The position numbers were made by a program, and so were the translations under genes. From assembly GCF_000425125.1 (NCBI RefSeq), contig NZ_AULE01000031.1, forward strand, positions 62,001-126,000: a stretch of DNA of 64,000 nt, in the 5' to 3' direction. Positions 1 through 64,000 of this stretch are shown piece after piece. Source of the DNA: Paenibacillus taiwanensis DSM 18679. GTDB lineage: Bacteria; Bacillota; Bacilli; Paenibacillales; Paenibacillaceae. The notes beneath the pieces were generated by a model. The model was given only the letters and a program-made list of their open reading frames with translations, was not told the DNA's origin and did not search any database. The number at the start of each line of letters is the position of its first letter. Position 1 is the first letter of the stretch.

Positions 1-753
1 CAGCAAATAAGCAAGCCCTGCATCTAAGCCTGCCAGCGAAAAGTCTGTCGCCGCCAGCAAATGGTGCTGGCAAAGCCCCGAAATTGGCTGTAGGCCGGAG
101 TCCCCAAGTTCGGACGCTGACCAGAACTTGGCCTTAAAATCATGCAGCACAGAATCAGGCGCTTGCAGCAAACGTGAACGCATCCGTTTCACGATCCGTT
201 TAGGCCAGCCTGCTGCACCCGTATCGTCTATAAAGCTCAACGTAGAGCCTACCAGAATTACACTAATGAGTTCTAGCTCCAGGTTGACCATGTTACCAAC
301 TGATTCGCTTGTTATTGTCCTGCTGCTATCTGGAGTCACAGCATCTTCCATATAAGAACAACCGCTTAACATCCCAACGTCAGTATCTGTTCTATCAGTA
401 GTTGTTCTGTCAGTAGTTGTTCTGTTCTGTTGCGCATCATTCCCTTTGCTATCCTGATTTAGAGCCCAAGCTGACAGCCACCTTTCGGCAGCATCAATGG
501 TAAGCATGCCCCCTAGGGACCAGCCAATCACATGAAAGCGCCGCCTGTTCCTGCCTGCTGCTGCAATCTGTGGCAGGAGTTGGACTGTATTGATCAACTG
601 TTCGGCAGATTGACAATGACGAAACGAGACATAATGATGTTCAAATTGAGGAAATGACTCGGCAGCAGTACGCCAAATGTCAGCGGATACTCCCCATCCA
701 TGAATCCACAGACAAAGATCCTGTTCACCCTCATCACTAAAACGTGGTTTCAT
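1..753 (-). CDS. alpha/beta hydrolase, BioH-like (partial, C-terminus off the left edge)
   Basis: Open frame of 251 codons from ATG at 753 to the window edge. It shows an HGWG oxyanion-type motif near residue 19 and a GWSLGG nucleophile elbow near residue 88, the hallmarks of alpha/beta hydrolases such as BioH, which removes the methyl group from pimeloyl-ACP methyl ester. Its first 17 bases overlap the 3' end of bioF, and GGAGGG precedes the start, so it is probably translationally coupled to bioF. A bioF-bioH order, often followed by bioC, is known in some Firmicutes, which supports a biotin role. After the elbow there is a Thr/Asp-rich insertion encoded by a short tandem repeat. The catalytic Asp and His would lie outside the window, so the BioH function is inferred. 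Confidence 0.75.
   Translation of the reverse strand, partial: MKPRFSDEGEQDLCLWIHGWGVSADIWRTAAESFPQFEHHYVSFRHCQSAEQLINTVQLLPQIAAAGRNRRRFHVIGWSLGGMLTIDAAERWLSAWALNQDSKGNDAQQNRTTTDRTTTDRTDTDVGMLSGCSYMEDAVTPDSSRTITSESVGNMVNLELELISVILVGSTLSFIDDTGAAGWPKRIVKRMRSRLLQAPDSVLHDFKAKFWSASELGDSGLQPISGLCQHHLLAATDFSLAGLDAGLAYLL
391..420. repeat. 15-bp tandem repeat inside the BioH-like gene
   Basis: Two near-identical 15-bp units of the form TCTRTCAGTAGTTGT lie back to back, followed by a partial copy. On the coding (minus) strand they encode a repeated Asp-Arg-Thr-Thr-Thr stretch between the nucleophile elbow and the next recognisable part of the hydrolase. The length is a multiple of three, so gain or loss of units keeps the frame open. 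Confidence 0.7.
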
Positions 754-1999
754 CAGTCGCACCCTCCTTCAAGCTGCCAATCACCTGTATAATCTGATCA
801 GCGGCCCAAATTAAATCCGCCTCCTGATGCGATGCCATCGGCGCAAAACGAATACGCGCCGACCCTTCGGGTACCGTCGGCGGCCGAATGGCAATACCGG
901 CGACGCCCGCTTCCGCCAGCGCTTGCCCCGCAGCGACAGCTCGCTTGTCGCTGCCAAGCAGCACCGGCACAATGTGGCTATCGCCCGCGCCGATGTTAAG
1001 GCCGCCCGCCCGCAGCCGCGCTCGAAATAGTGCCGCATGGCGTACTAACCGGTCGCGCGCCTCGTCAGCGGCTTGCACCTCGCGCAGCCGCCTGTGTACA
1101 ATGGCCGCCATAAGCGGCGGCAGCCCTGTGCTGTACACCAGTGTGCGCGCACGGTTAATCAGATAGCGGATTAAGACCTCATCCGCTGCAACATAAGCAC
1201 CAACGGCACCAAAAGCTTTGCCGAACGTGCCCATAACAACATCGATGCGCTGATGTACACGAGCAGCGTGACATAGCCCTCGCCCGCCAATGCCGTACAC
1301 ACCGCCGCTGTGCGCCTCGTCAACCATAAGCATCGTACCGTATCGCTCAGCCAAACTAACCAAATCTTCAAGCGGAGCAACCGTTCCATCCATACTAAAT
1401 ACCCCATCTGTCACAATAAGCCCTTTACGCCGTGTTGAACGCGCTCCGCTCCATTTGCGCAGACTATGCTCCAAACGATTCATGTCACGATGTGGATAAC
1501 GAATATGCTCCGCTCGACTCAATATCACTCCGTCGTTAAGGCTTGCATGATTTAATCGATCGCTAAATACAGTGTCATGCCTGCCAACCAGAGCACTAAT
1601 AACCCCGACATTTGCCATATATCCACTTGAAAAAACGAGACATCGATCTCTCTGCTTAAAATTAGCCATATCCCGTTCCAGTGCTGCATGCAGAGGGTCA
1701 TGTCCGGCAACAAGTCGCGATGCGCCTGAACCTATACGCACACCGTCTTCACCCGCAGCAAAACATTCCGCTTTCACATCCATCAACGCTGCTTCGTCCA
1801 GCCAAGGACAAAGTCCGAGATAATGATTTGATGCCAAATTAAAAAGCGGCTTCCCCTCGCGTTCCATCCAACCCTGTTCTAACCAACGGGTCACTTCGAG
1901 AACCCGCATCCGACTCCCTTTATCCCAATGATCCAGTTCCTCGTGCATCCAACCATAGCGTGCCTGTCGTGCTGCATAAAAACGATCTACAGCGCACAT
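737..1999 (-). CDS. bioF: 8-amino-7-oxononanoate synthase
   Basis: PLP-dependent alpha-oxoamine synthase of 420 residues that condenses pimeloyl-ACP (or -CoA) with L-alanine to make KAPA in the biotin pathway. Visible motifs are NLASNHYLGL (54-63), the DEAHSGG PLP-ring Asp region (227-233) and the PLP lysine in GTFGKAFG (Lys261). The paralogue 2-amino-3-ketobutyrate CoA ligase has similar motifs, but the position between bioB and a BioH-like gene favours BioF. Its ATG overlaps the bioB stop by 13 bases and has only a weak Shine-Dalgarno, so translation is probably coupled to bioB. The N-terminus is slightly long and a later start (Met18) is possible. Confidence 0.93.
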   Translation of the reverse strand: MCAVDRFYAARQARYGWMHEELDHWDKGSRMRVLEVTRWLEQGWMEREGKPLFNLASNHYLGLCPWLDEAALMDVKAECFAAGEDGVRIGSGASRLVAGHDPLHAALERDMANFKQRDRCLVFSSGYMANVGVISALVGRHDTVFSDRLNHASLNDGVILSRAEHIRYPHRDMNRLEHSLRKWSGARSTRRKGLIVTDGVFSMDGTVAPLEDLVSLAERYGTMLMVDEAHSGGVYGIGGRGLCHAARVHQRIDVVMGTFGKAFGAVGAYVAADEVLIRYLINRARTLVYSTGLPPLMAAIVHRRLREVQAADEARDRLVRHAALFRARLRAGGLNIGAGDSHIVPVLLGSDKRAVAAGQALAEAGVAGIAIRPPTVPEGSARIRFAPMASHQEADLIWAADQIIQVIGSLKEGATDETTF

Positions 2000-2991
2000 C
2001 GTTCGATTTCAAATCCCAAATCGGCTATCATGCCGTAGTCTGCCGAAGCCTCTTGTCCCTCAGTCGTTAAATAATCGCCGACAAACACCGAATTGGCTGC
2101 ATATAAAGCCATAACCTGCATGGAGCGCAGATTCACTTCCCTGCCGCCCGAAGCTCTGATCTCTTTAGAAGGGCACACAAATCGGAATAAGGCAAGCGCC
2201 TTTAAGCAGCGTCTCGGATTTAAATTGGACAAATTAGCTAGCGGGGTGCCAGGGATCGGGTTCAAAAAATTAACGGGGATTGAATCAGCATCCAATTCGC
2301 GAAGGGCAAACGCAACTTGTACAAGTTGTTCATCCGTCTCGCCCATACCTATGATGACACCAGAACAAGGAGACATGCCTGCTTGCTTGGCCATTTCCAC
2401 CGTATCGATCCGATCATGATAGGTATGGGTAGAAGTAATATGTGAGTAATGATCTTCACTCGTATTCAAGTTATGGTTATAGCGGTCAACCCCTGCCGCT
2501 TTTAAACGCTCAGCCTGCTCATCTGACAAAATACCCAAGCACGCGCAAATTTTCATCGGCATCGTCGATTTAATTTCCGCCACAGCAGCTACTACTTGGT
2601 CCACCTCACGGGGGGTTGGACCCCGACCACTGGCAACGATACAATACGTACCTACCTGCATTTCCATTGCCTTCCGAGCGCCATCTACCAGCACTTCTTT
2701 TTCCAATAAAGGATATTTCGTTACAGGAGCCTCAGATATTCGCGATTGTGAGCAATAACCGCAATCTTCCGGACATAAGCCACTCTTTGCATTAATAATC
2801 AAATTAAGCTTTACTTTGTTTCCATAATAATGATGACGTACCTGATAGGCAGCAGCCATAATAGCAAGCAGTTCCCTCTCGTCCGCTTGCATAACCGAAA
2901 GTGCTTCTTCCTTCGTTAATACGTCCCCCGCAATTGCTTTTTGGGCGAGTGCTCCCCAGTCGTATACAGTCGTAGCCGTTGTAGTTGTCAT
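1987..2991 (-). CDS. bioB: biotin synthase
   Basis: Radical SAM enzyme of 334 residues that inserts sulfur into dethiobiotin. The [4Fe-4S]-binding CxxxCxxC is at Cys73, Cys77 and Cys80 (in LCPEDCGYC), followed by the conserved YNHNLNTSEDHY and NFLNPIPGTPL segments. The start at 2991 was chosen over upstream ATGs (3000, 3045) because AAAGGAGG sits seven to eight bases before it, whereas it directly abuts the ATG at 3000. It lies 113 bp after bioD on the same strand with no strong terminator between them, and overlaps bioF downstream. Confidence 0.96.
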   Translation of the reverse strand: MTTTTATTVYDWGALAQKAIAGDVLTKEEALSVMQADERELLAIMAAAYQVRHHYYGNKVKLNLIINAKSGLCPEDCGYCSQSRISEAPVTKYPLLEKEVLVDGARKAMEMQVGTYCIVASGRGPTPREVDQVVAAVAEIKSTMPMKICACLGILSDEQAERLKAAGVDRYNHNLNTSEDHYSHITSTHTYHDRIDTVEMAKQAGMSPCSGVIIGMGETDEQLVQVAFALRELDADSIPVNFLNPIPGTPLANLSNLNPRRCLKALALFRFVCPSKEIRASGGREVNLRSMQVMALYAANSVFVGDYLTTEGQEASADYGMIADLGFEIERCAL

Positions 2992-3104
2992 CTCTACCAT
3001 CCTCCTTTTATTTGTTGTGAGCCAGCTGCCCTCTTCGTGACACAAATCGTAGACACCAGCAAACCATCCTGAGAAAACAAGGTCTACTATTAGCCGTTTT
3101 GACG

Positions 3105-3872
3105 CTAGCTACCTAAGCATTGACTTAGCCAGTCCGTCCAAGCTTGTTGCTGTTCCATCGCTTGAACCCACTCTTCTCGCCAAAGTTGCCACTTTACTTC
3201 CGAATAGGTAACGGGATGCGGCAGCCACGGCATCATGGCTAACACAGGAACACCTGTTAGTTCCTCGATAATCGCTGCATTTTCTTCTACATCAGATAGT
3301 CGTTCTTCTTGAAGCTGTGGTGTCATGCCCCCTATAACCACCTTCATTTCTTGCACCCCGCAATTACGCGCATAATGAATAGCCGTTACGGTATGGCTAA
3401 TCGTCCCTAGCAGCGGCGCTGCCACAATTAGCAGCGGCAATTCCAGATCAGCTGCCAAATGTGCCATCGTCTTGTTTGGTGTAAAAGGTACTGCAACACC
3501 ACCAGCCCCTTCCACAAGCAATGGACCCTGTCGCTCCATACGCCTTCTACCTTCTTCTAACAAAGCGGCATAGAAAATAGTTGACTGCTCTCGTCTTGCC
3601 GCAGCCATCGGGGCTAGCGGAGCTGAGAACGTTGACGATACAATTTCCTTTTCCGACACATCTGTTAACCAACCACCATGCTTTAGTCGATAACTATCCG
3701 CATTCACATCACCCAACTGAACCCCGCTTTGCACAGGCTTCCATACTTGGGGAGAACGTTTTGTATGAACTTTAAACCATGCTGATATACCTGAAACAGC
3801 TATTGTTTTTCCTAATTCCGTGCCTGTTGATGACACAAAAAGACCAGCCGTCCGCCCTTTTACGTCGGACAT
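3105..3872 (-). CDS. bioD: dethiobiotin synthetase
   Basis: ATP-dependent carboxylase of 255 residues that closes the ureido ring to form dethiobiotin. The P-loop reads SSTGTELGKT (residues 14-23, Lys22), one residue shorter than the usual GTDTxxGKT form. PVQSG and LVEGAGG segments of the family follow. ATG at 3872 is preferred to an in-frame GTG at 3884 because AAGGTGG lies eight bases upstream of the ATG. It is the first gene of the biotin operon; a BirA-like operator covers the promoter region just upstream. No bioA is visible in the window. Confidence 0.93.
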   Translation of the reverse strand: MSDVKGRTAGLFVSSTGTELGKTIAVSGISAWFKVHTKRSPQVWKPVQSGVQLGDVNADSYRLKHGGWLTDVSEKEIVSSTFSAPLAPMAAARREQSTIFYAALLEEGRRRMERQGPLLVEGAGGVAVPFTPNKTMAHLAADLELPLLIVAAPLLGTISHTVTAIHYARNCGVQEMKVVIGGMTPQLQEERLSDVEENAAIIEELTGVPVLAMMPWLPHPVTYSEVKWQLWREEWVQAMEQQQAWTDWLSQCLGS

Positions 3873-3890
3873 GTCGCTCACCACCTTATA

Positions 3891-3923
3891 TGTAAACCTA
3901 TATTTATTTATTGATAGTTAACG
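3891..3923 (-). promoter_or_regulatory. BirA-type biotin operator upstream of bioD
   Basis: Plus-strand halves TGTAAACC (3891-3898) and AGTTAACG (3916-3923) form an imperfect dyad with a 17-base AT-rich spacer. This fits the Firmicute BirA box (TTGTTAACC-like half sites about 15-17 bases apart). A possible minus-strand promoter (TTGAAA at 3929-3924, 17-base spacer, TAAATA at 3906-3901) overlaps the dyad, as expected if biotin-bound BirA blocks initiation. The box ends 18 bp from the bioD start. Assignment is by motif and context. Confidence 0.65.
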
Positions 3924-4017
3924 TTTCAACAATATATTCTATCCTAATCGCTCATTAGTTACAATCATCAGACCTGTCTGTACATGAAATGAATCTGTGC
4001 AGCTCGCATAACAAATA

Positions 4018-4072
4018 AAGCCGCAATCGGCGGCATGTCCCAAATCCCAAGACATAGCGCCAATTGCGGCTT
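4018..4072 (-). terminator. terminator of the ROK kinase gene
   Basis: Inverted repeat with 22-base arms (4018-4039 and 4051-4072; three mismatches) and an 11-base loop, followed on the minus strand by TTTATTTGTT. It begins 26 bp after the stop of the ROK kinase gene. Confidence 0.8.
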
Positions 4073-4097
4073 AGCTGAATATTTATTATCGTATCTT

Positions 4098-4979
4098 TTA
4101 TTTCTCTTCCAATGCCTGCAAGGCAAGCGCAAGTGAACCTGTGATGCCTGCACGATCTTCCAATCCTGGTGTTACGATATATTGATCAGCCTGCTCCAAT
4201 ATAGCTGGATGATGCACATATCCATTAAGCAGCGTACGCAGTTGTTCACGTATACGCGGCAGCAAATGTGTCTGCTTGGATACACCGCCGCCCAAAATGA
4301 TCTTCTGTGGCGACATAATAAGGATGTAATTCATTAGCGCCTGTGCCAAATAATACGCTTGGAATTCCCATGCTTTATGATCCTCAGCAAGCTCGTAGGC
4401 TTTTACTCCCCAACGCGCTTCAATGGCAGGTCCTGCTGCCAGCCCCTCCAAACAATCTGCGTGGTAAGGACACTTGCCGGCATACGTATCTTCTGGATGA
4501 CGAGGAACTAGAATATGTCCCATCTCTGGATGTGTCAAACCGTGGACAAGCTTCCCTTCCACGACCGCCCCTGCACCGATGCCTGTTCCGACTGTAATAT
4601 ATAAACAGCTGTTCAAGCCTTTAGCCGCACCCCAGGTCGCTTCACCAAGAGCCGCTGCATTTACATCTGTATCAAAGCCGATCGGCACATCAAAGTAACG
4701 TTTCAAATGTCCCACTACATCGTAATGGCTCCAATGCGGCTTCGGTGTTAAAGCGATATGCCCATAAGTAGCACTTTGGCGGTTCAAGTCAACAGGACCA
4801 AACGAACCAAACCCGATTGCACTGACGCCCTTATCTGCAAAATATTCGACCGTTCTGCCCATCGTTTCCTCGGGCGTCGTCGTTGGAAACGACTGCAAGT
4901 CTTCAATCTTACCATCCGGTGTACCAATGCCTACTACAAACTTCGTACCGCCGCCTTCAATTGCTCCTAATACTGTCAT
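4098..4979 (-). CDS. ROK-family fructokinase
   Basis: Sugar kinase of 293 residues. It has the N-terminal phosphate-binding AIEGGGTKF (6-14), the catalytic Asp region FDTDVNAAALGE (102-113), GTGIGAG (131-137) and a zinc-binding set His155, Cys170, His173, Cys176 in GHI...CPYHADC. This arrangement is typical of the ScrK/GmuE fructokinases of Bacillales, which phosphorylate cytosolic fructose. ATG at 4979 is chosen because AGGAG lies about eight bases upstream; a longer frame to 5024 lacks a ribosome site. It is monocistronic, with its own strong terminator. A cre-like sequence at 5073-5086 suggests CcpA control. Confidence 0.88.
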   Translation of the reverse strand: MTVLGAIEGGGTKFVVGIGTPDGKIEDLQSFPTTTPEETMGRTVEYFADKGVSAIGFGSFGPVDLNRQSATYGHIALTPKPHWSHYDVVGHLKRYFDVPIGFDTDVNAAALGEATWGAAKGLNSCLYITVGTGIGAGAVVEGKLVHGLTHPEMGHILVPRHPEDTYAGKCPYHADCLEGLAAGPAIEARWGVKAYELAEDHKAWEFQAYYLAQALMNYILIMSPQKIILGGGVSKQTHLLPRIREQLRTLLNGYVHHPAILEQADQYIVTPGLEDRAGITGSLALALQALEEK

Positions 4980-5351
4980 GTAGGTTTCTCCTCGCTCTCC
5001 GTGCCTGCTCTCTAGTGTGTACAATTACTCTTGTTCTCTCTCCAGCTTGCATTACCTTGCGCTCTCTTCACAAGATAACGCTTCCACCTTTAATTATAAC
5101 ATTTAGGGTACTTGAATCCAACAATAGATGTTACCGCTCACCAATGATAGATTAGTATTCCTACATTCCAACCAGAACGCCTTATCCAAAATGAATAACG
5201 TAATAACCTATGCTTGCTCCTATTTTCATTTTAAGTAGATATTATCTGAGCATTGCAAATTTACTAGACTCAAGGTACGCTTGTCCTAAAGAAATGTGAC
5301 ATTTTAGCCGATACATAGTTAACAGTATGACTTTATTAGGGGGAGCTTGAA
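4980..5351. other. divergent intergenic region between the kinase and the C39-like gene
   Basis: 372 bp without a convincing gene. It must carry the promoters of both divergent genes. The minus-strand sequence TGGAAGCGTTATCT at 5086-5073 matches 12 of 14 positions of the cre consensus TGWAANCGNTNWCA and lies about 100 bp upstream of the kinase. GGGGGAGC at 5339-5346 is the ribosome site of the rightward gene. Nothing else was recognised. Confidence 0.4.
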
Positions 5352-6704
5352 GTGCCACGCTTTGTTCGACAGCTTAACCGCTGGCTGCTGTTTTTTATAT
5401 TACTAGCACTATGTGCGTTTCCGATACAATATTTGTTTGATTCCAAGTTGGGCAAAGGCAATTCATTTTTCTCCTTTGAAATGCCTGGTGATGACGTCGT
5501 GCTGATGCTTTACAGCAATACTGCTCGCGCCGGCAGATATTTGATCCCAATCGACGAGAGCACTTCACGCGCAGCACCATACACGATGCAAGGGGAGACA
5601 CTTGTTCCTGCACGCTTTTTAGCGAGGAATTTTGATGCCGAAGTCAGCTATGACACCAGCAACGGCAACATTACACTTGCATCGGACGAACGCAAAATTG
5701 TTTATCAATCGAAGCAAGCCCATGCTGTCCAGTCCGGCAAGAAATTAAATTATAAGCTGGGAACTGCTCCACAGATGAGAGACGGAATCGCCTACGTTCC
5801 ACTGCGTGCAGCAAGTGAAACGTTTGGGCGTTACATCCACGTGAAAAATGGATTAGTTCTCCTGTCTCGCGATGAAGATCCACCTGGGGACAAACAATGG
5901 GCGGATTGGAAGAAAGAGTTAACCGCCTATTTGGCCTATGAATCTTTTGGTCCCTACTCGGTGGAGATTCAAGGTCATTTTCAGGCTCTGTTCCGTACAT
6001 GGGGCGAGGCTGTCGCTTACGCGCGCCAAGCACCTGGCAGATCCGTCAAATATCGGGGACAACATGCGATGTTTGATCCGTCCAAGCCGCTGCCTAAGTC
6101 GTTTAAATTAAATGGCGCACCGCTTATTCTCCAGCTTCCTGAGCTGCCGCGAGGTTGCGAGGTGACCGTACTTGCCATGCTGCTTCAGAACGAAGGGGTT
6201 CAAGTAGGCAAGATGGATCTGGCGAAGAAGATTAAGAAGGACCCTTCTACCTTCCGAGTAGAAGGCAGCAAGACTTATTTCGGCAACCCACATGACGGGT
6301 TTGTAGGGGATATGTACTCCATCCGTAATCCAGGACTCGGTGTGTACCACGAACCGATTGCCCAGTTGGCGGAATCTTATTTGCCTGGACGGGTCGCGGA
6401 TATAACAGGGACTTCCTTTGAGCATCTGCTGTTTACAGTGGCACAAGGCTCTCCGATATGGGTTATCCATACCACTTTATACGATCGGGTTCCTGCTTCT
6501 GCATGGCGTACTTGGCAGACACCGACGGGCCCAATTCAGGTTACCTATTACGAGCATTCCTTGCTTGTAACAGGATATGACGAGCAGTACGTTTATGTTC
6601 ATGATCCGCTTGGCCGCAAAAATAAAGTAGAACGTGAGGCTTTCCGCCGCGGTTGGGAGCAAATGGGCAGCCAAGCTATTACCATATTGCCTAAAAGTGA
6701 ATAG
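5352..6704 (+). CDS. membrane-anchored or secreted C39-like peptidase with copper-amine-oxidase-type N-domain
   Basis: 450 residues starting at GTG with GGGGGAGC seven bases upstream. A hydrophobic segment (residues 12-28) would act as signal or membrane anchor. Residues ~60-172 read as the duplicated stalk domain often called the copper amine oxidase N-terminal-like domain (GETLVPARFLARNFDAEVSYD and IAYVPLRAASETFG repeats), common in Paenibacillus wall proteins. From ~262 it resembles C39-like cysteine peptidases: LPRGCEVTVLAMLL contains the candidate catalytic Cys, and YYEHSLLVTGYDEQYVYVHDPL the His and Asp. The substrate is unknown; without an ABC exporter this is more likely a wall enzyme than a bacteriocin-leader protease. 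Confidence 0.75.
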   Translation: MPRFVRQLNRWLLFFILLALCAFPIQYLFDSKLGKGNSFFSFEMPGDDVVLMLYSNTARAGRYLIPIDESTSRAAPYTMQGETLVPARFLARNFDAEVSYDTSNGNITLASDERKIVYQSKQAHAVQSGKKLNYKLGTAPQMRDGIAYVPLRAASETFGRYIHVKNGLVLLSRDEDPPGDKQWADWKKELTAYLAYESFGPYSVEIQGHFQALFRTWGEAVAYARQAPGRSVKYRGQHAMFDPSKPLPKSFKLNGAPLILQLPELPRGCEVTVLAMLLQNEGVQVGKMDLAKKIKKDPSTFRVEGSKTYFGNPHDGFVGDMYSIRNPGLGVYHEPIAQLAESYLPGRVADITGTSFEHLLFTVAQGSPIWVIHTTLYDRVPASAWRTWQTPTGPIQVTYYEHSLLVTGYDEQYVYVHDPLGRKNKVEREAFRRGWEQMGSQAITILPKSE

Positions 6705-6783
6705 AGCGTGTATTTAGCTGTTATGGGTCACCGAGGTTTTAAGTGGAGTACCGTCAACCTCTGTTTCGCAAGCGCTCGTAAGT

Positions 6784-6813
6784 ATAAAGCCTCCCTACAC
6801 TGGGAGGCTTTAT
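6784..6813. terminator. bidirectional terminator between convergent genes
   Basis: Perfect 12-bp stem (6784-6795 and 6802-6813) with a 6-base loop and A- and T-rich flanks on both sides, so it can serve the C39-like gene (+) and the small gene at 6810-7115 (-). The TAA stop of the minus-strand gene (6812-6810) lies inside the right arm. Confidence 0.85.
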
Positions 6814-7115
6814 TTAATTTCACCTTTTAAGTATGAATCGTAACGATTATCCACTTCTTTTGCGATACTCCGAAACTGTCTTGTCTCCTCCACAATTGGA
6901 TCCAACTGCGTCTGTATACGAATCTCTGTCCGCGGTGAAATACGTTTCATTGCCGCTTGATCTACCTGCTCTGTTTCCATCTTTCCAGCCGTCAGCAGTG
7001 CCTCCAACCGCGCTTCCAGCTCTTGTATCGATAAAGTCTCTGATTCCATTTTTACTAGATCATCTGTTGTGTCTTTTTGATTTTCAGCTTTAGGGTTAGA
7101 TTCATTGTTATGCAT
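6810..7115 (-). CDS. small hydrophilic protein of unknown function
   Basis: 101 residues, highly charged, with no signal peptide or membrane segment. The middle part (about residues 22-60, LVKMESETLSIQELEARLEALLTAGKMETEQ) looks helical and could be a short coiled coil. ATG at 7115 has GGAGG ten bases upstream; the longer frame to 7172 does not. The stop codon falls in the terminator stem. It is separated from the upstream phosphatase gene by a terminator and so is probably transcribed on its own. I do not recognise the family. Confidence 0.65.
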   Translation of the reverse strand: MHNNESNPKAENQKDTTDDLVKMESETLSIQELEARLEALLTAGKMETEQVDQAAMKRISPRTEIRIQTQLDPIVEETRQFRSIAKEVDNRYDSYLKGEIK

Positions 7116-7162
7116 ACACGGTCTGCCTCCTGTGTGTAAAGTAGGTAAGAAGATGTAGAAAA

Positions 7163-7196
7163 GCATGACCAAAACCTTACGGTTCTTTGATCATGC
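7163..7196 (-). terminator. terminator of the inositol monophosphatase-like gene
   Basis: Inverted repeat GCATGACCAAAACC (7163-7176) against GGTTCTTTGATCATGC (7181-7196) with a 4-base loop, followed on the minus strand by TTTTC. It lies about 110 bp after the stop at 7304. Confidence 0.7.
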
Positions 7197-7303
7197 TTAA
7201 TTGTTAGTTCATCATCATCGTGAGACTACAGCTATTTTATAGCTCGTACATTAATGAGTATTAGCAACAAAAGTCCAAGTGATACGATTTGCCAAATGTT
7301 AAA

Positions 7304-8197
7304 CTATCCTTGTGCTTTGGCTTCCTTAAGCACGTTAATCATTGCATCATGAATATGTCCATTTGTACCTACAATGTCACGCACCGCCAAGTGGTAGGGA
7401 TTACCATGCGTATCCGTGAGGCGACCACCGGATTCAGCAATCAACAAGCTTCCTGCTGCTAAATCCCACGCATTAAGGTTCAATTCCCAAAAGCCTGTCA
7501 GTCTTCCCGCAGCTACATAGGCCATATGAAGTGCAGCTGAACCAGACGTTCGAATGTTGCGCACCTGTGGGGCCAGCGCTTGAATACCCGCCAAATTCAA
7601 CGGAAGCGCTCGTTCACGTTCCGTTGGGAAACCTGAGGCGATCAAGCTGTCAGCCAGCTCGCTCTCCTTCGCAACTTCCATTGGCGCACCATGTACGTAA
7701 GCCCCTTTGCCTTTTTCCGCTACAAATAGCTCGTCTCTGATCGGATCATACACAACACCTACGATTACTTCGCCTTTATGGGCAAGCGCAATCGACACCG
7801 AGAAATAAGGAAAGCCGTGAACAAAATTAGTCGTGCCATCAAGCGGGTCAATTATCCATAAGTATTCCGCCTTCTGTGCTTGCTCCAATGCACGCTGGGA
7901 GGCGTCTCGGCCAGGCTCTACGCTTTCTTCGCCCAGTATTTCATGATGCGGGAAATGGGTCATAATCAACTTCCGGATCATGACCTCCGCCCCTTTATCT
8001 ACTTCAGTGACAAGGTCATGCATAGATGACTTTGTACTCAACTTCTTAAATTGTCCTAGTCTGCTCTTAATCCACTCTCCCGCTTTAGCTGCACAGTTAA
8101 CAGCAACTGCGGTAAAGCTTTTGCCTGTCACTACATACGGAACTTTCTCTTCATTGCGCAATGCATTCACACTACTTTCTGTAATAAAGTGACACAC
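7304..8197 (-). CDS. inositol monophosphatase family protein (SuhB-like)
   Basis: Mg2+- and Li+-dependent phosphatase fold, 297 residues as read. Metal-binding motifs are GEES (93-96), DPLDGTTNFVHGFPYF (117-132) and the C-terminal WDLAAGSLLIAESGG, all intact, so it should be active. The likely substrate is myo-inositol-1-phosphate or another small sugar phosphate or nucleotide. The start is uncertain: GTG at 8197 has AAGG only two bases away, and GTG at 8131 would give 275 residues, nearer the usual ~265. It stands alone, flanked by a terminator downstream. Confidence 0.88.
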   Translation of the reverse strand: MCHFITESSVNALRNEEKVPYVVTGKSFTAVAVNCAAKAGEWIKSRLGQFKKLSTKSSMHDLVTEVDKGAEVMIRKLIMTHFPHHEILGEESVEPGRDASQRALEQAQKAEYLWIIDPLDGTTNFVHGFPYFSVSIALAHKGEVIVGVVYDPIRDELFVAEKGKGAYVHGAPMEVAKESELADSLIASGFPTERERALPLNLAGIQALAPQVRNIRTSGSAALHMAYVAAGRLTGFWELNLNAWDLAAGSLLIAESGGRLTDTHGNPYHLAVRDIVGTNGHIHDAMINVLKEAKAQG

Positions 8198-8265
8198 CCT
8201 TATTCAACTATACGCCATCATGCTAGCGAAGTTTCATCCCTTTGCCCTATCTGTTATGAATTGAA

Positions 8266-9090
8266 TCATCCGGCCAGTAAGCCACTGACTATCATCCGTA
8301 TGGACAGAATCAGCAAGGTCAGACGAAGAAGCAACAGCAGTCCTTTGCCCGACATTTTATTCGCAATCTTTGCCCCCAGCTTACCGCCAATCCACGCACT
8401 CGGTGCCAAAATAGCTACAAGCAGCCAATCGACGGAACCGTTCCATGCGTGTACAGTTGTACCAAGTATGGAGCTGAGAAAAATGACAAACATGGAAGTT
8501 GCGGTAGCTACATGGGCTGGATAACGGAACAACAGCACCATGAGTGGGACAAATAACGAACCGCCTCCGATGCCAAACAGACCAGATACGAGACCAACCA
8601 TAAAGCCTATGAGCAACATGAGTCCTACATGCTGACCATATTCAGAGGTAACCCCCGCCCCATCTGTAAACTGCTTGGTCTGACTCCATCGAATGTTAAG
8701 CGGCCTCATCTTGTCCTTCATCACCATCAAAATCGCCATAGCAAGCATAAAGAACCCAAATGCAAGCTCAAAGGACTGGTTTTTGAACTGTTGCGTGAGA
8801 GCTGCACCCAGCATCGATGCTGGACCGCTTGTCACAAAATAAATGATCCCGCTCCGCCAATCCACACGCTTCACTTTTCGATACGCAAGCGTTGAGGATA
8901 AGGAGGTAAAAATAAGCACGGCCAGTGAGGTGGCGACTGCCACCTGAGCGTCAATCGTCTTGCCTAACATGAGCGGCCCTAAATAAATAAGACCTGGAAC
9001 TAGTATAATACCTCCACCAAGTCCAACGATACTGCCAAATGTCGCAGCAGCGAGCCCGATTATTGCCAGAAGCAAGATCGTTATCACCAT
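8266..9090 (-). CDS. TSUP (TauE/SafE) family membrane transporter
   Basis: 274 residues, almost entirely hydrophobic, with about eight membrane segments. The two inverted halves carry the family's glycine-rich motifs: GSIVGLGGGIILVPGLIYLG (residues 19-38) and GLVSGLFGIGGGSLFVPLMVLL. TSUP proteins export sulfite, sulfoacetate or related organosulfur anions, or take up other small anions; substrate cannot be read from the sequence. AAAGG lies 11 bases before the ATG. No sulfur-metabolism gene is adjacent. Confidence 0.85.
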   Translation of the reverse strand: MVITILLLAIIGLAAATFGSIVGLGGGIILVPGLIYLGPLMLGKTIDAQVAVATSLAVLIFTSLSSTLAYRKVKRVDWRSGIIYFVTSGPASMLGAALTQQFKNQSFELAFGFFMLAMAILMVMKDKMRPLNIRWSQTKQFTDGAGVTSEYGQHVGLMLLIGFMVGLVSGLFGIGGGSLFVPLMVLLFRYPAHVATATSMFVIFLSSILGTTVHAWNGSVDWLLVAILAPSAWIGGKLGAKIANKMSGKGLLLLLRLTLLILSIRMIVSGLLAG

Positions 9091-9160
9091 GTTATGTTCA
9101 ACCTTTCACGTACAAAGTGTAATCTAAGAAGTATACAAGAGGTATTTGCTTCACTTACGC

Positions 9161-9216
9161 AAAAATCCGCCTTGCCCAAATGACGCTGCAAGAGCGCACT
9201 TGTGCCGCAAGGCGGA
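9161..9216 (-). terminator. terminator of fabI
   Basis: 10-bp perfect stem (9166-9175 and 9207-9216) with a 31-base loop, followed on the minus strand by TTTTTGCG. It lies 54 bp after the fabI stop. Confidence 0.7.
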
Positions 9217-9269
9217 CGATTGACGTACAGATGTCGCCTCTATCTTACGATATAGCGAACGATAGCAAA

Positions 9270-10040
9270 TTATACACCTACGATATTAAAGCCGCCATCT
9301 ACATAAATGACTTCGCCTGTAATACCGCGGGACCAATGACTCATAAGGAACATCGCTGTATCACCCACTTCGGCTGTCTCTGTCGTACGACGAAGCGGCG
9401 CTTTCTCTTCCACATCACGCAAGATCGAATTGAAGTCGGAGATACCTTTAGCCGCCAAGGTGCGGATCGGGCCAGCTGAGATTGCATTTACACGAACGTT
9501 AAACTGGCCAAGATCATTCGCCAAGTAACGCACGGATGCTTCCAGCGCAGCTTTAGCTACACCCATGACGTTGTAGTTCTTCATCGCACGCTCTGCGCCG
9601 AGGTAAGTCATCGTCATGATGCTGCCGCCTTCAGTCATAAGCGGGTACAAACGCTTCGACACCGCCACAAGCGAGTATGCACTGATGTCTTGAGCAAGCG
9701 CAAAGCCTGCGCGAGACGTGTCTGCATACAAGCCTGTTAATTCCTCTGTCTTCGCAAATGCAATGCTGTGCACGAGACCGTGCAGTGTGCCGAACTCTTC
9801 TTTGAGCTGGGCAGCCAACGTATCAATCTCTTCATCAACCGTCACATTACACGGTAAAATAACGGAATTCGGGATCGTTTCAGCAAGCTTGCGCACGCGC
9901 CCTTCCACACGCTCGCTCTCGTATGTAAATGCCAATCTAGCGCCCTGTGCGGCAAGTGATTGCGCAATCGCCCACGCGATGCTGCGATCATTTGCTACGC
10001 CCATGACCACGATATTTTTACCTGCTAATACTTGAGTCAT
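9270..10040 (-). CDS. fabI: enoyl-[acyl-carrier-protein] reductase (NADH)
   Basis: 256-residue short-chain dehydrogenase-like enzyme that performs the last reduction of each fatty acid elongation cycle. It shows the FabI nucleotide-binding form GVANDRSIAWAIA (14-26), SIAFA near 93 and the active-site Tyr-x6-Lys in YNVMGVAK, followed by RVNAISAGPIRT. The start at 10040 has AGGAGG ten bases upstream; the frame runs open to 10163 without a better site. A FapR box lies about 163 bp upstream, and a terminator follows, so it is a single-gene transcript under malonyl-CoA control. Confidence 0.95.
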   Translation of the reverse strand: MTQVLAGKNIVVMGVANDRSIAWAIAQSLAAQGARLAFTYESERVEGRVRKLAETIPNSVILPCNVTVDEEIDTLAAQLKEEFGTLHGLVHSIAFAKTEELTGLYADTSRAGFALAQDISAYSLVAVSKRLYPLMTEGGSIMTMTYLGAERAMKNYNVMGVAKAALEASVRYLANDLGQFNVRVNAISAGPIRTLAAKGISDFNSILRDVEEKAPLRRTTETAEVGDTAMFLMSHWSRGITGEVIYVDGGFNIVGV

Positions 10041-10202
10041 GTTATAAAATCCTCCTCTTACCGCCTTAATCATGTCCGGTGCCATCGCTTGTACAGCAAT
10101 GCCCGAGCATGAGAACGGTTTGCACTCTTTGTCCAACGTAACGTATTTTACGATGATTTTCAAGTCAATCGAGGCTCATTTTACATCATTTGAGAAATTT
10201 TT

Positions 10203-10220
10203 TTAGTACCAGCTCTTAAT
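10203..10220 (-). promoter_or_regulatory. FapR operator upstream of fabI
   Basis: TTAGTACCAGCTCTTAAT closely matches the FapR box known from Bacillales (ATTAGTACCTRRTCTTAAT), a repressor released by malonyl-CoA. It lies between uvsE and fabI, in the fabI promoter region. Seen directly; binding is inferred from the motif. Confidence 0.75.
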
Positions 10221-10269
10221 ATTAGCTCCTTATTAACGTGCTTATGATCCATTTTGCCCCTGTCCGCCT

Positions 10270-11274
10270 TTAACCGTCAACGATTATGCTGGCCTGATCG
10301 ACATAAGTAACACCATCATTTGTATAAGACAACAGTTCACGCATCAATCGGAATAAGGCTTCATCCTTTTGCTTGGCCTCGATCATCACATCCAAACGTT
10401 CGGTCGAGGGCGCAATCCGTCGCAAAAAATCAAGGAGCGGCCCTACCTCGACATAGTCCGCATGCCCACGGATGTCCTTTTCACTTTTCGGACTCGATAC
10501 GTGAATTTTGGGTGGCAGTGGATCATCGGATAATGCATCCATTTGCGCATTACGTGTGGACCACGTTTTCATAATATCAGGCCACAGTTCCGCTGCATGC
10601 TCACCGTCGTTGTTCACCCAATGGTGATGAATATCCAGCACCATCGGAACTTGGAGACGGTTACATACGGCAAGTGTTTCTGCTGCGTTAAATGTCTTAT
10701 CGTCATTTTCCAAGGTCATTCTGCACTTGATCTTGTCTGGCAACGCCTCAAAGTTATGAACAAAGCGCTCAGCAGCCGCAGGTTTATCCCCGTAGGCCCC
10801 ACCAATGTGGATGTTATTTTTGGCGCGCGCATCAAGTCCCATCGCCTCTAACATATGCAGATGGTGCTGAAGATCACGTACAGACTTAACAAGCACGTCC
10901 TCTCGCGGGGAGCTTAATACCGTAAAATGATCTGGATGAAACGAGACACGCATCCGGTGTTTTGTTACATAATCGCCAATGGCCAAAAAAGCATGCTTTA
11001 ATGCAGGGAAAGGGTCCCACTCGTGAAGAAGTGCCTCGTGTGTGGCAAGTGGAATTAACTTGGAAGAAAAACGATAGCAATGAATATCATGCGCTTTGTT
11101 ATGCTTCAACAATCGCAAAGTATTGTTCAGGTTCTCTTCTGCAACACGCTCTAGCCTGCGAATTGCCGCCTCGCGGTCATCAAGCTTGCTGAATGAAGCA
11201 TAGGTCATCGTTTTGGAGGGAGAACTATTAGCGACAGTCATGGACATAGCTACGTAACCAAGGCGAACTAGCAT
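10270..11274 (-). CDS. uvsE: UV DNA damage endonuclease
   Basis: 334-residue TIM-barrel endonuclease (UVDE/UvsE family) that nicks DNA 5' to UV photoproducts, an alternative to UvrABC excision. Recognisable family segments include LVRLGYVAMS at the N-terminus, FRISSxLxPxATHE-like YRFSSKLIPLATHE, RVSFHPDHFTVLSSP, NIHIGGAYGDK, RMTLENDD and MVLDIHHHW, containing the conserved metal-binding His, Glu and Asp. ATG at 11274 has GGAG 11 bases upstream; a longer frame to 11301 begins inside a hairpin arm. The ribosome site lies in that inverted repeat (11284-11351). Confidence 0.93.
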   Translation of the reverse strand: MLVRLGYVAMSMTVANSSPSKTMTYASFSKLDDREAAIRRLERVAEENLNNTLRLLKHNKAHDIHCYRFSSKLIPLATHEALLHEWDPFPALKHAFLAIGDYVTKHRMRVSFHPDHFTVLSSPREDVLVKSVRDLQHHLHMLEAMGLDARAKNNIHIGGAYGDKPAAAERFVHNFEALPDKIKCRMTLENDDKTFNAAETLAVCNRLQVPMVLDIHHHWVNNDGEHAAELWPDIMKTWSTRNAQMDALSDDPLPPKIHVSSPKSEKDIRGHADYVEVGPLLDFLRRIAPSTERLDVMIEAKQKDEALFRLMRELLSYTNDGVTYVDQASIIVDG

Positions 11275-11283
11275 AAAGGGACA

Positions 11284-11351
11284 AGCTCCTTCCGGCAACA
11301 TTAAAAGTAAATAAGGTTGTGATTTATGTTCTATGTTGCCCGAAAGGAGCT
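11284..11351 (-). promoter_or_regulatory. inverted repeat that can hide the uvsE ribosome binding site
   Basis: In the minus-strand transcript the 5' arm (11351-11333) pairs with the 3' arm (11301-11284) almost completely, leaving one bulge or mismatch region and a 31-base A/T-rich loop. The 3' arm contains the GGAAGGAG Shine-Dalgarno of uvsE. No T-run follows, so it does not look like a simple terminator. Confidence 0.55.
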
Positions 11352-11426
11352 CTGTGTATGTGTAGGCTGTTGCTTCCGGCTCACTACGGTGGCAGTCGAA
11401 CTCAGGTCGGATTAGATTTGTGCATA

Positions 11427-14009
11427 CTAATGTATTTTCATATTCAGTACTGTGTTTACGATCTCAGCACCAACTCCAAGCTTGTACCCCTCTGATACAT
11501 AACGAAGCTGTCGCTTCGCATCTAAGACAATGACTATCGGGAACTCAATTCCTTTTATTATGTTCATATGTTTTTGCATAAATTTAAGACCTTCGCAGGA
11601 GGAATCTTGTATCGTTGCCGCTGTGGCGGGAAGTCCTTTCATATCAATGCTGGCAACAGCATCTTCGTTACGGGCTAGCAGTCGTACAGCGCCGCCCCAG
11701 CTTTCAAGTTCCAATTTCAACTCTCTCATTTCTCGCACCAAATGCTTAGATGGCTCCCGTTCAGGATCCAGCCATGCTAGTATGACACCTGCTTGTGGCA
11801 GTTCTATCATTACATCAGGTGAAATACGAGCAATGGTGTCTGCCGACACCTCCCCGAGTACGGGAACAGATATGCTTTCTTGTCTAAAAATAAGCGTTGT
11901 ATGCACGGTATCGTTCGGCTTCACTGTAAAGTAACTACAGTGGACAAGCACCGTACCATCACGAAGCCGTGTCCCAGTCGTTACACGATAGTTACCGCTT
12001 AACACTTCATATGGCTTGCCGTATACATCTTTTTCCCCAAAAGGAATCAACATCGTCTGGTACAAGCCATCTTCCAAGCGAGCAATCGTAAACGTCTGCT
12101 GATAGGCTGCCAACTCAGCATGTTGTTCCGCCGCAACAAACACAACCGAGCCTTTTGCAGTTATATTCGTCTCCAGTTGGTTAGCCTCAGTCTCCCATTG
12201 CGCCTCCTGCCATTGCTCGTTCAGCCAATATTGAGCACCCAATTGAAGTGGTTCCAGTCTGGCTGGAATCCCTAGCGATCTTGCCATTGCCACAAAGTAA
12301 ATGTCGCGGCTCTTTTGATCTGTCACCTTCATACGCTGAACACCCGCTGGAGTCATCATACCCGAGTATCGATCTACATCCTGCACTATTAAAATACTAT
12401 TGTTAATCTGTGTAATGAGTAATTGCGGATCAGACACATACTGACGACGCTCCGTTTCCGATAGCGATTGCAGGAGCTGCTCTCTGTAAGGAGCAATCAT
12501 CTCGAAATGGATACGTGGACATAACACATAGGCATCAAACAGCTCTTCTGGGATGCCTTGATCCACATACGCTGCTGCATAGTGTAAATGATCCACTAAT
12601 GTCGATGAAAATGTGTCCGTCAAATCTTTGTCACGCAGTGATTCCAATAATCTTAACGGAAGATCACCGTATGTTGGACATTCCTTTAACAGAAATGCTG
12701 CAATTTCACCACTATTTCCTTTGGCCTTCTCTACTACTGGCCATACCCGCTCAGCCGCTAATCCAAGCTGCTCGGCCAGTTCCATTGCCTGCTGTTCTGA
12801 ATAAAATGTTGCTTCAAATGCCGCACGAATAGCTGCGCCTTCTTTGACACGTTCCTCGTGTGTGTGCTTCGCCTCTTCTGACACCGTGCAATTGTCTATA
12901 TTCATCACTGGAGGCGGAACCATGTTCCATTCCTGTACCAACTGTTCTGTCACCGCATGTAATTCTACTTCAAAGCTATTCGGATCCGTGTCGATTACGC
13001 TGATCTTCCGCATCCCAAATCCCTGCTCATTACGGGCGTGCAGCAGGAGATCGCCAAGCCCTGTTTTTAAAGTCACTTGACCAGCAGCATTCGTCTTCTT
13101 AGTTACAATGGAATAAAACTCAGCATAATTGTAGAGCTGAAAATGAACTTCAGCTTCGACTGGACGCCCCTTTGCATCGACCACTTGCACCGTAATTTCC
13201 CTAACCGGCGCATAGTTATCAAGCATATTAATTTCGGCGTACCACGGATGATCGGAACATATTTCCTCGGGCCCGTTATAATCAGCCGATACTCGTGTGT
13301 TTACAAGCATAGCCCGTCTGGACGGGGAACGGAACCAGCCTTCATCCAACTTAGGCTCTGGCTCACAAGCGCCAAGAAAATGCCATTTGCCGTCCGCCCA
13401 AGCTTCCACCCAGGCATGGTTCGAATCGCAGTGCGCCCATCTAGGTGTATAGCATTGGCGAGCAGGAATGCCGATGCTGCGCAGGGCCGCCACTGCCAAT
13501 GTAGATTGTTCGCCGCAGCGTCCAAGCGCCGTACGCATAATCGTAAGCGGAGACACCGTACGCATGTCTGTACCGATATAAGTCGCTCGCTCATGACACC
13601 AATAATTGGTTTCCATAATAGCATCATACATAGACAAGCCTTTTACACGTCCTGCTAACTCTTCATAAATGACCTTTCGGCTATCATCAATATTTTCATT
13701 GTTTACCCGATACGGCAACACAAAGTTCACAAATATGGAATCTGGTATCGTAATTCCCCATGACATTTGTTCACGAACTTTTAAAGCTTGCCGCACATGA
13801 CTCAGAAAGAAGTCACCATCATAGTCGGCCAGATCATGAAGCGGCATGTAGGCATACAGCACTTTCAGCAAAAGGATCTCTTCTTCTGTCAATTTAGAAT
13901 TAAACGTCTGAAACAGCGCATCCTTACGATGCTGCGCCCAATCCATTTTAATCGCCAATTTCTGTTCCAACACGAGCGGATCAATCCCGTAAATTCCAGT
14001 TGTGTTCAT
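11427..14009 (-). CDS. transglutaminase-fold protein with thioredoxin-like C-terminal region
   Basis: 860 residues, no signal peptide or membrane segment. A transglutaminase-like core has Cys165 (GRCGEQS), His198 (DSNHAWVEAW) and an acidic residue in FLGACEPEP as the probable third catalytic position. A carboxypeptidase-regulatory-like beta domain follows (~285-360, VVDAKGRPVEAEVHFQLYNYAEF). A second, degenerate transglutaminase-like segment (ARSLGIPARLEP...YWLNEQW) lacks Cys and His. The last ~130 residues read as a thioredoxin-like fold. ATG at 14009 follows AAGGGTGG by eight bases; another ATG at 14054 overlaps the upstream stop as ATGA. The role, a cysteine peptidase or a transferase, is unknown. 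Confidence 0.75.
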   Translation of the reverse strand: MNTTGIYGIDPLVLEQKLAIKMDWAQHRKDALFQTFNSKLTEEEILLLKVLYAYMPLHDLADYDGDFFLSHVRQALKVREQMSWGITIPDSIFVNFVLPYRVNNENIDDSRKVIYEELAGRVKGLSMYDAIMETNYWCHERATYIGTDMRTVSPLTIMRTALGRCGEQSTLAVAALRSIGIPARQCYTPRWAHCDSNHAWVEAWADGKWHFLGACEPEPKLDEGWFRSPSRRAMLVNTRVSADYNGPEEICSDHPWYAEINMLDNYAPVREITVQVVDAKGRPVEAEVHFQLYNYAEFYSIVTKKTNAAGQVTLKTGLGDLLLHARNEQGFGMRKISVIDTDPNSFEVELHAVTEQLVQEWNMVPPPVMNIDNCTVSEEAKHTHEERVKEGAAIRAAFEATFYSEQQAMELAEQLGLAAERVWPVVEKAKGNSGEIAAFLLKECPTYGDLPLRLLESLRDKDLTDTFSSTLVDHLHYAAAYVDQGIPEELFDAYVLCPRIHFEMIAPYREQLLQSLSETERRQYVSDPQLLITQINNSILIVQDVDRYSGMMTPAGVQRMKVTDQKSRDIYFVAMARSLGIPARLEPLQLGAQYWLNEQWQEAQWETEANQLETNITAKGSVVFVAAEQHAELAAYQQTFTIARLEDGLYQTMLIPFGEKDVYGKPYEVLSGNYRVTTGTRLRDGTVLVHCSYFTVKPNDTVHTTLIFRQESISVPVLGEVSADTIARISPDVMIELPQAGVILAWLDPEREPSKHLVREMRELKLELESWGGAVRLLARNEDAVASIDMKGLPATAATIQDSSCEGLKFMQKHMNIIKGIEFPIVIVLDAKRQLRYVSEGYKLGVGAEIVNTVLNMKIH

Positions 14010-14050
14010 TCCCCAGTCCACCCTTCTTGAGCTAGATGTATTTCCATCTG

Positions 14051-15085
14051 TCATTCTCGCCACGTCTTGCCATCTTCCCGAATGTACAACCTCGTGCATC
14101 CATCCGTTGACGGCACCGAGGCCTCAAATAGTGCTCCTGTTGTCGCAAGCTTGATGTGATCAGCTTCAGACCATTGTTCGTCCTTCTGAAGTGTTACTAG
14201 TTCACCACAGAACTGGCCGTGCAGTTCATAATATTGGCGTTGCCGATAATATATTTTTCGCAGCTGCCATTTTGACTGTTCATCCAAGGGTAGCTCAAAT
14301 GAAGCATCTGCTTCCTCCGTAAACCAAACATAGCCCCACAGTTCCGGATAATGCATGTTCACAATGCCCATACTGCTCCATACCCAGTTCTGTTCTGGCA
14401 ATGTTTGTCCGCTATCTGGGTGTCGCCTTTTGACATATTGCCCCTCTACAATGTCAACATGCCATTCGACACGTGAGAAATTGACACGCCAAAATTCACC
14501 GTGCCTTGGCATGCGGCCTTCTGCGGCGCATTCTCTCAAGGAGCTCCACGGCATTGCCACCTCGACACTCCATTTCCGATTTAACGCATGCGGATTGTTT
14601 AGTTCGCCATCAATATGAACTGCTGTCTGGAGCCCTTTAATATCCCATCCATTAATAGGCGGCCCCCCATCCCGATAAGGCTTTGGAAGGAGCAGATCCC
14701 ATACCGTATTTAAAGCATTAATCTCGAATTCATAATAATTGTGCGTATCGCCATCGGGATCGATAAAAATTTCAAAGTCGTTGTCATGGAAAATAACCGA
14801 GTCTCGTTCGGTCAGCGTAGCCCAAATTTGCTCTTCTTCCATCTCTGCACCAAAATAAAAATATTGATCATCCCAAAGCATTTTTAGTCGAGTTCGCTTG
14901 GTAGGAAGTGGCTTAATATCACCCTCAATATCTACAAAATCATTCGTCCAAGCCGCTGCTTCCCAAAAAGGCTTATCCAAACGACCGTCAATTACAAGCG
15001 GCTCGCTTGCACGTTTACATATATAATGTTCGGGAGCATATTCAGCAATAACAGGCTCTGGTACATGGCTTCTATTTATCGTCAT
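14051..15085 (-). CDS. CBM9-like carbohydrate-binding family protein
   Basis: 344 residues. The N-terminal two thirds follow the family-9-like carbohydrate-binding beta sandwich: PLVIDGRLDKPFWEAAAWTNDFVDI, RLKMLWDDQYFYFGAEMEE, NDFEIFIDPDGDTHNYYEFEINALNTVWDL and WSVEVAMPWSSL. Such domains bind glycan ends, usually on secreted enzymes, yet no signal peptide is present. ATG at 15085 is preferred because the upstream ATG at 15097 abuts the Shine-Dalgarno. Its stop overlaps an alternative start of the transglutaminase-fold gene, so the two are probably co-translated and act together. Function is not established. Confidence 0.75.
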   Translation of the reverse strand: MTINRSHVPEPVIAEYAPEHYICKRASEPLVIDGRLDKPFWEAAAWTNDFVDIEGDIKPLPTKRTRLKMLWDDQYFYFGAEMEEEQIWATLTERDSVIFHDNDFEIFIDPDGDTHNYYEFEINALNTVWDLLLPKPYRDGGPPINGWDIKGLQTAVHIDGELNNPHALNRKWSVEVAMPWSSLRECAAEGRMPRHGEFWRVNFSRVEWHVDIVEGQYVKRRHPDSGQTLPEQNWVWSSMGIVNMHYPELWGYVWFTEEADASFELPLDEQSKWQLRKIYYRQRQYYELHGQFCGELVTLQKDEQWSEADHIKLATTGALFEASVPSTDGCTRLYIREDGKTWRE

Positions 15086-15157
15086 ACAAACCTTCATCTC
15101 CTCTTGGATAAAATAAGGAATGGACTGCCTTCGTACGCTCTTCGTGCTGCTTATCCT

Positions 15158-16618
15158 CTATTTCTCTCGACAACTAGCCCTCGCTGCCACATAATCAGCC
15201 AACAAACAAGCACCATACCCGCTCGCCCCGGCAGCAGCATAAGCCGTCTCGGCCTTGTATTGTGATGTTCCCGCCATATCAATGTGCGTCCAAGTCATAC
15301 CGGTGGCAACAAAGCGGCGCAAAAACAAAGCAGCTGTTATCGCCCCAGCCAATGGCGAAGAGCTTGTATTGTTTATATCCGCATAGTCACTGTGCAAGTA
15401 ACATTCGTATTCGTCCATTAACGGCATTGGCCACAATCTTTCCCCGCACTTCTCACCTGCTTCTACCAAATGTGCGCTCATTTGCTCATCGCCCCATATC
15501 CCGGCGATACCAAGACCTAAGGCTGCGCCTACATTACCTGTCAGCGTCGCAATATCGATAACTTGCTTTGCTCCGAGACGCTCTGCATGTAGAAGTGCAT
15601 CTGCCAGTATAAGCCGTCCTTCGCCATCTGTATTGCCTACCTGCACGGTCATGTTATTCGGATAATGTATAATCGAAGAAGGCAGCAGCGCCTTAGCATC
15701 CGGTATATTTTCTGCGATTGGAATTAAGGCGACTATATTTACGTTGAGCTTATTTGATACCACGATGTCCAACGCACCAATGACCGCGGCAGCTCCTCCC
15801 ATATCCATTCGCGCATCGCTAATATCGTTGCCATGCTTGATGTTCATTCCGCCCATATCAAACGTGATTCCTTTGCCAATCAGTGCAAGCAGCGGCAGTT
15901 CCGGATCTGTCGTATAACGCATTTGGACCATAGCAGGCGGATGCTTGCTTCCTGCACCTACTGCGATCAAGCCGTTCATCTGCTGCTGAACTAGTTCCTC
16001 ACCTTGATACACATAGGTTTGCACCCCTTCAGCAGCTTTGAAATGCGACACGATACGCTCGACAAATTCCCCGGGAAATAGCGTGTTTGCAGGCTCATTT
16101 ACGAGGTCACGCGCCAATATATTCCCTTGGGCACGAATTTTGGCTGTATGCACCGCATGCTCCAACATGGATACGGACATTGTCGAGAACAATTCGCGAT
16201 CTACCTGTAAATATACTGGCTGTGACTCCGCTAATGCAGTCTTATACTGTTGAAATTGATAGTTTCCAAGGAGCCAGCCTTCGGCCCAAGCTGTCAACCA
16301 TTCTTCTGATGATATTCCAAATAATGTTCTTGCACGTGCTGACACAGGCATCAAACGAGCACTTTCAAATCCGTCCATCCGAAGCTTGCGTGCTGCCGAA
16401 CTTGCAGCCCGCTTCACTATTTCACGTGTGCATCCCCTTCGATTACCCATGTGAATGACCATGAGGGTCGGCTCTTCAGCGGAACGGCTGTAGAACAACA
16501 AATGCTCTCCCACCCGCCATTTCCCTGCCGGAAGTGGCCAATGGAAATCTTCACTGTCATCCTGTATATGGAGCTGTACAACAGCAGCATCACAGCAACC
16601 CTCTGCAATCACAATCAT
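15158..16618 (-). CDS. leucyl aminopeptidase, M17 family
   Basis: 486-residue cytosolic metallopeptidase that removes N-terminal residues from peptides. The two-metal site is intact: GKGITFDMGGMNIK, DMGGAAAV and NTDGEGRLILADALLHAE, then DIATLTGN. The N-terminal half is diverged, as usual. ATG at 16618 has AGGAGG nine bases upstream; the longer frame begins at TTG without a ribosome site. It lies between asparaginase and the CBM9-like gene, all on the minus strand with gaps under 100 bp, suggesting one peptide or amino-acid catabolic transcript. Confidence 0.92.
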   Translation of the reverse strand: MIVIAEGCCDAAVVQLHIQDDSEDFHWPLPAGKWRVGEHLLFYSRSAEEPTLMVIHMGNRRGCTREIVKRAASSAARKLRMDGFESARLMPVSARARTLFGISSEEWLTAWAEGWLLGNYQFQQYKTALAESQPVYLQVDRELFSTMSVSMLEHAVHTAKIRAQGNILARDLVNEPANTLFPGEFVERIVSHFKAAEGVQTYVYQGEELVQQQMNGLIAVGAGSKHPPAMVQMRYTTDPELPLLALIGKGITFDMGGMNIKHGNDISDARMDMGGAAAVIGALDIVVSNKLNVNIVALIPIAENIPDAKALLPSSIIHYPNNMTVQVGNTDGEGRLILADALLHAERLGAKQVIDIATLTGNVGAALGLGIAGIWGDEQMSAHLVEAGEKCGERLWPMPLMDEYECYLHSDYADINNTSSSPLAGAITAALFLRRFVATGMTWTHIDMAGTSQYKAETAYAAAGASGYGACLLADYVAARASCREK

Positions 16619-16707
16619 CCGATTTATCCTCCTACTTATCCCATTGAAGTCCAAGCGATTTCACTGGTTACGAAATAGTGTTGTTGTACACCCGATCATG
16701 TGCCCTT

Positions 16708-17712
16708 TTACGCCCATTCAAACACCGCTTCTCGCTCCCCAACAATGAAGCCGCCATCATTATAAATCGTATTTGGCACGATCTCGTACAGCCTAGCTAT
16801 CGTATCTTTCTGGTCATAGCCAAGACGTTCAAGAATTGAAGCGATTATACAAGGCCACACCTGTTCAGACCCATCAGATACCTTTAACGCGATACCAAGC
16901 CGTTCTTTTCTCAAGCCGATGCCGTATACTCCCTTCGCTCCCCCTTTCGCCGAAATGTTAGCATCCTGCAAAAGCGCCGAACACACAAAGTGAGTATCCG
17001 CAATCATAGTCGGATTTTCGTTCATCAGTGAAGCTATTCGCTCTGCGGCCTCGCGGATATCATGTTCACGAATCAAGTCAGGACAAGCAAGCTTCAAATA
17101 AGCGCGGCCAATCGTATGCAAAGGCACTGCATGAATAGGCAAACCACAGCCGTCTACACCAACCGCTATCCGTTCCTTAGGAACCTCTGTCATTGCGGAA
17201 ACAACCGATAAAATCTCTTGTTGAACGGGATGCTCCAGTTCATAATAAGACTTCTCGTCCCAGCCCATCTGTTTACATAAAGCAAGAAGTCCCAAATGCT
17301 TGCCAGCGCAATTGTGAAAAATACGGCGCTTAGTCTCGCCGTTCATAATACGTTCTGCCTTTGCTTGTTCGTTAAGGGGAAGCGAAGGGCAACAATATAG
17401 CTGCTCTTCTGATATGCCCGTCTTTTGTGCGATTGACGCCAATGCCGCAATATGAAACGCCTCTCCTCTGTGTGAGGCCGCAAATAGAGAGGCCTCTTCC
17501 CCCGTCAGACCGTATACATGATCCACACGGCGCTTCATGACGGGGATAGCTTGGAAAGGTTTGGCCGCTGATCTGAGAAATACGACATGCTCCGGATCCC
17601 CCGCCTTATAAATGACTTCCCCTGTTTCGTTAACTACGCAAACTGCACCGTAATGCACATTTTCCAGTACACCTGCACGATACTCCTTCACTAGCTCCGT
17701 AAATGGCTTCAT
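16708..17712 (-). CDS. asparaginase (asparaginase II / PF06089-type)
   Basis: 334 residues. Family segments include RSAAKPFQAIPV (47-58), FAASHRGEAFH (77-87), HNCAGKHLGLLALC and GVDGCGLPIHAVPL. This thermolabile Rhizobium-type asparaginase family hydrolyses L-asparagine to aspartate and ammonia and is unrelated to AnsA/AnsB. GGAGG lies ten bases upstream of ATG. It is the first gene of the minus-strand run that continues with the M17 aminopeptidase 89 bp downstream, pointing to peptide and amino-acid use. Confidence 0.9.
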   Translation of the reverse strand: MKPFTELVKEYRAGVLENVHYGAVCVVNETGEVIYKAGDPEHVVFLRSAAKPFQAIPVMKRRVDHVYGLTGEEASLFAASHRGEAFHIAALASIAQKTGISEEQLYCCPSLPLNEQAKAERIMNGETKRRIFHNCAGKHLGLLALCKQMGWDEKSYYELEHPVQQEILSVVSAMTEVPKERIAVGVDGCGLPIHAVPLHTIGRAYLKLACPDLIREHDIREAAERIASLMNENPTMIADTHFVCSALLQDANISAKGGAKGVYGIGLRKERLGIALKVSDGSEQVWPCIIASILERLGYDQKDTIARLYEIVPNTIYNDGGFIVGEREAVFEWA

Positions 17713-17994
17713 ACTTGCTATACCTCCATCGTTTTTGTCCCGCTACTTCGCCGTGAACCTGCGTCTGGAACGTCAACCCCATTTTTAGAGTTGTACAACA
17801 ATTCCTTATTGCCTAAATATTTTCCTGCTTGCCTCCTAAACGAAGCTTTCAAAAATGAATCTTCTGATCTATTTCACGACCAAAAATATAAAATCCATTG
17901 ATTTATCACACGCGCTCCCCTAATATTTTCAGTAAGGAATGCGTTTTCACGAAGCTGTGGAATACCATTCACAAAGACATGCAGGAGGCGCTAC

Positions 17995-20274
17995 ATGAAA
18001 TGGAATCACTTTAAGTCCAAGCTGCTGCTCAAATACATCGTTTCTTATTTGTCGATCTGTCTCATCCCGTTGGTCATCCTGACTGTCTTTATATATCAAA
18101 ATGCTGTCAACAATTTGCGATCCGAGATCGAACAAACGAATGTGAACCAGTTAACCCAAGCTAAAAAGTCAATCGACGATCGGATGAAAGAGCTGCAAAA
18201 TATTGCAACACGTATCGCTTTTGATGAGCAGTTAAGCTCTTATCAGGTTCATCATCCTTACTTCAGTAGAGATGCCATTAACGCGTTAGATAAATATAAA
18301 GTGACCAGTGCTATTATCGACGAGCTGTTCCTTTATTTTAGAGGAGACAACGTCATATACTCCTCACAAGGGTTAACGAATCTGGACGTATTCACCAAGT
18401 CCTACATGTTCCACAATTGGACAAAAGAAGCATTCGTTCAGGACTTAAACCATATGAATGTGCCAACGATACGTCCGGCGGAATTGGTCAATCGGAACTC
18501 CGTGCAGGAATCCAAGCTCGCCTATTTGGTACCGATAACTCCAAATAGCCCTTATCCACACGCCACGATCATGTACTGGATAAATGAGTCTATGCTGACT
18601 GGTCTGATTGAGTCCATTCTGGACAATTTTCAAGGCAACAGTTATATCTTTGATACAAACGGTCAAATCTTGGCCGCTAACAATCAAGGTGCTTTAAATT
18701 CCAAACAGGACATTGAGCTGCTATCTGCGCTAGGTCCTGGCATTCATAGCATGACGCTAAACCATGAACAGCACTCTGTCGTCTCGATCAAGTCAGAGGT
18801 CAATGGCTGGACGTATGTGACCTCCATGCCGAGCGCACAGTTTTTTAGTCGAATTTTCCATATCCAGACAATTATTGTGTATGTGTTCTGTATTGTAGTG
18901 CTAGCAGGTACCGTTATCGCCATAATGCTGGCCAGAAGGCAATATCATCCGATATTTAATCTGATGGAGTACGCCAAGCTAAATACGGAATCCGTATCCG
19001 GAACACCTTCGCCAGCCAGTAATGAGCTGGAGTGGATTCAAAAAACGCTGCACGACTACAGTTCTCGTGTAGACATTCAGGAACCTTACGCACGTAATCA
19101 ATATTTGTTTATGATGTTAAAGCACGGTAATGCAAGCTATATGAATCGTGATTTGATGGACAAACTTGGCATCCAGTTGGATCGTACCCACCACTTTGTC
19201 ATTCATATGGGATGGGACGTTACGCCAGGACTTCAAGACGACCTTCATGAGCGACAAGTCATTATGGAACTGCTGACTGAAGTCGAAATTCCGGAATATG
19301 AAGCCCATGCTTATGGTGTTGAGCTGCCTCAACCTGACCAGTTGGCCCTTCTTATCAGCTTTACGACTGAGCTGGCCATACCGGTAAACATACGGATGGA
19401 ACAGATCGTTGAGGCTCTGCGTATTAGCGTGATGGAAAGTTCCAATTTGATTCCTGCCATCGGTGTAGGCACCTGCTACACCACTTTGGAGCAATTAAAC
19501 CAGTCTTATATTGAAGCTTCATCTGCATTTGAATGCCGGATGGTAAATGGCAAGGGCAGCGTTACCTTCTTTGATAAACTTTCCTATACGCAAGATCATG
19601 CGTTCTGGATACCAAAGGATGTGCTCTTAAAGCTAGCCCAAAGCTTAAAGCAAGGCAGCCACGATGTTGCTATTCATATGGTTGGCAACGCACTTGCTAA
19701 CGTAAAAAACGAGAAGCTGACCGTACCACTGCTGCGCTGCATCTGTTTTGACATTTTAAATACGATGCTGAAAACGGCCTCTGAAATGGGCATTAATGAT
19801 GTCGTACAAGACCTGCCCAATATAACTTCCTTTGATTCACTGGAAGAATTGGAGCAGAAGCTGCTGCGACTCGCATCCCAAATCTGCTCGCAAGTGGAGC
19901 AAAAAACAGATAAAGAAGAACGTTCCTTAATGGATCAGATCGTAGCGTATATCGATGAGCACTACACCGATTACACGCTGAGCCTGGAAACGATCTCACT
20001 CAAGTATGCGATTTCATCCTCCTATTTCAGCCGTTCTTTCAAGGAGAAGGTAGGCACGAACTTCTCGCAATACATTTGGCAGAAGCGTATGGAGGAAGTG
20101 ATTCGGCAATTGTTGACGACTACTGATTCCTTGAAGGACATCATCAACCGTGTCGGTTATTTGGACACACCTAATTTCATCCGCAAGTTCAAAAAAGAGA
20201 CCGGCCACACACCTGGGCAATACCGCAAACTTTTTGCGTCAGACGAGATTGCCAGCACAGCCGAAGATGTTTAG
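17995..20274 (+). CDS. membrane-bound sensor with AraC-type DNA-binding domain
   Basis: 759 residues. Two transmembrane segments (about 14-36 and 294-313) bracket an extracytoplasmic Cache-like sensor domain. A cytoplasmic linker leads to a C-terminal AraC helix-turn-helix pair (about 640-745, SLETISLKYAISSSYFSRSFKEKVG and IINRVGYLDTPNFIRKFKKETGHTPGQYR). This architecture is typical of Paenibacillus regulators that sense extracellular sugars or polysaccharide fragments and drive an adjacent LipO/LplB/YtcP ABC operon, here convergent and immediately downstream. AGGAGG lies seven bases before ATG. A strong terminator follows. Confidence 0.9.
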   Translation: MKWNHFKSKLLLKYIVSYLSICLIPLVILTVFIYQNAVNNLRSEIEQTNVNQLTQAKKSIDDRMKELQNIATRIAFDEQLSSYQVHHPYFSRDAINALDKYKVTSAIIDELFLYFRGDNVIYSSQGLTNLDVFTKSYMFHNWTKEAFVQDLNHMNVPTIRPAELVNRNSVQESKLAYLVPITPNSPYPHATIMYWINESMLTGLIESILDNFQGNSYIFDTNGQILAANNQGALNSKQDIELLSALGPGIHSMTLNHEQHSVVSIKSEVNGWTYVTSMPSAQFFSRIFHIQTIIVYVFCIVVLAGTVIAIMLARRQYHPIFNLMEYAKLNTESVSGTPSPASNELEWIQKTLHDYSSRVDIQEPYARNQYLFMMLKHGNASYMNRDLMDKLGIQLDRTHHFVIHMGWDVTPGLQDDLHERQVIMELLTEVEIPEYEAHAYGVELPQPDQLALLISFTTELAIPVNIRMEQIVEALRISVMESSNLIPAIGVGTCYTTLEQLNQSYIEASSAFECRMVNGKGSVTFFDKLSYTQDHAFWIPKDVLLKLAQSLKQGSHDVAIHMVGNALANVKNEKLTVPLLRCICFDILNTMLKTASEMGINDVVQDLPNITSFDSLEELEQKLLRLASQICSQVEQKTDKEERSLMDQIVAYIDEHYTDYTLSLETISLKYAISSSYFSRSFKEKVGTNFSQYIWQKRMEEVIRQLLTTTDSLKDIINRVGYLDTPNFIRKFKKETGHTPGQYRKLFASDEIASTAEDV

Positions 20275-20298
20275 CACCATTCGATTGACCTGCTAAGT

Positions 20299-20340
20299 CA
20301 AATCCCCGAGATGAACACTCATCCCGGGGATTTGATTCTT
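20299..20340 (+). terminator. terminator of the AraC-type regulator gene
   Basis: Inverted repeat CAAATCCCCGAGATGA against TCATCCCGGGGATTTG (20299-20314, 20319-20334) with one unpaired position and a very short loop, followed by ATTCTTT on the plus strand. Confidence 0.8.
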
Positions 20341-20380
20341 TAACAAACTAGGGGGTAGTTTGTGAAGAAGCTTGCAGATG

Positions 20381-20418
20381 TACTTCCAGCTTGTACTTGT
20401 ACTTCCAGCTTGTACTTG
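20381..20418. repeat. 19-bp tandem repeat beside the solute-binding protein stop codon
   Basis: Two perfect copies of TACTTCCAGCTTGTACTTG (20381-20399 and 20400-20418), followed by a shortened third unit running into the stop codon of the lipoprotein gene. The unit resembles that gene's own final codons on the opposite strand, suggesting slippage-type duplication. Confidence 0.8.
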
Positions 20419-20421
20419 TAC

Positions 20422-22047
20422 TTATCCTTGCTTCCAGCGATCATATGCGGCTTGGTAAATTTCAGCGACACGTTCGCCACCCATCTTTTTGCATGTCTCG
20501 ATATATTTATCCCAGTTGCTTAACGGCTCTTGGCCCGTAACAAACTTCGCTTCCATCTGCTTGACGTAAGTATCCAGATCAGACAGCTTAGCAGATGCTT
20601 CACTTTGTTCGTCCTGAGACAGGTACACACTTGGGAACGGTACTTTGCTAATTGGATCTATTTTCTCGGATGTTTCTTTTTTCAACCAACGTGCGAAGTC
20701 GTCCTCAAAGCCACGTTTCGTATCTTCATTACTTACTTTTGGCAGTACTACGCCATAATCCGGTGTTAATGTGGCACGATATTCCTCACGGTCTTTACCG
20801 CCAGGCACTTCCAACTTCTCTTTCGTAAAATCTGCTTTATTGGTATATTTCCACAATACACCTTCTGGTCCGCTGCTAATCAGGTCCGCTCCTTCAGTTG
20901 AGTAAAGATAGTCAACCCAACGCATCGTCGCTTCTGGATGCTTATTTTTGTTCGTAATCGCAAATACACCTCTGACAAGTCCAGGATGCTTGGCAGCTAC
21001 CGGTGAACCGACTACTTCACTTTTTACAGGCGCATACATCGGATCGTCTTGGCTAGGATCGCCACCTAATGTAAAGTAAGCATGGTAGTCAGCGAACAAG
21101 GCCACTTGGTTGTTTTTCCCTTTTGCTTTTTTCTGCTCGTCTGTTTGGGAGAACGTTTCTTTATCAAGCAAGCCATCATTCCAAAGACGGTTCAAGAATG
21201 TAAGATATTGTTTATATCCAGGCTCCATCGGCGTGTAATGCACTTTATCTTCTCTATCCGCATAAATTTGTTCATTAAAGATACCCCATGAGCCTAGCAG
21301 CCACATGCGTACATCATCAAGCTTGACGGACACAAATGGAATTTCATCCTTTTTACCGTTGCCATTTGGATCTTCATCTTTGACTCGTTTCAAATAGGTA
21401 TACAATTCTTCCGTGGTAGACGGCACTTTATCTATACCTAGCGCTTTCAGGAACTTCCCGTTGTACCAGAGGGGCCCCCGATACCAGCCCGCATCAAGAT
21501 CGATGTTTGGCAAAGCATAAATGTGACCGTCTGGTGTAGTAATTGACTTGCGGATGTCAGGATGCTCATCCAGTATTTTTTTCAAATTAGGTGCATACTT
21601 GTCGATCAACCCTTCGAGCGGAATAAGTACGCCTTGGCCACCGTAATTCACTTCATCAGCCGCTTTCAATTGGCCGGAGAAAAATACGTCAGGATAATCA
21701 CCACTCGCAAATACAAGGTTGCGCTTCGTATCAAAGCTGTCTAGCGGCGCATTACGGAAATCAAACTTAATGCCGGTCTTTTCTTGCATCTGTTTGAAGA
21801 ACTCCATGTCTTGCCAATTTTGCATCCCTACGTCTTGCCCCATCATCGTTAACGTGATTGGTTCTTTAACGATCGGGAAGCCTTCCATATTCAGATTGGC
21901 GCTTGCCTCACTGCCTGTGCTTCCATTTTCCGCAGCTTTGTCGGATGAACCGCCGCAGCCAGACAATAATGAGATGAGAAGAGTCATGGATAATAACATT
22001 GCCCATATCTTTTTGTGTCCCATGACCGCATTGCTTCCTTTTTGCAT
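20422..22047 (-). CDS. extracellular sugar-binding lipoprotein of an ABC importer (LipO-like)
   Basis: 541 residues with a lipoprotein signal peptide; the lipobox LLSGC places the lipidated Cys near residue 31, followed by a Ser/Gly/Asn-rich linker. The rest has the family-1 solute-binding pattern (PITLTMMG, FASGDYPDVFFSG, YALPNIDLDAGWYRGPLWYNGKFLKALG). Such large LipO-type proteins in Paenibacillus bind oligosaccharides. ATG at 22047 has GGAGG eight bases upstream. It is the last gene of the operon after two permeases; the ATPase is not encoded here, so a shared MsmX-type ATPase is presumably used. Confidence 0.9.
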   Translation of the reverse strand: MQKGSNAVMGHKKIWAMLLSMTLLISLLSGCGGSSDKAAENGSTGSEASANLNMEGFPIVKEPITLTMMGQDVGMQNWQDMEFFKQMQEKTGIKFDFRNAPLDSFDTKRNLVFASGDYPDVFFSGQLKAADEVNYGGQGVLIPLEGLIDKYAPNLKKILDEHPDIRKSITTPDGHIYALPNIDLDAGWYRGPLWYNGKFLKALGIDKVPSTTEELYTYLKRVKDEDPNGNGKKDEIPFVSVKLDDVRMWLLGSWGIFNEQIYADREDKVHYTPMEPGYKQYLTFLNRLWNDGLLDKETFSQTDEQKKAKGKNNQVALFADYHAYFTLGGDPSQDDPMYAPVKSEVVGSPVAAKHPGLVRGVFAITNKNKHPEATMRWVDYLYSTEGADLISSGPEGVLWKYTNKADFTKEKLEVPGGKDREEYRATLTPDYGVVLPKVSNEDTKRGFEDDFARWLKKETSEKIDPISKVPFPSVYLSQDEQSEASAKLSDLDTYVKQMEAKFVTGQEPLSNWDKYIETCKKMGGERVAEIYQAAYDRWKQG

Positions 22048-22232
22048 GTAAAGATCCTCCCTTTTGTGTGGTCTTTCTTGCAATGGCACAAGCATCTATA
22101 ATAATCATAGGCAATAGCCTACGTTATTACATAACCTTTTGTTTCAATCGTGCTATTTGGCCTTACACGGTGATTCATAGACGAGTCTTTGGTTAGGCTT
22201 GCTTTAAGATATCGGTAACTTCCACCCGAAAA

Positions 22233-23147
22233 TCAACCTTTTACAGATCCAATCATGACTCCTTGTACGAAGTAGCGCTGCAAAAATGGATAAACAGCGA
22301 CGACAGGCAAGGTAGATACAATGATGACCGCATATTTCAAGAGTGATGCCGCATCCGCTTTATTGTTCAATGCAGAAGCTACCGATGCGTTGATGGCAGC
22401 GCCAGTTGTTTCGGCTGACATTTCTTGCAGCACAAGAATTTGGCGTAATATCATTTGCAGAGGATACTTCGATTCCTCATTCAAATAAATGAGGGCACTA
22501 AAGTAGCTGTTCCAATGCCCTACTCCGTAGAACAAAGCCATAACAGCAATGATCGGCGCAGAGAGCGGAAGTACGATTTTAATAAACAAACGCATATTGG
22601 TGCAACCGTCAATATGTGCTGCCTCTTGCAGCTCTTTTGGTATAGTTGACTGGAAAAACGTTCTGGCCACAATAATGTTCCACACGGATGCTGCACCAGG
22701 CAAAATAAGTGCCCACATGCTGTTTATCATACCTAAATTTTTAACTAGCAGGTAACCAGGAACCAAACCACCACCAAAGAACATCGTGACCATAAACATC
22801 CCCATAAAAAAACCACGTCCAACGAAATCGCTTCGACTTAAGCTATAAGCTGCTGGCAAGGTTACAAACAAGTTAACTAACGTGCCGACGGTCGTATACA
22901 GAATCGTATTGCCATAACCAGACCATATTTTTGAATTTTCAAATACTCTTACATATCCTTCAAATGTGATGCCCTTTGGTAACAGCCACATTTCACCCGA
23001 GTTTACATACTTCGGATCACTTATAGACGCGCTTATGATATACAGCACAGGATACAATACGATAAGAAGTGCGATTGATAAGTAAATGTAGTTTAAAATT
23101 ACGAATATTTTATCTCCTCTTGATTCCTTTACAGCTACGGCTGCCAT
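22233..23147 (-). CDS. ABC sugar importer permease, LplC/YtcP type
   Basis: 304 residues with six predicted membrane segments and the ATPase-coupling EAA loop EAAHIDGCTNMRLFIKIVLPLSAP. The sequence fits the MalG-like inner-membrane subunit found with LipO and LplB in Paenibacillus. GGAGGG lies eight bases before ATG, and the gene follows the partner permease with a 15-bp gap. Confidence 0.92.
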   Translation of the reverse strand: MAAVAVKESRGDKIFVILNYIYLSIALLIVLYPVLYIISASISDPKYVNSGEMWLLPKGITFEGYVRVFENSKIWSGYGNTILYTTVGTLVNLFVTLPAAYSLSRSDFVGRGFFMGMFMVTMFFGGGLVPGYLLVKNLGMINSMWALILPGAASVWNIIVARTFFQSTIPKELQEAAHIDGCTNMRLFIKIVLPLSAPIIAVMALFYGVGHWNSYFSALIYLNEESKYPLQMILRQILVLQEMSAETTGAAINASVASALNNKADAASLLKYAVIIVSTLPVVAVYPFLQRYFVQGVMIGSVKG

Positions 23148-23162
23148 ATAGCCACCCTCCTT

Positions 23163-24125
23163 CTACCACAAGCTATTGCCGGTGCGTCGTGCAATTTGGT
23201 TAACGGTAATTAGCAAAATGGCGTTTACGACTGAGTTAAACAATCCTACTGCGGTCGAAAAGCTGTACTGTGCATCTACAAGACCGGAACGGTACACAAA
23301 AGTTGAAATGACGTCAGATGCACCCATATTAAGCGAGTTTTGCAGGAGCAAAATTTTCTCGAAGCCGACACCTAAAATGCTACCCATGTTCAAGATAAGC
23401 AAAATGGTAATCGTAGGTGTAATGGCCGGAATATTAATATGCAAAATCCGTTTAAACCGGCTTGCGCCGTCTACAATCGCTGCTTCATGAAGCTGTGGAT
23501 CTACGCCTGATAATGCAGCCAGATAAATAATCGTGCCCCACCCAGTCCCTTGCCAGACACCCGACAACACATACAAGGTTTTAAACCAGGCCGGTTCCGT
23601 TAAAAAGTTAACAGGATCAAACCCTAAAAACTGAATAATATGATTGATAATGCCGGTAGACGGCGACAAAAAGGTGATTATTATACCTGCCATAACGACA
23701 ACAGAAATGAAATGTGGTGCATAAGTAATCGTTTGTACGCTTCGTTTGAAGAAGCCATCCTTGACCTCATTAAATGCTAAGGCCAAAATAATCGGCAGCG
23801 GAAACCCAACTGCAAGCTCGTATAAGCTAATGCTAAGCGTGTTCCACAACAAATCCCAGAAGTAATACGACTCAAAAAAGCGCGTAAAGTGGTCGAATCC
23901 AACCCACGGGCTGCCCCAGATTCCCTTTGTCGGGATAAAGTTCTTAAACGCAATCTGAATGCCATACATCGGACCATAATGGAAAATAAGAAAGTACAGA
24001 AATGCGGGTGCTATAAATAAGTAAAGCTCCCAGTTCTGAAGCATCCTCTTCCACACTGTCTTGTTGTTCTTGCCCGGATTCGGAATCACGTTGGCTGAAA
24101 GTGCTCCTTGTGCGTTTTCTTGCAT
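23163..24125 (-). CDS. ABC sugar importer permease, LplB type
   Basis: 320 residues, six predicted membrane segments, MalF-like. The EAA loop reads EAAIVDGASRFKRILHINIPAI, and the N-terminal FHYGPMYGIQIAFKNF is typical of LplB proteins. ATG at 24125 was chosen because AAAGGAGG is nine to ten bases upstream; the longer frame to 24188 lacks one. First gene of the operon; a cre-like site lies about 200 bp upstream, so catabolite repression by CcpA is likely on top of control by the AraC-type sensor. Confidence 0.92.
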   Translation of the reverse strand: MQENAQGALSANVIPNPGKNNKTVWKRMLQNWELYLFIAPAFLYFLIFHYGPMYGIQIAFKNFIPTKGIWGSPWVGFDHFTRFFESYYFWDLLWNTLSISLYELAVGFPLPIILALAFNEVKDGFFKRSVQTITYAPHFISVVVMAGIIITFLSPSTGIINHIIQFLGFDPVNFLTEPAWFKTLYVLSGVWQGTGWGTIIYLAALSGVDPQLHEAAIVDGASRFKRILHINIPAITPTITILLILNMGSILGVGFEKILLLQNSLNMGASDVISTFVYRSGLVDAQYSFSTAVGLFNSVVNAILLITVNQIARRTGNSLW

Positions 24126-24328
24126 CGTGTCCACTCCCTCCTTTCGAATGTTAGGCTTTCTCTTTTCTCTGTCCATTTCTCCATCCATCTATAATGGAAG
24201 CAGCTAGCCTTCACGATAGAAAGCGGTTACAACATAGAGTGAAATCGCTGCTTCGCCCAAAAAGTAAGCTCATCAACGTCACCCTGTTGCTCGACTTTTA
24301 ACAGTTAAGCATTTTGAGATTGCATTGC

Positions 24329-24342
24329 TGCTAGCGCTTACA
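24329..24342 (-). promoter_or_regulatory. cre (CcpA) site upstream of the sugar ABC operon
   Basis: On the minus strand TGTAAGCGCTAGCA matches 13 of 14 positions of the cre consensus TGWAANCGNTNWCA. It lies 204 bp upstream of the LplB-type gene, a sensible place for catabolite repression of a sugar importer. Confidence 0.55.
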
Positions 24343-24532
24343 TTGATAATTGTAGGCCACTTCTTTACACATCGTAAATATGTCGTTTTCGCTTCTCACC
24401 TTTTATAGCTGAAACCTTTGTTGCGTAAGGGTTTTCGGGACTATTAACACTAAAATGACAACGCTTTCGTTGTGGCTGAATGTGTTTATTTTGTTGTCAA
24501 TAAGCCGAATTTGCACTCGCTTTTGCCAACAC

Positions 24533-24574
24533 AAAAAGCGCCAATTGTCACATTCCTCCGTGACAATTGGCGCT
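24533..24574 (-). terminator. terminator of the small DUF2584-like gene
   Basis: Perfect 15-bp stem (24537-24551 and 24560-24574), 8-base loop, followed on the minus strand by TTTTTGTG. It lies 15 bp after the stop at 24589. Confidence 0.88.
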
Positions 24575-24588
24575 CCAGCGAACCTTGT

Positions 24589-24912
24589 TTACTTGCGATT
24601 CGGCTCGCCGAAAAACATTTCGTATGCGAGAGCAGTCTGCACATGAGACTCTTCTGGTGTTAACTTCCGAATCAATTCCATCTCCACCTCTGTTACTTCC
24701 TCGCCTTGAAAATTGATCTCGGCTATCGAGGCCACAATTTTGACAATCGCAACAGCCACATTAGCAGAACTATAGGCAATCACTTTTTGACCCGTCGGGA
24801 AAATACGCAGCCCCGTTTTTTTCATTTTGCCACGCCCGTACTCTAGCAGCTCGTACAGTTCCTGATCGGTCTTGAATTTACATACTGAATTAAACTCCGT
24901 AGAAAATCCCAT
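24589..24912 (-). CDS. small cytosolic protein of unknown function, weakly DUF2584-like
   Basis: 107 residues, no signal peptide. The opening MGFSTEFNSV followed by TGLRIFPTGQKVIAYSS recalls the short DUF2584 proteins of Bacillales (MGxxxEFN ... YPIG), but the likeness is from memory and partial. ATG at 24912 has GGGG eight bases upstream, better than the GTG six bases earlier. It has its own strong terminator and appears monocistronic. No function can be given. Confidence 0.65.
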   Translation of the reverse strand: MGFSTEFNSVCKFKTDQELYELLEYGRGKMKKTGLRIFPTGQKVIAYSSANVAVAIVKIVASIAEINFQGEEVTEVEMELIRKLTPEESHVQTALAYEMFFGEPNRK

Positions 24913-25095
24913 CTTCACCGCCCCTTTACCTGTTTTTCATTCTATTGAACCATGAATACAGAAAAGAAGGCAAACCGATCTTGCTTCGACTAGTCAATGA
25001 CGGCCGACTTCATTAACGATGTAAACCACTGCTCCAAACCAAGCACTGACGGACACCTGATGTAGATTTTCCATATGTTCAATCAAAAACAGTTG

Positions 25096-25548
25096 CTACT
25101 TCTTAGCATCAATTATGCGCTCAATTCGCTGTGTCATGTGCTGCTGAAGCTTGGCTCTCTGCTCCGTAGAGAGCTGATGATGCTGGACTTGTTCATACAG
25201 CTGATGCTCCATTTCCAATGTCATAGCTCGTTTCAGCGGCTCTGGCTCAATCCCCTGATCACTTGCATATTCACCGAGCGACTTACCGTTCTGCATAGCT
25301 TGGCATAACGCATCGTGTGCAAGTCCAAGCATCATCAACTGCTTGCTTACGTTAACTGTAGCAGCTGGCTGCTTATTTCGAGCTGTGCGAGCTGCCGCAT
25401 CTGTACGCTGATTCAAAGCTGCTGCTTTTATCGTTGTTTTATCTTTTGACAATGAGGATGTAGATGCAGTTGTTTCCGCATAAGCGTTAGCTGGAATCAA
25501 CATCCCTAACAAAATCGTAATGGCTATAAGTTTAGCGTACTTCGTCAT
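25096..25548 (-). CDS. secreted protein with one helical repeat module (paralogue of 25829-26620)
   Basis: 150 residues with a Sec signal peptide (cleavage likely after AYA, residue 24). The mature part holds a single helical module of about 65 residues: an alpha-helical A-x-x-x-GKSL-x-EYA segment, then LKRAMTLEMEHQLYEQVQ, then an LSTEQRAKLQQHMTQRIERIID helix. The same module occurs twice in the neighbouring secreted protein on the same strand. Modules of this GxSLxExAxxxGxS ... LTxEQAxxL type are widespread in secreted Firmicute and actinobacterial proteins without assigned function. Confidence 0.7.
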   Translation of the reverse strand: MTKYAKLIAITILLGMLIPANAYAETTASTSSLSKDKTTIKAAALNQRTDAAARTARNKQPAATVNVSKQLMMLGLAHDALCQAMQNGKSLGEYASDQGIEPEPLKRAMTLEMEHQLYEQVQHHQLSTEQRAKLQQHMTQRIERIIDAKK

Positions 25549-25757
25549 AGCGTTTGTCCTCCACAGTTCTATTTCGATTGTTTATTAATAATCCGACAAA
25601 ATAAAATTGTACTATTCCATGTTAGACAATACCTATGAAATTAGGTACTGTTAACTCCCTATGCTTAGCAAATGCGCAGCAACTTCACTGAATAAGCCCA
25701 GTATAGGGGTCACTTCTTAGCTAAACCTGAATCCAACCTTAAAAACATATAAAAATA

Positions 25758-25795
25758 GCGTACAACAGTTGGCAGTTACGACCTCCATTGTACGC
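25758..25795 (-). terminator. possible terminator of the two-module secreted protein gene
   Basis: 8-bp stem GCGTACAA/TTGTACGC with a 22-base loop, followed on the minus strand by TATTTTTATA. It lies 34 bp after the stop at 25829. The stem is short, so confidence is moderate. Confidence 0.5.
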
Positions 25796-25828
25796 AACGT
25801 GAAGTTAGCGTTATCCGTTATTTACATT

Positions 25829-26620
25829 TTACACATTCGGCTCTACCTTCTTCATTGGTTTTCCGTGCGTGTTGTTCCGATTGTAGTGATACCCCTCAAT
25901 CCATCTGTCCATGTGTGAAAGTATTTTAGTTTTCGTCCGGGCACCTTCCTCCGCGGTCAGCCTGCCACTCGTTACTTCTACTTCAACTCGCTGCTCAACC
26001 TGCGACTTTAGCATCAATTTGAGCTTCGCCTTACTTACGCCTTTAGCTGCCGCCATGTCACCCAGAGACTGTCCTGCTGCCGCTGCTTTTCTTACTTCCA
26101 TCTGACTAAGACCGATTTGTCCAAACACCGCATGCAGCGAGTCTTTAAATATTTTCCGTTTGCTTTCTCGCTTTGCCAATTCTGCTGGGCTATACTTACG
26201 ATCAATCATCCGTTCCAGCCTTGCTGTCATCGATACCTTGATTTGAGCAGCCTGCTCAGTTGTCATTGTGCCCTGCTTCACTTCCTGTTGCAGCTGCTGC
26301 TCCAACTGACCGCGCAGTGCTTGTAGAAGTTGGCTGCGCGATACGCCACTAGCAGCAGCGAATTCAACTAATGATTGGCCTTTCGATATTGCCCTCTTCC
26401 TTGCATCTTCACCAAGTCCGAGCGATTCGAAAGCCTTATCCACGTCCATCATTCTGACCTTTCTGGCACCATGCATATACTTTGTATCTGGCACCTTCTC
26501 AGAGAGTTGTGAAGCTTCAATCCAAATGCCCTCAGGCTTGTTATCGTTTGCCCAAGCTTCAACAGGCAACAGCACGCTCAAAAAAGCGACCACCACCAAA
26601 CACCGTATGTTCTTTTTCAT
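25829..26620 (-). CDS. secreted protein with two helical repeat modules
   Basis: 263 residues with a signal peptide (cleavage after AWA, about residue 24). Two ~65-80-residue modules are visible: ARKRAISKGQSLVEFAAASGVSRSQLLQALRGQLEQQLQQEVKQGTMTTEQAAQIKVSMTARLERMID and RKAAAAGQSLGDMAAAKGVSKAKLKLMLKSQVEQRVEVEVTSGRLTAEEGARTKTKILSHMDRWIE. The C-terminus is basic and Asn/His-rich. With the one-module paralogue 280 bp downstream it looks like a local duplication. Function unknown; an extracellular or wall role is inferred only from the signal peptide. Confidence 0.72.
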   Translation of the reverse strand: MKKNIRCLVVVAFLSVLLPVEAWANDNKPEGIWIEASQLSEKVPDTKYMHGARKVRMMDVDKAFESLGLGEDARKRAISKGQSLVEFAAASGVSRSQLLQALRGQLEQQLQQEVKQGTMTTEQAAQIKVSMTARLERMIDRKYSPAELAKRESKRKIFKDSLHAVFGQIGLSQMEVRKAAAAGQSLGDMAAAKGVSKAKLKLMLKSQVEQRVEVEVTSGRLTAEEGARTKTKILSHMDRWIEGYHYNRNNTHGKPMKKVEPNV

Positions 26621-26872
26621 TTTTAATCCTCCTGCTTCACTTACTCATGGCTTTTTGGATGCAATCCAAATCTGCCACGGCATAACACTAGCGTTAGCAG
26701 CTCTTCTTAATAAATTATGAGCAAAACATTAAATTTCATTAACGTGCACAAATACGGAAAAATGAACATAAAAATACCCCTTACATGGGCACTGGTAACG
26801 TTCATCCAGCTTCTTGCCCACATAAAGAGTATTATTTGTTAATTGTACATATAATAAGTGCAGTTAATGAAA

Positions 26873-27982
26873 TTACACACTTTCATAATGAAGCTGTTGT
26901 TTCGCCTCAAAGCGATCAAGCGCAAGCTGAATCAATTGATCCAATAAATCCTGATATGGCAGGCCAGTTTCTTTCCACATCAGCGGATACATGCTGTACG
27001 GTGTAAATCCAGGCAACGTATTTACTTCATTAATAAATACTTCCATATCCGAGCGGCGTACGAAGAAATCAATACGCGCCAAGCCTGATCCATCGATCGC
27101 ACGATAGGCCTTTACCGCAAGCTCACGAATACGCTCCGTCAATTCACTGTCTATCGGTGCCGGTATCGCCATGCTGGACTTGCCGTCTGTGTACTTGGCC
27201 TTATAATCGTAAAATTCGTGCGCCGAAATAATTTCACCCGGCACAGAAGGCTTAGGATCGTCGTTGCCCAGAACACTCACTTCAATCTCTCGTGCATCCA
27301 CAAACTCTTCCACGATAACTTTTCGATCGTATTGCAGAGCCAGTTCAATGGAGGCGATCAGTTCTGCGCGATTGCGCGCCTTGGATATACCAACCGAAGA
27401 ACCCAGATTTGCCGGCTTAACGAAGCAAGGATAACCTAGCTCCGCTTCGGTATGAAGCAGCACCTGTTCACGCTCACGTTTCCACTCGCTTACGATAAAG
27501 TGCACATACTTGCATTGTGGAATATCGGCATGGGCAAATGCCTGCTTCATAAAGGCTTTGTCCATCCCTACAGAGGAAGCAAGCACGCCTGCTCCTACAT
27601 ACGGCAGGTTCGCCATCTCAAACAACCCTTGAATCGTACCATCTTCTCCATTAGTACCATGCAGTAACGGGAAGATAACATCAAGCGTCTTGTTTGGCAC
27701 AGCTTCTCTGCTGCTATCCAAGCCCGCAAATAGCAATTCCATTGCTCGTACAGTTCCACCACTCGATGAAAGCAGCGTCAGTTCCGCTATGTCCTGAAAT
27801 GGTGCATGCAGCGGCTCACCGACACGCCATTCCCCCGATCGTGTAATAAAGAAAGGTACAAGCTCATATTTGTCATAATCAAATGCATTCATAACCGCAA
27901 AAGCAGTCGATAAAGATACCTCATGCTCTCCCGACTTGCCGCCGTACACGATGCCGATGCGCATTATTCTTTGTTGTCCCAT
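26873..27982 (-). CDS. ddl: D-alanine--D-alanine ligase
   Basis: 369-residue ATP-grasp enzyme joining two D-alanines for peptidoglycan precursors. The N-terminal GIVYGGKSGEHEVSL (residues 9-23), LLHGTNGEDGTIQGL, KPANLGSSVGISKA, IDFFVRR and EVNTLPGFTPYSMYP motifs are all present. GGAGGG lies five bases before ATG. No murF is adjacent. The gene stands alone with a large loop of non-coding sequence on either side. Confidence 0.95.
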   Translation of the reverse strand: MGQQRIMRIGIVYGGKSGEHEVSLSTAFAVMNAFDYDKYELVPFFITRSGEWRVGEPLHAPFQDIAELTLLSSSGGTVRAMELLFAGLDSSREAVPNKTLDVIFPLLHGTNGEDGTIQGLFEMANLPYVGAGVLASSVGMDKAFMKQAFAHADIPQCKYVHFIVSEWKREREQVLLHTEAELGYPCFVKPANLGSSVGISKARNRAELIASIELALQYDRKVIVEEFVDAREIEVSVLGNDDPKPSVPGEIISAHEFYDYKAKYTDGKSSMAIPAPIDSELTERIRELAVKAYRAIDGSGLARIDFFVRRSDMEVFINEVNTLPGFTPYSMYPLMWKETGLPYQDLLDQLIQLALDRFEAKQQLHYESV

Positions 27983-28084
27983 AAGTCCCTCCGTCAGCGC
28001 TATAGCGCCAATAGTTCTCTCTTATGACGTCATCCGTCCTGCCCGCTACCAGCCCGCTAATCGGAACGTGTCCAGCCTGTTCAG

Positions 28085-29083
28085 TCAGAAGAAGTCAGTT
28101 ATATGAAAAAAGCGATACTGAGTCGCTTCTGTCCACGCATAGGAATCTTGATAATCCCAATAACGGTGCCTGCTGTTGTTCGTATGTGCGTTAACCAGCG
28201 GCATTCCATTCTTATCAAATGCGGTCACAATCGTATTGTGCTGGTAGTGGCCGTCGCCATCCCAATCATAAGCAATAACGTCACCCAACTGCAAATCACT
28301 TGCATGCTTAACAGCGACAGCCCGAAGGCCTGTCGTACTGGAGGTTAAAAGCCGCTCCATACTGTTTGATACAGCCCAGCTGTAACTCCAGCCTTCGCTG
28401 CCATTAACCATGCCTTTATACCACCAACCTGATTCTCTCCTACCAGTATAGTTCATAGGCGCCCCACCTGCAAAGAGACATTGGGAGACATAATTGGTGC
28501 AATCGACCTCAAATGACAAAAATCTCGGGTTTGACTCATTCCACCATTGCTCCGCATATTGGACTGCCTTCTCCCTAAGATAAGGTGACGATTTTGCCGT
28601 CTTCACTGCTCCTAGCACATCCATATTCAAGTAGGGCAGTGGAGGTGATAATGCGCCCTGCTCCTGCTCTGTCCCGAGTTGAATGTTGCGCATATGCCGC
28701 TCCATCTGTGGATGGTCAATCTGTGATATAATCCAGCTTTTCCCTTCTCTAGTCAACGTAATGCGCTCGCGATCAATCCGTTCTTCAACAAAAGTTGTTC
28801 CTTGCTGATCGGCCTCTCGCTGTACATGGAACTCCATATCTACCGTTACTTCGCCTTCTCCCTCGCGTGTTCGGATCAGCTTCGCTTTGGTTTGACTTTT
28901 GAGAGGAGATGTGTCGCGTTCCCGGTACCAACGCTTTAAACGTCTGCTTCGTTCACTCATTCGCAGTGTGTAGTCCATATCTGTAATTGGGGCATGGAGT
29001 GTCTGATGCCGATCATCCACCTCATGCCGATTATGCTGATCTACATATAAATAGAGCGTATTTTTCCATGCCTGCCGCATCAT
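28085..29083 (-). CDS. Amidase_6-type amidase domain protein without signal peptide
   Basis: 332 residues. The C-terminal ~170 residues match the Amidase_6 (PF12671) pattern: YLREKAVQYAEQWWNESNPRFLSFEVDCTNYVSQCLFAGG with candidate catalytic Cys195, then LQLGDVIAYDWDGDGHYQHNTIVTAF with His, and NAHTNNSRHRYWDY. This domain is usually found in secreted wall amidases or spore proteins, but no signal peptide or membrane segment is seen; the N-terminal 140 residues are charged. A role in sporulation or a mother-cell location would fit but is speculative. GGAGG lies five bases before ATG. Confidence 0.8.
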   Translation of the reverse strand: MMRQAWKNTLYLYVDQHNRHEVDDRHQTLHAPITDMDYTLRMSERSRRLKRWYRERDTSPLKSQTKAKLIRTREGEGEVTVDMEFHVQREADQQGTTFVEERIDRERITLTREGKSWIISQIDHPQMERHMRNIQLGTEQEQGALSPPLPYLNMDVLGAVKTAKSSPYLREKAVQYAEQWWNESNPRFLSFEVDCTNYVSQCLFAGGAPMNYTGRRESGWWYKGMVNGSEGWSYSWAVSNSMERLLTSSTTGLRAVAVKHASDLQLGDVIAYDWDGDGHYQHNTIVTAFDKNGMPLVNAHTNNSRHRYWDYQDSYAWTEATQYRFFHITDFF

Positions 29084-29297
29084 TCACGCCTCCTTGATCC
29101 GCGTCTTGTGTCTCTTTAATAGAACGTTTCTTCATTAGACAGGCATGGCGCTCGATATAGAAGGAGCATGCCCACCCAAGCTTAATTAGATAGTTCATTG
29201 TATGCGGGTCATGTAGATCACATGATGAGGTCATGATGAAGTTGGCATAATGTTAAAACGGAACAAATATTTAGGCATTATTTTGCAGCAAAAAACC

Positions 29298-29326
29298 TTT
29301 ACCAAATTTCTAATAAACGCTATACT
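29298..29326 (+). promoter_or_regulatory. acnA promoter, sigma-A type
   Basis: TTTACC (29298-29303), 17-base spacer, TATACT (29321-29326). It is followed closely by the palindromic operator at 29345-29371. Confidence 0.6.
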
Positions 29327-29344
29327 GAGAGTACGAATAAAAAC

Positions 29345-29371
29345 ATGAAATCATGTTTCATCTAGTGAAAC
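29345..29371. promoter_or_regulatory. palindromic operator in the acnA leader, same motif as upstream of iclR
   Basis: GTTTCA-TCTAG-TGAAAC is a perfect dyad at 29355-29371, and a further half site ATGAAA (29345-29350) pairs with the left arm to give a second overlapping dyad. It lies just downstream of the predicted transcription start, a place where a bound repressor would block elongation or initiation. The same GTTTCA-N5-TGAAAC occurs at 46119-46135 before the IclR regulator gene. The motif resembles KdgR/IclR-family operators. Confidence 0.6.
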
Positions 29372-29456
29372 GTGTACAAAAATTTGGATGAGTTACCCTA
29401 CTTTACATCAAACCCGCTCGACCAGTCATTAACACAACCATGAAGGAGGTACTATT

Positions 29457-32183
29457 ATGGCAAGAACAGATGCATTCTCCGCTGCCCGTGATCTAAGCGT
29501 CGGAGCCAAGTCTTACCGTTACTACAGCTTGGAGGCCCTTGAAACACAAGGATTTAATGGCGTGTCCCGCCTGCCGTTTTCGATTAAGGTGCTCCTCGAA
29601 GCTGCCATCCGTCAATTTGATGGCCACGCGATTACTTCAGAACATGTCGCTCAAATTGCTAATTGGGCTGAAGGTCGTGACGAGAACAAGGAAATCCCGT
29701 TTATTCCGGCACGTATCGTTCTGCAAGACTTTACAGGCGTGCCTGTCGTTGTTGACCTCGCGGCGATGCGTGATACCGTTAAGAAAGCGGGCGGTGATCC
29801 AAAACAAATCAATCCGCTCGTGCCTGTTGATCTCGTCATTGATCACTCTGTCATGGTTGACGCGTTTGGCACAAAGGATGCACTTGAATATAACATGAAC
29901 GTAGAGTTTGAACGCAACGAAGAGCGTTATCGTTTCCTTCGTTGGGCGCAGACTGCGTTTGATAATTTCCGCGCAGTTCCACCTGCAACAGGTATCGTTC
30001 ACCAAGTCAATCTGGAGTATTTGGCTTCCGTTGCAGCAACCAAGACAGTTGACGGCGCAACTGAAGTATTCCCGGATTCACTTGTAGGAACAGACTCTCA
30101 TACAACGATGATTAATGGTCTCGGTGTAGTGGGCTGGGGTGTCGGCGGTATAGAAGCTGAAGCCGGTATGCTTGGTCAGCCGCTTTATTTCGTAACCCCT
30201 GAAGTTATCGGCTTCAAGTTGACAGGTACATTGGCTGAAGGCGCTACAGCGACTGATTTGGCGCTGACAGTAACACAAATTTTGCGTAAAAAAGGCGTTG
30301 TTGGCAAGTTTGTAGAGTTTTACGGACCAGGATTGTCCAACATCAGCTTGGCTGACCGCGCTACAGTAGCCAATATGGCCCCAGAATATGGCGCTACCGT
30401 CGGGTTCTTCCCCGTAGATAGCGAAACGTTAAACTATATGCGCAGCACAGGCCGCACGGAAGATCAGATTGAGCTGGTTGAAGCCTATTATCGTGCGCAA
30501 GGTATGTTCCGTACCGATGAAACAGCAGATCCTATATTTACGGATGCGATTGAGCTGGATCTTGGTTCTATCGTACCAAGCTTGGCAGGACCAAAGCGTC
30601 CTCAAGACCGTGTTGAGATGGCTAACATGAAGCAAGCCTTCAACGACATCATTCGTACACCTATCGATAAGGGCGGCTATGGCTTATCAGATGAGAAGAT
30701 TGCAGAAGAAGTAACGGTTTCTCACCCGAACGGTCAAGTAAGCAAGTTCGGTACTGGTGCTGTTGTCATTGCAGCGATTACGAGCTGTACGAACACATCC
30801 AACCCGAGCGTCATGATTGGTGCGGGCCTAGTAGCCAAAAAAGCGGTTGAGCGTGGCTTGAAGAAACCAGCATACGTGAAGAGCAGCCTGACGCCAGGAT
30901 CACTAGTTGTAACCGAATATTTGAAGAAAGCCGGGCTCATTGATCCGCTTGAAGCACTTGGCTTCCACGTCGCAGGTTATGGCTGCGCAACTTGTATCGG
31001 CAACTCTGGCCCACTGCCAGATGAAGTCGGCAAGGCAATCACAGACAATGACATGACCGTAGCGGCAGTATTGTCTGGTAACCGTAACTTTGAGGGCCGT
31101 GTTCACGCGCAAGTGAAAGCTAACTATCTCGCTTCTCCGCCGCTTGTTGTTGCTTATGCGCTGGCTGGTACGGTGAACATTGACTTGGCTAACGACCCGA
31201 TCGGTTATGATCAGAACGATCAGCCTGTATACTTGAAGGACATCTGGCCATCTAACGATGAAATCAAGCAGGCAGTAGCCCAAGCGATTACACCACAGAT
31301 GTTCCGTGATAAATATGAGCACGTATTTACACAAAATGAACGTTGGAACTCTATCCCTGTGCCGCAAGGTGAACTGTACGAGTGGGACGAGAACTCTACC
31401 TATATTCAGAACCCGCCGTTCTTCTCGAACTTAGGAGATGGCCTGACTGATATTGCAGATATTAAAAATGCCAATGTCCTTGCTTTAATGGGCGATTCCG
31501 TTACGACAGACCACATCTCTCCAGCAGGTAACATTAAGGCGGACAGCCCTGGCGGCGAATACTTGATCAAGCATGGTGTGAAACGCGAAGACTTTAACTC
31601 GTACGGTTCCCGCCGCGGGAATCACGAGGTGATGATGCGTGGTACATTCGCAAACATCCGTATCCGCAACCAAGTTGCGCCTGGTACAGAGGGCGGTGTC
31701 ACCACTTACCTGCCTGATAATGCCGTTATGTCGATCTATGATGCTTCCATGAAGTATCAAGCGGCAAACAATAACCTAGTCGTTATTGCTGGTAAGGAGT
31801 ATGGAACAGGCAGCTCCCGCGACTGGGCTGCTAAAGGTACGTTCCTGCTTGGCATCAAAGCTGTCATCGCAGAAAGCTTTGAGCGGATTCACCGTTCCAA
31901 CTTGGTTGGCATGGGTGTACTTCCGTTACAATTCCAAGAAGGCCAAAGCTGGCAGGCGCTAGGCATTACTGGACGCGAGAAATTTGATATCGTAGGCTTG
32001 TCCAATGACGTACAGCCAGGTCAAGAAGTGCGAGTGACGGCTACACGCGAGGACGGGACCACATTTGAATTTAACGCTATCGTCCGACTTGATAGCATGG
32101 TGGATGTAGACTACTATCACAACGGTGGTATCTTGCAAACCGTACTTCGTCAAATGATTGCCAGTGAGCGTACTCACGCTTAA
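29457..32183 (+). CDS. acnA: aconitate hydratase
   Basis: 908-residue AcnA-type aconitase (the B. subtilis CitB type), interconverting citrate and isocitrate in the TCA cycle; these proteins can also act as RNA-binding iron sensors when they lose the cluster. [4Fe-4S] cysteines lie in [10 protein letters not shown] and [28 protein letters not shown] and [20 protein letters not shown] mark the swivel domain. AAGGAGG lies seven bases before ATG. It is monocistronic with a terminator directly downstream. Upstream are a good sigma-A promoter and a palindromic operator shared with the iclR gene. Confidence 0.97.
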
Positions 32184-32203
32184 TAGCTTATCTCCATTAG
32201 AAC

Positions 32204-32238
32204 AGCACCTGCGGAACTAACCGCAGGTGCTTTGTTGT
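32204..32238 (+). terminator. terminator of acnA
   Basis: Perfect 11-bp stem AGCACCTGCGG/CCGCAGGTGCT (32204-32214, 32221-32231) with a 6-base loop and TTGTTGT after it. Confidence 0.92.
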
Positions 32239-32351
32239 GTGTGCTGACAGCAGCACCGACTATCTCCCACCACCTCTAAATACTCCTATTCCTACTAAAT
32301 AACTAGACATAAGCATAATTATTCATTTTTTTATTATATTTTTTCCGTTTT

Positions 32352-32382
32352 TTGACACAGAACGACGCACTTTTGTTACAAT
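32352..32382 (+). promoter_or_regulatory. possible promoter of the GNAT / tail-collar / SLH cluster
   Basis: TTGACA (32352-32357) and TACAAT (32377-32382) are separated by 19 bases, longer than the best spacing. They lie about 45 bp before the first gene in a very AT-rich stretch and would be the only promoter seen for the cluster. Confidence 0.4.
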
Positions 32383-32425
32383 TAGCTTTGTACTATTCAT
32401 ATTATGAATCTAACGATGAAATGAG

Positions 32426-32932
32426 GTGCTTGTAATCGGCGCTGTCACAAGGCTTGTCGAGCCAGATCACCCGCTCTTGTTCGAATTGGCTGCTACCGTC
32501 AAGAGAGATGAGCTTGCAGCATGGAACTGGCCTGCACTGGAGCTTGAAGCGTTTATCCAACAGCAATTAACATATCAACTGCACACCTATCAGCAGCGAT
32601 ACCCCCAATTAAAGTGCAGCATCCTTGAACTGGACAATCGACCAATCGGTCGACTTATTCTCCATCAAGATGCAGCTCGTATTCACATCTTAGATATCGC
32701 TATCGTTCCAGAACATCAAGGTCAGGGCCACGGGACCCACCTCCTGCGCACTATGATGCAAACGGCTTATAATACCGGTCGTTCTATTTATTTGCATGCA
32801 GACCTGCAAGGAAAGGCGATAATGTGGTATGACAAGCTAGGCTTTGAGTCCCAGCCTGTCGTGCAATATCCTTATGTTCCGATGGAATACATACCAACCG
32901 CCATAGATGGCGCTTATTTGAAAGGAGATTAA
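32426..32932 (+). CDS. GNAT-family N-acetyltransferase, first gene of the surface-protein cluster
   Basis: 168 residues. The acetyl-CoA-binding motif A is clear: IHILDIAIVPEHQGQGHGTHLLRTMMQTAYNTG (about 90-122), with the Q/RxxGxG/A form as QGQGHG. The start is uncertain: GTG at 32426 sits on the only Shine-Dalgarno-like GAGG. The stop is one base before the ATG of the first tail-collar gene, so it is clearly in the same operon. GNAT genes are often linked to microcystin-dependent-protein genes, and it may acetylate one of the surface proteins or be a metabolic bystander; this is inference. Confidence 0.8.
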   Translation: MLVIGAVTRLVEPDHPLLFELAATVKRDELAAWNWPALELEAFIQQQLTYQLHTYQQRYPQLKCSILELDNRPIGRLILHQDAARIHILDIAIVPEHQGQGHGTHLLRTMMQTAYNTGRSIYLHADLQGKAIMWYDKLGFESQPVVQYPYVPMEYIPTAIDGAYLKGD

Positions 32933-32933
32933 T

Positions 32934-33434
32934 ATGGCTGAACCTTATGTTGGTGAAATTCGTATGTTCTCAGGCAGTTACGCCCCTCAAGGCTGGGCGC
33001 TGTGTAATGGGCAACTGTTATCCATTTCGGAAAATGAAATTTTATTTATACTGCTTGGCACTACTTATGGTGGCGATGGGCAGACCACATTTGCGCTGCC
33101 TGACCTTCGTGGTCGTGTACCGATTCATAACACGCCCACGTATCCGCTTGGCAGCAGAGGCGGAACCGAGACGGTGACACTTACGGCGACGCAACTTCCA
33201 AGTCATAGCCATAGCATCGTCTCAACAAATGAGCAGGCGACGCAGCAGAGCCCTGCGAACGCCACATGGGCGGCTCCTGGCAGCGCCATTTACGGGGACC
33301 AAGCACCTGTGGGCACGATGAGTCCTGCAAGCATACTGCCAGCAGGCGGCAATCAGCCTCATAACAACATCATGCCTTATCTCACAGTCAATTTTATCAT
33401 TTCACTATTCGGTATCTTTCCTAGTCAAAGCTAA
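32934..33434 (+). CDS. phage-tail-collar / microcystin-dependent protein family, copy 1
   Basis: 166 residues. The N-terminal collar fold is typical: PYVGEIRMFSGSYAPQGWALCNGQLLSI (4-31), LLGTTYGGDGQTTFALPDLRGRVPIH (41-66), and a LPSHSHS motif near 91. The C-terminus ends NQPHNNIMPYLTVNFIISLFGIFPSQS, the family signature. No signal peptide. GAAAGGAG precedes ATG by seven bases. These MdpA/MdpB-like proteins are widespread outside phages and their role is unknown. It starts one base after the GNAT gene and is followed at 28 bp by copy 2. Confidence 0.88.
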   Translation: MAEPYVGEIRMFSGSYAPQGWALCNGQLLSISENEILFILLGTTYGGDGQTTFALPDLRGRVPIHNTPTYPLGSRGGTETVTLTATQLPSHSHSIVSTNEQATQQSPANATWAAPGSAIYGDQAPVGTMSPASILPAGGNQPHNNIMPYLTVNFIISLFGIFPSQS

Positions 33435-33462
33435 ACTACAATTCATAGAAGGAGGAATTCTT

Positions 33463-33966
33463 GTGTCAGAACCCTTTTTGGCCGAAATCCGTCTTTTCCC
33501 ATATGGCTTTGCCCCTAAAGGCTGGTTGCCTTGTGAAGGACAAATACTTAGCATTAATAACAATCAGGCCTTATTTTCACTAGTCGGTACAACTTATGGC
33601 GGCGATGGTAGAACGACCTTTGCACTACCCAACTTGAAAGGAAGAGTCCCTATTCATACAAGTTCATCACATACGCTAGGGCAATCTCAAGGGGAAGCGA
33701 CGCATACTCTAACGATTAATGAAATGCCTGCGCATGTACATATAGCTCGCGCGAGTTCACAACCGCCTTCACTCCCATCCGCGCAGGACAACGTATGGGC
33801 AGCAGGAGTTGCTGACAGCTACGTACCTGTGGCGGCTGCTCCGAGCAACATGTCTGCTTCTGCCCTTGCTCCAGTAGGAGGCAGCCAACCGCATAACAAT
33901 ATGCAGCCTTACCTTAGCTTACAATTCTGCATTGCAATTGTTGGTATTTATCCTAGCCGCAGCTAA
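33463..33966 (+). CDS. phage-tail-collar / microcystin-dependent protein family, copy 2
   Basis: 167 residues starting at GTG with GGAGG seven bases before it. It has the same plan as copy 1 (FLAEIRLFPYGFAPKGWLPCEGQILSI, TTYGGDGRTTFALPNLKGRVPIH, MPAHVH, SQPHNNMQPYLSLQFCIAIVGIYPSRS) but is well diverged, particularly in the central variable region (about 95-140). The Cys of WLPCEG aligns with WALCNG in the other copies. The three copies therefore look like old duplicates kept for different jobs, for example hetero-oligomer subunits. Confidence 0.88.
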   Translation: MSEPFLAEIRLFPYGFAPKGWLPCEGQILSINNNQALFSLVGTTYGGDGRTTFALPNLKGRVPIHTSSSHTLGQSQGEATHTLTINEMPAHVHIARASSQPPSLPSAQDNVWAAGVADSYVPVAAAPSNMSASALAPVGGSQPHNNMQPYLSLQFCIAIVGIYPSRS

Positions 33967-33984
33967 TCGGAGGAGGACACATTT

Positions 33985-34503
33985 ATGGATCCATTTGTAG
34001 GTGAAATTAGAATATTCGCAGGTAACTTTGCGCCTGTAGGTTGGGCTTTATGCAACGGACAGCTTCTAAACATCAGATCATATTCAGCGCTGTATGCCAT
34101 ACTAGGAACAACGTATGGTGGGGATGGCAAGAACACCTTTGCACTGCCTAATATGCAGGGCAAAGCGCCCATTCATCAAGGAGCAGGACCTGCTCTAAGT
34201 GAATACCCGCTCGGCAGCACCGGCGGCAGCGAAACTGTGACCCTATTGGAAACGGAAATACCGTCGCACACACATACACCGCAATTTACCAAAGGAGCAA
34301 ATCAAGAGCTGCCCTCTCCCAACCTATGGGCGGAGTCTTCCAAAAAGCCACGGCCCAATCTGTACCAAAGCACAGCAGATGTATCGATGTCTCCGTACGC
34401 TGTACAGCCAGCCGGTGGAAGCCAGTCGCATAACAACATGCAGCCTTATTTGGTAATGAATTATATTATTGCTTTGGAAGGGGTTTTCCCGCCAAGAAGT
34501 TAG
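33985..34503 (+). CDS. phage-tail-collar / microcystin-dependent protein family, copy 3
   Basis: 172 residues. Collar signatures again: DPFVGEIRIFAGNFAPVGWALCNGQLLNI, TTYGGDGKNTFALPNMQGKAPIH, IPSHTHT and SQSHNNMQPYLVMNYIIALEGVFPPRS. GGAGGAGG lies upstream of ATG. The stop is 35 bp before the start of the giant SLH protein, so all five genes form one transcript. No signal peptide is visible, so if these proteins act outside the cell they need a non-Sec route or release by lysis. Confidence 0.88.
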   Translation: MDPFVGEIRIFAGNFAPVGWALCNGQLLNIRSYSALYAILGTTYGGDGKNTFALPNMQGKAPIHQGAGPALSEYPLGSTGGSETVTLLETEIPSHTHTPQFTKGANQELPSPNLWAESSKKPRPNLYQSTADVSMSPYAVQPAGGSQSHNNMQPYLVMNYIIALEGVFPPRS

Positions 34504-34538
34504 TTGTGCAGTCTGAGCACAGAAAGGAGCTTTATCGC

Positions 34539-37500
34539 ATGCGTATAAGAAAGCCGAGAAGTGCCTTCTCCTTCTTGGTCCGAATCGTCCTGTCGGTCTT
34601 GTTAATACTCCAAGCATTTCCTTTAAATATGCCCGTAATAGAAGCCGCGGGTGCTACTATCATTGAAGTTAATTCGTTCGCGGATACGATTGATATCAGC
34701 GATCAGGATGGAAAATGTGCGGACAGCTTCAATCAATGCAGCTTACGTGCAGCCATTATGGAGAGCAACCGCACTCCTGATCTCACTACCATTTTGGTCC
34801 CTATTGGTGTCTATACACTGACACTTGCAGGCACTGACCATACGGGACTTGCCGGAGATTTGGACATCCACAGCTCGGTTATGATCAGGGGTATGGGGGC
34901 AGATCCTGGTCAGGTGATCATTCAAGCAGGTGCTTCCCCTGCTGGCAGTATCGATCGAATATTCGAGCTAGTAGGTTCCCTATCGCCGGATGAACCTTTG
35001 ACTAATGCTAACGTTACAATTGAGAATGTGACGCTGCTAAATGCTAAAGGAAAAGACGAGTATGGCGGTGGTATTTCCGCTTATGTTAATGGTGGCTCGT
35101 TAACCATTCGCAACTCCATTTTTAAGCACATTGAGTCCAAAGAAAGTGGAGTAAGCTTGGACGTCGGCGGCTCTGCCCTGTACTATGGCGGCATCAACGG
35201 CGCACATTTGATTATTAGCGGCTCAACGTTTAGCGAGAATCGTTCAACTTCTAATGGAGGAGCTGTGTTTATTACAGGTGCAGTAACTGCTAACCTCCAA
35301 AATAATATATTTTCAAATAATACAGCCTCACGCGCTGGCGGAGCGTTATATGCAGACAGTCAATCCGCCTTAACACCAAGCTACATTAATATCGAGAACT
35401 CTTCTTTTATAAACAATGCAGCTTCTGGTTATCCAAGCAGTCGTGGTGGCGCCCTGACGTTATATTCAATGACTGGACGTGTGGTACAGTCCACATTTGT
35501 CGGCAACTCCTCTTCTGCAAGTGGCGGAGCGATTAGTATAGAATCAGGATCACCCGTTACGCTTACTCAAAATACGATTGTCCACAATCAAGCCACCGTA
35601 TCAGGTGGCGGCCTGTGGGTACAAGCGAACAATTCCAAACTATCGCTGCACAATAACATCGTTGCAGAAAATACGAGCGTCGGCGGTAATATTGCGGGAG
35701 CAGCCATACAATCTGCTCAACATAATTTGATTGGTCCTGGCCACAGCACCTTAACTACAGATGTGGGTAATCAGTTTGATGTTATCAGTGCGGGCTTAGG
35801 TCCGTTGACTACTACTGCTGCTGGCAAGCTGCCACATATGCCACTGCATATGGATAGTCCAGCTATTGATGCTGGCAACAATTTGCTTGTGTTAACCTCA
35901 ACAGATATGGATGGGGGCACACGGATTTTAGATAGTGCAGATGCAGATACTATTGCAACGGTTGATATCGGAGCTATTGAAGCGCATCCTACCCTATCGC
36001 CTATTACCGGACAGCAGGTTACAAGTGGCGGCTCTGTCCATATTCCGTTTAGAGTTGGTGATGCAAGCCGAGGCGTAAACGTCACCGCAGTGACTTATGA
36101 TCCTTTACTGATTTCAAGCACAACAGTCACTGGTTCTGGACAAGAGCGGACGCTTGAAATCCACACCGTCGCGGGCAAATCGGGTGTAGCAACGGTTGTG
36201 CTGGCAGCAACCGCACTTGACGGAAGGACAGGCACACGCTCCATCGATGTGACGATAACTGCTATTCCGGATTTGACACTTTCGAAGACACATACCGGCA
36301 ATTTCAAGCAGGGGCAGACAAATGCCAGCTATACGCTAACTGCGAGTAATATAGGTGCTGCTGCTACCTCAGGGCTCGTCAAGGTCACGGATACGCTGCC
36401 GCCAGGCCTTATCGCCAAGTCTATCTCAGGCGCAGGTTGGACGTGCACAGTTGGTACAGTTACGTGCACACGCAGCGACGCTTTGGCTGGTGGAGGCCAA
36501 TATCCACCAATCACCCTACTCGTAGACGTGAATGGTGTGCCGTCAACTGCCATTAACCGTGCCGAAATATCTGGCGGCGGAGACGGCAATTCGACGAATA
36601 ATATGGTCGAAGATCCGACTCTGATTGAGTCCGGCGTGGACCTGACTCTTAATTTGGTGCCACAGGGAGCTTTCCGTCAGAATGAGTCAGGAACTTATAT
36701 ACTTAGCGTGACAAATCAGGGCTCCTATAAGACCGATGGCTCGGCAGTCGTGGCATCGTTTACCGTACCTGCATCATTTACGCTTACTGGATTAAGTGGT
36801 TCAGGATGGTCCTGCTCTGTTGCAACCTCCTCCTGTACGCGTACAAATGAACTTCCTGTCTCAGCCAGTTACCCGAGCATTACAGCCCAGGTGATGGTTG
36901 CGGCCAATTCACCCGCCAGCGTAACGATGGGTGCAGCAATTACTGGTGGAGGAGATACCAGCTCGGCCAACAACACGACTTCACTCGTTACTGTTATCGA
37001 ACAAGTGCCGGACATTACCCTTCAACTGCAATCAAACGATACTTTTACTCAGGGTGATAGCGGCAAAATAGTCAAAATTGAGGTTCGGAATGAAGGTGAT
37101 GGAGCCACAGCAGGCGCCATTAATGTAACGCTTCAAATTCCATCGGGGCTTCAATTGACAGCACTAAATGGACAGGATTGGAGTTGCAACCAGACCACTA
37201 AATTGTGCACACGAAATACTGCCATCCCACCACATAGTTCATCAACGATAACGGCCGAGTTGGCAGTAGATCCTACCGCGCCTGCATCCATTGAGCTAAA
37301 AGCAGCCGCGTCGGGCGGTGGCGAGCAGAACACGACTAATAATGCGGCGACCTATCACGTTCAAGTAGTGCAGAAGCCGGATCTCGTACCATCTATTACA
37401 GCAGTTGGCCCGTATGCACAGCACCAGAGCAGTGCCAAAGTGCTCTTAACGGCCCAAAATAACGGCACAGGCCCTTCTTCAGGCACAATAACATTGAAGG

Positions 37501-39572
37501 TTACTCCTCCCGCTGGCTGGACGCTGGACAGTTGGAACAACAGCACGGGCTGGTCATGTCAAGTTAACACTAGCTCTTGTTCCTACGCTGGCGCAATTGA
37601 TGCTGGAACTGCTGCACCAGACGTGGGTGCCGTCTTCCGCATTGCAGATCATGCACCAGCAGCAGCGGTCATCAACGTAGAAATACAGGGTGGCAGTGAC
37701 GTGAACAACGTCAATAATACGGCTAGCAAACAGGTAACAGTCAAGCAGTTAGCTGATTTGAAACTAGCGCTTATTGCGGACAGTACTTTCCGCCAAGGGC
37801 AGCAGGACGCCTCTTACAGGCTGACGGTGTCGAATATAGGCAGCGGCCCTTCTGAAGGCAGCGTTAATGCCAAGCTCGAACTACCGTCACAGCTCATATT
37901 AAAGCGTTTAGTTGGCATAGGATGGTCCTGTGACGTAGCGACAGCCCAATGTACGCGCAGCGACGTCGCACAACCCGGTGGCAACTATACGGACATTGTT
38001 GCCACCGTCGCGGTTGCGCATAATGCCCCTGCCACGCTGACTGCCAAAGCTGTAGTAAGCGGTGGGGGCGAGGTTCTTACAGCAAACAGCGACGCTGTGG
38101 TGGACACTACAATTACACCAGCAGCAGATTTAGCAGCATGGTTACAAGCGTCGGGCACATATGAGCAAGGGCAGCAGCAAGCCGAGATGACGGTTACTGT
38201 AGCCAACTATGGACAAGGGTCTACGAAAGGTACTGTACATGTCCAACTGGACTTCCCGCAAGGGTTACAATTGCTCACAGCTACAGGTAACGGCTGGTCA
38301 TGCGACCTTACTCAAAAGCAATGTATACGTTCGGATGAACTGACCCAAAGCCAAGCCTACCCTGCCCTTCTGCTTCGCTTTAACATTCCTTGGGATGCCT
38401 TGGCATCCTATGTGATAACAGCGGAAGTAAGCGGAGGTGCAGAAATAAATGACGCCAATAATAAGGCGTCACTGCAAGCTGCCATTAAACAGCTGCCCGA
38501 CTTAACGTTACAATTAAGTCCGAGCGGCACCTTTAAGCAAGGGCAAAGCGACGCCAAGTATGGAATCACTGTCCATAATAAAGGCGCTGCCGCAACGACT
38601 GCACCTATATCTGTGCAGTTGCAGCTACCTTCTGATTTGACACTAGTCAAGGCTGGCGATTCGCAATGGACTTGTGACACGAGCACCAGCACATGCGTTT
38701 ACAATGGAGTTGTCGATGTCGGCAAGTCTGCTCCCGTACTAACCGTCACGGTTAAGGTCGCGTCTAACGCGCCGGCGACGTTATCCGCACGTGCAACGGT
38801 TAGCGGTGGGGGCGAGAAACAGATCGCTAACAATACAACCAGCCACCTTACCACCATCACACCTGTAAGTTCAGGTGGGGACAACGGATCTGGCTCTGGT
38901 GGGGATTCTGGTTCAGGAACCGGGAATAACAATGGAAATACAGGCACAGACGGGTCTAACGGCAATGGAAGCGGCAATGGAGACGGAAATGCCAATGGTA
39001 ACACCGGCGGCAAAGACGGTGAAGGCTCGATCAAACCGGATACTTCCTTACTCGATATTAAAGGGCATTGGGCCGAGAGCAACATTGTTAGCCTGATCCA
39101 GAATAAGGTTATTAACGGGTATGCGGATCGAACATTCCGTCCAAACAACTCTATCACACGTGCAGAATTTGCGGTCCTGCTGGACAGGCTCCTCCAATTA
39201 GAAGGAGCTGCATCTGCTCCTAGCTTTACGGACAAACCGTCAATTCCCGATTGGGCAGCGACTTCTATTTATCGGTTGTACAACAGAGGCATTGTGAAAG
39301 GGTATCATAACGGGCAGTTTAAGCCTCATGCCTTCATCACTCGTGCCGAAATGGCAACGATGATCTATCGTGCATTTACGCCGTCTGCCGCAGTCAGCAA
39401 GCTTACATTTACGGATGCAGACCTTATCCCGACCTGGGCAGGAGATGCGATCCAAGCCTTATACAGCGCTCATATTGTTACAGGTTATCAGGATGGCAGC
39501 TATCGCCCGCACAAACAGACTACTAGAGCGGAAACAGCAGCCATTTTGTACCGAATGACTCATAAAAAGTAG
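34539..39572 (+). CDS. giant S-layer-anchored surface protein: CSLREA beta-helix, seven DUF11-like repeats, three SLH domains
   Basis: 1,677 residues. ATG at 34539 has GGAG nine bases upstream. A signal peptide ends near residue 37. Residues ~38-490 form a CSLREA-type domain (GKCADSFNQCSLRAAI) and a parallel beta-helix rich in Asn/Ser/Gly rungs, closing with a choice-of-anchor-Q-like SPAIDAGNN...DIGAIEA. After an Ig-like domain come seven ~123-residue DUF11-like repeats starting near 578, 700, 824, 946, 1071, 1196 and 1320, each with a GW[ST]C-x(5-6)-C pair. A Gly/Ser/Asn linker (about 1441-1503) leads to three SLH domains (ITRAE signatures) that bind pyruvylated wall polymer. Last gene of the cluster; probably an adhesin or stalk. 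Confidence 0.9.
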   Translation: MRIRKPRSAFSFLVRIVLSVLLILQAFPLNMPVIEAAGATIIEVNSFADTIDISDQDGKCADSFNQCSLRAAIMESNRTPDLTTILVPIGVYTLTLAGTDHTGLAGDLDIHSSVMIRGMGADPGQVIIQAGASPAGSIDRIFELVGSLSPDEPLTNANVTIENVTLLNAKGKDEYGGGISAYVNGGSLTIRNSIFKHIESKESGVSLDVGGSALYYGGINGAHLIISGSTFSENRSTSNGGAVFITGAVTANLQNNIFSNNTASRAGGALYADSQSALTPSYINIENSSFINNAASGYPSSRGGALTLYSMTGRVVQSTFVGNSSSASGGAISIESGSPVTLTQNTIVHNQATVSGGGLWVQANNSKLSLHNNIVAENTSVGGNIAGAAIQSAQHNLIGPGHSTLTTDVGNQFDVISAGLGPLTTTAAGKLPHMPLHMDSPAIDAGNNLLVLTSTDMDGGTRILDSADADTIATVDIGAIEAHPTLSPITGQQVTSGGSVHIPFRVGDASRGVNVTAVTYDPLLISSTTVTGSGQERTLEIHTVAGKSGVATVVLAATALDGRTGTRSIDVTITAIPDLTLSKTHTGNFKQGQTNASYTLTASNIGAAATSGLVKVTDTLPPGLIAKSISGAGWTCTVGTVTCTRSDALAGGGQYPPITLLVDVNGVPSTAINRAEISGGGDGNSTNNMVEDPTLIESGVDLTLNLVPQGAFRQNESGTYILSVTNQGSYKTDGSAVVASFTVPASFTLTGLSGSGWSCSVATSSCTRTNELPVSASYPSITAQVMVAANSPASVTMGAAITGGGDTSSANNTTSLVTVIEQVPDITLQLQSNDTFTQGDSGKIVKIEVRNEGDGATAGAINVTLQIPSGLQLTALNGQDWSCNQTTKLCTRNTAIPPHSSSTITAELAVDPTAPASIELKAAASGGGEQNTTNNAATYHVQVVQKPDLVPSITAVGPYAQHQSSAKVLLTAQNNGTGPSSGTITLKVTPPAGWTLDSWNNSTGWSCQVNTSSCSYAGAIDAGTAAPDVGAVFRIADHAPAAAVINVEIQGGSDVNNVNNTASKQVTVKQLADLKLALIADSTFRQGQQDASYRLTVSNIGSGPSEGSVNAKLELPSQLILKRLVGIGWSCDVATAQCTRSDVAQPGGNYTDIVATVAVAHNAPATLTAKAVVSGGGEVLTANSDAVVDTTITPAADLAAWLQASGTYEQGQQQAEMTVTVANYGQGSTKGTVHVQLDFPQGLQLLTATGNGWSCDLTQKQCIRSDELTQSQAYPALLLRFNIPWDALASYVITAEVSGGAEINDANNKASLQAAIKQLPDLTLQLSPSGTFKQGQSDAKYGITVHNKGAAATTAPISVQLQLPSDLTLVKAGDSQWTCDTSTSTCVYNGVVDVGKSAPVLTVTVKVASNAPATLSARATVSGGGEKQIANNTTSHLTTITPVSSGGDNGSGSGGDSGSGTGNNNGNTGTDGSNGNGSGNGDGNANGNTGGKDGEGSIKPDTSLLDIKGHWAESNIVSLIQNKVINGYADRTFRPNNSITRAEFAVLLDRLLQLEGAASAPSFTDKPSIPDWAATSIYRLYNRGIVKGYHNGQFKPHAFITRAEMATMIYRAFTPSAAVSKLTFTDADLIPTWAGDAIQALYSAHIVTGYQDGSYRPHKQTTRAETAAILYRMTHKK

Positions 39573-39574
39573 CA

Positions 39575-39616
39575 CAAAAGGCCTTCTGACCAATAACTGG
39601 CAGAAGGCCTTTTGCG
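39575..39616 (+). terminator. terminator of the SLH surface-protein cluster
   Basis: Perfect 14-bp stem CAAAAGGCCTTCTG/CAGAAGGCCTTTTG (39575-39588, 39601-39614), 12-base loop, with TTTT inside the 3' arm. It lies three bases after the stop codon. Confidence 0.88.
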
Positions 39617-39700
39617 CTGCTGAGACAACATACTTCCCTCCGCATAAGCCTATGCATATAATAACGCAGCATAATGAAAGCCCATACACGGAGGTGTCCT

Positions 39701-40246
39701 ATGGGAATAGAACTTGCAGCCATACACGGTATATACGTCCCATTTGTCGCGCTGATTATCGGTTTTCTAATTTGTCGGAGGGATACGACCCTGATTTGTA
39801 TTGTGGGCATATGCGCCCTCGGATGGATGGCGGGTGGCTCGCTTATTACAGCCGTCAGCGGTATATTTTCCAGCTTCGTTTATGCCATTAAAGAATTACT
39901 CGGCACGATTCTAATTATTTCGATAAGAGTTGGCTTGCCCGCGCTGGCAGTGGCGATGTCTATGAACCTGTTCGGTCACGGCATCGCCCTCTCAGGCGAC
40001 TTTATCATTCAAGGCGCGCCAAAGCTTACAGCAGATGCAGCCAATCTCCCTGTAGCAAGCGTTATTGCCGCTAGTGTACCACTAGTGCTCGTCATGGGGA
40101 TCGTTACGACATGTTCCGCCTTCTGGTTCATACGACGCGATATGAAAAGCGGCAAATTAACGCTGACTTCAGGCCAAGCTTCTCCTATCGTTGCCTCATC
40201 ACCTACACTCCTAATTGCCCGTACTTTTATAACTTCGTATTCCTAG
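39701..40246 (+). pseudogene. probable truncated multi-pass permease
   Basis: 181 codons from ATG at 39701 (GGAGG seven bases upstream). About five hydrophobic segments read like part of a larger permease: GIYVPFVALIIGFLI, LICIVGICALGWMAGG, TILIISIRVGLPALAVAMSMNLFGHGIALSGDFIIQG and VIAASVPLVLVMGIVTT. Half-size length, the abrupt non-hydrophobic tail, and a last dozen codons that are antisense to the 3' end of the convergent ABC permease gene suggest the 3' part was lost when the AT-rich ABC cluster arrived. An internal in-frame deletion around ILIISI-RVGLPAL is also possible. It could still be a short functional membrane protein. Confidence 0.5.
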
Positions 40247-41011
40247 TAGCCAAAGGATATAAACAACAATAAAAAACAATATTCCAATGATCAAACTCAT
40301 TGATCCGATACTTGCCGTCCAAGGAGCCATTGTGTCACTTTTATCTAAAAACCACTTCGCCGGATAATACGTAATAAAAGAGAGCGGAAAAGCAGTGAAA
40401 GCCCATTGAACAGGCTTGTTGTATAGGCTTAGCGGATAGCTCAAAAAATTAGCATTGATCACCCAACCAAAACGCACTAGCGCGCTCGTGTTAACCAACC
40501 AAAAGCTTAAAGCCGCCCATAAAAGAAGTAATCCGCCTTGAATTAAAGCACCCGCCACTAAAATTTCAATGAATTGCAGCACTTTGAATAGTGACCACGT
40601 GAGTTCGATATGTTCAAAGCACCACCAAAAAAGCAAGGACGCGACACCAAAGTGAGCAATTGAAGTCAGTTCCAACTTTCCACATATGACTTGAAGCAGA
40701 AGGTTATGCGGCCTGATAAGCAAAATATCAAAGCTCCCATGATGAATTAGACTGGAAAAATCACGAAAACCAGCAAAAAAGAAAATCATGATGCCATAAG
40801 AGAGCGTAAATAAACCATACATAAAGCTCACTTCATAAATACTCCACCCCCCAATCGAATCAAAGTAATTCAGAGTAATCCATAAAGCAAGCAACTGCAC
40901 CATATAATGAAATATAACGGTAAATATGGTCAAAAAGTAATTAAATCGATAGCTATGACTCGTTTTCACCTGCATGATCATCGATTTATAATATAGTAAT
41001 AAACTATGCAC
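40211..41011 (-). CDS. ABC-2 type export permease, second subunit (PF06182-like)
   Basis: 266 residues with six predicted membrane segments and no Walker motifs. IRPHNLLLQVICGKLELTSIAHFGVASLLFWW and the C-terminal PLSFITYYPAKWFLDK are typical of the ABC2_membrane_6 group, which always occurs as two permeases plus one ATPase and is annotated for drug or viologen export. It starts three bases after the first permease. The 3' end overlaps the convergent truncated permease by 36 bases. Base composition is visibly more AT-rich than the flanking genes. Confidence 0.85.
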   Translation of the reverse strand: MHSLLLYYKSMIMQVKTSHSYRFNYFLTIFTVIFHYMVQLLALWITLNYFDSIGGWSIYEVSFMYGLFTLSYGIMIFFFAGFRDFSSLIHHGSFDILLIRPHNLLLQVICGKLELTSIAHFGVASLLFWWCFEHIELTWSLFKVLQFIEILVAGALIQGGLLLLWAALSFWLVNTSALVRFGWVINANFLSYPLSLYNKPVQWAFTAFPLSFITYYPAKWFLDKSDTMAPWTASIGSMSLIIGILFFIVVYILWLLGIRSYKSTGN

Positions 41012-41014
41012 TTC

Positions 41015-41821
41015 TTAACCTCCATTTACGCAAATTCGTTTTACAGCTCGCCTCCACACCCATATCGACACCAACTCCAATACCACGATCCATATCACTT
41101 GTATCGCTATGAATTTTAGCGATTGTGCACTGTCAAAATTTCCTAAATAAATATTAATAGGAACAAACACAATCCCTGCAAATGGGAGCACATATACGAT
41201 GGCCACCAATGATTTTGGGAAAAACCATAGAGGAATGAGCGTACCAGATAATAACCGAATCGTTTGATCTTTAAATACACTTAAGCTAAATAAGTTTGTC
41301 ACCCAAAATGCCATAAGAGCAACGATATAATTCATATAAAAAACGAGTGAAAAGGAAAAAATAAGACTTACAATAAACAGAAACAAAGAGGCATAAGATT
41401 TGGGTAGAGATACCCCGATCCATAAACTTACAGTTAGAAAAATAGGGATCGTTCTCATGAGAAGCGTACTTGCAAACCGCCCCACTTCTTGAAATAACAT
41501 ATTCACTTTGAGGGGAATGGGGCGAAGCAGCTCACCTGCAATTTCTCCATTAAGAACCTTCTGTTGAATTTGAGTAACAAATTCCATATCTATTCTGACA
41601 ATAATTCTCGATAAAGCCATATAGGCGACAAGTTGTTCTACTGATATCGGAGCATTCGTCCCCCCGCTGCTATAAAGTGCCTTCCATAGGATGATGCCGA
41701 GTAAAACCAAAATAAATTCTGTTATAAGATCTATGAAATAGTTAGCTCTGAACACAAGCGAGTTAAGAAAAGACTGTCTACTAATGACTAAAAACGTTGA
41801 GAAATAGGATGGCTTATTCAT
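41015..41821 (-). CDS. ABC-2 type export permease, first subunit (PF06182-like)
   Basis: 268 residues, six predicted membrane segments. LRPIPLKVNMLFQEVGRFASTLLMRTIPIFL and the C-terminal PFAGIVFVPINIYLG match the ABC2_membrane_6 style. ATG at 41821 overlaps the stop of the ATPase gene by 8 bases and has an AGG/GGAG site inside it, so the two are translationally coupled. An in-frame ATG at 41839 is a less likely start. Confidence 0.85.
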   Translation of the reverse strand: MNKPSYFSTFLVISRQSFLNSLVFRANYFIDLITEFILVLLGIILWKALYSSGGTNAPISVEQLVAYMALSRIIVRIDMEFVTQIQQKVLNGEIAGELLRPIPLKVNMLFQEVGRFASTLLMRTIPIFLTVSLWIGVSLPKSYASLFLFIVSLIFSFSLVFYMNYIVALMAFWVTNLFSLSVFKDQTIRLLSGTLIPLWFFPKSLVAIVYVLPFAGIVFVPINIYLGNFDSAQSLKFIAIQVIWIVVLELVSIWVWRRAVKRICVNGG

Positions 41822-42803
41822 TCCTACCTCGCTCCTCATATACCATTCGCATTAAATGTTCAATTTTCGGCTCCTCAATTTTGCAATCCATCACGGGGTA
41901 GCATTCTGTCATTTTCTGAATCAGTTTCGTTGCACTTATACTATCTTTGTTAAATAATATTTTGGCTTGGTTATTTTGGTTTTCTACCAACACACCGTGA
42001 TCAACCTGTAAATTATCGACATGGTGTTCGAATTGAAGTAATAACATTCGTTCTTTCCCGTACTGGTTCACAAAATGTTCCATCGGTGAATCAAAAATTA
42101 GCTGTCCATGATCAATCAATATTAAGCGCTCACAAACTTGTTGAATATCATCCATATCGTGTGTCGTTAATATAATCGTTGTCTGCTTTTCCTTATTAAT
42201 CTCTCTTAGAAAAAGTCTAACCTGTTCTTTCGCAACGACATCCAAACCAATCGTAGGCTCATCTAAGTAGACAATTAGCGGCTCATGAAAAAAGGCACAA
42301 GCAATTTCGGCCCTCATTCTTTGTCCTAAGCTCAATTGGCGAACTGGCGTAGAATAAAACTCATTTAGTCCCAGTAACTCTACCATCTTGTCTAAATTTT
42401 TTTTGAACATAGGGTAGGGAATTCGATAAATGTGTCTAAACAACTCAAACGATTCCCTAATCGCTAAATCCCACCACAATTGAGATCGTTGACCAAATAC
42501 AGCACCAATCATCGAAGCGTTTTTCAGTCGATTGTGATACGGCTCTACATGATTGACTAATACCCTGCCGCTTGTGGGGTACAAGATACCTGTCAGCATC
42601 TTAATTGTCGTAGACTTTCCAGAACCATTCGGTCCTATATAACCTACAGACTCGCCTTGATTAATTGTGAAGTCTATACAATTAACGGCTTCTTTATCCA
42701 CCCATTGAGGTGCAAAAAGATCTGCGACTCCCCCCAATAGACCTTTCCTAGAGTTTTTCACCTTATATACTTTGTATAATTGTTCAACTCTAATAAGCCC
42801 CAT
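41814..42803 (-). CDS. ABC exporter ATP-binding protein
   Basis: 329 residues. Walker A GPNGSGKST, signature LSLGQRMR, Walker B LIVYLDEPTIG and switch TTHDMDD are intact. The N-terminal YKVKNSRKGLLGGVADLF with an insertion before Walker A is typical of the ATPase that partners the two PF06182 permeases downstream. GGAG lies five bases before ATG at 42803. This is the first gene of a three-gene exporter whose substrate cannot be read. AT-rich composition suggests acquisition from another genome. Confidence 0.93.
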   Translation of the reverse strand: MGLIRVEQLYKVYKVKNSRKGLLGGVADLFAPQWVDKEAVNCIDFTINQGESVGYIGPNGSGKSTTIKMLTGILYPTSGRVLVNHVEPYHNRLKNASMIGAVFGQRSQLWWDLAIRESFELFRHIYRIPYPMFKKNLDKMVELLGLNEFYSTPVRQLSLGQRMRAEIACAFFHEPLIVYLDEPTIGLDVVAKEQVRLFLREINKEKQTTIILTTHDMDDIQQVCERLILIDHGQLIFDSPMEHFVNQYGKERMLLLQFEHHVDNLQVDHGVLVENQNNQAKILFNKDSISATKLIQKMTECYPVMDCKIEEPKIEHLMRMVYEERGRNE

Positions 42804-42945
42804 ATGCTCTCCTTTAATCAAATAATTAACATCACGCCTCCAATCATACATGAAAAAATTGACAAATTAACAGTACTAATCAACGATTTTTGATATAATT
42901 CAACCCTATTTTTTGTGAGCTTATTTAAAAGGAGATCCATACAAC

Positions 42946-42975
42946 AACAGCTCCCATATGAAGAAGGGAGCTGTT
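42946..42975 (-). terminator. hairpin after thiC, probable terminator
   Basis: Perfect 10-bp stem AACAGCTCCC/GGGAGCTGTT (42946-42955, 42966-42975) with a 10-base loop, 21 bp after the thiC stop. The minus-strand tail (GTTGTATGG) is only moderately T-rich. Confidence 0.6.
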
Positions 42976-42995
42976 TAAGGATACGAATTATATAA

Positions 42996-44822
<1,827 letters not shown>

Positions 44823-45037
44823 TCATGCGGACTATGCAGCGCTGAGGATTATGCGGGTACTTGCAGCGAACAACATGCTGCAAGTGAAGCGACAGGGAAA
44901 CGGAAAGGAGCGGCGCATCAATATCGTCCTGCGGAAAACAGAAACGTTGATCTATCTAGCCTAATTTCCATTTCAAAGGTGAACGTGACACTAGACAATA
45001 TGAACAGCCGCATACACCATTACGATCATAACAAATA

Positions 45038-45066
45038 GAAAAGCCGATCCCCGAAGGAACCGGCTT
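45038..45066 (-). terminator. riboswitch-controlled terminator in the thiC leader
   Basis: On the minus strand AAGCCGGTTCC-TTC-GGGGATCGGCTT forms a stem with one mismatch, followed by TTCTATTTG. It lies about 80 bases after the TPP aptamer and 250 bases before thiC, the usual arrangement for transcription attenuation. Confidence 0.75.
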
Positions 45067-45148
45067 GAATGGCGTCAACGAACTGCCTCAAGATGCAACA
45101 AGCGGTGACAAGTCACACAAGTTTCGCTGCATCCATCTCAAGTGCCGA

Positions 45149-45244
45149 TTACTTCCCTACGCTGGTATAATCCAGATCAGGTGCAAAGGGTTTAAGATCT
45201 TCGTTGCGATCTTGTCTCAGCCCACGCTCGGGGCTCCCCTAGTA
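45149..45244 (-). ncRNA. TPP riboswitch (THI element) upstream of thiC
   Basis: The minus strand carries the conserved TPP aptamer pieces in order: ACTAGGGGAGCCC, then GGGCTGAGA, then ACCCTTTGCACCTGATCTGG, then GTAGGGAAGT. A variable stem (AAGATCGCAACGAAGATCTT) sits at the usual position. This RNA binds thiamine pyrophosphate and lowers expression of thiC. Confidence 0.95.
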
Positions 45245-45347
45245 ACGCATGATTAAATTGGTTGGAAATAATTAACGATTTAATCTATATTAAGATACAC
45301 GAAATTAAAACATTTGGCAAGACACAATTGATGTCCAATATGTCGCT

Positions 45348-46100
45348 CTAGGTTATAGCTCTCATCATCGTTTGCATCCGTTGAGCTGCTGCCATCAATT
45401 GCGGCGCATACTCACGCATCATCTCCACCGACATTCGGCTGACTGGGCCAGATACAGACAACGCTGCTGTCAATTGATGATTCCGATCAAAGATCGGCAC
45501 CGACACAGCAGCAGCACCCGGCTCCCGCTCTTCGACGCTAAGCGCATAACCCGTTTGCCTCACCTCTTCAAGTTGGTGTAAATAAGATTCGCGATCGATG
45601 GAAGCGGGCCAAGTGGATTCTTGTACAGCTTCTTCCCGTTCAGCAGAATCCGCAAAAGCCAGCAGCACCTTACTGGATGCGCCAACATACAACGGCAGGC
45701 GGGCGCCCACAGTGGCTACACGTCGAATCGCCTGCTTACTTTGGACAGCCTGAATACGAATGCGGTTATTCCCATCGCGAACGTATAGACTTACCGTCTC
45801 CCCTAGTTGTTCACGCAATCGTTCCATCTCTGGCAGCAGCAATTGGGCGGGATCATCCACTTCCGTCAAATTTGCCGCAAGCTCCCAGATGCTATAACCT
45901 AGTCGAAACTTATCATTATTACGTAAAATAAAGCCGCGCTCCTCCAACGTAGCCAACAGTCGGTGGACAGTGCTCTTATTTAACTCAATTCGAGCCGCAA
46001 TCTCGGTCAAACTTAAGTCCTTCTCTCCAGCAAAACACATTAATATATCAAGCGCGCGTTCAACCGCGCGGACGGTTTGCTTTCCTCCGCGTTCTTCCAT
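45348..46100 (-). CDS. IclR-family transcriptional regulator
   Basis: 250 residues. The N-terminal winged helix-turn-helix is SLTEIAARIELNKSTVHRLLATLEERGFI (30-58), after VRAVERALDIL; the C-terminal effector domain follows (ETVSLYVRDGNNRIRIQAVQSKQAIR, LPLYVGASSKVLLAF, GYALSVEEREPGAAAVSVPIFD). The ligand is usually a small organic acid. AAGG lies nine bases before ATG. A perfect GTTTCA-N5-TGAAAC palindrome in its own leader points to autoregulation, and the same palindrome precedes acnA, so aconitase may be a target. No adjacent catabolic operon is present. Confidence 0.92.
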   Translation of the reverse strand: MEERGGKQTVRAVERALDILMCFAGEKDLSLTEIAARIELNKSTVHRLLATLEERGFILRNNDKFRLGYSIWELAANLTEVDDPAQLLLPEMERLREQLGETVSLYVRDGNNRIRIQAVQSKQAIRRVATVGARLPLYVGASSKVLLAFADSAEREEAVQESTWPASIDRESYLHQLEEVRQTGYALSVEEREPGAAAVSVPIFDRNHQLTAALSVSGPVSRMSVEMMREYAPQLMAAAQRMQTMMRAIT

Positions 46101-46118
46101 CTTATACCGCCTTCTTCC

Positions 46119-46135
46119 GTTTCATTCTATGAAAC
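46119..46135. promoter_or_regulatory. IclR-type palindromic operator
   Basis: GTTTCA-TTCTA-TGAAAC, a perfect 6-bp dyad with a 5-base spacer, 19 bp upstream of the iclR start and 12 bases after its predicted -10. It shares both arms and spacer length with the acnA operator. Confidence 0.65.
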
Positions 46136-46147
46136 CTCGTTACATCT

Positions 46148-46177
46148 AGTATAACTCTCCTGTTCATCAATCGTAAA
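46148..46177 (-). promoter_or_regulatory. iclR promoter, sigma-A type
   Basis: Minus strand TTTACG (46177-46172), 18-base spacer, TATACT (46153-46148). The operator lies immediately downstream of the expected start point. Confidence 0.5.
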
Positions 46178-46570
46178 GTATCCTTTCTCATTCATATTAT
46201 GACGCCTTCCTGCTCACTAGTTCTAAAAATACGTACATCTCTCAACGCTGCTGAGTTATTCCTGGACTTTAGTCCCTCTTTCGACATAAACGCCTATCTG
46301 GCCCCCTTATGTTACGGGATGATTACATTATCCTTACAAATCACTTAGAACCGTTGCTATGATAGGCTTCCCCGCATACGATAGACATAGAAGAACAACA
46401 TTCAGATTTCGTCATACTTTGAGCTGCAACTATCGACATTTTCGATAACAACTCTTTCAAATAAGACTTAGGCCCTAGCCTTTTCTTTTATCGCCGAGAA
46501 GACATAACTAACGAGCATGACCAGTGAAGCCTATTTATCCAGCATTCACTCGCAAAAGGAGGGCACCATT

Positions 46571-47605
46571 ATGAACACACCTGTGACGACGACTTCCCCA
46601 GCTGTACAGCCAGAATGGCTTGCTCCTTTAAGTCCCAGCTCTTTGGCAGCTAAGCGATTGCGGCTTAAACACGTAGCCATTGCCCTCTCATTGTCGATTC
46701 TATTTGCGGCTGTTATCATTTTTCTGGCCCTCCATGCCTTTATTGCTTGGATGTTTGCCAATCCTGAAGTACCGCCGTTGTTCTCTAATCCATTAGCCTC
46801 AAAAGGGATGAAGTATGATACCGTTACCTTCCCTGCTCGGGACAAACATACATTAGTTGACGGATGGTACATTCCAGCTAGCCAAGCTTCTGAACGGACG
46901 ATCGTATTCAGTCATGGCTACGGCGCCAATCGTGAAGAATATTGGGTCCCTATGTATGACTTGGCTCAATACGCACATCGGCTAGGATACAATGTTGTTA
47001 TGTTTGATTATGGTTTTGCTTCAGAGCAGCATAAGACAAAAGCAACAGGTGGCCGTTTGGAGAAGGAACAACTCCTTGGGGCGGTAGAACTGGCTCAGGC
47101 ACGTGGTGCTAAAGAAGTTATTGTATGGGGCTTCTCAATGGGAGCGGGAACTGCATTACAGGCAGGACTTGTTGAAAATAACGGGATTGATGGTATGGTT
47201 CTTGACAGTACGTTTCTGTTGGAGCCCGATACACTGTATCACAATTTGCAGCAATTCGTTAATGTGCCTAAGCATCCTTCACTGGACATACTGCGCGGCA
47301 TGTTCCCGCTACTTAACGATACAAGCTTGAACCAGATCCCTTATAACGAAGTAAAAAAGCATCAGTATCCGATTCCAACTTTGTTTATTCACGGCACGGA
47401 CGATACTAAAGCACCCTATACGATTGCTGAACAAATTGCGGCTAACCAAGATCCAGCGCTCTCCTCCTCCTGGATCGTCCCGCAAGCCCAGCATGAGATG
47501 GTTTACCGAGCGCATAGTAAAGATTATTTGCGTCAAGTGTCCTTGTTTCTGGAGCGCACAGAGGAGCGAGAAATGCTGCTTGCGATGCGCAATGAACATC
47601 GTTAG
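46571..47605 (+). CDS. membrane-anchored alpha/beta hydrolase (YqkD-like)
   Basis: 344 residues. A hydrophobic segment at about 33-58 anchors the protein; the rest is an alpha/beta hydrolase with FSHGYGANREEYW (oxyanion region), nucleophile elbow WGFSMGAG, HGTDDTKAPY (acidic residue) and QAQHEMVYRAH (His). It resembles B. subtilis YqkD-type proteins, whose substrate is unknown. ATG at 46571 is chosen for AAAAGGAGG about ten bases upstream; an in-frame ATG at 46517 has none. Confidence 0.85.
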   Translation: MNTPVTTTSPAVQPEWLAPLSPSSLAAKRLRLKHVAIALSLSILFAAVIIFLALHAFIAWMFANPEVPPLFSNPLASKGMKYDTVTFPARDKHTLVDGWYIPASQASERTIVFSHGYGANREEYWVPMYDLAQYAHRLGYNVVMFDYGFASEQHKTKATGGRLEKEQLLGAVELAQARGAKEVIVWGFSMGAGTALQAGLVENNGIDGMVLDSTFLLEPDTLYHNLQQFVNVPKHPSLDILRGMFPLLNDTSLNQIPYNEVKKHQYPIPTLFIHGTDDTKAPYTIAEQIAANQDPALSSSWIVPQAQHEMVYRAHSKDYLRQVSLFLERTEEREMLLAMRNEHR

Positions 47606-47840
47606 CCTTGTTAACACCATAAATCTCACTAGCACAATGAATCTCATTAGCACATCAACCTTATTAATACCATTAACCTTGTTACCAAAGTGAAGCTGAT
47701 TAATACCATTAACGCATACCGTTACAACTTAGGTGCAGAATGTGCGGATTATCAGTATGCTGGTGCGGTAGTGGCGAGGAATACGTGACCGGACTAGAGA
47801 TCCGTTAAGGGTTTGATGTAAGGATTATTAGACCGCTTAG

Positions 47841-47917
47841 CGGACAGGAGGTACGCTATTTGCGGATTTCGTCCCCGTTTGGCGGTAGTTTGGAGGCAAT
47901 AGCGGATATCCTGTCCG
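47841..47917. repeat. intergenic inverted repeat
   Basis: 20-base arms CGGACAGGAGGTACGCTATT (47841-47860) and the complement of AATAGCGGATATCCTGTCCG (47898-47917) match at 16 of 20 positions. The loop repeats GCGG motifs (TTGCGGATTTC, TTGGCGGTAG). Its style suggests a dispersed genomic repeat of the host, which one window cannot confirm. Confidence 0.55.
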
Positions 47918-47921
47918 GTAA

Positions 47922-48240
47922 CTACACCAAAAGTGTGTTTTTACCGCACATAACGGATCGTCTGTCCACCAAAGCCAACCTATTCAACCAGATATCATCG
48001 CTCTCCATGCTTTCCTCTATCGTTTTGTATTTCTTAAAGCGAACGTAGCGGCCATTCGGGCACATGAACCGATCATCGTGCCCATCATACGTCCAGATCG
48101 AGGCATGCCGATTGCCCTTTTTGTAACGACGTCTGTTCTCCTTCATATAGCTATCGTAAGGTAGGAGCGCATTAAAACGCAGTTCTTTGTCTTCCCCTAC
48201 CGCATACAAATCATTTTCCTCACTATCATAGCCTACGTCG
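47922..48240 (-). pseudogene. remnant of an IS1182-like DDE transposase
   Basis: Minus-strand frame reads VGYDSEENDLYAVGEDKELRFNALLPYDSYMKENRRRYKKG and further down DRFMCPNGRYVRFKKYKT. GYDSEEN and CPNGRxxxFKxY are the middle segments of IS1182-type transposases, which run to ~450-500 residues with a later cysteine-rich stretch. Only about 105 codons remain, both ends are missing, and no start or terminal inverted repeats are visible, so the element is dead. Confidence 0.65.
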
Positions 48241-48381
48241 GGCTATCACCGTCTTGGGCAACGGTAAAGAAGACGCAGCTAGGCTCTACATGATGGGGGT
48301 GAAGCAGCGCTTATAGGTAGGGCGTTGGTGCCAAATGTATAACATACTGTTCCGTAGTAGTCATTTGATTACGCATAAAAA

Positions 48382-48436
48382 CCGTCCTTTGTGAAGTGTT
48401 AGTGTACCTTCCATTTCACAAAGGACGGCTTTTTGT
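48382..48436. terminator. orphan strong hairpin with T-run
   Basis: Perfect 14-bp stem CCGTCCTTTGTGAA/TTCACAAAGGACGG (48382-48395, 48415-48428), 19-base loop, then CTTTTTG on the plus strand and a run of As before the stem, so it could act both ways. No intact gene lies just before it on either strand; it may be left over from the decayed element. Confidence 0.65.
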
Positions 48437-48756
48437 TCTTATTTTTAACATTCAACAAAACGGGTCGTCCGTAGTCAAGTCAGTTTAGACTGATTTTCTG
48501 GACAGCCTCGTTTTTTGGGGCTGCAATGAAGAAAATTGTTGTTGAACCAGAATTATGCAACATAACAAATGTGTAATATTGTAGGATAAACTGCATTCAT
48601 CTCCAACTAGCATACAGACGAGCGTGCTAATTGGATTGGCTCAGGCTAACGCGCACCTTCAGCTTTGACAGTTTAAAATCGATAATAGGACAACGCCTTC
48701 TTGTCATATATTTATAGCAGCGCACCACGGAGCTATGAGGCTAGGGAGGGACTGTC

Positions 48757-50115
48757 GTGCTAACGATTTATGGGCCATTAATGCCCGTTCGCTTGTTGGA
48801 GGAAATTATAAGCTGGAAAAATCAAGAACAGGAGCATACCGTACTTATTCAGAAAATAGTTCCGGATCTTGAGCCCACATACGTACAACTATTAGAAGAG
48901 TGGGAGCATGTCTTTATCAAGACAGAAGAAACTGCCCGTAATTGGCTCCTTGCCATTCAAAATAACAACGGCCAGACAGATCAGGCTCTGAACGAACAGA
49001 TCGAACTGCTGCTTAAAGCCGCTGTATATCAATCCGAACAATTTACCCAGCAGCTCGAATATTTGAAGCAGTACAGTCAAGCGGTGCACAACTTACCGCT
49101 TGTCACCCTTGTTATCGCGCATATTGTACGCGAATCGTATGTGTTTGTGAGTGCGACGCAGACACTCGCCAACATGCCGCTGGCTGCGATCAGCAATAAC
49201 ACAGCGCAGCCAGCCGAGCCGAAGGCGCACATTCATGCGCTGCGGGCGGTATCGCCTAGTTCCGCCGCGCAGCCTGGTGCGGACGATCGCGCTGTGGCGC
49301 AGACGCATACAGAACGCGCTGACGAGATCCGCGCGTTCATCGGCACTGGGCGCGGTCAGCGCCCGAACGGCGGCAAGCCGTGGCTTGCCGGCAGCGGCAA
49401 CGGCGCTGGTGGGGCTGCTGGCGCTCAGTCGCAGCGCAGCAGCGCACCTATTGCGGCGCCACAGGTCGCCAATCGCCCCGACAATGTATACGTGCCGCCC
49501 GGCGAACACCGCCTGCCGCCGCTTCCGTATCCCTACCATGCGCTTGAGCCGCACATTGACGAGAAGACGATGCGTATCCATCATAATCAGCATCATCAAA
49601 CTTACGTCGACGGCTTAAACCATGCGGAACTTGCGCTTGAAGAGGCACGCCGGACGGGCAACTATGACTTGGTCAAGGCGCTCTCTGGGGAGCTTGCGTT
49701 TAACGGTGCGGGTCATTATCTCCACACTATTTTCTGGGACACGATGAATCCACATGGCGGAGGAGAACCGCAGGGCGAACTTCGGCAGCAGATCGAGCGT
49801 GACTTTGGCAGCTACGCAGCGTTTAAGCAGCACTTTTCGCAGGCAGCCATCAAGGTGGAAGGGGGAGGCTGGGTTGTCCTAGTTTGGAGCCCACGCAGCC
49901 GCCGACTTGAAATATTACAAGCTGAAAAACATCAAAACCTGTCACAGTGGGATATCGTTCCGCTCCTGCCTGTTGACGTTTGGGAACATGCCTATTATTT
50001 AAAGCATCAAAATAAACGCGCCAATTACATTTCAGACTGGTGGAACGTCGTCTATTGGCCGATTGTAAACGAGCGTTATGTCCATGCACGCAAACTGCAA
50101 TGGGAACCTTTCTAA
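48757..50115 (+). CDS. superoxide dismutase (Fe/Mn) with an extra N-terminal helical domain
   Basis: 452 residues, about twice the normal SOD size. Residues 1-140 are predicted all-helical and resemble the DUF2935-type bundles seen in Bacillales; 145-245 is an Ala/Gly/Pro/Arg-rich linker encoded by GC-rich DNA; 246-452 is a full Fe/Mn-SOD. Metal ligands appear intact: His in MRIHHNQHHQTY, His in NGAGHYLHTIFW, Asp and His in [19 protein letters not shown]. It resembles B. subtilis SodF rather than SodA. GTG start with GGGAGGG upstream. A classical sodA lies 8 kb downstream. No signal peptide. Confidence 0.88.
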   Translation: MLTIYGPLMPVRLLEEIISWKNQEQEHTVLIQKIVPDLEPTYVQLLEEWEHVFIKTEETARNWLLAIQNNNGQTDQALNEQIELLLKAAVYQSEQFTQQLEYLKQYSQAVHNLPLVTLVIAHIVRESYVFVSATQTLANMPLAAISNNTAQPAEPKAHIHALRAVSPSSAAQPGADDRAVAQTHTERADEIRAFIGTGRGQRPNGGKPWLAGSGNGAGGAAGAQSQRSSAPIAAPQVANRPDNVYVPPGEHRLPPLPYPYHALEPHIDEKTMRIHHNQHHQTYVDGLNHAELALEEARRTGNYDLVKALSGELAFNGAGHYLHTIFWDTMNPHGGGEPQGELRQQIERDFGSYAAFKQHFSQAAIKVEGGGWVVLVWSPRSRRLEILQAEKHQNLSQWDIVPLLPVDVWEHAYYLKHQNKRANYISDWWNVVYWPIVNERYVHARKLQWEPF

Positions 50116-50343
50116 CCTTTGACTCTACACGTTAATACCTTCTTTGTTACCACAGTTTTGTTCACCCTATGACTGAGCATTTGTATAAAAAAGAACCGCT
50201 TTAACGGACCTCCACTTTACACGAAACATGTACTACAATGAAGTTGGTTTTATCCCCAGTCTTTTCAGTCTTGCTTCCCTATCTCGCCAACGATACAATA
50301 GTATTATCAACATTCATTTTTTAATATTAGTTTGTTCAACACT

Positions 50344-50368
50344 GCGGCTCTCAGCCGCTTTTTCTTTT
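50344..50368 (+). terminator. terminator between the SOD-domain gene and the methylase
   Basis: GCGGCT-CTC-AGCCGC stem (50344-50358) followed by TTTTTCTTTT. It lies 230 bp after the SOD stop in a gap that otherwise holds nothing recognisable, and 50 bp before the methylase. Confidence 0.75.
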
Positions 50369-50417
50369 ATATAAATCGTTTACCGTTAAAATAATTGACA
50401 TGAGATAGGAGATAAGA

Positions 50418-51311
50418 ATGCTTAAGCCAATCGTCAAATGGGCAGGTGGCAAACGACAATTGCTGCCTCATCTTCGTGCGCGGTTACCGCTGCTTGACTG
50501 GTCAATTGCGTCCTATTACGAGCCTTTTGTCGGCGGAGGTGCTCTTTTATTTGCCGTATGCCCTGTACGCGCAGTTATTAATGACATAAACGAAGATTTG
50601 ATTAATGTGTATCGTGTCGTCCAGCAGCACCCTGAGGAACTGATCTCTATTTTATCGACACACCAGAACACAGAAAATTATTATTACGAGGTAAGATCAT
50701 GGGATCGTGATCGGGTAAACTATTCAAAACTTAGTCCCATTGAGCGGGCTGCACGCACCCTATATATGAACAGAACATGTTTTAACGGATTATATCGGGT
50801 TAATAGCAAAGGTTTTTTTAATGTTCCTTTTGGAAAATATTGCGCAATCGATTTTGTTCAGGAGCGAAAGATCCGTGCCTTATCAAACTATTTTCAATCC
50901 AATGAAATTTTGATGCGACAAGGCGATTACACAGCTGCTTTACGACACGCGCGTGCCGGGGATTTCGTTTATTTTGACCCTCCGTACGATGTATTGTCTA
51001 CAACCTCCTCATTCACTACGTATACGATCGGAGGATTCGGGCGGGAAGAGCAGCGCAGGCTTGCCGAGTTGTTTCGGGAATTGGACAAGCGTGGCGTATA
51101 TGTGATGCTGTCCAACCATGCGACTGATTTTATTATGGACCTATTTCAGGAGTATCACATTCACCATGTAAAAGCACGGAGACTAATTAACTCCGTACCT
51201 AGTGCGCGGGGCAAAATACCTGAGCTAATTATTATGAACTATGAGCCACCACCGCTAGGAGAAAATTTATTATCCGAGCAACAAGAACATGTCATGGCTT
51301 TAAAAATATAA
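50418..51311 (+). CDS. Dam-type DNA adenine-N6 methyltransferase (D12 class), orphan
   Basis: 297 residues. SAM-binding motif I YEPFVGGGALLFAV (34-47) after KPIVKWAGGKRQLLP, and catalytic motif IV FVYFDPPYDVLS. Between them IERAARTLYMNRTCFNGLYRVNSKGFFNVPFG is typical of the Dam/DpnM-like family, many of which methylate GATC. GGAG lies about nine bases before ATG. No restriction endonuclease is adjacent, and no phage gene, so it is a solitary methylase that could serve as an epigenetic switch or protection against incoming enzymes. Confidence 0.92.
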   Translation: MLKPIVKWAGGKRQLLPHLRARLPLLDWSIASYYEPFVGGGALLFAVCPVRAVINDINEDLINVYRVVQQHPEELISILSTHQNTENYYYEVRSWDRDRVNYSKLSPIERAARTLYMNRTCFNGLYRVNSKGFFNVPFGKYCAIDFVQERKIRALSNYFQSNEILMRQGDYTAALRHARAGDFVYFDPPYDVLSTTSSFTTYTIGGFGREEQRRLAELFRELDKRGVYVMLSNHATDFIMDLFQEYHIHHVKARRLINSVPSARGKIPELIIMNYEPPPLGENLLSEQQEHVMALKI

Positions 51312-51312
51312 A

Positions 51313-51358
51313 AAGGAACGTGACTCCCGCTCTACGTCGGGAATTACGTTCCTTCTTT
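51313..51358 (+). terminator. terminator of the methylase gene
   Basis: Arms AAGGAACGT (51313-51321) and ACGTTCCTT (51346-51354) with an inner CCCG/CGGG stem, followed by CTTTC. Confidence 0.75.
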
Positions 51359-51371
51359 CATTATGATTATA

Positions 51372-51408
51372 TAAAAAAGGTGACCTCTGATCCACTCAGA
51401 AGCCACCT
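51372..51408 (-). terminator. terminator of the unknown gene at 51470-52528
   Basis: 13-bp stem with two mismatches (51378-51390, 51396-51408), 5-base loop, then TTTTTTAT on the minus strand. It lies 62 bp after the stop. Confidence 0.8.
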
Positions 51409-51469
51409 CTTATTCACAAATTATGCTGATATGACCACACAGCCAATATCACTGTGAAGCCTGTTGTCC

Positions 51470-52528
51470 TTACTTCTGGTTCTTCATAAAGTATTCAAAC
51501 AGATCGTCGCGTGCTTCTTCCAAATAAGCAAGACGTGGTTCACGCTCAATGCGGATTTTCATGCGCTGTGCCGTCTTTTCGAATAGGTCGACCGTATCAT
51601 TTGTACGAATAATCAGCTTTTGCGGTCTTGCCCCTTTCTCCTCAACCAGTTGCAAGAAATGTTTCAAAAATTCCTGCTCATAATTGTCGTCATAGGCCAA
51701 GTGGAATCCTACAGCTGAACGAGTTGCCCGATCCACCCATAGACACAAACGCGGATAATACGGACGATCGCCTTCTCCCTTAACGGCTACTGGCGCAAAG
51801 AAGAACTCCGTCTCCCACTGCCCCTTTTTGTTGGGGAAGCGTGCCATCAAATCGTTTAACAGAGCTTGATCTTCACACTCCGCTTTCACTGGGCGCTTCA
51901 GAACAAATTCTGGGTCCATCCACACATCCTGCCACTCGCCGTTCTCATTGGAGCGAACGAGCACTTGTCCGGATCGAGGTGCAGTTAACACAGCCTCGTT
52001 CTTCTTTGCACGGCCGGCCAAGTCCATAGCCTGCTCCAAGGCTACCGTCAAATAACGTACCTGCTCCTGATCCAGCGTCCAAGGCACAAGTCCTGGGTCA
52101 AAAATACGGAACATCGGCCATGTTTTGCGTCCACGGAAGCGTTGACCCAATTCCTTAATTTGCGCAAGGTCTTGCTTCTCCAGATCCGTACGGTCTTCAA
52201 AAGTTACCATAATACACTTCTGACGATGCAGCCAAGCGTAACGCTCATCACGCTCCAGCAGCATATCGTGCAAGCTCTCCAATCCTTCTCCGCCACGGAA
52301 CACCGCTAGGCCAAATAACGACTCATCTGAACCCATAATGCTGCAGTAGCCCATCTCTCCATTTTCCGGATTACGCACACCAAAAATATGGTTCCCCGAC
52401 ATCCACTTCCAGCTAGCCATTTTCTTATAGGCGCTAGCTGTTTCATATAATCGTACCCATTCCGCCTGTTCTTCCGTCAAGGCGATTTCCTGCTCAGTCA
52501 CTTCCACTTGCTCTTTTGATTCTATCAT
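51470..52528 (-). CDS. cytosolic protein of unknown function (DUF6930/DUF7309-like)
   Basis: 352 residues, soluble, acidic, no signal peptide or clear catalytic motif. Readable features are a Trp/Tyr-rich N-terminal part (ASWKWMSGNHIFGVRNPENGEMGYCSIMGSDESLFGLAVFRGGEGLE, a segment I associate with DUF7309) and a C-terminal part with RLCLWVDRATRSAVGFHLAYDDNYEQEF...PQKLIIRTNDTVDLFEKTAQRMKIRI (DUF6930-like). Both names are from memory and give no function. ATG at 52528 follows AAAGGAGG; the longer frame uses TTG. Own terminator downstream, so it is transcribed alone. Confidence 0.78.
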   Translation of the reverse strand: MIESKEQVEVTEQEIALTEEQAEWVRLYETASAYKKMASWKWMSGNHIFGVRNPENGEMGYCSIMGSDESLFGLAVFRGGEGLESLHDMLLERDERYAWLHRQKCIMVTFEDRTDLEKQDLAQIKELGQRFRGRKTWPMFRIFDPGLVPWTLDQEQVRYLTVALEQAMDLAGRAKKNEAVLTAPRSGQVLVRSNENGEWQDVWMDPEFVLKRPVKAECEDQALLNDLMARFPNKKGQWETEFFFAPVAVKGEGDRPYYPRLCLWVDRATRSAVGFHLAYDDNYEQEFLKHFLQLVEEKGARPQKLIIRTNDTVDLFEKTAQRMKIRIEREPRLAYLEEARDDLFEYFMKNQK

Positions 52529-52732
52529 TTGTTCTGTCTTCCTCCTTTGTGTGCCTGACAACGTAATCCATCGCTGTCGTGATGAACCTTAAAGAGCGCT
52601 CCTGTATCAAGCGTACTTTCTGGTCATCATTCCAACAGATCCGAAGCTTAAATACATTCGAATCTTTGCTGCGTCTGTGATCTTTGTTCAGTTTTACACA
52701 CAGAGGATTAGCAGCACGAACTTCTTTACGAT

Positions 52733-52762
52733 ACAAAAACCCGTTCCAGCCCGGAACGGGTT
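52733..52762 (-). terminator. terminator of folE
   Basis: Perfect 10-bp stem AACCCGTTCC/GGAACGGGTT (52738-52747, 52753-52762) with a 5-base loop, followed by TTTTTGTA on the minus strand, 30 bp after the folE stop. Confidence 0.9.
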
Positions 52763-52791
52763 CCATAATAACATGAATTAAAACCCTGCGA

Positions 52792-53385
52792 TTACTGCTT
52801 TAATAACGTCAAAAATTCCGAGCGTTGTGCGGCATCGGTCTTATAGACGCCTCGTGTCGCAGATGTTATCGTCTTGCTGCCTGGCTTCTTCACACCTCGT
52901 GCACACATGCACAAATGCTCGCCTTCTACCACAACAATAACGCCATGAGGCTGTAATACCTCTTCCATAATATCTGCGATCTCGGACGTAATCCGCTCCT
53001 GCACTTGCAGACGGCGTGTGACCGCTTCAACGAGGCGGGCAAACTTGCTAAGGCCCGCTATCTTGCCGCTTGGAATATACCCAATATGCACTTTACCAAA
53101 GAACGGCGCCATATGGTGCTCGCATTGGCTATAATACGTGATATCTCGAACAATGACAAGCTCTTCATGCTGCTCGTCAAAGGTGACTCCTAATACTTCA
53201 CGCGGATCAACGTCATATCCCGCAAATATTTCTTCATACATACGTGTGACTCGCGCAGGTGTATCGAGCAACCCCTCTCGCTCGACATCTTCACCGATCA
53301 GCTTCAACAACTCCTTAATATGGAATTCGATCCGCTCCCGGTTTGCGCCAACTTGCGTATTGACGTAATCTTTCACGCCGGCCAT
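52792..53385 (-). CDS. folE: GTP cyclohydrolase I
   Basis: 197-residue homodecameric enzyme that makes 7,8-dihydroneopterin triphosphate, first step of folate (and queuosine) synthesis. Zinc ligands are in SQCEHHMAPF (Cys-His) and EHLCMCARGVKKPG (Cys); RLQVQERIT and SKFARLVE follow the family. GGGGGGAGC precedes ATG. The QueG-like fusion gene lies 450 bp upstream on the same strand, with the UPF0154 gene in between. Confidence 0.96.
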   Translation of the reverse strand: MAGVKDYVNTQVGANRERIEFHIKELLKLIGEDVEREGLLDTPARVTRMYEEIFAGYDVDPREVLGVTFDEQHEELVIVRDITYYSQCEHHMAPFFGKVHIGYIPSGKIAGLSKFARLVEAVTRRLQVQERITSEIADIMEEVLQPHGVIVVVEGEHLCMCARGVKKPGSKTITSATRGVYKTDAAQRSEFLTLLKQ

Positions 53386-53442
53386 GATTGCTCCCCCCTG
53401 CCATACACTCTAGGTGTCAGACACCCGTCTATACAAAATCGC

Positions 53443-53688
53443 TTATCTTTTAAATTTCTTTCCCGGATTGCCCTTGCCTGGCATCCCTGCATTACCAGAC
53501 ATCATCTTCTGCGCCTGCTGCATCTGCTTCGAATTCAGGTTATAGCCCATTTGCTTCGCCATCTTCTGTAGCATTGCAGGATCAGACTGCATCTTGGTCA
53601 TCTGATTGCGCAAATAGTATACGCCGCCTGCAAATCCTGCCACAGCGCCAACTATAAGACACACGATTGCCGTAATCGTAATCCACAT
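53443..53688 (-). CDS. UPF0154 family membrane protein (YneF-like)
   Basis: 81 residues with one N-terminal membrane helix (about 3-24, ITAIVCLIVGAVAGFAGGVYYL), then a cytosolic tail with the family's DPAMLQKMAKQMGYNLNSKQMQQAQKMM. The last ~20 residues are Gly/Lys/Pro-rich and longer than in B. subtilis YneF. Function unknown. It sits between folE and the QueG fusion gene on the same strand. Confidence 0.85.
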   Translation of the reverse strand: MWITITAIVCLIVGAVAGFAGGVYYLRNQMTKMQSDPAMLQKMAKQMGYNLNSKQMQQAQKMMSGNAGMPGKGNPGKKFKR

Positions 53689-53836
53689 CTTCTTATGGTC
53701 ACCCCAACATCATCTAATGTAATATTGCTCTACACCTAAAGCGACAAACAGACTGCCACCGCAATAATGATAGCATGTCAGCCGCTCCTTTACAATTATG
53801 CCCTAATCTTCTCTACTGAAAAATACAAGCTCTCGA

Positions 53837-55546
53837 CTACGTGATGATTCCTTCCAAGCGCAGCAGCTGCTCCTTAATATCTAACCCACCGCCGTAACCT
53901 ACCAGCGCGCCAGACGCGCCAATTACACGGTGACAAGGGATAATAATCGACATCGGATTCCGATTATTGGCACCTCCAACCGCACGAACAGCCTGCGGAT
54001 TGCCGATCGCTTCTGCAATTGCCTTATAGCTGCACGTTGTGCCGTAAGGAATCTCCTTTAGCGCCAGCCACACACTGCGCTGAAAAGGTGTCCCTCCGCG
54101 CAGGTCAAGCTTGAGATCGAACTCACGACGTTCACCTGCAAAGTATTGCTCCAGCTGCTCTTTGGCTGCCTTCAGCCTTTCAGGGTGACGCTGTAAAGTC
54201 ACAGGACCTATCGCCTTTTCCGCCCATGCATGAATCTTCTCCGAGCGCTCCAAAATGGTGCCAAACTCAATGGCACACAATCCATCCAGCGTTCCTACCA
54301 ACGTCAAAGGTCCAATTGGTGATACCATCTCCTGCACGTATAGCGGCTCTGGTTCGCCCACTGCCTGTGCTATTGCATCCTGCACCATCTGCACGACCTC
54401 CTCAACCCGCTCACGCGGCAATGCCTTCGTGAGCGCCTCAATTGCGGCCGCCCCACCAATGCGGCCAAGAGCCCATGCGGACGTCGCCCGAATCTCGGCA
54501 CGATCGTCCGCACGCAGCAGTTCCGCCAGTGCCGGCACGGCTTGGCGGTCGCGGAAATTGCCCAGCGCCACAATTGCGTTGCGCTGGATCGGCTTTTTGC
54601 CGCGCCATGCGGCGGCGCTCATGCCGAATTCCGACTTAAATTGACGGTTAGACAACGTCAGCATCGGAACGAGCAGCGGCTTGGCCAGCTCTGGATCAGG
54701 CTGCAGCTCTGGCTGGTGTGTCCAGTTCAGTCCTCTATTTTTCGGACACACCATCTGACACGTATCACAGCCATACAAGCGGTTGCCCATTTTCACCATC
54801 ATCTCGTCGGTCAGCGTATCCTTTACCTGTGTCTGAAACGAGATACAGCGCTGCGCATTCAACTGCCCAGGCCCGACAAATGCTGACGTCGGACAAGCAT
54901 CCAAGCAGCGCGTGCACTCCCCACAATCCTCCGTCACAGGGCGATCTGGCGGAAATGGAATGTTCGTAATCATCTCTCCAAGGTAAATCCATGAACCGAG
55001 CTTAGTCGAGATAATAGAGCAGTTTTTGCCGCTAAAGCCGATGCCCGCCCGCTCCGCTACTGCCCGATCTGACAGCTCGCCGGTATCTACCATACTCATC
55101 AATTTGAGTTCCATATCGGGCACCTGCTCATGGATGTATGCCTCTAATCGTTTTAAACGTTCACGCAGCACATGATGATAATCCATGCCCCAGGCCGTTC
55201 GTGCAAACATACCACGGTATGCACCTGGCTCAGACTTCGGAATTTCTGGCAGTTTGGAAGGATACGCTATCGCAATGGAGAGAATAGACTGTGCTTCAGG
55301 CATCAGCAGACGGGGATTCGTACGCTTGTCCAAATCAGGCTCTTCAAAGCCCGATGCATACCCTTTATCGACTGACTCTTGCAGACGCTCCTTCAATTCG
55401 ATGAACGGGTCGGCTGTCGTAAAGCCGATCTGGTCGATACCAAGCTGTGGCGCTGCCTCTAAAATAAGCTCTTTCAGACGTGCCCAGCGTGTGGTCTGCT
55501 CTCGTGCCCATTTCGGCACCAGTTCGACACGATCTTGCTGCTTCAT
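53837..55546 (-). CDS. queG: fusion of epoxyqueuosine reductase (QueG), HEAT repeats and O6-methylguanine-DNA methyltransferase
   Basis: 569 residues in one uninterrupted frame. Residues ~25-300 are QueG: MVDTGELSDRAVAERAGIGFSGKN, then two [4Fe-4S] motifs CGECTRCLDACP and CDTCQMVCPKN; it reduces epoxyqueuosine in tRNA using cobalamin. Residues ~315-385 are the usual QueG HEAT-like repeats (QRNAIVALGNFRDRQAVPALAELL, RATSAWALGRIGGAAAIEAL). Residues ~400-569 are a complete Ogt/MGMT: GGTPFQRSVWLALKEIPYGTTCSY, then NPMSIIIPCHRVIGASGALVGYGGG with acceptor Cys538. AGGAGG lies nine bases before ATG. A tRNA-modification enzyme fused to an alkyl-DNA repair protein is unusual. Confidence 0.92.
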   Translation of the reverse strand: MKQQDRVELVPKWAREQTTRWARLKELILEAAPQLGIDQIGFTTADPFIELKERLQESVDKGYASGFEEPDLDKRTNPRLLMPEAQSILSIAIAYPSKLPEIPKSEPGAYRGMFARTAWGMDYHHVLRERLKRLEAYIHEQVPDMELKLMSMVDTGELSDRAVAERAGIGFSGKNCSIISTKLGSWIYLGEMITNIPFPPDRPVTEDCGECTRCLDACPTSAFVGPGQLNAQRCISFQTQVKDTLTDEMMVKMGNRLYGCDTCQMVCPKNRGLNWTHQPELQPDPELAKPLLVPMLTLSNRQFKSEFGMSAAAWRGKKPIQRNAIVALGNFRDRQAVPALAELLRADDRAEIRATSAWALGRIGGAAAIEALTKALPRERVEEVVQMVQDAIAQAVGEPEPLYVQEMVSPIGPLTLVGTLDGLCAIEFGTILERSEKIHAWAEKAIGPVTLQRHPERLKAAKEQLEQYFAGERREFDLKLDLRGGTPFQRSVWLALKEIPYGTTCSYKAIAEAIGNPQAVRAVGGANNRNPMSIIIPCHRVIGASGALVGYGGGLDIKEQLLRLEGIIT

Positions 55547-55654
55547 TCCCGCTCACCTCCTCCCTTTGCCTGACACATACAAATTAGCGTCCACTTCCAT
55601 TTACATTTGAGTCCATTTGTCGTTTGTATCAGGAGACACCCTAATCAACCGATC

Positions 55655-56095
55655 TTATTTCTTCATGCTTTTAATCGCTTCACGCGCCAAAAAATCACAA
55701 TGATTGTTAAATTCATTGTCGCTGTGACCTTTAACCTTTACGTATTCAACCGGATGCTTCTGCATTAGCTGCCACAATTGTTGCCATAGGTCCTTGTTTT
55801 CTACTTCCTGCCCTTTGCTGTTGCGCCAGCCATTTTTCACCCAATTGTAGATCCATCTTTGTTGAAAACAGTTCACCACATACGCCGAATCGCTATATAG
55901 CTGGACTCTGCAAGCCTCATGCAGCGCCATAAGCGCCTCAATGACCGCCTTGATCTCCATACGATTGTTGGTCGTATACGTTTCCGCTCCCGACATATCC
56001 CTGCGATACTCCCCATAAAGAAGAACAGCGCCCCATCCTCCGGGACCAGGATTCCCAGAACAGGCGCCATCTGTATAAATTGTAACTTTCTTCAC
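55655..56095 (-). CDS. rnhA: ribonuclease HI
   Basis: 146 residues that cleave the RNA strand of RNA-DNA hybrids. Catalytic set: Asp8 in TIYTDGACSGNPGPGGWG, Glu in NNRMEIKAV, Asp in LYSDSAYVVNC, and the C-terminal VKVKGHSDNEFNNHCD (His, Asp). GTG at 56095 is chosen because GGGGG lies seven bases upstream and it gives the standard RNase HI length; a frame starting at ATG 56182 would add 29 residues without family likeness. Confidence 0.93.
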   Translation of the reverse strand: MKKVTIYTDGACSGNPGPGGWGAVLLYGEYRRDMSGAETYTTNNRMEIKAVIEALMALHEACRVQLYSDSAYVVNCFQQRWIYNWVKNGWRNSKGQEVENKDLWQQLWQLMQKHPVEYVKVKGHSDNEFNNHCDFLAREAIKSMKK

Positions 56096-56213
56096 CTGTA
56101 TACCCCCAGCACCGAAATCAACCTGCTTTGTAACGACGGATATCTCAGCTTCTCTTAGCGTCAGTTCGGTTAACTCCCACATTAACCTAAGCTAATGTGG
56201 TGACACCCCCTAC

Positions 56214-56789
56214 CTAATCCAACTCCTGCTCCGACAACTCCGCCGCCGACATCCAAAGCCTCCATTGTTCAAAATACCAACAGACCGCCTCATCCTGAAA
56301 CGGCGCACGACCTGCGCGTATTCGCTCCATTACAGCTTCAAGACCAATCGATACTTTACGTTCCACGAGTTCCGAATAACGATATACTAAGCGATTATGG
56401 TCATATTCATCCCGATCCACCACCGCTACATGACCATTGGCATGTCGTATAACATCCAGATCATAATCAATGTAGGTGTACACACCTGCACATTCATAAT
56501 AAGGAGACGCCACATTACAATAATAACGAACGCCGTGCTCTTCTATTAGCGCAACTACATTAAACCATTGCTGAGGAATAAAAAAGGTAACAGCTGGCAC
56601 TTTACTTAGCCACTGCTTCCCATCCGCTTCCTGAATCGGCGTCTGGCTATTAATGAGAATACGCATGTCCTCGCCTGTATGAAGCGGATGACGCTTCGAC
56701 TGCGGTACGATCCAATTCTTCAGCCACATGCGGTGAAGATGACCATCATGCTTAAAACTTTTTACGAGCACTTGTTCATAACGCTCCAT
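56214..56789 (-). CDS. DUF402 family protein (nucleoside tri/diphosphatase type)
   Basis: 191 residues. The DUF402 core is visible: WFNVVALIEEHGVRYYCNVASPYYECAGVYTYIDYDLDVIRHANGHVAVVDRDEYDHNR, with the metal-binding Asp/Glu cluster (YIDYDLD, DRDEYD). B. subtilis YgaC and S. aureus Ntdp of this family hydrolyse nucleoside tri- and diphosphates. AGGAAAG precedes ATG. It follows the GNAT gene, on the same strand, after a terminator. Confidence 0.85.
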   Translation of the reverse strand: MERYEQVLVKSFKHDGHLHRMWLKNWIVPQSKRHPLHTGEDMRILINSQTPIQEADGKQWLSKVPAVTFFIPQQWFNVVALIEEHGVRYYCNVASPYYECAGVYTYIDYDLDVIRHANGHVAVVDRDEYDHNRLVYRYSELVERKVSIGLEAVMERIRAGRAPFQDEAVCWYFEQWRLWMSAAELSEQELD

Positions 56790-56842
56790 ACGCTTTCCTC
56801 ATTTATAAATGACGTAATTTTAACAAATTATTTATAGTAATA

Positions 56843-56887
56843 GAAAAGCATATCTTTCCCCCGATTGCAACGGTTGAAAAGATATGC
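56843..56887 (-). terminator. terminator of the GNAT gene at 56940-57374
   Basis: 10-bp stem GCATATCTTT/AAAGATATGC (56848-56857, 56878-56887) with a 20-base loop, followed by TTTTCTATT on the minus strand. Confidence 0.8.
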
Positions 56888-56939
56888 CTTCCCATACAAT
56901 GATATCCTGATTAGAGTGTTTGTAATCACTCTTGTTGCA

Positions 56940-57374
56940 TTAGCCCGTAACGATACGAAGCTTCTGTAGCGAACGCATGACGTATTGCGCTCCATAACCC
57001 AATTGCTCGAAGAATGGCAGTACAACTTCTGTATGCTCATCAACAGCAATCATAATGTTCTTGACCTTACGCTGCTGGAACTTCTGCTCCAACTTGGCGA
57101 CAAGTGCACGACCTACACCTTGACTGCGGTACTCCGGATGCACGGCTAATCGATAGTAATAACCATTGTCACGGTCTACTGTGCCGATAGCAATTCCGAC
57201 GATACTAGTTTCACCGTCTTGCTCCATTTCTGCCACAACAACCAATTCGCCATCCAACGACAACTGTCTGGCGAAAGCTTCTAACGTCTTCTCACAACAC
57301 TCTTCTGATAATGACGCTTGCAACAACTCTGTAGCCGGCATATAATCCGACAATCGAAAGGAACGAACATTCAT
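56940..57374 (-). CDS. GNAT-family N-acetyltransferase
   Basis: 144 residues. Acetyl-CoA motif A: NGYYYRLAVHPEYRSQGVGRALVAKLEQKF (RSQGVG), then IMIAVDEHTEVVLPFFEQLGYGAQYVMRSLQKL. Substrate unknown; the layout fits Rim-like or small-molecule acetyltransferases. ATG at 57374 is supported by GAGG upstream; a frame start at 57392 has no ribosome site. Confidence 0.85.
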   Translation of the reverse strand: MNVRSFRLSDYMPATELLQASLSEECCEKTLEAFARQLSLDGELVVVAEMEQDGETSIVGIAIGTVDRDNGYYYRLAVHPEYRSQGVGRALVAKLEQKFQQRKVKNIMIAVDEHTEVVLPFFEQLGYGAQYVMRSLQKLRIVTG

Positions 57375-57883
57375 GTTTAGCTTCTCCCTCATCCTGAGCT
57401 ATAGTGGTTCGACTATTTATCTCTACGTCCGTCTGCTACTTTATATCTAACTTATATCTATTATACAGTTTACAATTACGACAAAAAAGACGAAATTCCT
57501 TCTTTCTTAACCATTTTCCATAAAAAATCATGGTAATTCTCTTATTTGCTTCTGTAAGCGCTTAATAGTAAGCGTTTACATATCTTCATTACCCCAGTTC
57601 CATAATATATTGGTAAAACTAGCATGATATTGACACTTCCTTAATAAAAGTCGTCCACTTCAGCTGCTGTCGAAATATGGGCATTCGTATAAGTTATGCG
57701 AAATAGCGTGAAATTAAAGTGCTCCCCGTTTGAAATTCGCTGTTTTCGGGTAATGTGGTAAGGTTGGGACATCAACACATTTGACTTCGAGCTACTTTCT
57801 AAACATTTTTGTTGATTTATTCCCTTGAATCATGTTTAATGAAGTGTATAGACTACTACATATCTTTTAGGAGGTATTTTCAA
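57375..57883. other. divergent intergenic region between GNAT and sodA
   Basis: About 510 bp. It holds two abutting cre-like sites (57553-57580) and presumably the promoters of both genes. No hairpin, Fur or PerR box was convincing. AGGAGG lies nine bases before sodA. Confidence 0.4.
57553..57580 (+). promoter_or_regulatory. two directly adjoining cre (CcpA) sites
   Basis: TGTAAGCGCTTAAT (57553-57566; 12 of 14 matches) runs straight into AGTAAGCGTTTACA (57567-57580; 13 of 14 matches) to the cre consensus TGWAANCGNTNWCA. They lie 304 bp before sodA and 179 bp before the divergent GNAT gene. Confidence 0.55.
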
Positions 57884-58501
57884 ATGGCACACCAATTACC
57901 TGCACTTCCTTATGCTAATAATGCATTGGAGCCGCACATTGACGAAACAACTATGATGATTCACCACGATCGTCACCACAATACTTATGTAACTAACTTA
58001 AACGCGGCGCTTGAATCCGCTCCAGAACTGCAATCCAAGTCGATTGAAGACTTGATCGCTGATCTTGACAGCGTACCTGAGAACATCCGTACAGCTGTCC
58101 GCAACAATGGCGGCGGTCATGCGAACCACTCCCTCTTCTGGGAAGTGATCGGGCCTAACGGTGGCGGCCAACCTTCCGGCGCATTAGCAGAAGCAATCAA
58201 TGCTGAACTTGGCGGCTTCGACAAGTTCAAAGAGGACTTTGCGAAAGCAGCTACAACTCGCTTTGGCTCCGGCTGGGCTTTCTTGGCAGTAGATAACAAC
58301 GGCAAATTGTCCGTTTACAGCCTACCTAACCAAGACTCCCCAATTATGGAAGGCAAGACACCGATTCTTGGCCTTGATGTGTGGGAGCATGCCTACTACC
58401 TGAACTATCAAAATAAACGTCCTGACTATATCGCTGCATTCTTTAACGTCATCAACTGGACTGAAGTTGAGAAACGTTACGCAGCAGCTTTGAACAACTA
58501 A
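57884..58501 (+). CDS. sodA: superoxide dismutase (Mn/Fe), SodA
   Basis: 205 residues converting superoxide to peroxide and oxygen. Ligands: His in [13 protein letters not shown], His in [13 protein letters not shown], Asp and His in [33 protein letters not shown]-type loop and FGSGWAFL follow Mn-SODs of Bacillales. ATG at 57884 has GGAGG nine bases upstream; the longer frame to 57809 has none. A second SOD domain is encoded 8 kb upstream. Confidence 0.96.
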
Positions 58502-58516
58502 TTAGGACAACATACA

Positions 58517-58570
58517 CAGAGGCCCTTGCTTCAGCAGGTATACTGCTAAGACAAGGGCCTCTGTTCTTTT
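58517..58570. terminator. terminator of sodA (and facing MFS gene)
   Basis: 12-bp stem CAGAGGCCCTTG/CAAGGGCCTCTG (58517-58528, 58552-58563) enclosing a smaller AGCAG/CTGCT hairpin, followed by TTCTTTT. Confidence 0.85.
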
Positions 58571-58584
58571 ACTTTTTACTGCTG

Positions 58585-59808
58585 TTAAACTTTCGCACCC
58601 GCTTGAGGTGAACGGATCGCCGTAAATGTCGCTGGCTTTGTTCTGATCAAGACGAACCCGCTAAACACACCTGCTAGTATCATAATACCTATAACTACTA
58701 GTGCGGTCGTCACAGACATTAAGTCTGTAAGCACACCTCCCGCTATGGGTCCAAGCATCATACCCACAGCATGAATCATATTAAATAACGCATACGCAAC
58801 TCCGTAGTCCCCATCTGTGTCTCGATCCACGATTGCGCCTAATGTTGGCAAAGTCGGTGAAAGAGTGAAACCAACCGCCGCACCAATCAAGCATCCTACT
58901 ACAAATACGAGCACGATGTGATCTACTACCGCAATTAGCGGCAACGTAACGGCAATTCCAGTCAGGCCGATTAGCATTAACTTAAACGGATTACCACGCG
59001 AAGCTAACGTTCCCCCTATTGGAGCGATACAACCATAGCTTAACGTCATTGCACCAAAGAGTAACCCTAACATCAGCGGCGACATTTGGAACCGCTCCGT
59101 CATAAAGTTGGGCAGCAGTGGCTCTAATAATGTTAAAGTAGTCTCTGCCAACAAAATAACAACGGCTATAAAAAGCACCGTGCGATGACGAAGCAGCGAA
59201 AATGTGCCTCCGCTAGCCTGCCGCTCCCTCCGCTCAGGCTCACGCAAAAAGAGCAGCGCCAGTACAAATATAACGGCGGTTATAGCCGCCGCAAACCAAA
59301 ACGGCGTATGATGATCCCCTACCTCAAACAGCCAACCACCAATCGGAGCACCAAGCAATGAGCCAGATGAGATTCCTGTCATCGCAATTCCCATAACTGT
59401 GCCCCGCATCGCTCCTGAGAACAAATCTGCCAGCAGCGCCAATGCGGCAGTCCAGGACGCTGCTGCTGCCAATCCTTGAATAAATCGTGCTAAAATAAGT
59501 GTCCCTGTCGTCTGTGAAAATACGAACAACATCGTAGCTCCAATCATACAGACAAGCCCGAGCATAATCGTTTTACGTCTGCCAAATCGATCTGTAATGC
59601 GGCCAAACATCGGTGTCATTAGAAACAGCGCAGCCGCATAACTCCCAAATAGCAGTCCTAATGTCGTCGAAGACATCTGATACGCTTCCGTAAAATACGG
59701 CACGACAGGAATAAAGATACTGTATAATAACATGTCGATAAATAAAATACTGATCACTAAACCTAAACCAATCCATTGTGTACGTGTAAATTTTTGAAAC
59801 AATGACAT
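58585..59808 (-). CDS. MFS drug:H+ antiporter (DHA1 type)
   Basis: 407 residues, about 12 membrane segments. Motif A between helices 2 and 3 is GRITDRFGRRKTIMLG, and motif C-like GISSGSLLGAPIGGWLF is in helix 5, indicating drug/H+ antiport. The closest known style is Bacillus multidrug exporters of the Bmr/YfmO group. It follows the tetR gene on the same strand; an operator identical in design to that of tetR sits directly before its ribosome site, so it is under the repressor's control. Confidence 0.9.
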   Translation of the reverse strand: MSLFQKFTRTQWIGLGLVISILFIDMLLYSIFIPVVPYFTEAYQMSSTTLGLLFGSYAAALFLMTPMFGRITDRFGRRKTIMLGLVCMIGATMLFVFSQTTGTLILARFIQGLAAAASWTAALALLADLFSGAMRGTVMGIAMTGISSGSLLGAPIGGWLFEVGDHHTPFWFAAAITAVIFVLALLFLREPERRERQASGGTFSLLRHRTVLFIAVVILLAETTLTLLEPLLPNFMTERFQMSPLMLGLLFGAMTLSYGCIAPIGGTLASRGNPFKLMLIGLTGIAVTLPLIAVVDHIVLVFVVGCLIGAAVGFTLSPTLPTLGAIVDRDTDGDYGVAYALFNMIHAVGMMLGPIAGGVLTDLMSVTTALVVIGIMILAGVFSGFVLIRTKPATFTAIRSPQAGAKV

Positions 59809-59819
59809 ACTTCCACTCC

Positions 59820-59847
59820 TAAAACTATTTTGTTTTTATTAGTTTTA
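59820..59847. promoter_or_regulatory. TetR operator before the MFS gene
   Basis: TAAAACTA-N12-TAGTTTTA, a perfect 8-bp dyad, immediately upstream of the MFS ribosome site. The same arms with the same 12-base spacing occur before tetR (60534-60561). Confidence 0.7.
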
Positions 59848-59941
59848 TTATATGATAATGCCAAGCTAAAAGCCTGGCATTCCAACTTTTACGATTCTAT
59901 TCCTTTGTGTCTTACCTTGATACATACCCAGAACTTCTTCA

Positions 59942-60502
59942 TCAGCAATCTCGCGGTACCAGTCCGAACAAAATCACATCTGCAATCGAATTCATCGCTT
60001 CTGGCAATGAAATATTTTGTTTAGCAAAAAATCGTTGATCCAATGTAGAATTAACAGCATCTGTTATTAACTTTATTAAAAAAGAAACATTCTGCTTACG
60101 AATAACACCCTGCTCCATACCTTCTTCAATTAACTCACGCAGCATCGCCCAATCGTCCTTGAGCATACGATCGATCTTTTCCCACTGCGCGGGAAATAAG
60201 CGTTTCATTTGATCCAATATTCGATTGTCCACTAGCTCAAAATTACTCGGCAGCACTGTCATCACCGCTCTAATTTTATCTAGCACAGTTAACGAACTGT
60301 CCTGCACAATTTCTTTTGCTCTTACCTCAGACTCGTGAAGTGCCTGCTCTACGATTGCATCCAGCACTTCGGCCTTGGATGGAAAGTGCTCATATAAAGT
60401 TCGCTTGCTAATCCCTAGTCGATGTGCCAGATCATCCATTGTAAACTTCATGCCTTTATCCAATATCTCATCCACAAATGCCTTCATTATTCGTTCACGC
60501 AT
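59942..60502 (-). CDS. TetR/AcrR-family transcriptional repressor
   Basis: 186 residues. The N-terminal helix-turn-helix reads FTMDDLAHRLGISKRTLYEHFPSKAEVLDAIV (about 20-51), and the C-terminal ligand domain is variable. ATG at 60502 has GGAAG eight bases upstream, with AGGAGG further away; the GTG 15 bases earlier is too close to it. The gene lies upstream of the MFS exporter it presumably represses, and palindromic operators of identical design sit before both genes, indicating autoregulation. Confidence 0.9.
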   Translation of the reverse strand: MRERIMKAFVDEILDKGMKFTMDDLAHRLGISKRTLYEHFPSKAEVLDAIVEQALHESEVRAKEIVQDSSLTVLDKIRAVMTVLPSNFELVDNRILDQMKRLFPAQWEKIDRMLKDDWAMLRELIEEGMEQGVIRKQNVSFLIKLITDAVNSTLDQRFFAKQNISLPEAMNSIADVILFGLVPRDC

Positions 60503-60533
60503 TGATGTCTCTTCCACCTCCTAATACAACACA

Positions 60534-60561
60534 TAAAACTCTTAAAACATTTATAGTTTTA
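60534..60561. promoter_or_regulatory. TetR operator before tetR
   Basis: TAAAACTC-N12-TAGTTTTA, 32 bp upstream of the tetR start; seven of eight arm positions pair. It matches the MFS operator in arms and spacing. Confidence 0.65.
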
Positions 60562-60780
60562 TAAGTAACAATTCAATGAGGCTATTATAGCTTAATTGGG
60601 TCATACCATGCAACCTCTGCTTAACCATAGCTGAGCCAACACCTCAACAGTATCGGCTCAACTTAGTCGATTACGTCCTTCCATCCATATATACCAAGTA
60701 TACAGCGGAGTCATCATCAAGATGCTAATATCAAAAACGCTCTGCTCTTTATCAAATTGTTCGCTTCTCATGAAACGCCG

Positions 60781-62337
60781 TTATTCGTATACGTGGGCCA
60801 AGGTCGCAATTGGCTTGCAGCCTACAATCAATTTTTGTCCATTACTGTACCCTTCTTCACGTCCTGACAATTCTTGAACCAGAATATTTCGCCAGTAAGC
60901 TACACGTTCTGTCATATTCACATCATGAACCGCATTGTGAAGTTCAAGCGGATCGTGAATCAGGTCAAAATATTGCTCTACGCCTGTTTGGGAAAACCAA
61001 ATATATTTCTCTTTCCCGTTGGTCAGCCATTGATTCGACGCATCTCCTTGTGCTTGCTCACCGTGCAAATAGGAACGCCAAGTTGATGCCTCTATCCTTT
61101 GTGTTTGTCCTGACAATTCCGACCGCTCATTAACGGCAATTCCTTCATTTAAAGCATCCGTCTTCTCAGTAGGCTGTACAAGCTTCCATATACTTTGCCC
61201 ATCGACACTCGATGGAATCGGTACGCCTGCTGCCTCCAATAACGACGGCATAATGTCCCGCATCTCAATCACATCGCTAACAACCGCACCTTGCTTCAAG
61301 CCTAGACGCCCGCTCGGGTCGTTTACGATAAATGGCACCCGAGCACTTCCTTCATAAGGCATCGATTTGCGGAACAAATGGTGATCGCCAAGCATCTCCC
61401 CATGATCAGAAGTAAACATAATTATCGTATTGTTTAATTCTCCATACTCATTCAGTACTTGTAAAAATCGTCCAATCTGATGGTCAATGTGCGTAATCAG
61501 TGCATAATAGGCAGCCATTGCTTGTTTTAGACGACGCTGCGGCACTTTACCACGGAATGTAACTGGATTCAATCCTTCCTGCATGGCATCGTCCCAATCC
61601 GCCCAATCGCCAACTGCTGGTGCCTCAAATTCAACATCTGAGTATAAATCCAAATATGCTTGCGGCGGATCGAATGGCGGATGCGGCCTCACAAACGACA
61701 TCCACAAAAAAAATGGCTTATCAGGGTCTCGACGACGTAAGAAGTCTATCGATTGAGTGACGGTCCAATTGGTCGGATGCAGCATTTCAGGAAGGTGCCA
61801 TGGTCTTGCTACTGTGGAGGCGTTGCAATCCAATCCCAAGTCCGTCAGATCTGCTCCTGGTACACGCTCACGCAGCCAATTCAGGTAGTCATCCACCTGA
61901 TCATAATGATCCTTTGCTGCCACATGAGAGCGATTGCGGTTATGATGCAAATAACCGTCATGCAGCATTACGTTGTGAAAACCTAATAAGCGGCGTGCAG
62001 GATAAACGTGCATCTTGCCAACACACTGTGTATGATAGCCTGCCTTAGCCAATTCACCAGGAAGTGTCGTGTCATAATTCCACGGGACACCATCCTGATA
62101 ACCTACACGACCATGCTTGCGCTGACTTTGGCCTGTAAATATGGCCGCGCGTGCAGGCACACAAGTTGGTGTAGCCGAATATGCACGATCAAATCGGACA
62201 CCTGTACGTGCCAGCTCATCCAGATTCGGCGTTTCTACGACCGAATGGCGAGCTATACTAAGACAGTCAAAGCGCATTTGGTCAACCGTGATCAGCAGCA
62301 CATTGGGGCGCTGTGAGCTGTCGCTTGAAGTTGTCAT
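60781..62337 (-). CDS. sulfatase (formylglycine-dependent type)
   Basis: 518 residues, no signal peptide. The sulfatase signature C-x-P-x-R is Cys59-Val-Pro-Ala-Arg63, the Cys being the residue turned into formylglycine. Metal ligands include Asp19-Gln20 in ITVDQMRFD and the Asp-His pair of TSDHGEMLGDHHLF. The KPFFLWMSFVRPHPPFDPPQAYLDLY segment is typical of the family; IS and choline-sulfatase-like members look similar. Substrate could be a sulfated sugar, an aryl sulfate or choline sulfate. No sulfatase-maturating enzyme (anSME/FGE) lies in the window. Confidence 0.9.
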   Translation of the reverse strand: MTTSSDSSQRPNVLLITVDQMRFDCLSIARHSVVETPNLDELARTGVRFDRAYSATPTCVPARAAIFTGQSQRKHGRVGYQDGVPWNYDTTLPGELAKAGYHTQCVGKMHVYPARRLLGFHNVMLHDGYLHHNRNRSHVAAKDHYDQVDDYLNWLRERVPGADLTDLGLDCNASTVARPWHLPEMLHPTNWTVTQSIDFLRRRDPDKPFFLWMSFVRPHPPFDPPQAYLDLYSDVEFEAPAVGDWADWDDAMQEGLNPVTFRGKVPQRRLKQAMAAYYALITHIDHQIGRFLQVLNEYGELNNTIIMFTSDHGEMLGDHHLFRKSMPYEGSARVPFIVNDPSGRLGLKQGAVVSDVIEMRDIMPSLLEAAGVPIPSSVDGQSIWKLVQPTEKTDALNEGIAVNERSELSGQTQRIEASTWRSYLHGEQAQGDASNQWLTNGKEKYIWFSQTGVEQYFDLIHDPLELHNAVHDVNMTERVAYWRNILVQELSGREEGYSNGQKLIVGCKPIATLAHVYE

Positions 62338-62488
62338 CTCTTATCCCCCTGTCCTCATTACACTACTATTATCTTTATTTAACACCCAATTTGAAATTAA
62401 GTAAACTTATTAAGCTCTATTTTGACACCAAATTAGATTTATCCACAATAAAACAACCTATTTCACAAATAGTTTATATCATTATGAA

Positions 62489-62509
62489 ATTAAGTGAGGT
62501 ATACTTAAT
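62489..62509. promoter_or_regulatory. palindrome upstream of the chromate transporter pair
   Basis: ATTAAGT-GAGGTAT-ACTTAAT, a perfect 7-bp dyad, overlapping a TATACT that could be the -10. A related sequence beginning with the same ten bases (GAAATTAAGT) and only loosely palindromic lies at 62394-62414, nearer the divergent sulfatase gene. Either could be an operator; neither matches a motif I know. Confidence 0.35.
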
Positions 62510-62568
62510 GTACAACTTTAACTTTGATTTAGCTCTCGTCACTATTTAACAGGAAAGAAGGGTACGCT

Positions 62569-63213
62569 ATGTCAGAACCATCTACCCCTCCAATTTCCAA
62601 GTTGCTGCTTTGCATCCCTTTATTTATTACTTTTTTGAAAATTGGGCCAACAACTTTCGGTGGAGGCTACGCTATTCTGCCGATTATTGATAAGGAAATC
62701 ACAGGACGCCGCCAATGGCTGCGAGAAGATGAAATGAGCGAGATCACAGCCCTGTCGGCTGCTGCCCCTGGAGGCATTGGCATTAATGTCGCTTCCTTAG
62801 TTGGTTACCGTATCGCTGGCCTACCTGGACTGCTCGTTTCAGTTATCGGTATCTCTTTACCGACGATCGCTATCATGCTGATGATGTGTCTTGGTGCAGC
62901 CCACTATAGCCACTATCCATGGGTGCAGGCAGCACTTATAGGTATCAAACCTACCGTTATTGCGCTGATCGCCTATGCCGCCATCCGAATGGGACGTCAA
63001 ACACTCAACAACATGCTTGCTTGGATCTTGGTAGCTATATGCTTTTTATTGCTGTTGCTTACAGCCATTAATCCGTTAATTATTCTTCTGCTCGGTTCGT
63101 TAGTTGGGCTAAGCGCAGCGTACATGCGTAATCGTTTTTTGAGACGCCATTCTACTAAAAAACATCAATTAAAAGATCATAATACGTATCACTCCTCCTC
63201 ATCTGCTCGCTGA
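62569..63213 (+). CDS. half-size chromate transporter (CHR family), first subunit
   Basis: 214 residues, about six membrane segments. The CHR signature is clear: FLKIGPTTFGGGYAILPIIDKEI (residues 21-43) and SAAAPGGIGINVASLVGYRIAG. In Bacillales the short ChrA homologues come as adjacent pairs (ChrA1/ChrA2) that form a heterodimer exporting chromate; this gene has a partner 100 bp downstream. The C-terminal ~25 residues are basic and His/Ser-rich. Confidence 0.9.
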   Translation: MSEPSTPPISKLLLCIPLFITFLKIGPTTFGGGYAILPIIDKEITGRRQWLREDEMSEITALSAAAPGGIGINVASLVGYRIAGLPGLLVSVIGISLPTIAIMLMMCLGAAHYSHYPWVQAALIGIKPTVIALIAYAAIRMGRQTLNNMLAWILVAICFLLLLLTAINPLIILLLGSLVGLSAAYMRNRFLRRHSTKKHQLKDHNTYHSSSSAR

Positions 63214-63374
63214 GCTATGTTTCCTTCATGGATAATCTTAAATACGCCTGTGCATTCTCAAACAACATATGAGCTGTTGAATTATTACACAGAAGGACGG
63301 CGTAGTCAGCAATGTCAAGCGTGTATCAATTATTGACGGGCGATCACAGCAGAATAAAGGAAGAAGGCCTTGCT

Positions 63375-63911
63375 ATGTTATGGAGCTTATTTTGGACCTT
63401 TTTAAAATTGGGCTTTGTCTCGTTCGGCGGCGGCTATGCGATGCTGCCTGTCATTGAATATGAAGCTGCTGTCCACCACTGGATGTCAGCTCAACAATAT
63501 ACGGAAGCCGTCGCACTTGCCGGCATGGCTCCCGGACCTGTAGCGATGAACATCGCTGTATATGTAGGCTTTACAGCTGCCGGATGGTTTGGCAGTCTCG
63601 TTGCCTCACTTGGTATTATTTTGCCATCCGTTATGATCATGTTTTTGGTTGCCACTATTTTCTATCGAATGTATGATAATCAATGGGTGCAAGCTGCACT
63701 TGGCGGTATGAAGCCAGCTGTGATCGCACTTGTGGCGTACGCGGCCGTTAATATGGCGATGCATTCCGAGATTGTCCAAGGTTATTCCATTCGCACTTAT
63801 GCTAGTATCGTCATATTTGCACTTTCCTTGCTCGGTCTAGTGAAATTCAGAATGCATCCTATAACCGTCATCCTATTATCAGGAATAGTGGGGATTGCTA
63901 TATATGCTTAA
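63375..63911 (+). CDS. half-size chromate transporter (CHR family), second subunit
   Basis: 178 residues from ATG at 63375 (AAGAAGG seven bases upstream); an in-frame ATG at 63312 is possible but the extra 21 residues are not membrane-like. Signature FLKLGFVSFGGGYAMLPVIEYEA, then AGMAPGPVAMNIAVYVGFTAAG. About six membrane segments. Together with the preceding half it should form one functional CHR transporter; true chromate specificity cannot be judged. Confidence 0.9.
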   Translation: MLWSLFWTFLKLGFVSFGGGYAMLPVIEYEAAVHHWMSAQQYTEAVALAGMAPGPVAMNIAVYVGFTAAGWFGSLVASLGIILPSVMIMFLVATIFYRMYDNQWVQAALGGMKPAVIALVAYAAVNMAMHSEIVQGYSIRTYASIVIFALSLLGLVKFRMHPITVILLSGIVGIAIYA

Positions 63912-64000
63912 TGGACCAACCCGTCGAATCGAACTTGCGGAACGACTGCCTTCTCCTAAGGCCAAAGAATTGTTCCACCGGATAAGACGTAAACATGAAA
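63904..64000 (+). CDS. start of a gene cut by the right edge
   Basis: ATG at 63904 overlaps the stop of the preceding gene by 8 bases and the frame stays open for 32 codons to the window edge. GGGG lies about 12 bases upstream. The visible N-terminus (MLNGPTRRIELAERLPSPKAKELFHRI) faintly recalls class III aminotransferases, which often start with a LPGPKAKE segment, but this is too short to identify. Confidence 0.4.
   Translation, partial: MLNGPTRRIELAERLPSPKAKELFHRIRRKHE

Follow-up and report, generated by a model that had tools for sequence, protein, structure and literature searches.

Three consecutive tail-collar (PF07484) genes are known from virophage DSLV2 and its relatives, where they form position-specific clades. 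The DSLV2 proteins assemble into a 1:1:1 heterotrimer, for which co-purification, native PAGE and EM give support and which binds Synechococcus cells (PMC12724248). In the short tail fibre gp12 of phage T4, every chain contributes His445 and His447 to holding the metal (PMC3004832). Among bacteria, RhiB of the Rhizobium rhiABC(D) operon is a PF07484 protein thought to matter in plant contact; PF07484 was found in RhiB only and not in RhiA or RhiC, and luxI/luxR-type genes flank the operon (PMC13133039). A PF07484 protein of Ruegeria, which may or may not belong to a triad, was found in an exoproteome.

We analysed a window of 64,000 nucleotides from Paenibacillus taiwanensis DSM 18679 (NZ_AULE01000031.1, positions 62,001 to 126,000). 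It contains a real block of five plus-strand ORFs, encoding a GNAT acetyltransferase, three collar proteins and a giant SLH protein, with the following features.

32204..32231, plus strand: terminator-like hairpin at the 5' border, behind the aconitase gene (folding, -24.2 kcal/mol)
32426..32932, plus strand: acetyltransferase (GNAT) from the family that accompanies triads; its GTG start is uncertain (ORF, Pfam)
32934..33434, plus strand: tail-collar protein, family A, 166 aa (ORF, Pfam, tree)
33204..33212, plus strand: HxH motif of A (H91, H93)
33213..33344, plus strand: variable head of A, residues 94-137
33463..33966, plus strand: tail-collar protein, family B, 167 aa (ORF, Pfam, tree)
33733..33741, plus strand: HxH motif of B (H91, H93)
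33742..33876, plus strand: variable head of B, residues 94-138
33985..34503, plus strand: tail-collar protein, family C, 172 aa (ORF, Pfam, tree)
34267..34275, plus strand: HxH motif of C (H95, H97)
34276..34413, plus strand: variable head of C, residues 98-143
34539..39572, plus strand: giant surface protein, 1,677 aa from ATG 34539 (ORF, Pfam, NCBIfam)
36270..36605, plus strand: best-scoring DUF11 stretch of the giant (Pfam)
39060..39560, plus strand: SLH wall-anchor region of the giant (Pfam, NCBIfam)
39575..39614, plus strand: terminator-like hairpin at the 3' border (folding, -31.3 kcal/mol)

The first-pass annotation had described spacings of 1-35 bp, terminators on both sides and a giant of 1,677 residues. 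With the giant starting at ATG 34539, the gaps measure 1, 28, 18 and 35 bp and the length holds, whereas the longest ORF, from GTG 34506, has 1,688 aa; the hairpins at 32204 and 39575 both fold. In the nearest relative (G003), all five genes are kept at an unchanged position; against the window, the collars have a dN/dS of 0.10-0.18 and the GNAT one of 0.31. In G004, whose genome has no collar, the block is absent, and the aconitase gene is followed by about 330 bp and then by a homologue of the window's downstream ORF. Because the block is kept in the one genome with low dN/dS and absent from the other, we consider it more than a chance arrangement, and the comparison of these two close genomes supports a unit that is present or absent as a whole.

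All three collars match PF07484 well above the curated Pfam score (E 3e-29 to 5e-27, 94-101 bits against a cut-off of 24), as the original label had it, and they are the only PF07484 matches in their own genome. Of 586 loci, the 80 named ones used here are those that ranked highest in similarity to the window's collar A. A tree of 234 collars from 78 complete loci resolved three clades with support of 99, 89 and 98, and in every one of the 78 each family is represented exactly once. The gene order varies (BAC 47, ABC 29, ACB 2) while this set stays fixed. Compared over 67 loci, the three collar families have distance matrices that correlate at 0.87-0.89 with one another and at 0.42-0.52 with that of the GNAT, the GNAT alignment being noisier. 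As judged from sequence comparison, the core of the system is three tandem PF07484 proteins, each from an orthologous family of its own (A, B or C). The system occurs in at least nine phyla, on bacterial chromosomes and plasmids, and the window block is a Bacillota example of it.

Within the order, 124 of 296 genomes contain PF07484, and the number of matches is a multiple of three in 101 of the 124 when three-collar single chains are counted as three. On the other hand, it is not in the remaining 23, which are exceptions. As for a scattering of collars without the surface protein, which had been named as refuting the proposal, the collars of the 78 complete loci always occur as a full A, B and C set; this does not hold everywhere, since 14 of the 124 genomes have a single match. 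In the one of these that was inspected, L131, the lone collar adjoins an SLH-like giant; together with L130, which has two collars, it is an exception to the triad rule.

These features resemble the virophage tripartite tail in that three consecutive PF07484 genes belong to separate orthologous clades. The differences are that the clades follow position in the virophage, according to the accessible text, and gene order varies in cellular triads; that the virophage tail is described there as part of the virus particle, its genes beside that of the minor capsid protein; and that cellular loci have a GNAT, a stalk or DUF6916, the words GNAT and acetyltransferase being absent from the paper (PMC12724248). 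Since the virophage trimer of three consecutive collar proteins is known, the heterotrimer principle is not new. The first-pass annotation had proposed an undescribed system; that applies to the cellular system with GNAT, DUF6916 and stalk, for which no description was found in the literature searched, and does not extend to a three-gene collar heterotrimer as such. Identity with the rhi operon was rejected, considering that the window has three collar genes instead of one and no luxI/luxR-type match among the scanned neighbours.

Collar proteins are well known as components of phage tails, and PHROG tail families match all three window collars. In the plasmid records examined, tail fibre protein is the usual name given to PF07484 proteins of the triad kind, which invites their reading as phage remnants. 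However, it is very improbable that the triad is left over from a prophage or belongs to a tailocin or injection machine that escaped detection. No phage or other viral structural family, be it sheath, tube, baseplate or lysis, was found by Pfam among the 20 scanned window neighbours, 17 of which have some match; they include aconitase, Ddl, ThiC, ABC transporters, superoxide dismutase and one D12 DNA methyltransferase. This agrees with the earlier view that the block is no prophage debris, as do the lack of any further collar in the genome, the low dN/dS and the constancy of the partners in differing genomic contexts. Most viral-contig triads also fall outside the cellular clades: 18 of the 27 triad-type viral-contig collars are apart from cellular A/B/C in the tree, the other nine coming from L133 and L135. 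When viral and single collars were added, one cellular member dropped out of the B clade and two out of the C clade, and three collars of viral contig L135 grouped with A.

The GNAT is a more constant partner than the giant. In BLAST clustering of the other loci, the GNAT is found at 67 loci and the giant at 55, followed by small clusters, namely two of DUF6916 (8 and 7 loci) and ABC ATPases (8). The GNAT of the window matches PF00583 (E 1.5e-12, 48.3 bits against a cut-off of 20.7), and a member of this dedicated family lies within 4.5 kb of the triad at 69 of 81 loci (named loci being the best 80 of 586). It could be a general housekeeping or toxin-type acetyltransferase that is merely adjacent, in keeping with its scores below the NCBIfam cut-off of every named equivalog, rimI included, and with the 12 of 81 loci lacking it in the sequence examined. 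We regard this as unlikely, considering that strong matches occur in 16 of 17 triad genomes against 1 of 43 others, that a clear gap separates them (E of 1.8e-13 or lower; 16 adjoin triads and one is an orphan) from the rest (E at least 4.9e-8), and that the triad-associated GNAT has its own conserved N-terminal signature. The orphan GNAT in L113 and a triad without GNAT in G020 are exceptions. The best PDB match of the GNAT profile bears the name of an N-terminal acetyltransferase, and NAA50/RimI-like entries are numerous among its other matches, although GNATs match one another broadly. A GNAT toxin-antitoxin module was rejected because no antitoxin gene is adjacent: the GNAT is flanked by the genes of aconitase and collar A, and the 242-bp gap 5' of the GNAT holds no ORF of at least 30 aa except one 54-aa antisense ORF running into it.

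The giant has a signal peptide (by eye), a choice-of-anchor Q region (NCBIfam, 31.9 against 25 bits), DUF11 repeats (Pfam, E 3e-36) and three SLH domains (138.6 bits over three stretches, above cut-off). In its first label of CSLREA/DUF11/SLH, the last two names stand, while CSLREA is marginal because its score of 21.5 bits is below the NCBIfam cut-off of 25. SLH-anchored multi-repeat surface proteins likewise combine DUF11, Ig or cadherin repeats with three SLH domains; the window protein differs in that its gene shares one block with the collar triad, and in some relatives three collars are part of the chain itself. An ORF of at least 700 aa is the next same-strand gene at 52 of 81 loci, and 45 of these ORFs fall into one surface-protein cluster; of 606 control genes, which were not matched, 47 have such a neighbour. 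The giant varies by lineage and may be upstream, downstream or divergent of the triad. At 29 of 81 loci there is no such same-strand neighbour, a point against linkage to a stalk. Four single proteins, in turn, each join three Collar and three SLH stretches with stalk repeats and a signal peptide (by eye), and they are direct evidence for a collar-on-stalk design. They bear out the proposed link between collars and a surface stalk; as the core of the system, collar-SLH linkage gives way to triad plus GNAT, which is more constant than triad plus SLH.

DUF6916, absent from the window genome, is found at 55 of 81 loci, and some copies at triads bear a signal peptide. These copies bear on where the collars act. 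The free collars have no signal peptide (by eye, N-termini tallied), which is a point against surface display in the window lineage. Along with the 29 triads lacking a large same-strand neighbour, it would suit intracellular collars, for example ones that work together with the GNAT as a sensor or decoy in the cytosol, the giant being merely a frequent neighbour. We consider this improbable in light of the signal-bearing three-collar SLH fusions and DUF6916 copies, heads that vary like phage receptor-binding tips, and the exoproteome report of a PF07484 protein.

Regarding structure, the window collars share with T4 gp12 and the gp37 tip the PF07484 collar base and an HxH motif, but gp12 is a homotrimer on a long shaft and a virion part. 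The collar profile matches gp12 chain 1ocy with E 1.7e-5; the alignment ends at residue 72, short of the HxH region, so the collar HxH is likened to His445/His447 by motif, outside the aligned region. HxH is present in all 239 collars reaching that region. Beyond it, mean pairwise identity falls to 0.17-0.29 at residues 101-130, against 0.54-0.88 at residues 1-70, in all three families. Between the two closest genomes, however, the head of C does not evolve faster than its base, a point against a hypervariable head. AlphaFold gave a pLDDT of 28 for a joined A-B-C read-through; for B-A-C (32 rows; mean 48.5, pTM 0.45) it was confident in the head cores only (block means 82-95; bases below 40). 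Fold searches returned nothing significant.

Two subunit arrangements are conceivable. If A, B and C formed three separate homotrimers with different specificities, displayed as a set, this would match the full collar domain in each protein and known phage collar fibres such as gp12, which are homotrimeric in the accessible part of the source (PMC3004832). Nevertheless, we give this arrangement a small chance, as loss or duplication of single members should then be tolerated more often, whereas one of each family is present in 78 of 78 loci. The three-collar single chains, the virophage heterotrimer (PMC12724248, accessible text) and A-B fusions through a short Gly-rich linker with a separate C, found in six genomes examined, also speak against it.

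We therefore think it fairly likely that the block is a surface recognition device, an A:B:C trimer with hypervariable heads displayed with a stalk. For the trimer, metal, acetylation target, export and ligand, we infer the following. Made side by side, A, B and C would fold together in the ratio 1:1:1 as a single heterotrimer, whose collar base would resemble that of T4 gp12. Each chain would contribute an HxH pair, which probably helps to bind a single metal ion at the centre, and a hypervariable head some 45 residues long. Three different hypervariable heads would give a tip with three different faces. The most likely role of the GNAT is to modify the collars prior to their export, perhaps by acetylation of the small, conserved N-termini. 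The trimer would act extracellularly with the giant stalk, SLH-anchored in the window, and may bind glycans or other surfaces. A broader reading, which we hold tentatively and with some doubt, is a multi-phylum surface organelle: an obligate A:B:C heterotrimer, N-terminally acetylated in the cytosol and exported folded, on lineage-specific stalks and with a rapidly diversifying recognition tip, using the Tat route with signal-bearing DUF6916 or another Tat partner where present. Such an organelle would be the cellular counterpart of phage receptor-binding tips and possibly a source or relative of the virophage version.

In summary, the comparison reveals a conserved and ordered system that spans many phyla and has at least two dedicated partners, the GNAT family and DUF6916. 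What was a vague annotation becomes a set of testable claims, namely a heteromer of three chains, a substrate for the orphan acetyltransferase and a role for DUF6916, whose signal-bearing copies make the question of export approachable. If our reading is right, bacteria would also have, as a widespread surface tool, the kind of device for receptor recognition that is best known from phages.

Re-reading the ORFs and domains of the window bore out the first-pass annotation, which had described five genes on the plus strand (32426..39572) coding for a GNAT, three collar proteins (PF07484) and a giant SLH/DUF11 surface protein, in terms of strand, spacing, and domain content. The giant does have the 1,677 residues ascribed to it when it starts at ATG 34539, which leaves a 35-bp gap and is preceded by a likely ribosome site (by eye); its longest ORF starts at GTG 34506 and codes for 1,688 aa. 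Its match to CSLREA, the label used in the annotation, lies below the curated cut-off of that family, and a match to choice-of-anchor Q lies above its own. The hairpins taken as flanking terminators fold at -24.2 kcal/mol (32204) and -31.3 kcal/mol (39575). The genome itself holds exactly three PF07484 matches, all within the block.

The nearest relative (G003) has all five genes at the same site, with the same neighbours on both sides. Between the window and G003, identity is 83-88% for the collars, 76% for the GNAT, and 81% for the SLH protein; aconitase, Ddl, and amidase on one flank reach 97-98%, ABC transporter genes on the opposite flank 93-95%, and the ORF immediately beyond the block just 53%. 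The dN/dS ratio is 0.10 for collar A, 0.18 for B, and 0.14 for C; the GNAT has 0.31 and aconitase 0.02. Considering these low ratios and the flank identities, the block genes are intact, under selection, and evolving faster than most of their flanks. In G004, a relative without collars, the homologue of the ORF beyond the block follows the aconitase gene after about 330 bp, and an ORF with an SLH-like match lies farther along in the opposite orientation. In this pair of genomes, the block is thus either complete or missing altogether. The ORF 3' of the block (window:39674-40246; 190 aa) looks truncated or broken, because its homologues are far longer (about 479 aa in G003, 472 aa in G004).

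Across phyla, we scanned genome contigs with a three-collar alignment and took the best 80 of 586 relatives with the window as 81 loci; selection bias is a real caveat for this sample because the loci were chosen by likeness to collar A of the window. They comprise 29 Pseudomonadota, 22 Bacillota, 9 Acidobacteriota, 8 Bacteroidota, 4 Actinomycetota, 3 Chloroflexota, 2 Verrucomicrobiota, 2 Myxococcota, and 2 unlabelled, including the window; plasmids outside the sample add a ninth phylum, Deinococcota. Exactly three collar ORFs were found in 79 of the 81, and two, at a contig edge, in L074 and L075. Leaving out these two and L069, where the third gene is cut, the tree of 234 proteins from 78 loci has three clades (support 96/89/98 by FastTree, 99/89/98 by IQ-TREE quick), and every locus is represented exactly once in each. 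The A/B/C set is constant, and gene order is BAC in 47 loci, ABC in 29, and ACB in 2. A PF07484-only scan of 296 genomes of the order, less affected by the selection bias and entering three-collar single chains as three, gave matches in 124 genomes. The counts were multiples of three in 101 (3 in 93, 6 in 7, 9 in 1), the others being 1 in 14, 4 in 5, 2 in 3, and 7 in 1. Multiples of three were also found in 41 of 50 genomes chosen as triad carriers. Two reduced versions were seen: two collars of 210-220 aa with a GNAT and a 2,909-aa SLH giant (L130:8866-10186), and a single collar beside an SLH-like giant of 1,728 aa (L131:7100-7819).

A strict PxHxH motif occurs in 234 of 241 collar proteins; the other seven are two sequences truncated ahead of it and five that have HxH but lack the proline. 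In T4 gp12, His445 and His447 of each chain hold a metal on the threefold axis (PMC3004832); the profile alignment of the collars to gp12 stops at residue 72, so HxH is not aligned with these residues. In all three families, mean pairwise identity is 0.54-0.88 over residues 1-70 and 0.17-0.29 per ten-residue block over residues 101-130, higher at the edges of that stretch. Phage receptor-binding tips show the same combination of a conserved base and a variable head. Between the window and G003, the head is less identical than the rest in A and B, not in C. Signs of positive selection have been described for Solibacter collar paralogs (PMC3174227). AlphaFold gave a pLDDT of 28 for a first tandem collar read-through (8 rows) and a mean pLDDT of 48.5 with pTM 0.45 for a second (32 rows, order B-A-C), in which block means reached 82-95 in the cores of the three head segments alone, with the collar bases below 40. 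Fold searches found nothing significant.

In six fetched genomes (L213-L218), A and B are fused in one chain through a Gly-rich linker and C is separate, and seven relatives have ORFs with three collar domains. The four complete ones (L114, L115, L117, L118) show three Collar and three SLH stretches plus repeats by Pfam and, by eye, a signal peptide at the front and short collars whose HxH heads are seemingly lost; no recognised GNAT lies within the fetched stretches of L114-L120. Three collars can thus be a single unit, and an SLH-anchored chain can bear that unit at the end away from its anchor.

In 52 of the 81 loci, the block is immediately adjoined on its own strand by an ORF of 700 aa or more, and 45 of these belong to one BLAST cluster of large surface-type proteins. 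As a rough control, counting genes rather than neighbour pairs, ignoring strand and using mechanically called ORFs, 47 of 606 other genes of the same loci reach that size (p 7e-30). The position of the giant varies even within one genus: either downstream, or upstream in divergent orientation. Pfam families in 24 giants were Big_9 (15), Cadherin_5 (13), SLH (7), DUF11 (4), a T9SS sorting tail (2), CWB2 (1), and RTX (1); these are stalk repeats, joined in some giants to an anchor that suits the lineage. Where a giant lies upstream of a triad in Gram-negative bacteria, its C-terminus is often, by eye, a short Gly-rich tail with a late Cys and Pro, similar between loci (L051, L065, L072, L105, L107) and possibly a docking or sorting signal. 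Two Brevibacillus genomes have a protein of about 440 aa after the triad instead of a giant (L036:2825-4138, L049:11615-12955); the one scanned, from L049, has an AAA ATPase domain.

DUF6916 (PF21880), which the window lacks, is carried by 5 of 98 relatives, lying 51-105 bp upstream of a triad's first collar match in every case; among 50 triad genomes, most of them from other phyla, 46 have it. With our own profile it occurs at 55 of the 81 loci, one match being weak (28 of 29 Pseudomonadota, 7 of 8 Bacteroidota, 8 of 22 Bacillota). At some loci it carries a Tat- or Sec-like signal, by motif or by eye, five of these proteins being Pfam-confirmed as DUF6916, and in 15 cases ORFs with a Tat-like motif lie near the triad. 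These signals suggest that a folded complex may be exported.

Among 60 relatives, strong GNAT matches (E <= 1.8e-13) occur in 16 of the 17 genomes whose triads are separate genes, always adjoining the triad, and in one of the 43 remaining genomes (Fisher p 1.9e-12); the remaining listed matches have E-values of 4.9e-8 or worse. The exception with a triad is G020, which has no strong match. The one without is G079, whose orphan GNAT (L113:7213-7710) is of the triad type and lies beside a 1,585-aa ORF; that genome has no collar match at all. With a profile built from the GNATs of the 81 loci themselves, the GNAT lies within 4.5 kb of the triad in 69 of them; several of the 12 others have little sequence on one side. 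Several alphaproteobacteria have, between collar C and the GNAT, a protein of about 400-440 aa with no clear Pfam family:

L080:3263-4483, protein in the collar C/GNAT gap
L096:11064-12380, protein in the collar C/GNAT gap
L224:10126-11343, protein in the collar C/GNAT gap, assigned from position and size only

The triad GNAT has an N-terminal signature of its own, and its best PDB profile match is named as an N-terminal acetyltransferase, followed by many NAA50/RimI-like proteins among other GNATs. Of 234 collars (script-picked start codons), 227 have A, S, D, or E as residue 2; the share is 22% among 220 other plus-strand ORFs with an ATG start, mechanically called, from the same loci. This fits an N-terminal acetylase acting on the collars; a structural reason for the conserved collar N-terminus is equally possible.

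The closest known likeness is virophage DSLV2, in which three consecutive PF07484 proteins form a 1:1:1 heterotrimer that binds Synechococcus, each tail position having its own clade (PMC12724248); the bacterial triad likewise has three consecutive PF07484 genes in separate clades. That paper makes no mention of GNAT, acetyltransferase, prophage, chromosomes, or bacterial genomes, and the open-licence literature searched yielded no description of a bacterial triad with its GNAT. When 27 collars from triad-type viral contigs were added to the tree, 18 fell outside the cellular clades; two A-B-C sets of L133, listed as viral, fell inside them, three collars of viral contig L135 grouped with A, and one B and two C proteins of cellular origin left their own clades. 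On L135:1-5456, nine consecutive collar genes seem to make up three triads. A PF07484 protein, which may or may not be a triad member, is reported from the exoproteome of Ruegeria pomeroyi (PMC4949626); another Ruegeria plasmid has a triad, a GNAT, and a large choice-of-anchor D protein.

The observation of the first-pass annotation is real, and larger than that annotation could know. We consider it likely that A, B, and C form a heterotrimer, and probable, with less confidence, that the collars are displayed on the surface with the stalk. That the GNAT acts on the collars is plausible, at an even chance or somewhat less.
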